NCBI GenBank assembly: GCA_031262165.1
Contig: JAISIF010000038.1
Span: forward strand, 1 to 41,401
Length of the DNA: 41,401 nucleotides
Direction of reading: 5' to 3'
Origin: Myxococcales bacterium
Lineage (GTDB): Bacteria; Myxococcota; Myxococcia; Myxococcales; UBA5297
Shown here: positions 1 through 41,401 of the stretch, one piece after another
Layout of the letters: the number at the start of each line of letters is the position of its first letter
Numbering within the stretch: position 1 is the stretch's first letter
Made by a program: the position numbers and the translations under genes
The notes under the pieces: generated by a model
The model's database searches: none
What the model was told of the DNA's origin: nothing
Seen by the model: only the letters and a program-made list of their open reading frames with translations

Positions 1-120
1 CCGCTCCTCAACCCGCTCCTCAACCCGCTCCTCAACCCGCTCCTCAACCCGCTCCTCAACCCGCTCCTCAACCCGCTCCTCAACCCGCTCCTCAACCCGC
101 TCCTCAACCCGCTCCTCAGC
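1..120. repeat. 12-bp tandem repeat array (CCGCTCCTCAAC)
   Basis: Ten consecutive copies of the 12-base unit CCGCTCCTCAAC; nine are exact and the last ends in AGC. The array begins at the window edge, so its true length is unknown. The unit is a multiple of three, but no plausible gene start or coding context is visible around it. It abuts a strong hairpin and lies about 220 bases upstream of the HtrA-like gene. A minisatellite that varies between strains is the simplest reading. Confidence 0.95.
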
Positions 121-150
121 CCTCTCCCGCAAGCGGGAGAGGGAGATTTT
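120..150 (+). terminator. Perfect hairpin with T-run (terminator or REP-like palindrome)
   Basis: The arms CCCTCTCCCGC (120-130) and GCGGGAGAGGG (133-143) pair perfectly over 11 bp around a 2-base gap, followed by AGATTTTT. It could end a transcript arriving from outside the window. Related CTCCCG/CGGGAG hairpins occur at 24291-24318, 37535-37554 and 38341-38360, so this may instead be one member of a dispersed palindromic repeat family. Confidence 0.6.
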
Positions 151-174
151 TGAAGACTCACGAGATCAGCGGTT

Positions 175-197
175 CCCTCTCCGACTCGTGGAGAGGG
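175..197. repeat. Second palindrome, 8-bp arms
   Basis: CCCTCTCC (175-182) and GGAGAGGG (190-197) form an inverted repeat around a 7-base loop. It shares its outer sequence with the hairpin at 120-143, so the two form a tandem pair of related palindromes. No T-run follows. Confidence 0.6.
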
Positions 198-340
198 CGG
201 ACACGGCGTGCCGGGAGAGAATTTTCGGACAAGCCATCTCCCTCAATTGAATCCCCGACGACCGGGCTTGTCTGCCACCCGAACGACGTCGAGCTTTGCG
301 GCCTCCTCGACAACTTCTGAAACCCAGGAGGCCACCCGCG

Positions 341-1831
341 ATGAATCGCCTGTCCCTGCTCTGTCTCGTCCTGTCGTCGTGCGCCATGCCGCTCGCGGCG
401 CTGTCGCTGTCGGCCTGCTCGTCCCAAATCGCGGCAGCCTCTGCCTCTGCCACGGACGCAGCCTCCTCTCACTCGGGGCAGGCGCGGGCGAGCGTGCCAC
501 GGCCCATGCTGGCCCGCCTGGACCCGAGCGCGATCACGGGTTGCTCGATCGCCGATCTGGTCGAGCAGGTTCGGCCAGCCGTCGTGGGCATCACCACGCA
601 ACGCGAGGTCTCTGCCAAGAGGGGCGGTGACCTGCCGTTCTTCTTTGGCGGCCGCGGTGGTGGTGAGCAGGGCAGCGGATCGCGCATCGAGCGCGGGATT
701 GGCTCTGGCTTCATCATCGATTCGAGCGGGCTCGTCGTGACGAACCACCACGTCATCGATGGCGCGGACACACTCGACGTCCGGCTCTCTGATGGGACGG
801 TCCTGTCGGCCACGCTCAAGGGCGGCGACGCGCCCACGGACATCGCCCTGCTCGAGATCGTCGAGCCGCCCCAAAACCTGCCAACGGTCGAGCTCGGCGA
901 TTCGGATGGACTGCGCGTCGGCGACTGCGCGGTGGCCATCGGCGATCCCTTTGGCCTGGAGCTGACCGTCACACGCGGACTCATCTCGGCCAAGGCGCGC
1001 GAGATCACGAACCAGCCCTACGACCAGTTCCTCCAGACCGACGCGGCCATCAACCCTGGCAACTCGGGAGGGCCGCTCTTCGACATGGCCGGCCGCGTCA
1101 TCGGGATCAACACGGCCATCGTGGCCTCGGGACAAGGCATCGGCTTCGCGGTCCCGGTCAACCTGCTCAAGGCGCTCTTGCCCGACCTCGAAAAGAACGG
1201 CCGCGTGGTGCGCGGCTATCTGGGCATCGTCACCCAGACGCTGACCCCAGACCTGGCCGCGGCCCTGGAGACCGACGCGGAAAAAGGCGCGCTCGTGGCG
1301 CAGGTCGCGCTTGGTTCGCCCGCCGAAAAGGCCGGGATCGAGACCGGCGATCTGATCGTCGGCGTGCAGGGCAAGGCCGTCGAGGGCGCGAGCGACCTGT
1401 CGCGCGAGATCGCCGCGTTGGCACCCGGCACGCGCGTGACGCTCGAATGCTGGCGCACCGGAAAATCGAGGCAGGTCCAGGTGACGCTCGACGAGCGCCC
1501 CAATCGACTGGAGAACCAGCGACAGCCTTCACAGCAGGGTGGCGAGGAGGCGCCTCGCCTGGGCGTGCTGCTCCGCCAGCTCCCCGAATCAGTGGCCAGC
1601 GAGCTGGGCGTGAGCGGCGGGGCGCTCATCGCCCGCGTCGAGCCTGGATCGCGCGCGGCCCAGGCAGGGCTGCGGTCTGGCGATGTCATCGTCGAGATCA
1701 ACCACGACGAGGTCGCGAGCCCCTCGGCGCTGGTGCAGGCCATCCGCAAGCTCGGTGACAAGGCCTTCGTGTTGAGGGTGTTTCGCAATGGCCAGCCCGC
1801 CTTCGTGGCAGTGCCTCAACAGCGGCGTTGA
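341..1831 (+). CDS. HtrA/DegP-like serine protease, predicted lipoprotein, two PDZ domains
   Basis: This is a periplasmic trypsin-fold protease/chaperone of the DegP/DegQ/HtrA family, which degrades or refolds misfolded envelope proteins. The catalytic triad is visible as His137 in TNHHVIDGA, Asp167 in PTDIALL and Ser242 in NPGNSGGPLF. Two PDZ domains follow (roughly residues 285-380 and 400-490), as in DegP. The start at 341 was chosen over an ATG at 296 because AGGAGG lies about 9 bases upstream and the leader then reads as a signal peptide. That leader ends in the lipobox LSAC (Cys26), so the protein is probably lipid-anchored, unlike E. coli DegP. A Ser/Ala-rich linker and a Gly-rich loop precede the protease core. 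About 496 residues, a normal length. No regulatory site is recognisable beyond the upstream hairpins. Confidence 0.95.
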   Translation: MNRLSLLCLVLSSCAMPLAALSLSACSSQIAAASASATDAASSHSGQARASVPRPMLARLDPSAITGCSIADLVEQVRPAVVGITTQREVSAKRGGDLPFFFGGRGGGEQGSGSRIERGIGSGFIIDSSGLVVTNHHVIDGADTLDVRLSDGTVLSATLKGGDAPTDIALLEIVEPPQNLPTVELGDSDGLRVGDCAVAIGDPFGLELTVTRGLISAKAREITNQPYDQFLQTDAAINPGNSGGPLFDMAGRVIGINTAIVASGQGIGFAVPVNLLKALLPDLEKNGRVVRGYLGIVTQTLTPDLAAALETDAEKGALVAQVALGSPAEKAGIETGDLIVGVQGKAVEGASDLSREIAALAPGTRVTLECWRTGKSRQVQVTLDERPNRLENQRQPSQQGGEEAPRLGVLLRQLPESVASELGVSGGALIARVEPGSRAAQAGLRSGDVIVEINHDEVASPSALVQAIRKLGDKAFVLRVFRNGQPAFVAVPQQRR

Positions 1832-1852
1832 ACGCCTTGCCCCAGGGTGTGC

Positions 1853-1892
1853 CCTCGAATTCTCCCGTCGCCACGCTGGTCCGAATTCGAGG
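1853..1892. repeat. 10-bp inverted repeat between htrA-like gene and comEC
   Basis: CCTCGAATTC (1853-1862) and GAATTCGAGG (1883-1892) are perfect complements around a 20-base loop. It lies 21 bases after the protease stop codon. There is no T-run, so it may be a weak terminator or an mRNA-stabilising hairpin. Confidence 0.4.
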
Positions 1893-2016
1893 ACAGCCTC
1901 GCGTCTCGCGATGACGAATCGTTCGTTCGCTCCAATCACCCCAAAAGAATCATGGATTTTCAGCAGGCCATCGCCTCCTCCAGCGACTCCTTCTCTATCT
2001 AGACAGGAGCCTGGCC

Positions 2017-4569
2017 ATGCGACAGCACCCCGCCTCGCCCTCCGAGAGAGAGCGTGCCCTGGGAGGCAGGCCACTCCTGCTGTCCGCGCTCCTGTTCGCG
2101 CTCGGGATTGCCCTCGCCCCCTGGCTTCCGAGCCTCCCTGGCGTCATCGTCGCGCTCTGCGCCGCGTGCGCGCTGCTGGCCGCGCTGGGATCGCGCCGCG
2201 TTCCCCTGATCTGCTTCAGCCTGATCTCGCTCTCTTTCTTCCTGTGGGGCGTTGGCCTCGCTCAGCTGCGCGCCCGCGTCGAAGTCCCGCGGCTCCTGGA
2301 GGACGAAGAGGTCGTCGAAGGCCGCGTCGCGTCAGATCCCGAGGCGCGAGATGGGCGGACGCGCTTCATCCTGGAGGTCGCGCGCCTCCTGCGTCGGGAG
2401 GGCGTCCCCGTCGATGCGCGCTTCGGGGTTCGCCTGAGCGTGGAGGGCGACCCCGCCGTGTTTCGCGGCGACGTGCTGCGCGCCAAGGTGCGCCTGCGCC
2501 CGATCGACGGCCCGCAGAACTGGGGCGCTTCGGATCCGAGGCCAGGTCACGCTGCCCGAGGCGTCCTTTTCTTTGGCACCGTGGTGCGCGGTCAGTGGAG
2601 CGCCATTGGGCACCCACCGGTCGCCGCGAGCTTCCAGAAAGCCTATCGAGATCGCTTTGCCGCGCTGGTCGGGCGCGTGGTGGGCGATGGACCTGCCACT
2701 GCCGAGCTCATCCAAACGCTCGGCCTGGGCGATCGCGCCACGCTGCCCGAGGAGACCCTCGACGACTTTCGCGCGATCGGGCTCGCGCATTTGCTCAGCG
2801 TGTCTGGCCTCCACGTCGGGGTCGTGGCGCTCGGTTTTTATCGGCTCCTGCGCTGGCTCCTCACGCGGAGCGCGCGCCTGATCCTGCGCATCGACGTGCT
2901 GCGCCTCGCCAGCATCGGCGCACTCCCCATGGCCTGGGCCTACGTGTGTCTGACCGGCGCCGAAGTCCCGGCCATCCGCGCTGGCGTGATGGTGAGCGCC
3001 TTGTTTGCCGCGCGCATCCTCGACCGCGAGCAGGATGCCCCGAGCGCGCTCTGTCTCTCCGCGCTCCTCATCCTCGCGACCGATCCAGCGTCGCTGCGCG
3101 CCCTCTCGTTTCAGCTCTCGTTCGTCTCGATCGCCGCGCTGCTCGTGCTCCAGCCTCGATTCCGGCGCCTCTTTCCGACGATGCCGATCGCTCGAAGCGG
3201 CTGGCGTGCGCTCATCTCCAGAAGCGCCAACGCGCTCTTCAGCACGATCGCTGCGACGCTGGCGGCCTCGCTCGCGACGGCGCCCCTCGTGGCCAGCGCA
3301 TTTCAGCAGGCGTCTCTCATGGCCGTGGCCGCAAACGCCGCCGCGTTGCCCATCGGGAGCGCGCTCACGGTGCTCTCGGCAGCCGCCGCGCTCGCGATGC
3401 CGCTCAGCGATCACCTGGCAACCGCGATCCTATGGATCGCCGCTCCCCTGGCCAGAGGGCTCCTCGCGCTCGCCAACCTTCTGTCCACGCCAACGTGGGC
3501 CAGCCTCCACGTGGCATCGCCCACGCCCCTGTTCATCGCGGCGTTCTATGGCTCCCTGTTGGCGATCCCGCTCTGGGAGCGCTCGCACCGCGCGGCCGCG
3601 TGCCTGGCCATCGCCGGGCTCCTCACCTGTGGCATGAGCACCGCGTGGCCACTCGTCGATCGGCGACTCGACCGCTCCCTGCGCGTCACCTTTCTCGCGA
3701 TTGGCCAGGGTGACGCGGCGCTCGTCCGCTTCCCCCTTGGCCAGACCATGCTGATCGACGGCGGCGGTGATCCCGAGGGGCGCTGGAAGATCGGCGCGCA
3801 GGTCCTGCTCCCCGCGCTGCGGCGCCTGGGCATCCATCGGGTGGACACGCTCGTGCTCTCGCACCCGCACCCAGACCACGCGCTCGGCCTGATCGAGGTG
3901 GCCAGCGCGCTCGCGCCACGCGAGGTGTGGATCGGCGCCAACACAGCGAATGCACCGCTGACGCGAGCACTGCTCGATGCGTCGAATCAGGCAGAGATCC
4001 ACGTGCTCGCCGCTGGAGATCGCCGATCGATCGATGGCGTCGAGATCGACGTGCTCCATCCACCCAGCCGAGACGTTGGCCTCCGCGAGAACGACGCGAG
4101 CCTGCTCATGAAGCTCCGCTGGGGCGAGGTCTCTTTCCTCTTCACCGGCGATCTCGAGCGGACCGAAGAGGCGCTGCTCGTCGAGGCGCGTTCGGACCTG
4201 CGCGCCACGGTGCTCAAGGTGCCTCACCACGGCAGCCGGACGAGCTCGACGCCAGCGTTCGTCGAGGCCATCTCGCCCGCGCACGCCGTGTTTTCGTGTG
4301 GCCGCGGCAACCTCTTCGGCTTTCCGAATCCAGAGGTCGTCGAGCGCTACGTCCACCAGGGCAGCGCGATTCATCGGACCGATCGCGAGGGCGCGATCAC
4401 CTTCGCGACGGATGGCCGCACTCTGCGGGTCGAGAAGCCGTTCGCGGACGAGGCTGGCGCGCGTGTGGCCCGGCGCTTTCTGCGATCGGCGCTCGACGCA
4501 CCCATGGCTTTTGAAGCAAAGGCGCGCGCCGACGTCTCGCCCGGGACGACCAAAGGGAAAACACCATGA
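2017..4569 (+). CDS. comEC: DNA internalization-related competence protein ComEC/Rec2
   Basis: ComEC forms the inner-membrane channel that takes up single-stranded DNA during natural transformation. The 850-residue protein has the full family architecture: N-terminal membrane segments with a DUF4131-like soluble part (to about residue 190), the polytopic Competence domain (about 220-540, including GLAHLLSVSGLHVG), and a C-terminal metallo-beta-lactamase domain. The latter shows the metal motif SHPHPDHALG near residue 617, an upstream IGQGDAALV strand, FTGDLE and KVPHHGS. CAGGAG precedes the start by about 7 bases. All domains look intact. No ComEA or pilus genes are nearby, which is common because competence genes are scattered. 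The stop overlaps the next start (ATGA), indicating translational coupling. Confidence 0.95.
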   Translation: MRQHPASPSERERALGGRPLLLSALLFALGIALAPWLPSLPGVIVALCAACALLAALGSRRVPLICFSLISLSFFLWGVGLAQLRARVEVPRLLEDEEVVEGRVASDPEARDGRTRFILEVARLLRREGVPVDARFGVRLSVEGDPAVFRGDVLRAKVRLRPIDGPQNWGASDPRPGHAARGVLFFGTVVRGQWSAIGHPPVAASFQKAYRDRFAALVGRVVGDGPATAELIQTLGLGDRATLPEETLDDFRAIGLAHLLSVSGLHVGVVALGFYRLLRWLLTRSARLILRIDVLRLASIGALPMAWAYVCLTGAEVPAIRAGVMVSALFAARILDREQDAPSALCLSALLILATDPASLRALSFQLSFVSIAALLVLQPRFRRLFPTMPIARSGWRALISRSANALFSTIAATLAASLATAPLVASAFQQASLMAVAANAAALPIGSALTVLSAAAALAMPLSDHLATAILWIAAPLARGLLALANLLSTPTWASLHVASPTPLFIAAFYGSLLAIPLWERSHRAAACLAIAGLLTCGMSTAWPLVDRRLDRSLRVTFLAIGQGDAALVRFPLGQTMLIDGGGDPEGRWKIGAQVLLPALRRLGIHRVDTLVLSHPHPDHALGLIEVASALAPREVWIGANTANAPLTRALLDASNQAEIHVLAAGDRRSIDGVEIDVLHPPSRDVGLRENDASLLMKLRWGEVSFLFTGDLERTEEALLVEARSDLRATVLKVPHHGSRTSSTPAFVEAISPAHAVFSCGRGNLFGFPNPEVVERYVHQGSAIHRTDREGAITFATDGRTLRVEKPFADEAGARVARRFLRSALDAPMAFEAKARADVSPGTTKGKTP

Positions 4570-5861
4570 ATCGTTCCTCGCTCCTGTGCCTCTCGCTGCC
4601 GCGGCCACTGTCGCTTTTCTGGATGCTCTGCCTCACGCTCGCGTGCAGCGATCCGAGCGCGCCCGCGCCACCGCCGCGCCACCTGAGCCAGGCAGAGCAG
4701 GCCGAGGTCGATCGCCACCTGCTCCAAGAGCGACCGAATCCCCAATTCCCCGCCTCGATCGAGATGGGCCATGGGCGCCTGCGCTACCTGGGCACGTCGC
4801 TGCGCTCTGCAGACAGGGGAGAGGGCAAGGCCACCTCCAAATCTTTCCAGCGTGGCGAGCGCGTTCGCGCCGCGCACTACTTCGAGGTGCTCGAAACGCT
4901 GGAGGGCGACGGCGGCAGCTGGAAGATCTTTCTGCACGTCGCCCCAGAGCGCTCGAAGAAGACGCTGATCAACGCCGACCACTTCCCTGTCCTGGGCCTG
5001 TGGTCCACACGCCACTGGAAGAAGGGCGATCTCATCGAGGACACGCACGACTTCACGATCCCCGAGAGTGCGCCCGATCGGCTGGTCGGCTGGCTTGGGC
5101 TCTATCGGCTCGATCGCCGAATGAAGGTCGATGCGCGCCAGAACCACGACGGCAGAGATCGCATCCGCGCCTTCCAGATCGATGTGACGGGCACGCGGCC
5201 TGTCCCCAAAGATCTGCCGAGCTACCGGGCCAAGAAGCGCACGGGCCCCATCGAGGTCGATGGCCGCCTGGACGACGCGGGCTGGCAGGCCGCGCCTTGG
5301 ACCGAGCCCTTTCGCCGCACGGGCGATGGCAAGAAGCCGCACTTTTCGACGCGGGCCAAGCTGAGCTGGGACGACGAGGCGCTCTACGTGGCCTTCGAGG
5401 TCGAGGACCGGGACATCTGGGCCACCCACACCGAGCGCGACGCCCCCATCTACGAGGAAGAGGTGGTCGAGATCTTCATCGACGCGGACGGCGATGGGCG
5501 CACCTACGACGAGCTGCAACTCTCGCCGCGTGGGGTCCAGTTCGACGCCGCTTTCACGGGACGGCGTCAGGGCATGAATCTCGGCTGGGATTCGGGCATG
5601 ACCTCGGCCGTCCACCTCAGAGGCACACTCGACGACGCGAGCGACCGCGACGAGGGCTGGAGCGCCGAGATGCGCATCCCCGTGGATCGGCTGACCGATG
5701 TGCCGCGCTGGCCGCCACGGCCCGGCGATCGCTGGCGCGTCAACCTCTACCGACTCGAGTGGCACTCGGAGCGGAAGCGCAACGAGGGGTCGGCATTCTC
5801 CCCTCCGCTCGTGGGCGATTTCCACCACCTGCCGCGCTTCGGATGGCTCGAATTCGAGTGA
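4566..5861 (+). CDS. Lipoprotein with Ig-like N-terminal region and C-terminal CBM9-like domain
   Basis: The 431-residue protein starts with a signal peptide ending in the lipobox LTLAC, so it should be lipid-anchored. Residues about 90-215 look like a beta-sandwich of the kind found at the C-terminus of some membrane glycosyltransferases (HWKKGDLIEDTHDFTIPE...LGLYR). Residues about 225-430 resemble family-9 carbohydrate-binding or DOMON-like modules: GPIEVDGRLDDAGWQ, ARLSW-type strand, EDRDIWATHTERDAPIYEEE and the acidic loop IDADGDG. Such domains bind sugars or haem, and no catalytic domain is visible. The gene overlaps comEC by four bases and is probably co-transcribed with it. The ligand cannot be told from sequence. 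Confidence 0.75.
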   Translation: MNRSSLLCLSLPRPLSLFWMLCLTLACSDPSAPAPPPRHLSQAEQAEVDRHLLQERPNPQFPASIEMGHGRLRYLGTSLRSADRGEGKATSKSFQRGERVRAAHYFEVLETLEGDGGSWKIFLHVAPERSKKTLINADHFPVLGLWSTRHWKKGDLIEDTHDFTIPESAPDRLVGWLGLYRLDRRMKVDARQNHDGRDRIRAFQIDVTGTRPVPKDLPSYRAKKRTGPIEVDGRLDDAGWQAAPWTEPFRRTGDGKKPHFSTRAKLSWDDEALYVAFEVEDRDIWATHTERDAPIYEEEVVEIFIDADGDGRTYDELQLSPRGVQFDAAFTGRRQGMNLGWDSGMTSAVHLRGTLDDASDRDEGWSAEMRIPVDRLTDVPRWPPRPGDRWRVNLYRLEWHSERKRNEGSAFSPPLVGDFHHLPRFGWLEFE

Positions 5862-6059
5862 GGCGCGCCGTCGTGCTGGGCTCGACCGAGGGCCGTTCTA
5901 TCGGTTCCGCTCGCGCCGATCCCGGTCGCCGAGGAGGACTCCAAAGAACAGCCTTCCTCTTGCGAAGAAAGGCGGCCCAAAGGGTCAGCGGGCGGGCGTG
6001 AACGATGAACGAGGCGTCACTCGGTCGATCGTTCGATGCCTGGCGCGCGCGGATCTCAC

Positions 6060-6233
6060 TCACTCACTCTCGTCGTCGCCCTCACCATCCCCCTCGCCGT
6101 CTTCTGCGTCCTCGTCGTCCTCTTCCTCCTCGGCGCTGTCGAAGAGATAGGCGAGCTGGTCGTATTGCTCCAGGCGCTCGTATTCATCCTCGTCATCACC
6201 GTCGAGTCGCGGCTCGAACCCATCCTCCACCAT
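6060..6233 (-). CDS. Small strongly acidic protein (57 aa)
   Basis: Reading from ATG at 6233 on the minus strand gives a 57-residue protein. Its N-terminal half contains DEYERLEQYDQLAYLFD and its last 25 residues are almost all Glu, Asp and Gly. The start is set by a very strong AAGGAGG about 8 bases upstream (6242-6249), which argues that this short frame is a real gene. No family is recognised. Acidic-tailed small proteins of this kind are often uncharacterised and may bind basic partners or cations. It is convergent with the CBM9-like gene and divergent from folD. Confidence 0.6.
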   Translation of the reverse strand: MVEDGFEPRLDGDDEDEYERLEQYDQLAYLFDSAEEEEDDEDAEDGEGDGEGDDESE

Positions 6234-6407
6234 GTCCACGGCCCTCCTTCGTGCGCCGAAAGTAGGCATGGCGTGTCAGCGCAGCAGCCCAGGCGCGCGG
6301 GCTTTTTGGGACGCGTGCGGCCAGCGCGAAAACCCAGGCATCGCGCCGCGCTCCGCGCTAAGGGCGCGCGCTTTTCGAAGCGACCTCGACCACGGAGCCC
6401 ATCGCCC

Positions 6408-7310
6408 ATGACCGACACCAACCTCCTCGACAACCGCCCCCCACCTCGCTGGATCGATGGGCAGGCACTCGCTGCCCGTGTCCGTGCCGAACTGAAGCGG
6501 AAGGTTCAGGAGGCGAGCGAGCGCGGCCTCACACCAGGCCTCGCCGTGGTCCGCGTCGGCGAAGATCCCGCCTCGAAGAGCTACGTCGGCGCCAAGGTCC
6601 GGGCGTGCGCGGAGGTCGGCTTCCACTCGCGCCACATCTCCTTGCCCGCGACCACGACCGAGGCCGAGCTCCTCGATCGGATCGACGCGCTCAACCGCGA
6701 CCCCGCCATCCACGGGATTCTCGTCCAGCTCCCGCTTCCGCCAAGCATCGACGAAGCGCGCGTGCTCGGCGCCATCGATCCCGCCAAGGACGCCGATGGG
6801 TTCCACCCGCTCAACGTCGGGCGCCTCCTCCTCGGCCTCGACGCGCCCGTGCCCTGCACGCCCAAGGGCATCCTGCGCCTCCTCGACGAGGCGGGCGTGG
6901 ATCTGCGCGGCAAGCGTGTCGTCGTGATTGGCCGCTCGAACATCGTGGGCAAGCCCGTCGCCCTGCTCCTGCTCGCCCGCGACGCGAGCGTGGCGATCTG
7001 CCACTCGAAGACCGCCGACCTGCCAGAAGAGGTGCGGCGTGCCGACGTCATCATCGCCGCCGTGGGCTGCCCAGCCCTGATCAAGCCCGACTGGATCAAG
7101 CCCGGCGCGATCATCATCGACGTCGGGATCAACCGGACAGCGGCGGGCAAACTCGTCGGCGACGTGGAGCCCACCTGCTTCGATCGAGCGACAGCCATGA
7201 CGCCCGTGCCCGGCGGCGTCGGTCCCATGACCGTGGCCATGCTTCTCGACAATACTTTTGAATTGTTTTGCCGTGGGCTCGATTATCGATCGACTGTCGT
7301 CGAAGAATGA
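6408..7310 (+). CDS. folD: Bifunctional methylenetetrahydrofolate dehydrogenase / methenyltetrahydrofolate cyclohydrolase FolD
   Basis: FolD interconverts 5,10-methylene- and 10-formyl-tetrahydrofolate in cytosolic one-carbon metabolism. The 300-residue protein shows the catalytic-domain signatures SYVGAKVRACAEVG (with the family's Tyr-x3-Lys), GILVQLPLP and KDADGFHPLNVG, then the NADP-binding motif VVIGRSNIVGKPVA and the C-terminal PGGVGPMTVAMLLDNT. The frame is open further upstream to 6036, but that stretch overlaps the acidic-protein gene and lacks family similarity. The ATG at 6408 gives the normal FolD length. A hairpin terminator follows directly, so this looks like a single-gene transcript. 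Confidence 0.97.
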   Translation: MTDTNLLDNRPPPRWIDGQALAARVRAELKRKVQEASERGLTPGLAVVRVGEDPASKSYVGAKVRACAEVGFHSRHISLPATTTEAELLDRIDALNRDPAIHGILVQLPLPPSIDEARVLGAIDPAKDADGFHPLNVGRLLLGLDAPVPCTPKGILRLLDEAGVDLRGKRVVVIGRSNIVGKPVALLLLARDASVAICHSKTADLPEEVRRADVIIAAVGCPALIKPDWIKPGAIIIDVGINRTAAGKLVGDVEPTCFDRATAMTPVPGGVGPMTVAMLLDNTFELFCRGLDYRSTVVEE

Positions 7311-7327
7311 TGATCCGAAAAAATAAA

Positions 7328-7370
7328 ATCCCCCGGGCTCCTCGCTCGCGCGACATTCCGGGGGATCTTT
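7328..7370. terminator. Bidirectional intrinsic terminator between folD and convergent lipoprotein gene
   Basis: ATCCCCCGG (7328-7336) pairs with CCGGGGGAT (7358-7366). CTTT follows on the plus strand, and the A-rich stretch before the stem gives a T-run on the minus strand. It sits between the convergent folD and 7404-7976 genes, 18 bases past the folD stop, and can serve both. Confidence 0.8.
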
Positions 7371-7403
7371 CATTCATCTCGATGCCACTATTGATTTTTA
7401 TGA

Positions 7404-7976
7404 CTACCTGATCTCGACCACGAATCCATTCTCGAAGCGGACGGTCGTCCGGCGGGCTCGATTCAAAAAATATGTCCACAGATCGGCGTCGAGTGAGGGG
7501 GTCTGGTGAATGGGCGGTATTCCCATCGCGTAGAGGACACCTTGCTTCGACATGCCGAGGAAGGCCTTACCCGCCCTGATGCCTTCCTGATCGATCTCCG
7601 GCAAACCACTGACGTCGTCGCACTGCGGAACGAAGAATTGCGAGAAATACTGGATGTGGTCGGCCTTGATATATTTTTCATAAACCCACGTGTATTCGAC
7701 ACCCGTCTCGAGGCGGAATTTGATTCCCCTTTTGTTGGCGCCAACGATCGTGACCGGGGTGCAGCGCGGCAACATGAATTCACTGGGTTTATAATTGACG
7801 TCATAAACGACATGTCGCTTGGCGTCTGGGTGTAGGTTGAATTATGTCTGAACCACGGCGCCAGTCTCCAAATAAGCCAATTCTGGATTGCTGGAGAACT
7901 TCTGCGGACCCGAGGCGCAGGCCGTCACCATGGCCGTCGAAGCCAAAACAAGGGCAATGACAAAAAGCCGTCTCAT
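7404..7976 (-). pseudogene. BamE/SmpA-like lipoprotein gene interrupted by an in-frame TAA
   Basis: An ATG at 7976, preceded by GAGGAG, begins a signal peptide with lipobox VTAC. This frame stops at TAA (7842-7844) after 44 codons. The same frame continues past that stop with FNLHPDAKRHVVYDVNYKP, then a further 120-odd residues to a second stop at 7404. The downstream part has an SH3-like stretch (CTPVTIVGANKRGIKFRLE) and a C-terminal segment like BamE/SmpA folds: LGMSKQGVLYAMGIPP, DLWTYFLNRA and VRFENGFVVEI. One nonsense change in an otherwise intact gene of about 190 codons explains this best. The downstream part has no signal peptide of its own, so it should not be exported if translated alone. 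A sequencing error or stop-codon readthrough are alternatives. The function is unknown; BamE-like proteins help outer-membrane protein assembly. Confidence 0.8.
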
Positions 7977-8390
7977 ATTATCTCCTCGATTGAAAACCAG
8001 GAACACCGCGCCGACGATTTCCGGGAGCAAATGCCCTGGAGAAATAAAGGGCGCGGAAACTGACAGGATTCACTGGAAGATCAAGTTTTATCTGATCGCT
8101 GTCCAAATCACATGATGGGGAAGATGAAACCAATGAATCATTTGAATAAAATGACGACGCATCATTCGAATTCTTCGAAAACACCCGCGATTGGAATCGA
8201 GACGTGTTTTCCGAGGGGCTTTGCGCTCAACGCCCTGTGATCGTCATTCGACATCAAAAATAGAACTCGATTGCGCTGATTCATCCCCTTGTTCGCCGTG
8301 ACGATGTCTGGGCAAAGGCGCGGGCGCCTCTCTTTCAACCAGCGCCCGACATCCGAAAAATGACTTCCCCCTCTGCGAGTTGACTGTCCC
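7977..8390. other. Intergenic region between divergent genes
   Basis: About 410 bases separate the divergent lipoprotein gene (minus) and the permease gene (plus), so promoters for both should lie here. Base composition is more AT-rich than in the flanking genes. No repeat, RNA gene or conserved operator was recognised, and the short frames inside show no family similarity. Confidence 0.6.
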
Positions 8391-10004
8391 GTGCCCTCCC
8401 TGAACGCCTCGCTCCGAGCTCAGAACGCGCTGAGGGCCCTAAAGGCCGTCTTCGGCAGCTGGCGCCTGGGCGCGGTGAGCCTCTTCTCGTTCGCGTCTGG
8501 GCTGCCGCTCGGCCTCGTCACCCTGGCCATCCCGACGTGGATGACGATGGCGGGTGAGGATTTGAAGACAGTCGGTTTTCTGACGGCGGCGCAGGCGCCC
8601 TACGCCTTCAAGTTCCTCTGGTCGCCTTGGATCGATCGCTTCGGTTTCGCGCGCCTGCCGGGCAAGCGCGGGTGGATCTTTGCTGCACAGGCCGCCCTCG
8701 CCGCGCTCACCTTTGCCCTCGCGGCCCTGGCGACCACGCCGAGCGTCGGGCTCGTGGCCGCGCTCACGCTGCTCATCGCGTTCGCGTCTGCATCCCAGGA
8801 CATCGCGATTGACGCCTACGCCGTCGAGGTCCTTCGGCCAGACGAGCAGGGCATGGCCGTGGGCGCGCGGACCGCCATCTACCGCGCGGCCATGTGGCTC
8901 TCGGGCGCGCTCGCCGTCTCGATCGGCCCTGTCGTGGGCTGGAACTGGACGCTCGCGGCGCTAGCGCTCATCTACCTGCTGCTCCTGCCCGCGACGCTGA
9001 AGGCGCCCGACGCCGAGCAGCGCCCATCGCCACCGCGCTCCTTGGGCGAGGCCCTCATCGCGCCGTTTCTCCAGCTCTGGATGAAGCCGCGCGCGCTCGA
9101 GATCGTGGCCTTCGTCCTGCTCTACAAGCTGGCCGACAACCTGGCCGTGGCGCTCGTCCGCCCCTTCCTCGTCCAGACCGGCTTCGACCCCATCGACGTG
9201 GGCGTGGTGAGCGGCACGGTCGGCCTCGTGGCCACGCTCGTCGGGACATTCCTCGGCGGCCTCTTCACCCAGCGCCTGGGCGTGGGCCGTGCGCTCTGGA
9301 TCTTTGGCCTGCTCCAGGCCTTTGGAAACGGCGGCTATGCGCTCGTGGCCCACGTCGGCCCTGACCGCGCGCTGCTCTACGCCGCGTCCGCGCTCGACTC
9401 GGGCGCCTCGGGGCTGGGAACGGGCGCCTTCATGGTGCTGCTGCTGCGCCTGACCTCGAAGCGTTTCAGCGCCACGCAATACGCCCTGTTCTCCAGCCTG
9501 TTCGCCCTGGGCAGGACCGTGGCCGGGCCCATCGCCGGGCTCCTCGCCGACGCGCTGGGATGGCGCGACTTCTTCCTCTGGACCATTGCCTTCAGCCTGC
9601 CTGGTCTGGCCCTGCTCCAGCGATTCGTGCCCTGGCGCGCGCGCGACCTGCCGCCCGCCATCGAGGGCGATGGCAGCACTGCCGACGAGCACGACATCGA
9701 CCTCGACGCCATTCCCAAGGTGCCGCTCCTGAGAGCTCTGGCCTCGGGCGCGCTGATCGGTTTCACGCTCGCAACGACCGCGCTGATGGGCCTCGATCTC
9801 TTCAAGACCAGGTGGCTCGGCACGATGGAGGTCTTCGACGCCGGGCGCTGGCTCCAAAACTTTGCCCTGCCCAGTGAGCTCGGCGGAGCGCTCGATCTGT
9901 TCAGCGCGCTCACGTGCGGGCTCATCACGGGCCTGGCCCTGGCCACGAAGACAGCCGTGGCCAAGGCGCGTCTCCAAAAAACATCAATGATCTCGATAGG
10001 TTAG
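8391..10004 (+). CDS. AmpG-like major facilitator superfamily permease
   Basis: This is a 537-residue polytopic membrane protein with about 12-14 hydrophobic segments. The N-terminal signatures FASGLPLGLV and YAFKFLWSPWIDRFG, plus ASASQDIAIDAYAVE, are characteristic of the AmpG / acetyl-CoA transporter branch of the MFS. AmpG imports anhydromuropeptides from the periplasm for cell-wall recycling and influences AmpC beta-lactamase induction in enterobacteria. The start is GTG at 8391; no strong ribosome site is visible. The C-terminal third contains an acidic loop (DEHDIDLDAI) between helices. The neighbour 9 bases downstream is a radical SAM gene, so they may share a transcript. The exact substrate is inferred from family only. 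Confidence 0.85.
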   Translation: MPSLNASLRAQNALRALKAVFGSWRLGAVSLFSFASGLPLGLVTLAIPTWMTMAGEDLKTVGFLTAAQAPYAFKFLWSPWIDRFGFARLPGKRGWIFAAQAALAALTFALAALATTPSVGLVAALTLLIAFASASQDIAIDAYAVEVLRPDEQGMAVGARTAIYRAAMWLSGALAVSIGPVVGWNWTLAALALIYLLLLPATLKAPDAEQRPSPPRSLGEALIAPFLQLWMKPRALEIVAFVLLYKLADNLAVALVRPFLVQTGFDPIDVGVVSGTVGLVATLVGTFLGGLFTQRLGVGRALWIFGLLQAFGNGGYALVAHVGPDRALLYAASALDSGASGLGTGAFMVLLLRLTSKRFSATQYALFSSLFALGRTVAGPIAGLLADALGWRDFFLWTIAFSLPGLALLQRFVPWRARDLPPAIEGDGSTADEHDIDLDAIPKVPLLRALASGALIGFTLATTALMGLDLFKTRWLGTMEVFDAGRWLQNFALPSELGGALDLFSALTCGLITGLALATKTAVAKARLQKTSMISIG

Positions 10005-10013
10005 GAAAATTTC

Positions 10014-10874
10014 ATGGCCAACCTCTTCCAAAACCACAGCCGCGACTTCGAGGGCAACCGCTACGTCTATCCTGTGGTCAGCCGTCGCTCCCGAGGGCTC
10101 TCGATCGGGCTCGATCTGACGCCGCAGTGCTGCTCCTTTCGATGCGTCTATTGCAGCGAGCTGCGCGGCCAAGAGGCAACGGCGCCAGCGCGTCCCATCG
10201 ATCTCCCTCTGCTGCGCCAGGAGCTCACGGACATGCTCTCGTTCATCTTGAGCGGCGCGATCTTCCAGCAGCCGCCGTTCGACGAGACGCCGCAGACCCA
10301 CCGCCGCCTGAACGACATTGCCCTGAGCGGCTCTGGTGAGCCCACGCTCTCGCCGTCGTTCGAGGTGGTCTGCGAGCTGATCGACGAGGTGCTCGAAGCC
10401 GAGGCTCGCTGGTGTGAGCCCAAGGTCGTGCTCATCACGAACGCGACAGGCCTACACCTGCCAGCGGTCCAGCGAGGCCTGGCCCTGCTCGATAGAGCTC
10501 GAGTCGAGATCTGGACCAAGCTCGATGCCGGAACAGCGGCGCACTACGCGCTCGTCAATCGATCGAAGGTCCCATTCGAGAAAGTGCTCGACAACCTCCT
10601 GACCACGGGCCGTCGACGTGGGATCACCATCCAGACCCTCTTTGGCGCGCTCGATGGCCAGCCTCCTTCCGAACAGGAGATCGCGGCCTGGCTCGGCCGC
10701 CTCAAATGGCTCGAATCAGAGGGTGCCCAGATCGACGGCGTGCAGATCTACACCGTGGCGCGCGCCACCCGAGAGACCTCAATCCAAGCGCTGCCCGACG
10801 CCGTGCTCCAGGCCATTGCCGCCCGTGTCCAAGCGCTGGGATTGAAGGCCGATTGGTTTGGGAGCGGTGGGTAA
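10014..10874 (+). CDS. Radical SAM protein of unknown substrate
   Basis: The 286-residue protein carries a CX3CX2C iron-sulfur motif (CSFRCVYC) near residue 40, which binds the [4Fe-4S] cluster that cleaves S-adenosylmethionine. Further radical SAM barrel features are LSGSGEPTL (the GGE-like SAM-binding strand), VLITNATG and KLDAGT. The fold resembles the COG0731-type single-domain radical SAM proteins, distantly related to wyosine-base enzymes. No auxiliary cluster motif is seen at the C-terminus. The start has AGGAAA about 6 bases upstream and follows the permease stop by 9 bases. The substrate cannot be predicted. Confidence 0.85.
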   Translation: MANLFQNHSRDFEGNRYVYPVVSRRSRGLSIGLDLTPQCCSFRCVYCSELRGQEATAPARPIDLPLLRQELTDMLSFILSGAIFQQPPFDETPQTHRRLNDIALSGSGEPTLSPSFEVVCELIDEVLEAEARWCEPKVVLITNATGLHLPAVQRGLALLDRARVEIWTKLDAGTAAHYALVNRSKVPFEKVLDNLLTTGRRRGITIQTLFGALDGQPPSEQEIAAWLGRLKWLESEGAQIDGVQIYTVARATRETSIQALPDAVLQAIAARVQALGLKADWFGSGG

Positions 10875-11131
10875 TTGAGTTTTTTACCGATGTTCATTGA
10901 AGCATAAAAATTCGGGCAAAACCTGCAGGTTGTTTTCGGTTATTTATAAATAAAAAACACCTCGACCAAGGCTTCCCAACCAGAACCGCAGGAATGTTGA
11001 GGTAATCATTTTCCTCGGATTGTATCGTTCTGTCATCCCCAGCTAGGGGCACCGTCTCTGAATTGAATGGGGACTGATTGATTGCTCCCGCCAGAGGTGC
11101 GCTTTTCTCAAGATTCTGAAAGGTTGGCTTT

Positions 11132-11242
11132 ATGAAAAATGTGAATTCTCAAGCGCTGCCCTGTCGCTTGATAGTGTTGCTGATGGCCTTAGGACTTATC
11201 CCTCAATTATCCCGTCGCCAAAGCTCGTCCGTGAAACGCTAG
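11132..11242 (+). pseudogene. Signal-peptide ORF remnant truncated by the MITE-like element
   Basis: An ATG at 11132, with AAAGG about 7 bases upstream, begins a typical export signal (basic start, then RLIVLLMALGL). After about 19 codons the frame runs straight into the left end of the dispersed repeat at 11189 and stops at 11240-11242 inside it. The sequence beyond the repeat does not obviously continue the gene. I read this as the 5' end of a secreted-protein gene cut off by insertion or rearrangement. It is short, so chance is possible. The rest of 10875-11131 shows no gene. Confidence 0.35.
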
Positions 11243-11351
11243 CCTTCGTTGCTTCGCTCTTCACTTCCGCCTAGAAGCTCCCGCCTGGCGCCTCGTCTGG
11301 CTTTTCCCGTCCTTCGCGGTGCAAAGGTCCTCATGAAGGGATAAGTCCTAA
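11189..11351 (+). mobile_element. MITE-like dispersed repeat, copy A (163 bp)
   Basis: The ends are inverted repeats: TTAGGACTTATCCCT at the left and AGGGATAAGTCCTAA at the right (with one extra inner base). Copies with strong similarity occur at 24126-24286 (same orientation) and 29589-29743 (opposite). No protein is encoded. Size, inverted ends and copy number fit a miniature inverted-repeat transposable element mobilised in trans. TA next to the GGAC/GTCC ends would suit an IS630/Tc1-type target, but the palindromic TTA...TAA makes the target duplication ambiguous. This copy ends 43 bases before the first of two lipoprotein genes. Confidence 0.8.
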
Positions 11352-11393
11352 ATAGGATCTGTTTGGATGCTCACTTCTGTTTTTGGAGGAAAC

Positions 11394-11789
11394 ATGTTCC
11401 GATACGTCTTGATTGCAATCATACCAGTATTGGTCGCCACAGCCTGTGGCAGTGAGGACAAAGAATGTGTTGAAACCTACTATGAAACTGAAAAAAAACA
11501 TGCCCTGGAAATTGATATAATCGCCCCAACTGGCAATAATGATCGCCCAGATCATTGGACAGTCACCTGGGCAGATCTTGAAAATCCAACTAATTCAGGG
11601 ATCATGGTCTCTAGCTTTAGCAGAATGCCTGATACATTCGAGGGCCCGATCAATAAAGTGACCAAACTCCGCATCACCGTCTCCTCCCCTGGATTTTATG
11701 ACGAGTCTTTTGATTTTGAATTTGAGAAAGGCGAATGTCTATATAAACGAGATATAGAGGAAGTTCGGATGACAAAAGTCGATTCATAG
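11394..11789 (+). CDS. Small lipoprotein, tandem paralogue 1
   Basis: The start at 11394 has GGAGGAAAC directly upstream and gives a signal peptide with lipobox VATAC. The mature part is about 110 residues. It shares an ordered pattern with the next gene: TVTW-D---P-N-GI, then FEG-I-K--K--IT---PGF, then a final EF-K--C. This suggests one beta-rich domain, perhaps Ig-like, closed by a disulfide. Codon use is clearly AT-richer than in surrounding genes, which points to recent acquisition or relaxed selection. Function unknown. Confidence 0.75.
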   Translation: MFRYVLIAIIPVLVATACGSEDKECVETYYETEKKHALEIDIIAPTGNNDRPDHWTVTWADLENPTNSGIMVSSFSRMPDTFEGPINKVTKLRITVSSPGFYDESFDFEFEKGECLYKRDIEEVRMTKVDS

Positions 11790-11862
11790 GCCTTATCTAA
11801 AATAACCTGAAGAATGCGACATCCATCCAACTCGGGTGGAAGCACTTCTTTTGGGAGGAAAC

Positions 11863-12333
11863 ATGTCTCGATATCTTCTCGTTCTCTTCTCACTGCTGGC
11901 GCTTTGTTTGACCGCATGTGATGGTGAATGCGGCGGGCCATTTGTGGATCGAGATCCAGGATCCTCAAAAAAAGCACATGATTTTTCTCTTCGCGTCACA
12001 TATTCTAAAATATATTTGGAAACAGGCGCCTACGTTCTATCAGATCAAGAACGCATCGATAATGCTACGGTGACATGGGTTGATGCCGCTCATCCAGAAA
12101 ACACTGGAATCATCACTGGAATAAATGGGGATTATGGTGTTTTTGAAGGCGGGGACATTGAAAAAGCAAATAAAATCCACATAACCATCACCGCTCCCGG
12201 ATACATTGAGATGTCATTAGATGTTGAATTCAAGAAAAACAGCTGTGATCTATACTACGGTCATACCGAACACGTATATCTCGAAAAAGACGAACCAGCG
12301 GCTATTGACGATACGCTGGACGAAGAAGCCTGA
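11863..12333 (+). CDS. Small lipoprotein, tandem paralogue 2
   Basis: The start at 11863 has the leader GGGAGGAAAC, nearly identical to that of the preceding paralogue, so the duplication included the ribosome site. The signal peptide ends in LTAC. The 156-residue product keeps the shared pattern ATVTWVDAAHPENTGI, FEGGDIEKANKIHITITAPGY and VEFKKNSC, with a longer N-terminal insert and an acidic C-terminus (DDTLDEEA). It is AT-rich like its partner. Function unknown; a secreted surface or adhesion-like role is only a guess. Confidence 0.75.
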   Translation: MSRYLLVLFSLLALCLTACDGECGGPFVDRDPGSSKKAHDFSLRVTYSKIYLETGAYVLSDQERIDNATVTWVDAAHPENTGIITGINGDYGVFEGGDIEKANKIHITITAPGYIEMSLDVEFKKNSCDLYYGHTEHVYLEKDEPAAIDDTLDEEA

Positions 12334-12500
12334 CGCGATGCTCTCCTTTTTCATCGACATGCACGACGGCAGCGCCCTCTTCCGCGTTTCAACTCTGCCC
12401 ATTCGGACCACTTGAAGCCCATGCCTCCCGCAGACGAACCATCTCTCCAAGGAATGGCCGCCTCCCTCGGGATTATTCTGTCTTCAGAATAAAATTCCCG

Positions 12501-12670
12501 CAGGAAGGCCATTGTCTGGCCGATCGCGGCGGAGGAGAGCGTTCCTGGCAGCGCGGCGTGGGAGCCTATGAAATACCCAGCCAGGACGACGATGGCACAG
12601 GCAACCATCTGTCGAAGAATCAGGCGCAGCGTCTCGCCGCTGAAAAAGCTCTCCCCGCGATGGGTCGGAT
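12501..12670 (-). pseudogene. Broken inverted copy of part of the P-type ATPase gene
   Basis: The minus strand closely matches positions about 32309-32494 of the cation ATPase gene. The translated stretch CAIVVLAGYFIG is identical, followed by a diverged ALPGT--SAAIGQTMAFL. A 26-base deletion relative to the parent lies between CCGACCCATC and GCGGGGAG, so the reading frame is lost. Homology stops abruptly after CTTCCTG on one side and near GGAT on the other. It is a truncated, non-functional fragment. The flanks 12334-12500 and 12671-12899 hold no supported gene. Confidence 0.9.
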
Positions 12671-12877
12671 CTCTATGGACTCTCCCCGCGGTGCCGTGTC
12701 GATGATCTGGCGCGTGCGCTCGTGTCGATCGGCTTTCGGCGCGATCCCAGCCACCTGTCCGAAGAGGCGCTCTGCCAGCGACGCTATCGCCACGAACGGC
12801 TCGCGCGGCGCCATTCGCCTGGCTTGGTGCTGGCGAGATCGGCGTTTCTCGGGCGCGCGATCCTCGGCGCGACTTGT

Positions 12878-12901
12878 GAGAAGCGCCTCGATGCGCTTCT
12901 C
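12878..12901 (-). terminator. Hairpin at the end of uppP
   Basis: GAGAAGCGC (12878-12886) and GCGCTTCTC (12893-12901) form a 9-bp stem with a 6-base loop. It begins within the uppP stop codon on the minus strand. No clear T-run follows, so it may act as a weak terminator or as protection of the 3' end of the mRNA. Confidence 0.5.
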
Positions 12902-13733
12902 ACGAACCTTCGAACGGCATGAGGCACCCCGCGCCGACGAGGCCGAGGATCAGGATGCCGAGCGCGATGCGATAGACGATGAAGACCATCGTCGTGTGCG
13001 TGCGCAGGAACTTGAGCATCCACGCGATGGCCGCGATGCCGAACACGAACGACACGAGCGTTCCCACGGCGAGCGGCCCGACCTGGAGCGGCGAGGTCTC
13101 TTCGGCCAGGTGGCGCAGCTCGAAGACGCCGGCAGCCAGCGTGGCAGGCACGGACAAGAGGAATGAGTAGCGCGCCGCTGCCTCGCGCGTGAGCCCAGTG
13201 AACAGGCCAGCGGTCAGCGTGACGCCCGAACGCGACGCACCGGGGATCAGGGCAAAGGCCTGGGCAACGCCGATGACGATCGCGTCCTTGAGGCGGAGCT
13301 CGCCGATCGGGCGGTCGTGACGGGCGAGACGTTCGGACACCAGCAGCAGGCAGGCGAGGCCAATGGCGGCCGCGGCGATGACGTAGAGCGAGCGGAACGG
13401 GCCTTCGATGAAGCCCTTGAGCGCGACGCCCGCGATGCCGATGGGGACGGTGCCGAGCACGATGAACCACCCGAGCCGCGCGTTGGCCGTCTCGAAGGGC
13501 TTGCGGCGCACGATGCCGAGCGCGGTGTCGCGCGCGATGGCCCACAGGTCACGCGCGAAGTAGGCGATGACCGCGGTCGTGGTGCCGATCTGGATGATGG
13601 CTGAGAAGGCCGCGCCTGGATCGGCCCACCCAAGCAGCGCTGGGACGATGCGCAGGTGAGCGGTCGAACTGATGGGGAGGAATTCGGTCAGCCCCTGCAC
13701 GAAGCCGAGGACGATGGCCTGGAGGTAGTTCAT
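12900..13733 (-). CDS. uppP: Undecaprenyl-diphosphatase UppP (BacA)
   Basis: UppP is the inner-membrane phosphatase that converts undecaprenyl pyrophosphate to the monophosphate lipid carrier used for peptidoglycan and O-antigen synthesis; overexpression gives bacitracin resistance. The 277-residue protein has the two family signatures: GFVQGLTEFLPISSTAHL near the start (catalytic Glu and Ser) and LIPGASRSGVT in the middle (catalytic Arg). About eight membrane segments are visible. Length matches the family. It is transcribed away from the zinc cluster, from a shared 210-base intergenic region. Confidence 0.96.
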   Translation of the reverse strand: MNYLQAIVLGFVQGLTEFLPISSTAHLRIVPALLGWADPGAAFSAIIQIGTTTAVIAYFARDLWAIARDTALGIVRRKPFETANARLGWFIVLGTVPIGIAGVALKGFIEGPFRSLYVIAAAAIGLACLLLVSERLARHDRPIGELRLKDAIVIGVAQAFALIPGASRSGVTLTAGLFTGLTREAAARYSFLLSVPATLAAGVFELRHLAEETSPLQVGPLAVGTLVSFVFGIAAIAWMLKFLRTHTTMVFIVYRIALGILILGLVGAGCLMPFEGS

Positions 13734-13811
13734 GGCGCGCGCGCTTTAGGGCTGCCGAGGGGAGGGTCGCAAGGCGCTTTCAAGGGGGATCGGAGAGATG
13801 AACACTCCGAT

Positions 13812-13832
13812 GTTTCTTCTGGCCAAAGAAAC
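13812..13832. promoter_or_regulatory. Palindrome in the uppP / zinc-cluster divergent intergenic region
   Basis: GTTTCTT and AAGAAAC are perfect 7-base arms around CTGGCCA. The site lies 79 bases upstream of uppP and 111 bases upstream of the His-rich gene that opens the zinc cluster. Its size and position would suit a dimeric repressor such as Zur, but the sequence does not clearly match known Zur boxes. The assignment is by position only. Confidence 0.3.
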
Positions 13833-13943
13833 GTCAGAACCCGATGGCCCTGACTGGCGTCCAGACCGATTGCTCTCCTCTGCTCGCTCGACTAAGCGCC
13901 GCCGCCTTTTTTCGACACGCCGCTCTTTTGTCTGCTGCGCCCC

Positions 13944-14381
13944 ATGACCTCACGCCTTTGCCAGAAAAAGCACCTGTGTGCGCTCGCGCTCCTGCTCATG
14001 ACGAGCTTGGTTGGCGCCGAGTTCTTGGCACTGGCCCATCAGGTCCTCGCGCACCACACCTACTGTTTCGAGCACGGTCACGTGATCGACGCAGCCGCGC
14101 AGTTGGAAGCAGACCATCACCACGGACACGCCTCACCTGTCCTGGATGATGGCGCTTCGATCTGGTCATCGCTCGACTCGACCGCGCATGCCGACGATGG
14201 GCACGCACACTGCGACAAGTTCGTCTTTTTGAAGATGGGCGCGCTGAGCGCCGCGGCTCCATCCGCGCTCGGGCTGACACAGCTCGACGACGCACTGCCA
14301 ACGCTGGCCGATGCGCCCTTTGTCTCGATCTCCCCACTCTTCCTCGCGCCGAAAAACTCGCCTCCCGTCCTCATCGGTTGA
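13944..14381 (+). CDS. Histidine-rich secreted protein at the head of the zinc cluster
   Basis: The 145-residue protein begins with a basic stretch and a hydrophobic signal segment (LCALALLLMTSLVGAEF). The mature part is His-rich: AHHTYCFEHGHVID, DHHHGHAS and HADDGHAHCDK. These His/Cys clusters suggest binding of zinc or another transition metal in the periplasm. It precedes a predicted zinc outer-membrane channel and a ZnuABC-type transporter in the same orientation. I recognise no named family with certainty. A periplasmic metal buffer or accessory to the outer-membrane protein is my inference. Confidence 0.7.
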   Translation: MTSRLCQKKHLCALALLLMTSLVGAEFLALAHQVLAHHTYCFEHGHVIDAAAQLEADHHHGHASPVLDDGASIWSSLDSTAHADDGHAHCDKFVFLKMGALSAAAPSALGLTQLDDALPTLADAPFVSISPLFLAPKNSPPVLIG

Positions 14382-14576
14382 GCCGAGCGTTTTTCCGTCA
14401 GACAGGCTGACCTGCGGGCGATGGCTGTCCTCATTCACTTGAGGCCACGCCCTTGCTGCTGCGCTCGCTTGTCTCATTCGAAGCCTTGCGCCTTCGTGTG
14501 TCTGTGCGCCCGATCCGTCTGATGACGTCGGTGCGCCTAGAGCTCGATGTGGCGCTTGAACAGCGAGGAATCTTCC

Positions 14577-15917
14577 ATGACGCGCCTTATCAGGCGTCGC
14601 CTCCAGGCCCGTGCCGCGACTTTTGTGGCGTCGGTGTCGTTGGCCGCCTTCTGTTTTCTGTTCTCTTCACTCATCCCTGCCCCGTGTGCCTGGGCTGAAT
14701 CTGAAATCGAATCAGCCGCTTCCCCCGAATCACTCCCGACCATCGCTCCTGACGAGCTGGCCGAGATCGAACGCGCACTCGGTCAAGACAGCGCCAAGCC
14801 AAACCACCCGCCACAGCCCCCGCCAGCCTCGGCCAATCCCGTGGTCGCGGCGCTCTCGAATTTCAACCCAGACCTCGCGGTCATCCTCGACGTGGCCGCT
14901 GGTTGGTTTTCGGGCGAGACGGGCAAGCCCATCACGTCGGGTGGTCACGATCCAAAGAAGACCGGGTTCACCTTCCAGCAGCTCGAGCTCTCGATCGGCA
15001 AGGCCGTCGATCCCTATTTCCGGTTCGACGCGAACCTCGTCTTCAGCCAGTTCGGCGTGGAGGTCGAAGAGGCCTACGCGACATCGCTCGCCCTGCCGTT
15101 CAGCCTCCAGATCCGGGCAGGCCAGCTCCTCACGCGCTTTGGCCGACTCAACGCCTCGCACCCGCACAGCTGGGAGTTCGCTGATCAGAACTTCGCGCTC
15201 ACGCGCCTGTTCGGCGCAGAAGGCAACCGGGGCCTTGGCCTCGAGCTCTCGTGGCTAATGCCCCTGCCCTGGTTCACCGAGATCATCGTCTCGGCCACGG
15301 ACGCGACGGGCGCGGCAACGGCGCGATCGTTTCTGGGCGCAGGCGAGTTCGACATCGACTCGCCACTCGACTTCCAGCTCACCGCGGCGCTCAAGCAGTT
15401 TTTTCCAATCACCGACGCGCTGTCCCTCAACCTCGGACTGTCGGCTGTCACTGGCCCCAACTCGACGGGCAATGGCAACCGGACCGACATCTACGGGCTC
15501 GATTTCTACCTGCGCTACCGGCCTGTCACAGGTGCTGCGCTGCGCTGGATCGCGCTGCAGGCCGAGGTGTTCTGGAGGCGTCGCCAGATCCCAGACGACC
15601 TGCTCCAGGATGTGAACGCCTACGCCCAGCTCGTGTGGCGCTTTGCCGATCGCTGGAGCGTGGCTGCCCGCTACGAGTGGGGATCTGCTGCCACTGGAAT
15701 CGATGGTGAGCACACCTCGCTGGACTGGCTCGACCCAGAGTGGACGCGCGACCGCCAGCGCGTGAGTGCCGCCGCAACGTTCCACCCGAGCGAGTTCTCG
15801 CGTCTGCGCCTGCAGGGGGCCCGCGATCACGCACCATCGATCACGCCCGATCCGATCTGGTCGGTGATCCTGGCCGCTGAATTCTTCGTGGGCGCGCACG
15901 CTGCCCATGCCTTCTGA
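14577..15917 (+). CDS. Predicted zinc-regulated outer-membrane barrel protein
   Basis: A signal peptide ending near AWA is followed by a Pro-rich linker and a beta-barrel-like region rich in alternating aromatic and polar residues (QQLELSIGKAVDPYFRFDANLVF, LQIRAGQLLTRFGRLN, PHSWEFADQNF). The last residues form a typical amphipathic strand. This 446-residue protein resembles the barrel proteins found beside zinc ABC importers and often annotated as zinc-regulated TonB-dependent receptors. No plug domain or TonB box is visible, so a porin-like role is more likely. The ATG at 14577 has GAGG upstream. The znuA-like gene starts 19 bases after its stop. Confidence 0.75.
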   Translation: MTRLIRRRLQARAATFVASVSLAAFCFLFSSLIPAPCAWAESEIESAASPESLPTIAPDELAEIERALGQDSAKPNHPPQPPPASANPVVAALSNFNPDLAVILDVAAGWFSGETGKPITSGGHDPKKTGFTFQQLELSIGKAVDPYFRFDANLVFSQFGVEVEEAYATSLALPFSLQIRAGQLLTRFGRLNASHPHSWEFADQNFALTRLFGAEGNRGLGLELSWLMPLPWFTEIIVSATDATGAATARSFLGAGEFDIDSPLDFQLTAALKQFFPITDALSLNLGLSAVTGPNSTGNGNRTDIYGLDFYLRYRPVTGAALRWIALQAEVFWRRRQIPDDLLQDVNAYAQLVWRFADRWSVAARYEWGSAATGIDGEHTSLDWLDPEWTRDRQRVSAAATFHPSEFSRLRLQGARDHAPSITPDPIWSVILAAEFFVGAHAAHAF

Positions 15918-15936
15918 TCTGAAAGGACCCATCCCA

Positions 15937-16878
15937 ATGAAACGCACTGTCCTCTCGATGTTCTTCTCTCTGATCGCCACTTTGTCCTCCGTGTCTGCCT
16001 TTGCAGATTCACTCGAGGTGGTGGCCACTGTCCCAGCGCTCGCCTCACTGGCGCAGGAGATCGGCGGCGATCAGATCAAGGTGACCTCGCTCTCACTGCC
16101 CACGCAGGACCCTCACTTCATCGACGCGCGCCCCAGCCTCGCGCTCGCACTCAACCGCGCCGATCTGCTGCTCTTCGTCGGCCTCGAACTGGAGCAGGGC
16201 TGGCTCCCCACGCTCATGACCAGCGCGCGCAATGGCAAGATTCAGCCAGGCGCGAGTGGCTACCTCGACTGTTCCAGCGTCGTCGAGCGGCTGGGGGTGA
16301 GCAACACTGCGCTCGATCGCCGCATGGGTGATGTCCATCCAGCAGGCAACCCGCACTACCTGTTCGATCCGCGCAACGCGCTGAGAGTGGCGCAGGCCAT
16401 CGCAGAGCGCCTCGCTGCAATCGATCCAGAAAACGCAGCGAGCTACCAGACGCGCCTCGAGTCGTTTCAGACAGACCTGAGCCAGCGCATCGCGGCTTGG
16501 GAGGCGCGCATGGTGCCGTTCAAAGGCGCGCCGATCATCGCCTACCACTCCAGTTGGCTCTACCTCGCCACCTGGCTCGGCCTGACCGAGGTCGCGTTCA
16601 TCGAGCCCAAGCCAGGCATCGCGCCCACGCCAGCTCACGTGGCGCAAGTCCTCGCGATTGGCCGCGCCAAAGGTGTCCGAGCCATCCTCCAGGAGACCTT
16701 CTACGCGGACAGCGCCTCGCGGCTCATCGCCGAGAAGATCCCGGCCCGCCTGCTCCGCCTGAGTGCTGGGCCAGACGTGCGTGGTGGCGAGTCCTACGCC
16801 GCACAGATCGAGAAGATCGTTTCTGCGCTCGAAGCTGCGCTCTTGCCCCAAGCCCATCAGGCCGAGGTGACGCCATGA
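15937..16878 (+). CDS. znuA: Zinc ABC transporter substrate-binding protein (ZnuA-like)
   Basis: This is a periplasmic cluster A-I (cluster 9) metal-binding protein of a high-affinity Zn/Mn uptake system. It has a cleavable signal peptide (to about AFA) and a 313-residue total length. Candidate metal ligands in the usual order are His in QDPHFIDARPS, His in GNPHYLFDPRNA, His in IAYHSSWLYL and an acidic residue in ILQETFYAD. The His-rich loop found in many zinc-specific ZnuA proteins is absent here; the neighbouring His-rich proteins may take its role. The start at 15937 has GAAAGGA upstream; an ATG at 15907 would overlap the previous gene and weaken the signal peptide. Confidence 0.88.
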   Translation: MKRTVLSMFFSLIATLSSVSAFADSLEVVATVPALASLAQEIGGDQIKVTSLSLPTQDPHFIDARPSLALALNRADLLLFVGLELEQGWLPTLMTSARNGKIQPGASGYLDCSSVVERLGVSNTALDRRMGDVHPAGNPHYLFDPRNALRVAQAIAERLAAIDPENAASYQTRLESFQTDLSQRIAAWEARMVPFKGAPIIAYHSSWLYLATWLGLTEVAFIEPKPGIAPTPAHVAQVLAIGRAKGVRAILQETFYADSASRLIAEKIPARLLRLSAGPDVRGGESYAAQIEKIVSALEAALLPQAHQAEVTP

Positions 16879-16955
16879 CTTCCTCACCCATCCCGACCTC
16901 TTCGCCTTCCCACCAACTCACCCTTGCCCCTCGCGCCAAAAGAAAAGGTGAAACC

Positions 16956-17807
16956 ATGATCCGCTCCCGATTTTCCGCTGCCCTGTGCAGCGTCGCCGTT
17001 GCCCTCTGTCTCGCCGTATCTGCCTGCGCCAATGACACGGGCGAGTCGTTCACCAAGCTGAGCGCTTCCCTTGAAGCCGAGTTGATTCAACACGCCGACG
17101 AGATGACCGAGGACGGCTTTTTCCGATTGGAGAGTGGCGTCGAAATCAAAATCACCGAAGCGCGCCTCACGGTGAGCGCCGTGGATCTGATCGTGGCGGG
17201 CAAGGACGCGAGCTCGACCGTCTTTGATCCGGCCAATCCTCCTGCGGGCTACTCCAGCTGCCACGGTGGCCATTGCCACGCAGACGACGGCAGGCTCGTC
17301 GATTACGCGGACATCCAGGCCGAGCTCGACAGCGCCTCTGACGCAGAGCCCGCTGTCGCGATGACCCTCGAGTTCGACGCGGCCATCGACCTGTTGCATC
17401 CAGAGGAGATCGTCCCGACCTGCGAGAGCGCGAACAGCAAGAGCTGCTCACTCAGTGAGGGAACGCTCCGTCGCGTCGATCTCAAAGTCAGCCAGCTCAC
17501 CATCCAAGGCCAGGTCCGCAAAAGTGGTGAGCGCGCGGCGCGTGCGGTCGAAGTCGTGATCCCAATCCCTGAAGAGGACGGCCTCTTCATGCAGGTGCTC
17601 GACATGAAGGTCGGCAAGGGCGGCGAGAAGAGCCTCGAGCTCGACATGCACCTCAAGATCTCGGCTGAAATCCTGGCCGCCTACGACTTTGACGCGGCAA
17701 GCCCAGATCTCGAACCAGTGCTCCACGAGCTGAGCGAGTCGGTCTTCTCGATCGGTGCCGAGTCCGACCACGATCACGAGGATCACGCCGACCATGACCA
17801 CGGCTGA
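16956..17807 (+). CDS. Lipoprotein with His-rich metal-binding motifs, in the zinc operon
   Basis: The 283-residue product starts with a signal peptide and lipobox VSAC. Two metal-binding stretches stand out: SSCHGGHCHADDG in the middle and the tail HDHEDHADHDHG. The rest is beta-rich with no recognised domain (repeats of amphipathic strands such as VDLKVSQLTIQGQV). It lies between znuA and znuC in the same direction, and its stop overlaps the likely znuC start. I infer a lipid-anchored zinc chaperone or store that feeds ZnuA. The frame is open upstream to 16875, but the lipoprotein signal fixes the start at 16956. Confidence 0.75.
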   Translation: MIRSRFSAALCSVAVALCLAVSACANDTGESFTKLSASLEAELIQHADEMTEDGFFRLESGVEIKITEARLTVSAVDLIVAGKDASSTVFDPANPPAGYSSCHGGHCHADDGRLVDYADIQAELDSASDAEPAVAMTLEFDAAIDLLHPEEIVPTCESANSKSCSLSEGTLRRVDLKVSQLTIQGQVRKSGERAARAVEVVIPIPEEDGLFMQVLDMKVGKGGEKSLELDMHLKISAEILAAYDFDAASPDLEPVLHELSESVFSIGAESDHDHEDHADHDHG

Positions 17808-18543
17808 TGAAACCATGACGCCGATCGTCCGCACCCGTGGGCTCCTCGTGGGCCACGCGGGTCGGGCGATTTTGCCACCCATCGACATGGACTTCGCGGC
17901 AGGGAGCGTGACGGCCATCCTTGGTCGCAATGGCGCGGGCAAGAGCACGCTGCTCCAAACGCTGCTCGGCGCGCTGCCGCCCATCGAGGGCTCGATCGAG
18001 CGTTGCCGCACACCGCTTCGGATTGCGTTGATGCCACAAGCTCAAAAGCTCGACTTTCAGCTGCCGATCACGGTGCGCGAATTCGTTTCGTGGGGCTCGC
18101 TCGTTGGTCAGGGTTTTCTGCGGCGGCCTTGGAATTCGGCGACCGAGATCGAGACAGTCGAAACCGCCCTTGGCGCGCTTGGACTGACAGCTCTGGGCAA
18201 TCGATTTTTGTCTGAGCTCTCTGTTGGTCAACAGCAGCGCGTTTTGTTTGCTCGGGTCATGGCCACACAGGCAGATCTTGCCCTGCTCGATGAGCCAACC
18301 GCAGCAATGGATCTCGTCTTCCAACGCGAGGTCATGGCGAGCCTGCAAGAGCTGGCAAAAGCGCGATCGATGGCTGTCGTTGTCGTGACCCACGCACTCT
18401 CGCTGATCTCGCAGAGCGCCGAGTGCGTCTTGTTTCTCGATGCTGAAGCAGGTGCCGTTGTCTGTGGTCCACGCGCAGAGGTCATGGCGAGCCATGCGTT
18501 CCAGCGGCAATTCGGAATCGAGTCGACTGGAGGCGGGCCGTGA
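17794..18543 (+). CDS. znuC: Zinc ABC transporter ATP-binding protein (ZnuC-like)
   Basis: This cytosolic ATPase powers the zinc importer. It shows Walker A (GRNGAGKST), Q-loop (MPQAQKLDF), signature LSVGQQQR, Walker B (LALLDEPTAAMD) and the switch His in VVVTHAL. About 249 residues, normal for the family. The ATG at 17794 overlaps the preceding lipoprotein gene by 14 bases; a second ATG at 17815 would remove the overlap but has no better ribosome site. It is a standard cluster-9 type metal transporter ATPase by context with ZnuA and ZnuB. Confidence 0.92.
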   Translation: MTTADETMTPIVRTRGLLVGHAGRAILPPIDMDFAAGSVTAILGRNGAGKSTLLQTLLGALPPIEGSIERCRTPLRIALMPQAQKLDFQLPITVREFVSWGSLVGQGFLRRPWNSATEIETVETALGALGLTALGNRFLSELSVGQQQRVLFARVMATQADLALLDEPTAAMDLVFQREVMASLQELAKARSMAVVVVTHALSLISQSAECVLFLDAEAGAVVCGPRAEVMASHAFQRQFGIESTGGGP

Positions 18544-18661
18544 CCCCGAAAACATCGATTCAGACACTCGTCGCAGATGCCAGCCCCCGCGATTCTTTTG
18601 TCGAGATCCCCAAAATCCGAATGGCTCTGTCTCGAAGCATTCGCGAGCCGAGGTTTTTGAA

Positions 18662-19597
18662 ATGATGGATGGTGCCCTTCTCTGGAGTGATCTGTGGGCC
18701 GCCCGAGAGCTCTTTGCTGCGCCCATCGCCTGCGCTGCCGCTGCTGGGGCTGGCCTCGGGTTTTTGAGCGTGTTCATCGTGCTCAAACGCATGGTCTTCA
18801 TCAGCGCCACGGTGAGCCAGTGCGCAGGACTGGGCGTGGCCTTCGCCTTTTGGATCGAGCTTTTCTTGGGCATGCACCTGCCACCGGCCGTGATCGCCTC
18901 GCTCGTGGCCATCGCCGCGACGCTCTTGTGTGCCATCGATCCCAAGCGAGTGGGCCTGACGCGTGAGGCATTGCTCGGACTCATCTATGCGCTCAGCGCG
19001 AGTCTGGCCGTCTTGCTCAGCGCGCGCCTTGCCCAGGAGGCACACGAGGTTCAGGCCATCCTGTTCGGGAGCGCAGTGCTGGTCCGCGATCTCGACGTGT
19101 GGCTCGTCTCTTCTCTTGGCGCGATCATCTTGCTCCTCGGCACGTGGACCTACCGCGGGCTCACGTTCGCGTTGTTCGACGAGACAGCTGCCCGCGCGCA
19201 GGGATTGGCTGTGTTGGCGATCAAGGGAGCACTCCTCATCGCCATCGGCGCGATGATCGGGATCTCGGCACGCGCACTCGGCGCTCTGCCTGTCTTTGCC
19301 CTCTCGACTTTGCCTGCCGTGGCTGCGCTGCGCTGGCGCCTGCCCTTGCGCGGCGTGCTCATCGCCGCGAGCTTCATCGGCGTGTTCGACGGAGTGGGCG
19401 GCTACCTCTTGGCCTTGCGCTTCGACTTACCGGTTGGGGCGACGCAGGCCACGCTTGCCGGTTTCGTGGCGTTGGCCTCGATCGCCATCTGGACGCTGTG
19501 GGCCAGGTGGCGGCGCCTGCGACGATTCTCTATTTCTCCCGTGCCATGCCCAGAGCTTCGAAACCCATGTGGATCCTCTTCGTCATCCTTGCCGTGA
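18662..19597 (+). CDS. znuB: Zinc ABC transporter permease (ZnuB-like)
   Basis: This inner-membrane permease of the ABC-3 family moves the metal delivered by ZnuA. The 311-residue protein has about eight hydrophobic segments and the family's early LGFLSVFIVLKRMVFISATVSQ. A conserved later region (ISARALGALPVFALSTLPA) precedes the last helices. The start was placed at ATG 18662 with GAGG upstream; the 118 bases after znuC are non-coding. The last residues after the final helix are Ser/Pro-rich and run into the next gene, which starts inside this one. Confidence 0.9.
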   Translation: MMDGALLWSDLWAARELFAAPIACAAAAGAGLGFLSVFIVLKRMVFISATVSQCAGLGVAFAFWIELFLGMHLPPAVIASLVAIAATLLCAIDPKRVGLTREALLGLIYALSASLAVLLSARLAQEAHEVQAILFGSAVLVRDLDVWLVSSLGAIILLLGTWTYRGLTFALFDETAARAQGLAVLAIKGALLIAIGAMIGISARALGALPVFALSTLPAVAALRWRLPLRGVLIAASFIGVFDGVGGYLLALRFDLPVGATQATLAGFVALASIAIWTLWARWRRLRRFSISPVPCPELRNPCGSSSSSLP

Positions 19598-20637
19598 TCG
19601 GCGTCGTGGTCATCGCCGCGATCGCCTTCGTCCATCAGCCGAGCTTCGGGCAGCTGCCACGCGGCGCGCGCCTGGAGCGCATCGAGCGCTCATCCCACTA
19701 CCGCGACGGCAAGTTCCAGAACCTGAGTCCAACGCCGACCTTCACGGGCGACGCGCGCGGCCTCGTCTCCGGGATCGGCGAGTTTTTGAACCGGAAGCAA
19801 GACGGCCTCGTCCCGACGCGCCCGATCGCCGCCATCGAGACGGACCTGCGCGCGCTCGACCCCAGCAAGGACCAGCTCATCTGGTTCGGTCACTCGTCCT
19901 TTCTGCTCCAGGTCGAGGGCAAACGCCTGCTCGTCGATCCCGTCTTCGACGCGGCCGCGCCCCTCGCCTTCATCAACCGCCCCTTCCCTGGCACCGACAT
20001 CTACGCCGCCGAGGACATGCCAGAAGACATCGACGTGCTGCTCATCTCGCACGACCACTGGGACCACTTGGACCACGACACGGTCGTGAAGCTGATGGGC
20101 CGCGTGAAGCGCGTCGTGTGCGGCCTCGGCGTGGGCGCGCACTTCGAACACTGGGGCTACCCAGAGGCCAAGATCGTCGAATTGGACTGGAACGAGCGCG
20201 TCGAGCTCGGCGATGGGTTCACCATTCACGCGCTGCCCGCCCGCCATTTCTCTGGGCGAGGCCTCTCCTCTGGCAAATCGCTGTGGGCCTCGTTCCTCGT
20301 CCAGGCGCCGTCGCAGAAGATTTATGTCAGCGGCGATGGCGGCTACGACGCCCATTTCGCCGACATTGGCCAGCGCTTTGGGGACATCGACCTCGTCATT
20401 TTGGAAAATGGCCAATACAACAAGGATTGGAAATACATTCACCTGATGCCAGAACACCTTGGCCGCGCCGCCAGGGAATTGAATGCCAAGGCCCTGTTGA
20501 CCGTGCATCACTCGAAATACCTGCTCTCCACGCACCCTTGGGACGAGCCGCTGAAGAATGCCGCAGACGTCGCTCGTGAAGAAAAGTCGCTCCGCGTGCT
20601 CATGCCGACCATTGGTGAGCCCGTGGGCTGGCGCTGA
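19546..20637 (+). CDS. Metallo-beta-lactamase-fold hydrolase (NAPE-PLD/UlaG-like), membrane-anchored
   Basis: The 363-residue protein begins with one strong membrane helix (WILFVILAVIGVVVIAAIAFV) and then a metallo-hydrolase domain. Metal-binding signatures are SHDHWDHLDHDTV near residue 170, GVGAHFEHWGY, ARHFSGR, GDGGYD and HHSKY near the end. This arrangement matches the NAPE-phospholipase D / UlaG-like branch, which acts on phospholipids or lactones. The gene overlaps znuB by 52 bases, so it may be the last member of the zinc operon; the enzyme itself should need zinc. Substrate is not predictable. A second ATG at 19567 is possible. Confidence 0.85.
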   Translation: MPRASKPMWILFVILAVIGVVVIAAIAFVHQPSFGQLPRGARLERIERSSHYRDGKFQNLSPTPTFTGDARGLVSGIGEFLNRKQDGLVPTRPIAAIETDLRALDPSKDQLIWFGHSSFLLQVEGKRLLVDPVFDAAAPLAFINRPFPGTDIYAAEDMPEDIDVLLISHDHWDHLDHDTVVKLMGRVKRVVCGLGVGAHFEHWGYPEAKIVELDWNERVELGDGFTIHALPARHFSGRGLSSGKSLWASFLVQAPSQKIYVSGDGGYDAHFADIGQRFGDIDLVILENGQYNKDWKYIHLMPEHLGRAARELNAKALLTVHHSKYLLSTHPWDEPLKNAADVAREEKSLRVLMPTIGEPVGWR

Positions 20638-20701
20638 GTTTCAATCGTTCGCTGAAGCATCCTCAATGTTTTCCCTGCCGAAACGGCAAAGGAGCACGAC
20701 A

Positions 20702-21307
20702 ATGAAAGTAAAAATGAATCTCTTTTCTCTGGCGTTGATCGCGTCGATGGCCGTGAGCTGTTCGCAGGCGCAAAATAAAAGCATCGACACCAAAGAGAAT
20801 ACCCAAATGAATGAGACACTAAAACAAACGAAAACCCTCATCGCCTATTATTCACTCAGCGGAAACACGCGCACCCTCGCTGGCCTCATTCAGCAGGCGA
20901 CGGGCGCCGAACTCTTCGAAATTCAGACGGTCGAGGCCTACCCGAGCGATTACGAGGGCGTCCTCGCGCGAGGTAAAGAGGAATTGAATTCTCACAACTA
21001 TCCAAAATTGAAATCCAACGTGGACAACCTGGCCGATTACGACGTGATCTTCGTTGGTGCGCCCAACTGGTTCTCGACGATCGCGCCGCCGCTGATGGCC
21101 TTCCTCACGAGCCACGATCTCTCGGGAAAGACGGTCGTTCCTTTTGTCACACATGGGACTGGGGGCCTGGCCAATTGTGAAAAAGACGTGGTGAAGCTCA
21201 CGCCCAATTCAAAACATTTGGAGGCTTTCCACGTCGCAGGGAAGGCCGTGGGCGATGCGCAAAGCAATGTCCACACTTGGCTGCGCAAAATTGGATTGAT
21301 GAAATAA
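20702..21307 (+). CDS. Flavodoxin-family protein with lipoprotein signal
   Basis: The start at 20702 has GGAG upstream and gives a signal peptide with lipobox AVSC. After a short polar linker the flavodoxin fold follows: LIAYYSLSGNTRTLA (FMN phosphate loop), YDVIFVGAPNWFSTIAPP and VVPFVTHGTGG. This subfamily (flavodoxin_4) includes predicted NAD(P)H-dependent or electron-transfer flavoproteins. An exported flavodoxin is unusual but known as a class in several bacteria; redox delivery to envelope proteins is inferred. A second in-frame ATG at 20714 is possible. A strong terminator lies 43 bases downstream. Confidence 0.85.
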   Translation: MKVKMNLFSLALIASMAVSCSQAQNKSIDTKENTQMNETLKQTKTLIAYYSLSGNTRTLAGLIQQATGAELFEIQTVEAYPSDYEGVLARGKEELNSHNYPKLKSNVDNLADYDVIFVGAPNWFSTIAPPLMAFLTSHDLSGKTVVPFVTHGTGGLANCEKDVVKLTPNSKHLEAFHVAGKAVGDAQSNVHTWLRKIGLMK

Positions 21308-21350
21308 ATCGATCCGTTCCAAAACCGCATCCGCACGAGAATTTTCATTG

Positions 21351-21387
21351 AATAGGGTCGCGATTTATCGCGGCCTCTATTTTTTTG
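21351..21387 (+). terminator. Intrinsic terminator after the flavodoxin gene
   Basis: AATAGGGTCGCGA pairs with TCGCGGCCTCTATT across a TTTA loop, with one bulge and G-T pairs, and is followed by seven Ts. It ends the transcript from the flavodoxin gene and possibly from the zinc cluster upstream. Confidence 0.8.
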
Positions 21388-21398
21388 AATGAATCAAA

Positions 21399-21425
21399 TA
21401 GGGCGCAATGAAGCGCGCCCCTACG
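21399..21425. repeat. GGGCGC-type palindrome ending in CCCCTAC
   Basis: GGGCGC and GCGCCC-like arms surround AATGAA, and the right end reads CCCCTAC. The same CCCCTAC / GTAGGGG edge recurs with other palindromes at 33166-33188, 33364-33387, 38200-38223 and 38271-38292. It is one member of a dispersed palindromic family. Confidence 0.55.
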
Positions 21426-21460
21426 GAAAGACATTGCATCAGCGAGGTTTGGGGGCAGGT

Positions 21461-22309
21461 CTAATGATCGAGGGCCGGGGACTCGTCGCCCACTTTCAGA
21501 CAGAAAGCGCGAAAAACCCCTTCCATCATGTCTTGGCCACTCGTGGCGCCCAGTCGTTCGAGGCGATCGATGGCTCGATCGAAAGCAGACTCATCGAGCT
21601 GTTCATCGGCCAGCGCGTGAACGAAATCGCGCAATGCCTCGGGGTAATAGCCAAAGGAGGCATTCCAGAGCATGTCGATGGAGGTGCGCGTGGTCCGAGT
21701 GATTGGAATCTCTCTGAATTCGGCATGCAATCGAGCTTTGGCATTTTCGAAGAAAGGCATCGAATCGAGCGCTGCCAATAGTCCGGTCAACAGATCGTCA
21801 CCCGTGGGCGTCGAGCCGATTCCAAGGCCGACGATCGAATCGGACAGGCGGTTTGAATCCGAAAAATCATTCGAGCGAATTCGGCGGAGGATGTCTTGGA
21901 AGCGCTCGGAGATCTTTTGACGAGTGAAATCGCGTTCGAACGAATCGATTCTCGATCTGATCGATTCGATCTTTCGAGAAATCCGTATCGAATCAAAATC
22001 AAAATGAACCGGTCCCATCGAGAGATCGACGCCTTCTCCAGTCAAATCAGCACAGTGAAGCGTGATCGTCTCCCCGACCCGCCGCGCCATCGACAGATCG
22101 TCGAGCACGATGCCCAGCGGCACGAGCGAGCGAGCCGGATGCAGCAGCACAATCGACCTGCCGATGCTTGGCCTCGGCGCAAAAAAAGAGGCGGCGGGTT
22201 GGGCATCCACCACCTCTGTGACCACGGCGTGTGTGTGGATCGCTTCGATTCTGAGGGTCAGTGACTCGCTCAGAGAGAGGGCGAGTCTGGAGTCGAAGCG
22301 GCGATACAT
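21461..22309 (-). CDS. DUF2877 (AllH-like) protein
   Basis: The 282-residue protein has the DUF2877 signatures: LGIGSTPTGDDLLTGLLAAL in the middle and LGATSGQDMMEGVFRAF near the end. DUF2877 includes AllH, part of the oxamate carbamoyltransferase complex in allantoin (purine) breakdown, usually with FdrA/AllF-type subunits, which are absent here. The ATG follows the stop of the DUF4276 gene by one base (TGAGATG), with GGAGGG just before, so the two are translationally coupled. A carbamoyltransferase-like or nucleotide-related function is the family-based guess; a xanthine dehydrogenase-type enzyme is encoded 2 kb away. Confidence 0.75.
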   Translation of the reverse strand: MYRRFDSRLALSLSESLTLRIEAIHTHAVVTEVVDAQPAASFFAPRPSIGRSIVLLHPARSLVPLGIVLDDLSMARRVGETITLHCADLTGEGVDLSMGPVHFDFDSIRISRKIESIRSRIDSFERDFTRQKISERFQDILRRIRSNDFSDSNRLSDSIVGLGIGSTPTGDDLLTGLLAALDSMPFFENAKARLHAEFREIPITRTTRTSIDMLWNASFGYYPEALRDFVHALADEQLDESAFDRAIDRLERLGATSGQDMMEGVFRAFCLKVGDESPALDH

Positions 22310-22310
22310 C

Positions 22311-22940
22311 TCAACCCTCCATCAAGCCGTCCAAGCACTTCGTCAGCTCTCGAAACGAAGCGCAGCGCTCCATCACGAGGTTCGGGCGGACGCGCTTCAA
22401 GAGCTCGCTGGCATGCCTGATCTTTCCGTAGGCGCCTTTTTTTGTGTTCTTCGTGGCTGCTTCGAGCGCTCGATACAGGCTGGCCTTCGTTGCCTCGTCG
22501 AGCAGTAGTCTTCGTGGGAGCGGATTCCTGTTGAACTTCTGGCCGTAGAACTCTTCGAGCTTGTCGGGATCGGCGACGAGCCAGGCCTCCATGCACTGAG
22601 TCATGAGGTGAACGTGGTTCGCGTCGATTCTTGGAAAGGTCCAGGAAGAATCGCGTCTCTTGAGATGATCGATGCGCCCTTGCGGCGATGGGTTGGCGAC
22701 TGGGGCTTCGGCATCGACGAGAAGCAGGACGACGTCGTCAGCGCTTCGTCTCTTCAGCGCGGCCTCAAAGCCTTGAAAGGCCTTGTCGCGTCCGCCGCAG
22801 AGCACGGTCTTCCAGTGTATCCTGTGCTGGCGAGCAGCGGCCTTCTGCGCTGACAACAGCTCATCGAAGCCCTGGCGCAGCTGACTGTGTTCTGCCGCAG
22901 TGTTGCCGCCGCCTTCGACATAGAGCGCGATGCTCTTCAT
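22311..22940 (-). CDS. DUF4276 family protein, probable nuclease-like partner of the AAA ATPase
   Basis: The 209-residue protein starts SIALYVEGGGNTAAEH and continues with DDVVLLLVDAEAP. The VEG and LVDxE motifs resemble the acidic motifs of TOPRIM folds, as in OLD-family nucleases and DUF4435. Other conserved stretches are HLMTQCMEAWLVAD and FNRNPLPR. Its ATG overlaps the stop of the AAA ATPase gene by four bases (22937-22940). ATPase plus DUF4276 pairs recur in many bacterial genomes and look like anti-phage modules comparable to PARIS (ATPase plus DUF4435). The nuclease activity and defence role are inference. Confidence 0.8.
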   Translation of the reverse strand: MKSIALYVEGGGNTAAEHSQLRQGFDELLSAQKAAARQHRIHWKTVLCGGRDKAFQGFEAALKRRSADDVVLLLVDAEAPVANPSPQGRIDHLKRRDSSWTFPRIDANHVHLMTQCMEAWLVADPDKLEEFYGQKFNRNPLPRRLLLDEATKASLYRALEAATKNTKKGAYGKIRHASELLKRVRPNLVMERCASFRELTKCLDGLMEG

Positions 22941-24115
22941 GGGTTGCCTCCGAGTTCGCCCATGAGCCACAGGTCGCCGAGTCGGTATTGGTCGAGCCAA
23001 TGGCTCAGGTCATCGGTGCTCAGGCGCCGAAGCCGGGTGCCTCCGAGGTGCTCACACACGAGCACCGATTCGATGTGATCGGTGAGCGCGGAGACCAGCG
23101 CATCCGAGTGCGTGGTGACGATGAGCTGCGTGCGCTCGCTCGCTGCCACGAGCAGCTCTGCCACGAGCGAAACAGCGTCGGGATGCAGGCCCAGCTCAGG
23201 CTCCTCGATGCACACGAGCGGTGGCGGGTTTGGAGAGAGCAGGAGCGCGCTCATGGCGAGGAAGCGCATCGTGCCATCAGAGAGGCGTGTGGCGGGCACG
23301 GGTGCCTTGATCCCCTCTTCGTGCAGGAAAAATTGCACGGTCCCGGCCTGCACGAGCGTGCTCACGCGCTGGAGGCGCGGGAGAAACCGCCGCAGCATGG
23401 CGTCGAGCTTGGGGCCTGAATCCGTGTGTTCGAGCTGGTTGAGGATGAGCCCCAGGTTGCGTGCATCGGGCAAAAGTCGGTCGGTCGGCAGATCTGCGGG
23501 CTGCGGCTGGCGGAGCGCGGTGTAGCGGCCAAAGCTCCACTCGCGGAAGGTCTGGATGCGAGCAAACTCACGCGCGCACCAGGTGAGCTCTGGATAGAGT
23601 TCAGGGTCCTTGCGCTGCGACAACACGGATTCGTCCGCCAGGAGGCTCTCGCGTTGAAGGTGCCGCTCTGTCCGCTCGCCATCCCATCTCTCGCAGACGT
23701 TCAGCACCGGCCGACCATTCTGGAAGCGGTAGTAAAAATAGACGTCCTTTTCGTCTGACCGGTGTTTCTCGGCCTCCTCGATGGCTTCGTCGATGATTTC
23801 GGTGCGTGGTCCAGAGGCAGCGAACTGAAGCCGATAGCGCAGCGAGCTCTGTGATTCTCGGCACAGGCGAGCGTCGAGCGTTGCGTGGGCAGGAGAAGAG
23901 CTTCCTTTCCAGAGCCATTCGCGCACACCGCCACCATCTCGAATGGCGGACGCGAACGCCGTCGCTGTCGCGCGCAACAGCTCGATGGCCTCGATCAGGT
24001 TCGATTTGCCTGAGCCGTTCGGTCCGATGACGACGTTGAGCGGTTGGAGCGGAATTTCCGGCGCTTGCGGCGCGAAGGAGAGAAGGCTGTCGAGCCGTAG
24101 GGATTCGATGAACAT
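22937..24115 (-). CDS. AAA family (AAA_21, SMC/ABC-like) ATPase
   Basis: The 392-residue protein opens with LRLDSLLSFAP and Walker A GPNGSGKS (31-38), then a middle insertion of about 240 residues with charged, coiled-coil-prone segments. The C-terminal half carries an ABC-type signature (RLSDGTMRFLAMSALLL), Walker B (LVCIEEPELGLHPDAV) and the His-switch TTHSDALVSAL. This is the RecF/OLD-like class common in overcoming-lysogenization, PARIS and related conflict systems. It should work with DUF4276, which overlaps its stop. The start is ATG 24115, only 10 bases from the repeat element end; a clear ribosome site is lacking, so the element may have altered its leader. Confidence 0.88.
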   Translation of the reverse strand: MFIESLRLDSLLSFAPQAPEIPLQPLNVVIGPNGSGKSNLIEAIELLRATATAFASAIRDGGGVREWLWKGSSSPAHATLDARLCRESQSSLRYRLQFAASGPRTEIIDEAIEEAEKHRSDEKDVYFYYRFQNGRPVLNVCERWDGERTERHLQRESLLADESVLSQRKDPELYPELTWCAREFARIQTFREWSFGRYTALRQPQPADLPTDRLLPDARNLGLILNQLEHTDSGPKLDAMLRRFLPRLQRVSTLVQAGTVQFFLHEEGIKAPVPATRLSDGTMRFLAMSALLLSPNPPPLVCIEEPELGLHPDAVSLVAELLVAASERTQLIVTTHSDALVSALTDHIESVLVCEHLGGTRLRRLSTDDLSHWLDQYRLGDLWLMGELGGNP

Positions 24116-24125
24116 GGTCTCATTC

Positions 24126-24286
24126 TTAGGACCTATCCCTCAATTATCCCGTCGCTCCGCTCGTCCGTGAAACGCCAGCCTTCGTTGCTTCGTTGGTCAC
24201 TTCCGTCTGGAAGCTCCCTCCTCGCGCCTCGTCTGGCACTCCACGTCCTTCGCGTTGCTCGGTCCTAATCGATGGATAAATCCTGA
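24126..24286 (+). mobile_element. MITE-like dispersed repeat, copy B (161 bp)
   Basis: It begins TTAGGACCTATCCCTCAATT and ends GATGGATAAATCCTGA. The interior matches copies A and C over most of its length, including the shared CGTGAAACGC and TTCGTTGCTTCG segments. One inverted end has diverged by a few bases. It lies immediately upstream of the AAA ATPase start, separating that operon from the molybdenum hydroxylase genes, and is followed by the CCCTCTCC hairpin at 24291-24318. Confidence 0.8.
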
Positions 24287-24290
24287 AAAT

Positions 24291-24318
24291 CCCTCTCCCG
24301 TTCAGATGCAGGAGAGGG
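24291..24318. repeat. CCCTCTCC / GGAGAGGG hairpin
   Basis: Perfect 8-base arms (24291-24298 and 24311-24318) enclose a 12-base loop. It shares its arms with the palindromes at 120-197. It sits 50 bases beyond the stop of the molybdopterin-subunit gene and could serve as that operon's terminator, although no T-run follows on either strand. Confidence 0.55.
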
Positions 24319-24368
24319 ATTTGGACAGGGCCGCGAGAATTGCGACGGGCGGCCTCAAAGGGCAGCCC

Positions 24369-26704
24369 CTACTTCTCTGCCTTCTCGCGCAGCGCCTTCA
24401 GGACCTTCTCTGCCGTGATGGGCATGCTGTCGATGCGGATGCCGCAGGCGTCGAAGAGCGCGTTCGCAATGGCTGCTGGCGTTGGAATCATCGTGTGTTC
24501 GCCCACGCCGCGCGCGCCGAGCGGTCCGTCTGGCTGCGGCGTCTCCACGAAGCTCGCCTCCATCTCGTCTGGGATGTCGAGCGCCGTCGGGATCTTGTAG
24601 TCCATGAACGAGGCGTTTTTGGGCGCGCCCGTGACGGGATCGAGCACGAGCTCTTCCATCGTGCCCGTGCCCACGCCCTGGACCATGCCGCCGAATGCCT
24701 GGCCACGAATCATGCCGGGGTTCACGACCTGGCCCACGTCGTAGCAGGCGACCAGGCGATCGATGTGGATGGCGCCCGTGTCTGGATCGACCGTGATGTC
24801 CACGCCCTGCGTGCCAAACGTCCAGGTGGCGACAGGCTTCTTCGACTGGCTCGTCTCTGGGTCGAGGAAGAGAAGCCCCTCGGGCACGAAACACTTGGCC
24901 GATGCGATTGGCCCGCCGATCGTGTGGCCGTCGCCGAACTGAAAGCCCATGACGAGCGACTCGTAGCTCAGCGCACGGTCGCTCTGGCGGTCGATGACCT
25001 TGCAATCCTTCAGGTAGAGCCGCTGGGCGATCTCGCCTGTCGGGATGTCGAGCGCCTGCGCCGTCATTTGGAAGAGTTGATCGCGACAGTCCTCGGCCGC
25101 CTTGAGCACCGCGTTGCCCGTGGCAAACGTCTGGCGCGATGCCACTGTCTGCCAGTCGTAGGGTGACAGGTCGGTGCGCGGTCGCATCCGCACGCGGATC
25201 TTCTCCATGGGCAAGAGCAGCACCTCGGCGGCGTATTGCGCGGCGACCGTGGCGAGGCCCTGGCCGATGTCCGTTCCAGAGATGAGGATCTCCAGCGTCT
25301 CGTCCTCGGCGAACTTGAGCACCACCGACGAGGCCGCGTTGTTGGGCATCGACGGCGCTTTGACCGCACAGGCGATCCCGCGGCCCTTGAAGGGCGAGCG
25401 CTCAGCGCGCGGTCCCATGGCCTTGGCAACTTCCTCCAGGCACAGGTCGATGCGGCCCGATCCCTCTTCGAGCACCTGGCCTGTCACCGTGGTGCGGCCC
25501 GGCTTGAGGCAGTTGATGAGGCGGAACTCGACTGGGTCCATGCCGAGCGCATGAGCCACGCGGTCCATCTGCTGTTCGAGCGCCCAGTGGATCTCCTGCA
25601 TGCCGAATCCGCGGTAGGCGCTGCCGACCGGCTTGTTCGTGTAGACGCCGATGCTGTCGCCCTCGACGTTTGGGTAGCTGTAGGGGCCGCCGCACGTGTA
25701 GCCAGCCGCGCGCACCACGTTGACGCCGTAGCCGCCGTAGCCGCCGCAGTCCCACAGGTAGTGGATTTTCTGCGCCTGGATGCGGCCATTCTCATCCACG
25801 CCGCTGACGAGCGAGGCTGTGAGGGCTTGACGGACCACCGTGGCGTAGAATTCCTCGCTGCGCGTTGCCTTGATTTGGACTGGGCGACCGTTCGTGCGCA
25901 TGGCGAGTGCGACGGCGATGGGCTCTAGATTGATGCCCGCCTTGCCGCCAAAGCCGCCACCCACGGTCGGCACGATGACCTCCACGTCGCCGTGTGACAG
26001 GCCAAAGCAGGCACTGAGCAGGTGACGGACGGTGAAGGGGCTCTGGGCCGAGGTGTGGACCTCGACGCGACCCGCGTTGTCCACGCGTGCGACCGAGATG
26101 TGCGGCTCCATGGGCACGTGCTGCACCTGTGGGACGCTGAACGTGTTCTCGAAGACGTGTTTGCACTTGGCGAGTGCGCCTGCGTAATCGCCTTTGCGCA
26201 CCTTGAGGTGATTGCAGATGTTCGTGCCTGGCTTGGGCGTGATCCACGACTCGACGAGGTATTTGTCCATGTCCGGGTGGACGAGCGGCGCGCACTCTTT
26301 GATGCCATCGAGCACGCTCAGCACTGCGGGCAAGGGCTCGTAGTCGACCTCCACCAATGCGGCAGCCTCGGCGGCAGCCTCGGGCGTCTCGGCAGCGATG
26401 GCAGCGACTGGATCGCCCACGAATCGGACGCGGTCGATGGCAAAGATGGTCTGGTCCTTCAGGTAGATGCCCGTGTGCAGCGGGAAGTCATGGCCGGTCA
26501 CCACGGCGCGCACACCTGGGACGGCCCTGGCCTTCGCAACATCGACACGCTTGACGAGTGCGTGCGCGTGCGGCGAGCGCACGACGTGTGCGTGGAGCAT
26601 CCGGTGGAACTTGAGATCGCCCGTGTAGAGCGCAGCGCCTGTCACCTTCTCGACGCCATCGACGCGCAGCGGCGCGTGGCCCACGACATTGTGTTTTTTC
26701 GTGT

Positions 26705-26708
<4 letters not shown>
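24369..26708 (-). CDS. Xanthine dehydrogenase-family molybdopterin-binding subunit
   Basis: This 779-residue subunit carries the molybdenum cofactor and the active site of a molybdenum hydroxylase that oxidises a purine, nicotinate or aldehyde-type substrate. The N-terminal a/b-hammerhead domain (GVEKVTGAALYTGDLK) is followed by the cofactor domains: PTVGGGFGGKAGI, GSAYRGFGMQE, SGTDIGQGLATV and the catalytic Glu in GARGVGEHTMIPTP. No truncation is visible. Its ATG overlaps the stop of the 2Fe-2S gene (26705-26708), so the subunits are coupled. The family motifs do not decide between xanthine and other substrates. Confidence 0.93.
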
Positions 26709-27196
<488 letters not shown>

Positions 27197-27213
27197 CTGG
27201 ATGTCCTTTCTCG

Positions 27214-28056
27214 TCAGGCAGTGACGGCAGCGAGGCCGCGCAGAGTGAGGGCGAAGACCATGGCGCGGCGGTAATCGGCTGTGCCGCGCGCATCGCTGAT
27301 CGGGGTGGCGGTATCGCGGGCAATGGCAGCGGCCTCATCGATGGCGCTTGGTCCCTGACGATCGAGCAGCGCTTCAGCTTGGGGAACTCGAAGTGTGCGA
27401 GGCGCCACGGCCACCAGGCCGATTCGGTATTTCGATGCCGCATTGCCACCGTGCGTGGTGAGCACGGCAACCGTTGCCAGGTCCATCCCGCGACGGCGCG
27501 ACAGGCGGTTGTAGCTGGCCTTCATGCCAGAGGTGGCAGCGGGCAGGCGGATGGCGGTGATGATTTCGTCGCTCGCGCGGGCGGTCTTGCCTGGGGCGAT
27601 GAAGAACTCGGAGAGCGGGATGAGGCGCTCGCCGCGCTGGCTGACGGCAACGGCCAGAGCATCGAGGCACAGGAGCGCGACGGAGGTGTCGGCAGCAGGC
27701 GAGCCATTGCACACGTTGCCAACCACGGTGGCGCGGTTGCGCAGGGCGTATGCCCCGAGCTCACTGGCGCACTTGACGAGCGCTGGGTAGCGCGCCTGGA
27801 CGAGCGCGTGCCGACAGACATCCGAGATGACCGCGGTGGCGCCGATCTCGAGACCGCCGTCGTCGGTTTCGGCGATGGCGTCGAGTCCGGGAATCTTCTT
27901 CAGATCGATGACACGCTCGACTTTGAGGCGGATGCGCATCTGGGCGATCAGGTCTGTCCCACCGGCCATGAACCGGCTGGAGATGCCTTCGTTTGCCAGA
28001 GCGAGAGCCTCGTCGATCGAGCGCGCGGCACGGTAGTCAAAGTGTGGCAGCAGCAT
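27214..28056 (-). CDS. Molybdenum hydroxylase FAD-binding subunit
   Basis: The 280-residue subunit binds FAD and transfers electrons to NAD+ or another acceptor. It shows FMAGGTDLIAQMRI (FAD pyrophosphate loop), GATAVISDV, RNRATVVGNVCNGSPAAD (second FAD loop) and the C-terminal CO-dehydrogenase flavoprotein region. The start at 28056 was chosen because GGAG lies 6 bases upstream and the sequence then begins like other members (LLPHFDYRAARSIDEAL). An in-frame TTG at 28086 preceded by GGAGGAGGG is a possible alternative. It is the first gene of the three-gene operon. Confidence 0.93.
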   Translation of the reverse strand: MLLPHFDYRAARSIDEALALANEGISSRFMAGGTDLIAQMRIRLKVERVIDLKKIPGLDAIAETDDGGLEIGATAVISDVCRHALVQARYPALVKCASELGAYALRNRATVVGNVCNGSPAADTSVALLCLDALAVAVSQRGERLIPLSEFFIAPGKTARASDEIITAIRLPAATSGMKASYNRLSRRRGMDLATVAVLTTHGGNAASKYRIGLVAVAPRTLRVPQAEALLDRQGPSAIDEAAAIARDTATPISDARGTADYRRAMVFALTLRGLAAVTA

Positions 28057-28094
28057 GTGCGCTCCGAGGTGAGGGGTGAATGGCAATGAAAAAT

Positions 28095-28122
28095 CCCTCC
28101 TCCAAAACTCGGGTGAGGAGGG
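28095..28122 (-). promoter_or_regulatory. Terminator-like hairpin in the leader of the molybdenum hydroxylase operon
   Basis: On the minus strand CCCTCCTC (28122-28115) pairs with GAGGAGGG (28102-28095) across 12 bases, followed at once by ATTTTT. This is an intrinsic terminator form located about 40 bases upstream of the first gene. A second CCCTCCTT (28135-28128) lies just before and could pair with the same GAGGAGGG. The two alternatives would allow attenuation. The stem also covers a Shine-Dalgarno-like GGAGGAGGG. The rest of the gap (28123-28503) holds no supported gene. Confidence 0.5.
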
Positions 28123-28503
28123 TTTGAAGGAGGGCTGCTTCGAGAAGCCGGATAGTCTCCAACGGCGAAATGCGTGATTGCAATTGAAGAAAGTAAAATT
28201 TCGGATTCCGAGCGGCGCCACCTTGCCTCGATTCAACGAGAAGGCGACGTCGCCCGCGATCGTGCCGAATGGGCCAATGGCTGGAGCAGCCGGACCGTCG
28301 ATGCCTGTGCCGACAGAAGGCAGCGCCTCTGTCGTGGGCTTTCAAATTCGAGGCTTGCGCGATGAATCTCGTTTCATCGAACCCATGTCGCAGCAGTGCC
28401 GAGCGTGCTCGGTATCGCTGGAGAGAGACGCGGATGTCGTGCGAGTGAAGGCCGCACCGCAGCACTCTCCTCCTGACCAACTCCTCGAAATTTCCGAGCC
28501 GCC

Positions 28504-29571
28504 ATGCCCTCCTCTTCCTCCTCTTCCTCCTCGTGCCCCATCCCCGCGTCCGTCCTCGCCCGCTACGCCGCCTTTGCGGCTGCGCGCGTCCGCCCCTTTG
28601 GTGCGGGCCTCATCAACCAGACCTTCCTCGTCGAATCGCCCCAGGGAGCGCGCGCCGTGTTCCAGCGGCAGCACCCGAGCTTTTCGAGCGCGGTGAACAC
28701 GGATCTCGAAGCGGTCACCGAACACCTGGTGGCCAAGGGCATGACCACACCGCGCCTGCTGCGGACGACCGACGACGCGCGCTTCGTCGAGGACAGTGAC
28801 GGCCGGATCTGGCGCGCGCTGACCTTTGTTCAGGGCGAGTGTGGTGACCGCCTGACCTGCGCGGCGCAGGCACGCGAGGCAGGGGCTCTCGTCGCGCGCT
28901 TTCACGCGGCGCTCAGTGACTTCTCGCTGAGTTTCGTCCATGTCCGCGAGGGCGTGCACGACATGGCGCGCCACCTCGCCACGCTCCAGCGTGCCCTCGA
29001 AGCGCACCCGCACCATCGCCTCCACGCTGCCGTCTCGCGGATCTCCGAATCACTGTTCGAGGCAGCGCCGTCGCTGCCTGACTTCTCGGCCGCGCCGCTG
29101 CGCGTGTGTCACGGCGATCTGAAGATCTCGAACCTGATGTTTCGAGATGGCGCGGGGCACTGCCTCATCGACCTCGACACGGTGGGTCTCCAGCGCTGGC
29201 CCTTCGAGATGGGCGACGCGCTGCGCTCGTGGTGCAACGGCGCGGGCGAAGACGTGTCCGAGGCCATGCTCTCGGTCGAGCTCTTCGAAGCAGCCGTGGC
29301 TGGCTATGACGAGGCGAATCCGCGTTTTCCGACGTCAGAGGAATGGGCGCTCCTCGTCGAGGGCCTGGCCACGATCTGCCTAGAGCTGACCTCTCGCTTC
29401 CTCGCCGATGCCCTGAACGAGGCCTACTTCGGCTTCGACTCGACGCGCTTTCCCGCGCGGGGTGAGCACAACCTGCTGCGCGGCCAAGGTCAGTGGGCGC
29501 TGTTTCGAGACGTCCGCAACAAACGAGGTGAACTGGAGGCGCTCGTCCGTCGGCACACGCGAAAGGTCTAA
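28504..29571 (+). CDS. Aminoglycoside phosphotransferase-fold kinase, NahK-like
   Basis: The 355-residue protein has the APH/choline-kinase fold. FGAGLINQTFLVES near residue 35 is the nucleotide loop typical of N-acetylhexosamine 1-kinases. The catalytic loop is VCHGDLKISNLMF (Asp and Asn) and the metal-binding motif is CLIDLDTVG. These fit small-molecule or sugar phosphorylation in the cytosol rather than antibiotic resistance specifically. The start at 28504 gives a poly-Ser leader that may be untranslated; no other ATG lies before the domain. It is divergent from the molybdenum hydroxylase operon. The substrate is unknown. Confidence 0.8.
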   Translation: MPSSSSSSSSCPIPASVLARYAAFAAARVRPFGAGLINQTFLVESPQGARAVFQRQHPSFSSAVNTDLEAVTEHLVAKGMTTPRLLRTTDDARFVEDSDGRIWRALTFVQGECGDRLTCAAQAREAGALVARFHAALSDFSLSFVHVREGVHDMARHLATLQRALEAHPHHRLHAAVSRISESLFEAAPSLPDFSAAPLRVCHGDLKISNLMFRDGAGHCLIDLDTVGLQRWPFEMGDALRSWCNGAGEDVSEAMLSVELFEAAVAGYDEANPRFPTSEEWALLVEGLATICLELTSRFLADALNEAYFGFDSTRFPARGEHNLLRGQGQWALFRDVRNKRGELEALVRRHTRKV

Positions 29572-29588
29572 GGCCATTATTTGAGGAC

Positions 29589-29743
29589 TTAGGCCTTATT
29601 CCTCGATGAGGACCGACCGACGCGCAGGCCGGGGAGTGCCAGACGAGGCGCGAGCTTCCAGACGGAAGTGACCATCGAAGCAACGAAGGCTGGCGTTTCA
29701 CGAACGAGCTTTGGCGACGGGATAATCAAGGGATAAGTCCTTA
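29589..29743 (-). mobile_element. MITE-like dispersed repeat, copy C (155 bp, inverted)
   Basis: Read on the minus strand it begins AAGGACTTATCCCTTGATTA, like copy A, and ends AATAAGGCCTAA. The interior is very close to copy B (CGTGAAACGCCAGCC, then CACTTCCGTCTGGAAGCTC). It starts 18 bases after the stop of the kinase gene. Beyond it, 29761-29778 forms the small palindrome GATGACC/GGTCATC; the remaining bases to 30112 hold no supported gene and should contain the ATPase promoter. Confidence 0.8.
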
Positions 29744-30112
29744 ACGCATCGCGGAATGGTGATGACCAATCGGTCATCGTCGAAAAACACATCGTCGATT
29801 GCAAGGAACGAAACGACGAGACAATGGCGGCATATTTATCGGCGAATTGTCAGAAAACTTGTCTCGATTCTGCGATCAAAATCCCCCTTTCGGCGGCCCG
29901 CCTGATTGGCTATGCGCGCACGCCGCGCCGCTCCAGCACGCCGCCCTCCCAAGAGAGCAAGAAGGAGAGAGAGCAGAGCGCGGCAGCAACGACCCAGGTG
30001 GCAGCCAGGCTCTTCGCGCTCTGCCTCGCCGCGCCTCGTTCCCCATGTCCCAGGTATCGACATCATTGGTCAGGGGCGCGGGCGTTCAAACTGAAGCGAT
30101 AAAGGAAATCGT

Positions 30113-32839
30113 ATGGAAAATAAAAAACTGAATGACGTCAATTGGTATGAATCGAATGCTCAATCCGTATTGGAAAAACTGGAGGTCTCTCCAGACAAAG
30201 GTTTGACCAAAGAGCAGATCGGCGAGCGCAGAGAGAAGAACGGTAAAAATGAATTGCGCCCCCCAAAAAAGGTGGGGTTGCTCGCAAGGATTTTCCATCA
30301 GCTCAGAGACGTGCCCACCATTGTCCTGTTGATCGCCGTGGCGCTCTCGTTCGCCTTGGCCATCAAAGAGGGTTCTGGCCTGTTGGAGCCCTTCGTCATC
30401 CTGGCCGTGGTGGTGATGAACCTCATTTTGGCCATCACCCAAGAGGGCAAAGCCACCAAAGCCCTGGAGGCATTGGCCAAATTGAACACGCCCGAATGCA
30501 TCGTCGTCCGGGATTGGGTTCGCCAAAACATCGACACGACCGAATTGGTGCCGGGCGACATCGTCATCTTGGGGACGGGAAACATCGTCCCGGCCGATTG
30601 TCGCCTCCTCAAATCCACAGGACTTTTCTCTGACGAGGCCGCGCTGACCGGCGAGAGCGAACCAGCGGAAAAGGATGCCGCCCTCTCCCTGTCGGGAAAT
30701 GTCCCGGTGGGCGATCAGCACAACATGCTTTTTTCCGGGTGCGTCGTCACCGCGGGCCACGCCATGGCAGTCGTCACGGCCACCGGCATGGCCACGCAGA
30801 TGGGCCGCATCGCCGAATTCCTGAACGAGACCCAAAAGGTCAAAACGCCGTTGCAAATACGGCTCGACCAACTCGGCAAGACCATCAGCTGGATCGCCAT
30901 CGTCTCGGCCGTCGTCCTATTGGCGCTCGGCCTGCGAAGCGGCGCCGCATTCGACGACATGATCCTCGTGGCCATCGCGCTGTCCGTGGCCGCCGTTCCA
31001 GAGACACTCTCCCTGATCGTCACCCTGTCGCTGACGCATGGCGTTCAGAAGATGGTGAAGAAGAACGCCCTGATCCGAAAGCTGACGGCCGTGGAGACTC
31101 TGGGCAGCACCTCGGTCATCTGCTCGGACAAGACCGGGACGCTCACCCAGAACAGAATGACGATCAAACAGCTCTGGATGTGCGGTGGGGAGCCGTTTGC
31201 CGCCGCCGACGCGTTTTCCGATGAGCAGCGCCGTTTTCTCGAGATGTTCGCTCTGGCCGGCAACGCCGCCGTCGAGACGGACGAGAGTGGCAACGAGTCA
31301 TATCTGGGCAATGCCACGGAGATCGGAATTCTCCGGCTTTTGAATGAAAAGGGATTCGAGGTGAACGACACCGCCAAAGCCTACCAAAGGGTGGCGGAGA
31401 TCCCGTTTTCATCCGAGCGCAAGATGATGACCGTCATCTTGAAAGACAAAGATGGCGGCTACCTCGTCCTGACCAAAGGCGCGCTCGACCGCCTGCTGCT
31501 CAGTCCCGAATCGACCGCGGATCTGGAGGCCGCTCGCCGCGTCCACGACGTGTTTGCCAGCAAGGCGCTGCGCGTCATTGCCCTGGCCAGCAAGCACATC
31601 GATGAATTGCCGGACAACGCGCAGTTGGAACGATTGGAGCGGGACACGAAGCTCATCGGCATCGTCGGTCTGATCGACCCGCCGCGGCCTGAAGCGGCCT
31701 TGTCGATTGCCAAAGCCAAAAAGGCTGGCATCCGCACCATCATGATCACCGGCGATCATGCCGCGACTGCCCAAGCCATCGCCAAGGACCTGGGCATCCT
31801 GCAAGAAGGCCAGAAGGTCATGACCGGCGCCCGGCTCGCGCAGGTCTCGGAGGCAGAGCTACAGGACACGATCAGCGATTACTCGGTTTATGCGCGCGTC
31901 TCGCCGGAAGATAAGATCCGCATCGTCAAGGCCTGGCAGGCCAATGACGCGGTGGTCTCCATGACGGGGGACGGCGTCAACGACGCGCCCGCGCTCAGGG
32001 CGGCGGACATTGGCGTCGCCATGGGCAAGACCGGGACCGAGGTGTCCAAGAATGCCTCCGACATGATTCTGACCGACGACAATTTCTCCACCATCGTCGA
32101 GGCCATCGGGGAGGGCAGAAACGTCTATTCGATCATCAAAAAGACGATTTATTTCTTGCTCGTCTGCAGTCTGAGCGAAGTCGTCATCATGCTGTTCGCT
32201 CAAATCGCGGGCTGGGGCATCGTGCTGACCCCCGTGATGCTGTTGCTGATCAATATGCTGGGCGACGGAATTCCAGGCATTCAGCTCGCCTATGAGAAAT
32301 CCGACCCATCTTTGATGAACAACAAACCCCTCAAACGCGGGGAGAGCTTTTTCAGCGGCGATACGCTGCGCCTGATTCTCCGGCAGACGGTTGCCTGCGC
32401 CATCGTCGTCCTGGCTGGGTATTTCATAGGCACCCAAGTCGCGCTGCCTGGGACGCCTCCCTCCGCCGCGATCGGCCAGACGATGGCCTTCCTGATCACG
32501 GGCTGGACGTCGATCATCCACATCTTCCACGTCCGCACGTCGAAGTCGGTCTTCAAAGCAGCGCTCCTCGACAACAAGCCGCTGCTCGCGAGCGCCCTCT
32601 TCATGATCCTAATCTTTGGGCTGCTGGTCGCGACGCCGATCGCGCCCGTGTTTGGGCTGACTCCCATCGGAGGTTACCACTGGCTGATCGTCGTTGGCCT
32701 GTGCGTCATACCGACGATCGTCCGCGAGATTGGCAGGCTCTATGATGAGATCCCTCACGTCATCGAATACCGCCGCTTGCGCAGAGAATTCATCGACAAA
32801 AACCTGCCCCGCAAGACGAATGGCAAAAAGGCTGCCTGA
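30113..32839 (+). CDS. P2-type cation-transporting ATPase
   Basis: This 908-residue inner-membrane pump uses ATP to move a cation, by family most likely Ca2+ or a similar ion. Order of parts: N-terminal cation-ATPase domain (WYESNAQSVLEKL), actuator with LTGESEPAEK, membrane helix 4 VAAVPETLSLIVTLSL, phosphorylation site ICSDKTGTLT (Asp339), nucleotide domain, MTGDGVNDAPAL hinge, and helices 5-10. Helix 6 reads LLINMLGDGIPG, keeping the Asn/Asp pair of P2 pumps, while helix 4 has PETLS instead of the PEGLP of calcium pumps. Specificity is therefore open. AAAGGAAA precedes the start. A piece of this gene is duplicated and broken at 12501-12670. Confidence 0.93.
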   Translation: MENKKLNDVNWYESNAQSVLEKLEVSPDKGLTKEQIGERREKNGKNELRPPKKVGLLARIFHQLRDVPTIVLLIAVALSFALAIKEGSGLLEPFVILAVVVMNLILAITQEGKATKALEALAKLNTPECIVVRDWVRQNIDTTELVPGDIVILGTGNIVPADCRLLKSTGLFSDEAALTGESEPAEKDAALSLSGNVPVGDQHNMLFSGCVVTAGHAMAVVTATGMATQMGRIAEFLNETQKVKTPLQIRLDQLGKTISWIAIVSAVVLLALGLRSGAAFDDMILVAIALSVAAVPETLSLIVTLSLTHGVQKMVKKNALIRKLTAVETLGSTSVICSDKTGTLTQNRMTIKQLWMCGGEPFAAADAFSDEQRRFLEMFALAGNAAVETDESGNESYLGNATEIGILRLLNEKGFEVNDTAKAYQRVAEIPFSSERKMMTVILKDKDGGYLVLTKGALDRLLLSPESTADLEAARRVHDVFASKALRVIALASKHIDELPDNAQLERLERDTKLIGIVGLIDPPRPEAALSIAKAKKAGIRTIMITGDHAATAQAIAKDLGILQEGQKVMTGARLAQVSEAELQDTISDYSVYARVSPEDKIRIVKAWQANDAVVSMTGDGVNDAPALRAADIGVAMGKTGTEVSKNASDMILTDDNFSTIVEAIGEGRNVYSIIKKTIYFLLVCSLSEVVIMLFAQIAGWGIVLTPVMLLLINMLGDGIPGIQLAYEKSDPSLMNNKPLKRGESFFSGDTLRLILRQTVACAIVVLAGYFIGTQVALPGTPPSAAIGQTMAFLITGWTSIIHIFHVRTSKSVFKAALLDNKPLLASALFMILIFGLLVATPIAPVFGLTPIGGYHWLIVVGLCVIPTIVREIGRLYDEIPHVIEYRRLRREFIDKNLPRKTNGKKAA

Positions 32840-32887
32840 TGAATTCAATTCGGTGACTGCCGAGCGACAATCGAAGAGATGAAGAAA

Positions 32888-32914
32888 GCCCTCGGAAACC
32901 CCGAGGGCTTTTTT
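32888..32914 (+). terminator. Intrinsic terminator of the ATPase gene
   Basis: GCCCTCGG (32888-32895) pairs with CCGAGGGC (32901-32908) over a 5-base loop, followed by six Ts. It lies 49 bases past the ATPase stop and has the canonical form. Confidence 0.92.
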
Positions 32915-33165
32915 GTGGGTAAAAAACGAATTTATGTCGAACCGCCTCTGCGCGCTGAGTCGAAAACTCCGCCCTCATTGCGAGACATCGAACGAGACGG
33001 GACGTTCATTCGAGAAACCTCCCCGAATGACGCCCGAACCGGCCGAACGCTTTGATGTAGAGGCGGCCCCCTGTGGCCGCCCGAAATGACATTACAGCGC
33101 ATTCAAGAAAGAATGAGACAATTTATTAAAAACAAATAAAGCCGTGGTATTTGTTGACGGGATTT

Positions 33166-33188
33166 GTAGGGGCGTCATTCATGACGCC
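33166..33188. repeat. GTAGGGG-edged palindrome
   Basis: GGCGTCAT and ATGACGCC are perfect 8-base arms around TC, with GTAGG at the left edge. It belongs with the CCCCTAC-edged palindromes listed elsewhere. Confidence 0.6.
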
Positions 33189-33363
33189 CAAAAGAAAATT
33201 GAATTCGAAACAAAATAATAAAATTTTCGAATCCCGCTTCGCGGGAATCAGTCATTCGCAGCTTTGCTGTGAAATGATGCCGCCTTTCAGCGGTGTTTCG
33301 CTTCTCTTCGCAATTTACAGCATTTTCGAGAAAGCATGAGATTGTTCATTTTATCTGCTAGAC

Positions 33364-33387
33364 GGGCGCAGCGCCCTGCGCCCCTAC
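33364..33387. repeat. CCCCTAC-edged palindrome
   Basis: GGGCGCAGCGCCC is nearly self-complementary and is followed by TGCGCCCCTAC. Together with 33166-33188 it forms inverted outer edges (GTAGGGGCG ... CGCCCCTAC) around about 220 bases, as if the two bounded one element. Confidence 0.55.
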
Positions 33388-34128
33388 AAAACCTTCGATG
33401 AATAGCGTCAATTATTTTTAAAAACACTGTAAATCCAATAGAACCAATGTGGTCAAAAATCAAAGCATGGCTCCGAAAGGTTCGAGCTCGAATTAAAGAA
33501 CATCTTTTAGAGAGAATCAAAATGGGAGTTTAGAGGGTTGCTATTTCTAATATAGTCGGATGGTTCGGACGCTGTGGATATGAATGACAATCTTTTGAGG
33601 ATATTCATAATTCGCTGCTTATGTATCGCGGTATTGGCGCGCATACGTCGATCGCAGACTCTACTTTCCAAGAAATTGGACGGGGGAGTTCCCAAAAGAG
33701 AGGGGCTGCCCAGTAAAAAGAGAAGGAGAATTACAACATTTGAGGAGCCAGCCTCTCCCCAGCTCAGAGGCTTCCAGCTTCAGGAAAAAGATGGGGCAGG
33801 CCGGGGATTTCTTCTCTGGAAGAGAGGGGCTTCTGGTTGTGTCGACGTGAAGCGGCGCCGAGGGCCGAAGTGTCCGCTATCGAGCGTTTTGACAAAATGA
33901 TGGGCCCCCGCAAGGCGCTCTGTCATGGGCGAGGGAAGCGGGCGCCGATCCTGCCTTTTCATCCGATCGACCTCCCGCTTTCCTTTGGCGACGTGCGCTG
34001 CCCTCAGAGGAAAATATCCCACCCCCGCCCATCGAAAGGACATTCCCGCAAAAGCGGGCGTCCATTGTTTGAAAGAAAAACTCTATTCCGCGCGCCTATT
34101 CATTTCCGACTCGTTTCCGACAATTGCA

Positions 34129-35757
34129 TCAATCTCCTGAATAGATGCCGACGCTGCCATTTCGAAAGGCCACGAGGATTCGCCGTTTGGAACCGCTGCG
34201 ATCGATCTGGATGTCCGCGATGCCATTCGAGATGCGGCCTGCCCCGAAGACCTCGGCGCTGTAGTGCAGGGCGCTCTTGCCCTTCAGGCGCGTGAGGCCA
34301 CCCGCCGTGCCGCCAACCCACAGCGAACCGTCGAGCGGGTCGATGACCAGGGCGCTGACACCGGGGACGAGGAGCGCGCCTGGTTCTACGGAGCGGTGAC
34401 TCGCGTCGGCGCCGCGTCGCAGCAGGCCATTGACCGACGAGCCGACCCAGATGGCGCCGTCTGTCCCAGCGGCGAGCGCCGAGACATGGTCGTCGGTGCG
34501 CTCGCTGGGGCGGGAGGATTCGGCGACGGCATCTGGCCACCAGTCGATCTGGTGTTCGCTCGACAGCGCCTCGGACTCGCATTGCCAGAAGTCCACGCGG
34601 CCATCCGCCTTCGCGGCGCAGCGCTGCGAGCGGAACCAGCCGCCGACCCACAGATCGCCGTTCGCCGCGAGGGTGAGCCCGAAGTAGGCGTTGGTCAGCG
34701 CGACGAGGTTGCCCGAGCTCTCGCGGTTGTAGCCGTTGAGCAGTGGGTGGGCGTGCTCGAAAACGCCCGAGCACCACGGCTGGCCAGTGCAGCCCGGGCT
34801 GGGTTCGAAGTCAGGGTCGGCCTGGGCGTAGCCGTGGTTGCCGCCGAACCAGAGCGTGCGCGTCCGGCCATCGAAGAGGATGCGATACACGTCGCAGATT
34901 TTCTCGCGGCCGCGCGGCTCGGCGGCGACGACGTTCTCACCGCTCGAGATGTCGTAGTGGGTGACGCGCAGGCTGCCATTGCCGTCGAGCTGGACGCGAT
35001 CCGCATCGCCGCTCTTGTAGATCTCGGGGACGGGCGCCGGGCCATCCCAGTTGTCCTCGCAGCCATAGGTGTCGGGGACATTCGAGAGGCCGCGATAGCC
35101 GACGAAGGCGGTGTTCGCCTCCCCGCCCGTCACCGCGATGACGTCCAAAGACCTCGTGGCAATGGGCCCAGGGTGCGCCATGGATTCAGCAAAGGGCGTC
35201 AGGCCGTGTTCGAGGCCAAAGCGCTCGAATACGGCGCTGTGTGGGCGCAGCAGAAACAGGCCCGCGGTACCGCCGGCCACCCAGATGTTTCCCGAGGCGT
35301 CGCTCGTCACGCCATGAAGCCAGGATGGCAGGCCCGATTCGCCGCCATAGAAGGCCCAGTGCCCGGCTTCTTCGATGGGACGGATGGCGAAGTCGAGGCA
35401 CGGATCAGGCGCGCTATCCCCCTCGGCAGAGGCGCCGAGTCGAGTCGAGGCCTCGATGTCACAGGGCGCGGGCGAGTTCGGGCCCACATCGGCCCCTGTC
35501 TCGGCATCCGAGCTCGGCTCGCCGCCGTCAGCGCATTCGATCTCGAGGTTCGAGCCCACATCGGCCGCTGTCTCGGCATCCGGGATCGGTGCGCCGCCGT
35601 CACCGCATTCGAGCTCGAGGTTCGAGCCCACATCGGCCGCTGTCTCGGCATTCGAGCTCGGCTCGCCGCCGCCACACCCGATCCAGAAGAGGAGCATGAG
35701 GCCCAATGAGGCCACCAAAACACGCGCGGGCACAGTGACTGGCGACAATGATTTCAT
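34129..35757 (-). CDS. Lipoprotein with N-terminal 24-aa repeats and a beta-propeller-like domain
   Basis: The 542-residue protein starts after AAGGAG with a signal peptide and a likely lipobox (FWIGC). Residues about 35-100 hold three 24-residue repeats around the core AETAADVGSNLE, rich in Glu, Asp and Gly. The remainder has recurring W-G strands typical of ligand-binding-sensor propellers: GNIWVAGGTAGLFLL, RTLWFGGNHGYA, GDLWVGGWF, GAIWVGSSVNGLLRR and GSLWVGGTAGGLTRL. Such propellers occur in two-component hybrid sensors, but no kinase or membrane domain follows here. It may be a surface display or binding protein. Function unknown. Confidence 0.75.
   Translation of the reverse strand: MKSLSPVTVPARVLVASLGLMLLFWIGCGGGEPSSNAETAADVGSNLELECGDGGAPIPDAETAADVGSNLEIECADGGEPSSDAETGADVGPNSPAPCDIEASTRLGASAEGDSAPDPCLDFAIRPIEEAGHWAFYGGESGLPSWLHGVTSDASGNIWVAGGTAGLFLLRPHSAVFERFGLEHGLTPFAESMAHPGPIATRSLDVIAVTGGEANTAFVGYRGLSNVPDTYGCEDNWDGPAPVPEIYKSGDADRVQLDGNGSLRVTHYDISSGENVVAAEPRGREKICDVYRILFDGRTRTLWFGGNHGYAQADPDFEPSPGCTGQPWCSGVFEHAHPLLNGYNRESSGNLVALTNAYFGLTLAANGDLWVGGWFRSQRCAAKADGRVDFWQCESEALSSEHQIDWWPDAVAESSRPSERTDDHVSALAAGTDGAIWVGSSVNGLLRRGADASHRSVEPGALLVPGVSALVIDPLDGSLWVGGTAGGLTRLKGKSALHYSAEVFGAGRISNGIADIQIDRSGSKRRILVAFRNGSVGIYSGD
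35482..35665. repeat. 72-bp tandem repeat inside the propeller lipoprotein gene
   Basis: The motif CCCACATCGGCC recurs at 35483, 35555 and 35627, exactly 72 bases apart, and the intervening sequence is nearly the same in each unit. This encodes the three 24-residue repeats. Because the period is a multiple of three, copy-number change would keep the frame. Confidence 0.9.
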
Positions 35758-35848
35758 CCTCGACTCCTTCCGTCAGACTTCTTTGACCGGGTGACGAGGG
35801 AAATCTTTGAGAAACCCTTTGCCCTGACAATCCCCTGGGCGAGAGGCC

Positions 35849-35880
35849 AAGGACTCATTCATCGATGGATGAGTCCTAAA
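35849..35880. repeat. Solo end of the MITE-like element (copy D)
   Basis: GGACTCAT and ATGAGTCC enclose TCATCGATGG in a near-perfect palindrome ending GTCCTAAA. It resembles the right-end hairpin of copy B (TCGATGGATAAATCC) and the TTAGGACT outer edge of the family. It looks like an internally deleted or solo end. Confidence 0.55.
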
Positions 35881-36025
35881 TAGGAGAACATATTTTTTTC
35901 TTAAATTATTATTGAGAGATATTTGTTTGAGACGGCATCTGACATTTCATTTTTTTCGCTTGCCATTCAATGCCCTCTTCTCTAGAGAGCGCACGCTTTT
36001 GACCGACGACAGAACAAAAAAGGTC

Positions 36026-36099
36026 GGCCTCGTAGCTCAGCAGGATAGAGCGGCGGTTTCCTAAACCGTAGGCCGTGGGTTCGACTCCCGCCGAGGCCA
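36026..36099 (+). tRNA. tRNA-Arg (anticodon CCT)
   Basis: A complete cloverleaf: acceptor GGCCTCG with CGAGGCC and discriminator A, D-arm GCTC...GAGC, anticodon stem GCGGT/ACCGT with loop TTCCTAA, and T-arm GTGGG/CCCGC with TTCGACT. The anticodon CCT decodes AGG, which is read as arginine. CCA is not encoded. It sits alone between the propeller gene and a receiver-domain gene, with its own terminator. Confidence 0.95.
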
Positions 36100-36104
36100 A
36101 GCAA

Positions 36105-36138
36105 GCGCCCGAAATCACTGTGTTCGGGCGCTTTTTTT
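36105..36138 (+). terminator. Intrinsic terminator of tRNA-Arg
   Basis: GCGCCCGAA (36105-36113) pairs with TTCGGGCGC (36123-36131) over 9 bases, with a T7 run directly after. It begins six bases past the tRNA. Confidence 0.9.
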
Positions 36139-36245
36139 GTCCGCATGTTCCATCGACTGCGCCTTCCCCCGACCACGATATTTGTATTCATCTCGAACAA
36201 TCAGACATTTTTCGAAAAATACGCCATCATTTATTTTGGTCGAGA

Positions 36246-36710
36246 TTATGTTGGAGCGGAGTTCCATGATTCCGCTGGGAGCGCGAACTGATTGATCTTG
36301 GAGAGCAGCAGGGGGATTTCGACGGGCTTTCTCAAAAAGTCGCGGATCTGTTTGCTCATGCGCTGCAGTGATTCCCAGTCATCGCCCGAGAGCACGATGA
36401 TGGGGATGGAGGCGAATTCAGGGATACTCTGGACGAGCTCGCTGAATTTCCAGCCATCCATCACTGGCATTCTCAGATCGAGAAGAATCAGTTGAAAACG
36501 CAGGCCTTTTTTCAGAAGCGTCAATGCCTCGCATCCATTGGCTGCGGTAAATATCGCATATCGCTGCGTTTCGAGCAGGAGCTTGAGCATCAGCTGGAGG
36601 TTTTGGTCGTCTTCGACCAATAGAATGCTCTGTTTCCGAGACATGTCCGTTGGGGAGCAAGGAGTCTCAGCGAATCCGCCGTCGTTTTGATTTGAATGAT
36701 TCGATTCCAT
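36246..36710 (-). CDS. Stand-alone response regulator receiver protein
   Basis: The single receiver domain covers most of the protein: acidic pocket in LLVEDDQN, phospho-acceptor Asp in LILLDLRMPVMDGW, Ser in IVLSGDDW and Lys in FLRKPVEI. No output domain is present, so it works like CheY or Spo0F by binding partners, possibly for phosphorelay or motility. Neither start (36710, or 36644 just before the domain) has a clear ribosome site; the longer form adds a polar Asn/Ser-rich leader. No histidine kinase lies nearby. Confidence 0.88.
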   Translation of the reverse strand: MESNHSNQNDGGFAETPCSPTDMSRKQSILLVEDDQNLQLMLKLLLETQRYAIFTAANGCEALTLLKKGLRFQLILLDLRMPVMDGWKFSELVQSIPEFASIPIIVLSGDDWESLQRMSKQIRDFLRKPVEIPLLLSKINQFALPAESWNSAPT

Positions 36711-36830
36711 GTCCGCAACAAAACAGACTCTCGAGGAAAACTCATTCTGTTATTTCCTGTGGACAGTGATTGATCGGCCTCAGAGTCTAGTTTTGAACAA
36801 TTGTTGCCCTGATCATGTGAATCACAACAT

Positions 36831-37436
36831 CTATTCCTGCTCGCCACACATCGATGCCGCTGCCTCTGGGAGCTTCACCTCGGCGTCGGTGACCTCGAAG
36901 CCCAGGTTCAGGAGCGCGGCGCCGCTCAGAATCAGCGTCCCATCGGTCTGGAGACGGCCTTCCATCACGAGCGTGGAGTTACCGTCCTCTCCCTCCTCAT
37001 AGAGCAGTAGGCCATAGTCGCCCGCGTAGGGATCCTCGTCGAAGGCTGTGCCCAGCGAGACGATCCCCTTGCCCTGGAAGACGCTGCCATCGGCCCGAGT
37101 GAAGGTCGCGATGACGTTGGTGAAGACGCCGAGAAAGCAGTTCTCGCAGCCGCCGTTCGCGCGCTCGATGGTCGTTTCCTTGGCGGGGCCCTGGCTCTGG
37201 ACGAGGTGCGCGTAGGTGCATCCGTCCACGGTGAGCGCCGCGTTCGTGGCGATGTCCTCACACAGGCTCAGCGAGAAGGCCTTCTGTGCGAACGTCGCGC
37301 TCCAGGTCTGGGCAATCCGGTCGAGTGCCCGCGCGTCCTGCTCGGGCGAGAAGGTAATGTCTCCCGAGCCGCAGCAGAGCAGCAGGGCGATGATGACAAA
37401 GGCAAAGGGGCGGCAGGGCGAGACGGCAAAACGCAT
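36831..37436 (-). CDS. Small lipoprotein of unknown function
   Basis: From ATG 37436, with GGAAGG upstream, the protein has a signal peptide with a Leu-rich core ending in LLLCC, so it is probably lipid-anchored. The mature part is about 180 residues, with Cys pairs that may form disulfides (SLCEDIATN, VDGCTYAH, GGCENCFLG) and beta-strand pattern toward the end (LVMEGRLQTDGTLILSGAALL). No family recognised. The frame extends upstream to 37601, but that part covers a hairpin and lacks a signal peptide. Confidence 0.7.
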   Translation of the reverse strand: MRFAVSPCRPFAFVIIALLLCCGSGDITFSPEQDARALDRIAQTWSATFAQKAFSLSLCEDIATNAALTVDGCTYAHLVQSQGPAKETTIERANGGCENCFLGVFTNVIATFTRADGSVFQGKGIVSLGTAFDEDPYAGDYGLLLYEEGEDGNSTLVMEGRLQTDGTLILSGAALLNLGFEVTDAEVKLPEAAASMCGEQE

Positions 37437-37534
37437 GGGAGACCTTCCTGGAGGAGCCAGTCGGCGTCGCGAAGAGGGGCGCTCTCTATCTGATTTTTCG
37501 CGCCACACCATTTCCTCGAAGCGCTGTGTCGGCC

Positions 37535-37554
37535 TTCTCCCGTGAGCGGGAGAG
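37535..37554. repeat. TTCTCCCG / CGGGAGAG hairpin
   Basis: TTCTCCCG and CGGGAGAG form a short hairpin about 100 bases upstream of the small lipoprotein start. It belongs to the CTCCCG-type palindrome family also present at 120-143 and 38341-38360. Confidence 0.5.
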
Positions 37555-37634
37555 CTGTTTTGGGGGCGCGGTTTTTCACGTCGAATTGGAGCGCTGGTCA
37601 TTCAGTAGAAGGCGATTGATCTGAGAGCCTGTAT

Positions 37635-38101
37635 TCAAGCCTTGAACAGCCGTCTCAACAGGAGCGCGATAGACGAGATCTCCACAATGCTCTCCTCGGA
37701 AGTCGTCGTGATTTCATGTTCCTTGGACAATCCTCTGTAATTGTTCAGCCATGAAAATATTCATTCGACACGCCAACATTTGAGCAGTGTTTCAAATTCA
37801 TGTTTTATTCGCTCAGATACTTCGACCTTCAATCCTAAATTCTTTACGGCATCCTCGAATGTTTTCCGATAGCCCCCGTCCGCGCAAACACCCAAAAGGC
37901 TCGGCTATTCACTCAATGCCTTCTGAAATACTTTCCACTCTGCGTCGTATCATGACGATTTGCTGCGTGAACAACCACAGCCAATATATTTCCCAATAGA
38001 TCTGTAATAATGTGCCGTTCTCTCCCCTTTATCTTTTTCCTCCATCGACCTGAGAGAGAAGTTTTTGATGGCGTCCCCATCATCGAGGGGGATGTCTGCA
38101 A
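37635..38101 (-). pseudogene. Degraded IS5-family-like transposase
   Basis: Pieces of one DDE transposase appear in successive frames on the minus strand. The first reads KIKGRERHIITDLLGNILAVV and VVHAANRHDT, a hallmark of IS5-type (DDE_Tnp_1) enzymes. The next, after a frameshift and a stop, reads VCADGGYRKTFEDAVK. The last, after another frameshift, reads FSWLNNYRGLSKEHE and SSIALLLRRLFKA before a stop. The N-terminal half is missing. The copy is dead; no inverted repeats could be assigned. The order and content leave little doubt about the family. Confidence 0.85.
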
Positions 38102-38199
38102 AGCCGACAGGGGGAGTGGCGATGCGAATCGGCAGAACTCGATGGCCTGCGGGGGAGTTGTGGGTCGAAAATTTTCTTCGTGTCCCTCGGAGACACCCC

Positions 38200-38292
38200 G
38201 TAGGGGCGGATGGCAATCCGCCCGTGCGCCCCCCCCCCCTCGACGAGCGACCGACCCACCCTCGACGACGGGCGATTGGCAATCGCCCCTAC
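38200..38292. repeat. Pair of GTAGGGGCG palindromes with inverted outer edges
   Basis: GGCGGAT/ATCCGCC (38204-38222, edge GTAGGGG) and GGCGATT/AATCGCC (38271-38287, edge CCCCTAC) each form a hairpin around GGCA or GGC. They face one another to make a 93-base unit with GTAGGGGCG outer inverted ends. Between them lies a run of 11 Cs (about 38229-38239). Similar pairs occur at 33166-33387. Confidence 0.65.
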
Positions 38293-38340
38293 GCCCCCAT
38301 CGTCCGTGACATCCGAAAACCGAGAACTCGATGGCCCTGC

Positions 38341-38360
38341 CCGTTCCCGCAAGCGGGAGG
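38341..38360. repeat. CGTTCCCGC / GCGGGAGG hairpin downstream of the MCE gene
   Basis: TTCCCGC and GCGGGAG-like arms surround AA at 43 bases past the MCE-gene stop. It has no T-run and matches the dispersed CCCGC-AA-GCGGG palindromes, so it may only coincidentally lie at the operon end. Confidence 0.45.
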
Positions 38361-38402
38361 GCGAACGCCTCGACCGTCTGGTATCGATGTTCTGCGATGC
38401 CT

Positions 38403-39956
38403 CTACGGCGTCGGGATCGAGCTCAGGAGGCCCTTGAGGTCCTCGTCCGTGAAGTAGAACCCGGCGCCAAAGAAGAAGTCGCGGCCGCGGATCACGCGCC
38501 GTGTGGTCAGGTTCGACCCATCCTCGACGGCCAGCGCGCTGTTCGACTTGGGTCGATTGATGATGTCATCCACGCCCGCGCTCACGAACAGGTGGCCGAG
38601 GAACGAGTAGTTCAGCGAGGCCCTGAAGCGGGGCCACTTCTGATCGCGCGAGGCAAAGTCGAACAGGTCGAGGTTGATGGTCAGCGCATCGTCGAAAAAA
38701 TGCAGATTGCCGCCGACGCCGCCAGTGGACTCGATGATCCCGAAGCGCAGCGTCGCGAAATAGAAGCGCTTGGCGAACTGCGCGCTGAACTTGAATGCCT
38801 GGTCGGTCGAGACGACGGTCTGCAGCGCCGTCTCGTCGAGATCGGGCGGGTAGCGCCGCACCGTCGTCTCGGTGATGTTACCGCGCGGGTCGTCGATGAG
38901 CTCGATCAGGTAATACTTGTCCGGCTTGGGGATGAGCTTGATGCCGAAGACGTTTTTCATGCTCCCCTCGCGCACCAGATACTCGCTGCGCAGCGAGACT
39001 TCGGTGGCGATGTTCACCATGCGGTCGAGGTAGTTGGAGACGTCGTCGAGCGTGTTGCCCAGGTTTTCGCCCAGGCGCTCGTCGTTGATGAGGCGGCCGA
39101 CCGGGCCCTCCCCCTCGTCGATCTTCTGCGCGATGCTCTGGACGCGCTCGATGGCCTCGTCGAGCTTGCCGAGCGTGTCCTTGAAGCTCTGCACCGAGGC
39201 GGTCAGCTCGCCTTCCCCCGTGCCGAGCACGCGCTTGATCGCGCCGAGCACCTCCCGCACGTCCTCCGACGCGCCGCGCACGTTGGTGAAGATGGCCGCG
39301 ATGTTCTCGTCCTGACTGTCGGCGAGCTTGCGCACGTCTCGGCTGAGCGCGTCGATGTTCACCAGCGCCGAGTTCAGCGATGCGCCAGCCTGCGTCAGGG
39401 TCGTGTCGAGTGACGCGGATACCTCCACGAGGTTCTTCACGATGGCCTGCATGTTGTTCGCGCCCTCTTCGCCACCGAAGACCTCGCGCAACGACCTGGT
39501 CACCTCCTGGATGTCGCCCGCGATGAGGTTCAGCTTGTTGACGGCCTCCTCCATTCCGGTCCTGTCGTTGACCATGGCGATCTGGCCGCCCTCGGGCATG
39601 AGGGGTGCGCCCGGTGAGCCAGGCACGAGGTCGATCAGGTAGTCGCCGAGGATCGACTCGCTGCGCTTGACCAGGGCCGCGTCTTTCTTGAGCGGGACGT
39701 CGCGCCGGATGCGCAGCTCCACACGGGCGCGCGTCCCTTCGAGCCGGACGCCGCTCACCTCACCCACAGGGATGCCTGCGGTCTGCACGCGGCTCTTGGG
39801 GCCGATGCCCGAGGCGTCGTCGAAATAGGCGAACACCGTGATGGCCGTGGCCGGGTCGTGCGTGCCCTGGGTCAACGTGACCCACAGCGTCATGAACGCG
39901 GCCAGCGCCACGATGACGAGGAGCCCGACCTTGAAGGGAGTGACCAAGGAGCCCAA
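38403..39956 (-). CDS. MlaD/MCE-domain protein with long C-terminal extension
   Basis: MCE proteins bind lipids in the periplasm for transport between membranes. The 517-residue protein has an N-terminal membrane helix (VGLLVIVALAAFMTLWVTL) and an MCE domain at about residues 40-115 (FDDASGIGPKSRVQTAGIPVG, ILGDYLIDLVPG). A long helical and coiled-coil region (about 130-340) follows. The C-terminal part (about 350-517) has beta-barrel-like strands ending SIPTP, as in other deltaproteobacterial MCE proteins. The start is TTG at 39956, with AGAGG about 9 bases upstream. No MlaE/MlaF genes are in the window. It follows the zinc-ribbon gene by 12 bases. Confidence 0.85.
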   Translation of the reverse strand: MGSLVTPFKVGLLVIVALAAFMTLWVTLTQGTHDPATAITVFAYFDDASGIGPKSRVQTAGIPVGEVSGVRLEGTRARVELRIRRDVPLKKDAALVKRSESILGDYLIDLVPGSPGAPLMPEGGQIAMVNDRTGMEEAVNKLNLIAGDIQEVTRSLREVFGGEEGANNMQAIVKNLVEVSASLDTTLTQAGASLNSALVNIDALSRDVRKLADSQDENIAAIFTNVRGASEDVREVLGAIKRVLGTGEGELTASVQSFKDTLGKLDEAIERVQSIAQKIDEGEGPVGRLINDERLGENLGNTLDDVSNYLDRMVNIATEVSLRSEYLVREGSMKNVFGIKLIPKPDKYYLIELIDDPRGNITETTVRRYPPDLDETALQTVVSTDQAFKFSAQFAKRFYFATLRFGIIESTGGVGGNLHFFDDALTINLDLFDFASRDQKWPRFRASLNYSFLGHLFVSAGVDDIINRPKSNSALAVEDGSNLTTRRVIRGRDFFFGAGFYFTDEDLKGLLSSIPTP

Positions 39957-39968
39957 AGCGATGTGCCT

Positions 39969-40565
39969 CTAGCCTTCTTCGCCAGCTTCGGTGGAGGCGC
40001 CGCAGGCTGGGCAGAAGCGGGCCTGGGGTGGCAGGGGTGCCTCGCACGCCGCGCAGCAGGTGGCGGTCAGGGGCTCACCGCACGAGAGGCAGAAGCGCGC
40101 GCCGACCGCCGTCTTGGCCTCGCAGCGAGGGCACGCAGCGCCGAACAGGTCGGTGAGGTCGCTCTCGCCGATCGGCCGCCCGGCCTTGGCGAGCTCGATG
40201 AAGCCAGCCAGGCGCGGCCCAATCAGCGAGAGGAGCTGCGCGGCGCGGTTGACCTTGTCCACGACATCGTCGCGCACGCGCTCGCGGCGCTTCTGGAGGC
40301 GCTGGGCATAGCCCGGTTCTCTCTGGTCGATCTCGATCTCACAGACGCGGGCGCTCAGGGAGCAGAGCGCCTCGCGCGCCTTGTCGGCCAGGCCCATGGC
40401 ACGGGACTGCCCCTCGCCATCGTCGAGCGCAGCGGCCACGCCGTCGAAGACCGCGGCCAGGCGCGTGAGCTCGGCAAGGCCTGCCTTGGCTGCCGCGAGC
40501 TCACCCGCGGTGATCGCCTTCTCGACGCTCTCGATCGCCCACTGGATGTCACGCTCGTTCGCCAT
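39969..40565 (-). CDS. Double zinc-ribbon protein
   Basis: The 198-residue protein has a helical N-terminal half (IQWAIESVEKAITAGELAAAK) and two CXXC-CXXC zinc ribbons at the C-terminus: CPRCEAKTAVGARFCLSCG and CAACEAPLPPQARFCPACG. Such ribbons bind structural zinc and mediate protein or nucleic-acid contacts. The start at 40565 is fixed by GAGGAG six bases upstream. It lies between an antiporter and the MCE gene in one orientation with small gaps, suggesting an operon. Role unknown. Confidence 0.82.
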   Translation of the reverse strand: MANERDIQWAIESVEKAITAGELAAAKAGLAELTRLAAVFDGVAAALDDGEGQSRAMGLADKAREALCSLSARVCEIEIDQREPGYAQRLQKRRERVRDDVVDKVNRAAQLLSLIGPRLAGFIELAKAGRPIGESDLTDLFGAACPRCEAKTAVGARFCLSCGEPLTATCCAACEAPLPPQARFCPACGASTEAGEEG

Positions 40566-40575
40566 GTCAGACTCC

Positions 40576-41401
40576 TCATCCTTCGCGTTCGCCATCGCCA
40601 TCGGCGTTGCCGTCGTCCGGCGCGGGGTCATCCTGGTGGGGCGCCGAGGCGCGGCTGTATTTCATCCCCACCCAGAGCGAGCAAGCCGCGATCGTGAGCG
40701 TCAGCAGGGCGCCGATTGCCTTGAGCCACGGCGCCTGAGCGATGAAGACAAACGCGAGCGCCACGAGCACGGGCAGGTAGAAGAGCGCGCTCCAGCGCAG
40801 GATATAGCCGCCGAACGAGGGCATCGGGACTTGGGCGTTCTCGGCGATCACCTTGACCATGAAGTTGGGGCCATTGCCGATGTAGGTGAGCGCGCCGCCG
40901 AACACCGCGCCCAGACTGATGGCCACGAGGTAGGGCACGGGCACGCCCGCCACGCGTGCGCCATCGAAGGCGAGTTCGCGCGCCATCTCGAAGAACGTCA
41001 CGTAGGTCGGCGCGTTGTCGAGGAACGCGCTCAGGCCGCCGGTGAAGGCGAAAAGGGTCAGGGCATCGAGCGGCAGGCTAGGCGCGACGCGGCGCAGCAG
41101 CAGGAGTGCCGGGATCATCGTGAGGAAAATGCCGATGAAGAGGGCGGCTACCTCCTGGATCGGCGCCCATTTGAAGCCGTTGCGCTCGAAACGCAGAGCC
41201 TTGTCACCGAGGAGATACGAGAGCGCGGCCGCCGTGAGCATGATGAGCTCGCGCACCGGCAGCCAGTGGTGCCAAAGCGCGTCGCCGTTCTGGATCGCGT
41301 CGAGATTGACCGACGGCGCGAGCGCCACGGCGCAGATGATGGCCGCGAAGCCCACGAGCTGAGGCTTGCCCTCGATGTGGATGGGCTTGGCCTCGGCCGC
41401 G
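40576..41401 (-). CDS. NhaD/ArsB-like ion transporter, partial at the window edge
   Basis: This frame is open through the window end; the 5' part of the gene is missing. The 275 visible residues have several membrane helices and the family's helical hairpin SAFLDNAPTYVTFFEMA, and later ALTYIGNGPNFMVKVIAE. These are hallmarks of the sodium:proton antiporter NhaD and the wider ion-transporter (ArsB/CitM) superfamily. The tail is Asp/Gly-rich. A GTG at 41355 is not the true start, because coding continues upstream (IEGKPQLVGFAA). It is followed 10 bases later by the zinc-ribbon gene. Confidence 0.85.
   Translation of the reverse strand, partial: AAEAKPIHIEGKPQLVGFAAIICAVALAPSVNLDAIQNGDALWHHWLPVRELIMLTAAALSYLLGDKALRFERNGFKWAPIQEVAALFIGIFLTMIPALLLLRRVAPSLPLDALTLFAFTGGLSAFLDNAPTYVTFFEMARELAFDGARVAGVPVPYLVAISLGAVFGGALTYIGNGPNFMVKVIAENAQVPMPSFGGYILRWSALFYLPVLVALAFVFIAQAPWLKAIGALLTLTIAACSLWVGMKYSRASAPHQDDPAPDDGNADGDGEREG

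Follow-up and report, generated by a model that had tools for sequence, protein, structure and literature searches.

A single in-frame TAA codon splits a predicted SH3-fold and BamE-like lipoprotein gene in a Myxococcales genome

Introduction

A cysteine in a lipobox, at which the signal peptide ends, is the mark of bacterial lipoproteins. Among the described families, the closest to the gene considered here is BamE (SmpA-OmlA; Pfam code PF04355). Like the members of that family it is predicted to encode a lipoprotein, and its C-terminal part resembles BamE, but it scores below the Pfam cut-off and carries an SH3-fold domain in front. Its state parallels that of a young bacterial nonsense pseudogene: a single stop interrupts the frame, the homologues within the genus are whole, and decay has gone no further. 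Compared with such pseudogenes we see nothing distinctive in it. A further parallel is offered by reporter genes in Escherichia coli, for which the available part of one study describes low-level readthrough of premature TAA codons, with Gln among the inserted residues, and gives TAA as the stop least often read through and a following T as lowering readthrough (PMC11126739). The gene resembles these reporters in that a premature TAA interrupts a frame that is otherwise intact; it differs in that its stop, in the UAA-U context that is the least permissive in that part of the study, is not conserved (PMC11126739).

The split gene and its predicted domains

The split gene lies on the minus strand, which is its coding strand, at 7976..7404 of the window (the whole 41,401-nucleotide stretch of DNA that was analyzed). 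Translation of this interval yields 44 residues, a TAA at 7844-7842, 145 residues, and a TAG at 7406-7404. The N-terminal piece of 44 codons (7845..7976, minus strand) starts at ATG 7976, directly upstream of which is a GAGGAGA that by eye resembles a ribosome-binding site. It begins with a lipoprotein signal peptide ending at the cysteine of a V-T-A-C lipobox (residues 17-20, by eye); Cys20, following V-T-A, is invariant in 5/5 sequences of our alignment (A1) and leaves 25 mature residues, which extend into the strand that opens the SH3-fold domain (E41-44 in the modeled orthologue from the genome G002). This piece has no match in Pfam. The in-frame TAA, followed by a T, occupies codon 45 (7842..7844, minus strand). 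The open frame after it (145 codons; 7407..7841, minus strand), in which neither a second stop nor a frameshift is present, completes the SH3-fold domain, encodes the BamE-like domain at the C-terminus, and runs to the natural stop TAG (7404..7406, minus strand). The first in-frame ATG past the TAA (7773..7775, minus strand) opens an ORF at 7404..7775. We accordingly predict from sequence features an outer-membrane-type lipoprotein comprising a signal peptide with lipobox, an SH3-fold domain, and a BamE-like domain. Because the TAA directly follows the first SH3-fold strand, the first piece would be able to form neither domain. Elsewhere in the window, two adjoining small lipoprotein-like frames on the plus strand (11367-11789 and 11836-12333) are alike by eye and are probably a tandem duplication.

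At the sequence level, the Pfam BamE model (PF04355) matches the window frame with an E value of 2.8e-4 and 21.1 bits, under the cut-off of 23.2, and the orthologues from the genus score 13.6 and 19.5 bits, both likewise under the gathering cut-off. In a genome-wide search with the same model the gene scores 21.8 bits, again under the cut-off; the source genome has no PF04355 match over it, the split gene being the sole entry listed. A paralogue in the source genome (G000:C15) has no match in Pfam. NCBIfam gives no match to the window frame and, across four proteins, a single one below cut-off, that of TrbK to the G001 orthologue (E 0.17). A profile search of the PDB returned 15 weak matches, all of them to BamE (E 0.23-0.42).

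For structural comparison, the G002 orthologue was modeled with AlphaFold2 from a 6-sequence alignment (mean pLDDT 81.8). The model has predicted strands at 41-44, 55-57, 72-78, 82-87, and 92-96, followed by helices and three C-terminal strands. Foldseek on its own gave no PDB match with an E value of 0.001 or less. SH3 domains make up most of the aligned rows for residues ~31-119 (best Z 6.5); the C-terminal part aligns with the BamE chains 5wam_B (Z 5.7, rmsd 2.9, 56 aligned residues, 34% identity) and 7tsz_E (Z 5.3, rmsd 2.7, 55 aligned). Among the rows listed, BamE chains have Z scores of 5.2-5.7 over 55-56 residues, and values below 8 may reflect only a common arrangement. From the model, the family may be described as having an SH3-fold domain first and a BamE-like one after it, with structural scores in a range that may mean little. 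The sequence-only reading had called the gene BamE-like; this holds for the C-terminal part and has to be qualified by the score below the Pfam cut-off and by the SH3-fold domain in front.

Homologues and the residue at the stop

Two other genomes of the same genus (G001 and G002) were compared with the source genome, G000, a draft from a gut-type myxobacterium. The intact G002 protein aligns over residues 1-188 straight through the TAA (55% identity, E 2.4e-67, with one TAA inside the alignment). This bears out the earlier proposals that a single in-frame TAA at 7842-7844 splits an otherwise intact gene and that protein-like sequence lies on both sides of it. Both genus orthologues are single-frame proteins, 188 and 190 residues long, with their own signal and lipobox, so that intact copies are found in 2/2 of the other genomes of the genus. 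After the stop, the frame is identical to the G002 protein at 88/143 and to the G001 protein at 73/144 aligned positions; a 123-residue query from this part gives identities of 66% and 53%, respectively. The comparison of homologues at the stop position that the sequence-only reading had proposed returns Gln in both genus orthologues and Arg in the two paralogues, one each from G000 and G001. As a Gln codon is one transition from TAA, a single base change suffices to restore the gene, as had been suggested.

The G002 protein, searched against five family genomes (the source included), matched in 5/5, with nine matches in all. The window copy is the sole one carrying a stop; the other eight have no internal stop. 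Homologues occurring as two genes, with the second bearing its own export signal, had been named as the pattern that would speak against a broken gene, and these eight matches do not display it. The paralogue in the source genome is unbroken and shows 41% identity across the query. The post-stop query matched in 6 of 40 genomes, counting the source genome, and in two of these (G004 and G039) it gave two matches inside one frame; by eye, the SH3-BamE-like unit is doubled in one chain in both (L005 and L006). A scan of named genomes gave six loci in total: one in a sheep-colon Myxococcaceae MAG, a 100% match to the G002 copy, two in UBA1203, and one each in a Desulfobacterales MAG, another Myxococcales MAG, and a Cellvibrionaceae genome. 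The homologue in Cellvibrionaceae AOL6 (L027:2850-3500) is also broken, its N-terminal part and the rest lying in different frames that meet near an A run; a sequencing error, a frameshift, or slippage could each produce such a break.

Stops, frameshifts, and the genetic code across the genome

As a control, 81 stretches of the source genome (1.01 of 3.02 Mb, the window included) were compared with 60 stretches of G001 (1.17 Mb), giving 233 non-overlapping orthologue pairs with 78,766 aligned residues and a median identity of 58%. A stop occurs in 4/233 alignments, which need not reach the gene ends and which include the window, itself picked for its stop; three of the four lie within ~11 codons of the end of the alignment, leaving the split gene as the only one with a stop in mid-gene. 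In the reverse comparison, with G001 as the subject, 9/222 pairs contain a stop, most near alignment ends, the exceptions being one in mid-gene beside an unknown base, one in a 28%-identity match, and one in a 66-residue piece. Frameshift candidates number 3 with the source genome as subject and 14 with G001, counted before overlapping ORFs were removed, so that some represent the same place repeated. Over the stretches compared, nonsense codons are not widespread in the source genome, and its sequence is not generally defective.

Of the 231 gene matches compared, 20 have TAA as the next stop in frame, and TAAT occurs just once. The release factors RF1 and RF2 both score over the cut-off and are free of internal stops. 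No stop-reading anticodon, and hence no suppressor tRNA, was found among the 34 of 39 tRNA matches whose anticodon was read; those left out of the count are C87:558, C187:4895, C187:9325, C153:488, and C60:4837, the last having no ARAGORN gene. Given this TAA usage, the intact RF1 and RF2, the lack of a stop-reading anticodon among the tRNA matches read, and the one mid-gene stop, the genetic code is standard. Among the same 34 tRNA matches, the sole Gln anticodon is CTG, with no TTG, which may reflect the incompleteness of the draft.

Explanations for the stop

We consider it most likely that a point mutation turned a sense codon into TAA and that the assembled strain truly carries the stop, as an ordinary, recent null allele of an accessory gene, a reading that we hold with fair but by no means full confidence. 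Next in rank comes an error of the draft consensus or assembly, through sequencing error, strain mixture, or thin coverage, with the gene intact in the living strain. This is possible though rather unlikely: the assembly is a draft in 214 contigs (completeness 96.39%, contamination 1.77%), its two nearest same-genus records are MAGs, and the defect is a single base in an otherwise healthy gene, but no other mid-gene stop is present in the 233 pairs, which are drawn from a third of the genome, and of just three frameshift candidates two have a long query gap or a weak second piece. With so few stops and frameshifts in the control, the consensus looks generally clean. A search for literature on premature-stop pseudogenes as against sequencing error in metagenome-assembled genomes found none.

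The other explanations take the stop as functional or as no stop at all. Programmed or tolerated readthrough, which would yield some full-length lipoprotein, is very unlikely. The open and conserved-looking frame past the TAA is consistent with it, as is the description, in the available part of the E. coli reporter study, of premature TAA codons being read through at a low level with Gln among the residues put in (PMC11126739). Against it stand the TAA-T context, the least permissive case in that part of the study (PMC11126739), the Gln, Gln, Arg, and Arg found at the stop column in the four aligned relatives, the folding of the 81 nt around the stop, which is no better than that of shuffled sequences (z 0.15), the eight other family matches free of internal stops, the presence of RF1 and RF2, and the lack of a stop-reading anticodon in the 34 of 39 tRNA matches read. 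The more specific idea that UAA-U readthrough gives low but useful amounts of the protein, the stop acting as a dimmer for a surface lipoprotein, is a shade less probable again; no relative shows it. The sequence-only reading had named programmed readthrough beside a fresh null allele and an assembly error. The single nonsense codon in an otherwise intact gene stands, and programmed readthrough finds no support in the context, the fold, the relatives, or the normal termination machinery. It is still harder to credit that the gene became two, one for a small lipopeptide that is secreted and one for a cytoplasmic protein made from the internal ATG 7775. A 123-codon frame with an ATG start does exist and has a promoter-like match upstream, but such matches are near shuffle level (2 versus 0.8, sd 0.9), the internal Met is not conserved (Val, Leu, Ile, and Val in the other four sequences), and a start there would remove the conserved N-L-H and N-Y segments and leave the product without a signal peptide; the genus orthologues are single proteins, and single-frame homologues led us to reject two separate genes. 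Finally, the chance that TAA is a sense codon in the source organism is negligible: nothing beyond the split gene itself speaks for it, and we rejected reassignment on the 20/231 gene matches that end in TAA, the one mid-gene stop in 233 pairs, and the presence of both release factors.

Under the favored null allele, a point mutation would have converted the codon that is Gln in the genus orthologues to TAA, and translation would end after 44 residues, leaving an acylated stub of 25 residues. The remainder of the protein would not be made, or a weak internal start would yield no more of it than a fragment lacking the signal peptide; the loss may be cushioned by the intact paralogue that the genome carries at another locus. 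Because no further damage is present, we regard the event, with modest confidence, as recent. In simulations, the post-stop frame stayed open in 0.71 of runs at 10 random substitutions, 0.50 at 20, and 0.24 at 40. Relaxed selection after the stop was also considered, and relative-rate counts show no clear excess: unique post-stop changes number 15 in this gene and 14 in that of G002 with G001 as the outgroup; taking the paralogues as outgroup instead gives 16:11 and 15:10. For the pair formed with G002, dN is 0.30 and dS 2.0, and for that with G001 dS is not estimable; as synonymous change is near or past saturation, dN/dS is of little use here. Third-position GC, at 0.68 for the whole frame and 0.70 after the stop, ranks within the bottom few percent of the 240 genes compared. 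This sequence also departs from the other four at six columns where those agree, the same count for those four being 2, 3, 0, and 8. The low third-position GC and the six altered columns are weak signs that could mean a longer period of relaxed selection.

Implications

If the stop is not real, the locus is mainly a warning that an automated annotation might enter two spurious genes at this place. If it is real, this strain would be able to do without the gene, perhaps thanks to the paralogue, and the stop would mark a recent gene loss in a lineage whose genome measures 3 Mb, beside genomes of the same family that measure 7.6-8.7 Mb.

Follow-up and report, generated by a model that had tools for sequence, protein, structure and literature searches.

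The combination of an ABC ATPase with a TOPRIM protein recurs in the OLD, Gabija, AbiL, MADS and PARIS systems (PMC12409363). In PARIS, the ATPase AriA senses infection and frees AriB, a TOPRIM tRNase (PMC12409363). The Salmonella version of this system sits inside a BREX island (PMC11341690), and a back-up effector role in BREX has been described for OLD ATPases linked to TOPRIM (PMC12839542). In Escherichia coli metabolism, AllF, AllG and AllH (encoded by allF-allG-allH, formerly fdrA-ylbE-ylbF) make up oxamate carbamoyltransferase, all three genes being needed together for the formation of oxamate (PMC11326118). Relatives of both assemblies lie side by side in a stretch of 41,401 nucleotides from a Myxococcales bacterium (contig JAISIF010000038.1), hereafter the window. 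The reading that we favour, with a probability of about 0.85, is that two unrelated functional units share this stretch: a candidate defence pair, HEC-01, inserted inside an operon for purine catabolism and working by the mechanism proposed below.

An earlier note on this DNA had proposed a new defence or nucleotide-sensing module of three genes, coding for an ATPase, a DUF4276 protein and a DUF2877 protein. The three open reading frames are all present on the minus strand as it had described them: the ATPase gene (24115..22937, 392 aa) overlaps the DUF4276 gene (22940..22311, 209 aa) by the four nucleotides ATGA (22937..22940), through which the two would be translationally coupled, and a single base separates the TGA stop of the latter from the ATG of the DUF2877 gene (22309..21461, 282 aa). 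The claim that the pair was a new system had to be given up: the first two genes are HEC-01 (Hma-embedded candidate 01), already catalogued as a candidate in PADLOC-DB, of which the window holds a further member. The ATPase belongs to the Pfam family AAA_21 (1.5e-39) and matches the HEC-01A model PDLC04177 at 1.3e-161 over residues 1-391 of 392; its partner belongs to DUF4276 (2.4e-23) and matches the HEC-01B model PDLC04201 at 2.2e-64 over residues 1-207 of 209. Both proteins therefore fit the catalogued system over their full length, in the same order and with the same gene overlap. What sets the window copy apart is its place, inside a xanthine-dehydrogenase/AllH operon and not beside defence genes. 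The product of the third gene had zero matches in the PADLOC HMM library.

The ATPase and its partner travel together. The DUF4276 alignment, run against one genome per species (84,980 species), recovered 80 loci, spanning Proteobacteria, Acidobacteria, Planctomycetes, Cyanobacteria, Latescibacterota and others. An ATPase of the HEC-01A type lies immediately 5' of the DUF4276 gene, on the same strand, in 79 of the 80; in the remaining one the contig starts about 150 bp ahead of DUF4276. The overlap of the two genes is of 4 nt in 43 of the 80 loci and of 7 nt in 21 (64 together), a regularity that takes their coupling beyond chance. Judged by this gene order, the two genes have long formed a coupled unit. 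Two of the loci (L060 and L062) have a small gene directly 3' of HEC-01B, with a 4-nt overlap, which in L062 codes for a DUF2442 protein (1.5e-12). HEC-01A is missing from both same-genus genomes. Its closest homologues (65-70%) are found in beta-proteobacterial, Nitrospirae and planctomycete metagenome-assembled genomes, as against about 50% for genomes of the same order, and the fact that the best relatives stand outside the order suggests that HEC-01 was acquired horizontally. Searches of plasmids and phages with HEC-01A returned relatives only at about 25-30% identity, and no HEC-01B relative was confirmed among the viral contigs searched.

Some HEC-01 homologues are, to judge from their neighbours, nested in BREX loci. 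One of these (L126, 5332-14573) displays the gene order brxC - HEC-01A - HEC-01B - pglX; in a second (L129, 9300-13411) pglX comes directly after HEC-01B with a 4-nt overlap, in a third (L094, 10001-13106) it lies immediately 3' of HEC-01B, and in a fourth (L113, 10001-14773) it is nearby. In addition, 106 proteins neighbouring HEC-01 homologues match 63 PADLOC families, against 14 for 104 proteins located some 7-10 kb off, a rough comparison that counts families and not members, in sets unequal in total residues, and lends weak support. An ATPase with a DUF4276 partner could also be a housekeeping or DNA-repair pair of the OLD/RecF type. Some OLD-family ATPases do have roles outside defence, such as the archaeal Cran1 in the cell cycle (PMC12796447); the window copy has metabolic or transport genes for neighbours (Pfam) and no visible defence island around it; and the literature searched yielded no experimental test of HEC-01, be it a phage assay or any other report of activity. 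We nevertheless hold this explanation to be unlikely: the distribution of HEC-01 is patchy down to its absence from same-genus genomes, homologues are embedded in BREX operons, PADLOC families are more numerous near them than far from them, and the pair is catalogued in PADLOC. The earlier note's view of an ATPase with a TOPRIM-like partner as a defence-type layout is borne out by this catalogue match and by the BREX-nested homologues, and the assignment of the pair to a defence-type module is supported by the genomic company of these homologues.

What the two proteins may do can be approached from their conserved residues and predicted folds. In 42 HEC-01A homologues the Walker A motif GPNGSGKSN, the signature LSDGT, the Walker B motif CIEEPE and the H-loop TTHS are nearly invariant, and the AlphaFold2 model of HEC-01A (pLDDT 93) resembles, in Foldseek, the heads of SMC and Rad50, PtuA (of Septu and retrons) and OLD. 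The AriA model of PADLOC matches HEC-01A at 3.1e-37, against 1.3e-161 with its own model, and the AbiLi model matches it at 2.7e-21. As for HEC-01B, residues E9, D76, E118, W120 and K173 are invariant, and E78 nearly so, in 57 homologues. Its model (pLDDT 96.7) is a small alpha/beta fold with E9 after strand 1 (3-8) and D76-x-E78 at the end of strand 3 (69-76); the order of strands and helices is that of a TOPRIM domain, the acidic motif being DxE where the classical one is DxD. The TOPRIM-like nature that the earlier note had ascribed to DUF4276 is thus upheld by topology and acidic motif and less so by comparison with solved TOPRIM proteins, where the match is weak: Foldseek retrieved nothing significant among solved structures (best E 0.05), the OLD nuclease 6p74 aligning at a TM-score of 0.40 (E 0.16), and a search with the DUF4276 sequence matched none of the solved structures. 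The best fold match in the viral library BFVD is RloB-like (probability 0.99, TM 0.44, E 0.01). An alignment of the HEC-01B profile with an RloB profile, built from plasmid records (the viral contigs contained no RloB), places E9, D76-x-E78 and ME-x-W in register with P=0.0043, negative controls ranging from 0.31 to 0.86, with low hhalign probabilities and a weak profile similarity. Against OLD TOPRIM domains the motifs are also in register, at P 0.062, below significance. The TOPRIM assignment stays unproven, because the match to solved structures is insignificant and the hhalign probabilities are low; taken with the predicted fold, these alignments make HEC-01B a predicted TOPRIM-like nuclease, resembling RloB/AbiLii.

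Among described systems, AbiL (AbiLi/AbiLii) and RloA/RloB resemble HEC-01 in that a small protein comes after an ABC-type ATPase, its E, DxD/DxE and ExW motifs being in register; in a genome of the same order PADLOC labels RloB as AbiLii and its neighbour as AbiLi. The difference is that Pfam places DUF4276 and RloB in different families, and the RloB and AbiLii models of Pfam and PADLOC find no match in HEC-01B. PARIS likewise has the genes of an ATPase and a TOPRIM-type partner side by side, and both systems can sit in BREX loci (PMC11341690), but the effector of the window is a DUF4276 protein and not one of the AriB family. Membership of PARIS was rejected: no AriB model matches HEC-01B, which is recognized only by the HEC-01B models and, weakly, by an oligonucleotide-cyclase model. 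It is by analogy with AriA and AriB that HEC-01A is proposed as a sensor and HEC-01B as a nuclease, in a mechanism that is likely AbiL/PARIS-like, with an ATPase sensor and a TOPRIM-like effector. HEC-01A, an ABC/SMC-like ATPase of the OLD type, would oligomerise, keep HEC-01B inactive, and detect a phage-borne trigger. Once triggered, HEC-01B would act as a metal-dependent nuclease cleaving cellular or phage nucleic acid, with E9, D76 and E78 as candidate catalytic residues, perhaps together with E118 and K173, and this cleavage would halt infection as AriA/AriB does in PARIS.

The third gene belongs to another story. Its product is AllH (PF11392, formerly DUF2877; 2.9e-19, score 70 for a cut-off of 25 bits), a predicted subunit of oxamate carbamoyltransferase and the sole AllH encoded in the source genome. 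Upstream, on the same strand (28236..24369), and absent from the earlier note's account of the operon, are the three subunit genes of a xanthine-dehydrogenase-type molybdenum hydroxylase, and it is their position directly ahead that explains the presence of allH: the FAD subunit (27214..28236; FAD_binding_5, 3.7e-44, matching from residue 65, with an open reading frame that opens at a TTG at 28236 and a probable start at residue 61, whose ATG is at 28056), the 2Fe-2S subunit (26705..27196; Fer2_2, 7.7e-35) and the large subunit, of XdhA type (24369..26708; MoCoBD_1/2). The NCBIfam XdhA model matches the latter at 6e-156, below its curated (equivalog) cut-off, as are all the NCBIfam scores of this hydroxylase; it is 89% identical to its counterpart in a same-genus genome, G002. 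In the phylum, 13 of 195 genomes carry AllH, the window's own included, and in eight of the 12 others (G004, G061, G062, G063, G064, G065, G067 and G068) xdhA, allH, allF and allG are consecutive, in an operon where FAD, 2Fe-2S and large subunits precede allH, allF and allG (L023, 249-8200; L147, L148, L151 and others). In six of these eight, allH starts between -4 and +6 nt from the xdhA stop; G067 has a candidate start at -1, and G004 a larger overlap of frames. The corresponding distance in the window is +2059 nt, which the two HEC-01 genes occupy together with 253 nt of spacer. As in E. coli, the source genome has AllF and AllG besides AllH (an AllF-like gene, 46671-48194, adjoins AllG, 48688-49341, on contig C158), the difference being that allH is here apart from allFG, preceded by the defence cassette and by the genes for a molybdenum hydroxylase. 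By its conserved neighbourhood, allH is a member of an interrupted xdh-all operon and not of HEC-01. That operon, with the FAD, 2Fe-2S and XdhA genes of the hydroxylase followed by allH, would serve purine-type nitrogen catabolism, AllH working with AllF and AllG to convert oxalurate into oxamate and carbamoyl phosphate. Beyond allH, at 21355-21421, two terminator-like GC-rich hairpins face each other in the interval separating allH from a convergent flavodoxin gene; chance yields a similar number.

A genuine three-gene module, in which AllH would make, consume or sense a small carbamoyl metabolite on behalf of the ATPase-nuclease pair, could invoke the common strand, the ATGA overlap and the one-base spacing, as well as the fact that AllH is part of an enzyme whose chemistry involves carbamoyl phosphate (PMC11326118). 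This we consider extremely improbable. Translated searches (tblastn, E up to 1) found AllH beside HEC-01 in none of the 80 DUF4276 loci, and the AllH model, run in six frames over 1.33 Mb, in none of 85 HEC-01 loci (the 80 and five from the window's order), the window AllH being detected at 2.1e-84 as a positive control. AllH was not found on plasmids either. The gene is instead conserved with xdhA and allFG in eight genomes, and its E. coli counterpart needs allF and allG for oxamate formation (PMC11326118), which in the source genome lie elsewhere. DUF2877 is accordingly rejected as a defence partner, as the earlier note had itself foreseen should the gene not be conserved next to the pair. 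Of the tight spacing to which that note drew attention, it is the ATPase-DUF4276 overlap that recurs, and not the junction of DUF4276 with DUF2877; similarly, the inspection of flanks that it advised returns the ATPase and not the third gene.

How did HEC-01 come to lie there? Comparison with the uninterrupted operons makes entry between xdhA and allH the most likely event and places it where allH begins. The one-base gap ahead of allH would then arise because insertion fell right at a formerly tight xdhA-allH junction. The junctions of xdhA, HEC-01 and allH belong to a fragmented assembly and are known from the assembly alone, not from reads; direct repeats sought as bounds of the insertion were at chance level, and no target-site duplication was found. 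Between xdhA and HEC-01A, the spacer contains a palindromic interspersed repeat of 160 bp (24125..24284), with ends ACTTAGGACTTATCCCT.../...AGGGATAAGTCCTAAGT, of which the source genome has about 30-45 copies (84-96% identity) and the two same-genus genomes have none. Its consensus has nearly perfect terminal inverted repeats of about 23 bp and folds over its full length into one long hairpin (-90 kcal/mol); no target-site duplication was seen at the flanks of its copies. This repeat is MITE-like.

In G002 the xdh operon and allH are on separate contigs (L039, L022), allF is on a third, and AllG was not found. With allH off the xdh operon there, the operon was already breaking up in the genus, so that a move of allH beside HEC-01 is conceivable. 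It might be, then, that no HEC-01 insertion took place and that allH moved, during this break-up, next to a HEC-01 already resident 3' of xdhA; allF and allG are displaced in the source genome (G000) too. There is little probability in this scenario, which needs a chance return of allH to the same xdhA operon that it adjoins in eight other genomes and has to reckon with the lack of HEC-01 in both same-genus genomes, a single insertion being simpler. Following insertion, allH would probably be co-transcribed with HEC-01 and take no part in it. A functional capture of allH, by which switching on the defence operon would alter carbamoyl-phosphate or purine-nitrogen metabolism, or by which the xdh promoter would make HEC-01 responsive to purines (those released, were this true, from degraded nucleic acid), seems to us very improbable.

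A false lead is thereby removed, that of a three-gene nucleotide-sensing defence system, and the locus illustrates how a defence cassette that has inserted next to a metabolic gene can pass for an operon with it. HEC-01, which was catalogued and for which we found no characterisation, gains a testable mechanism, candidate catalytic residues and homologues nested in BREX, and in this phylum the xdhA-allH-allF-allG operon ties AllFGH to molybdenum hydroxylases.
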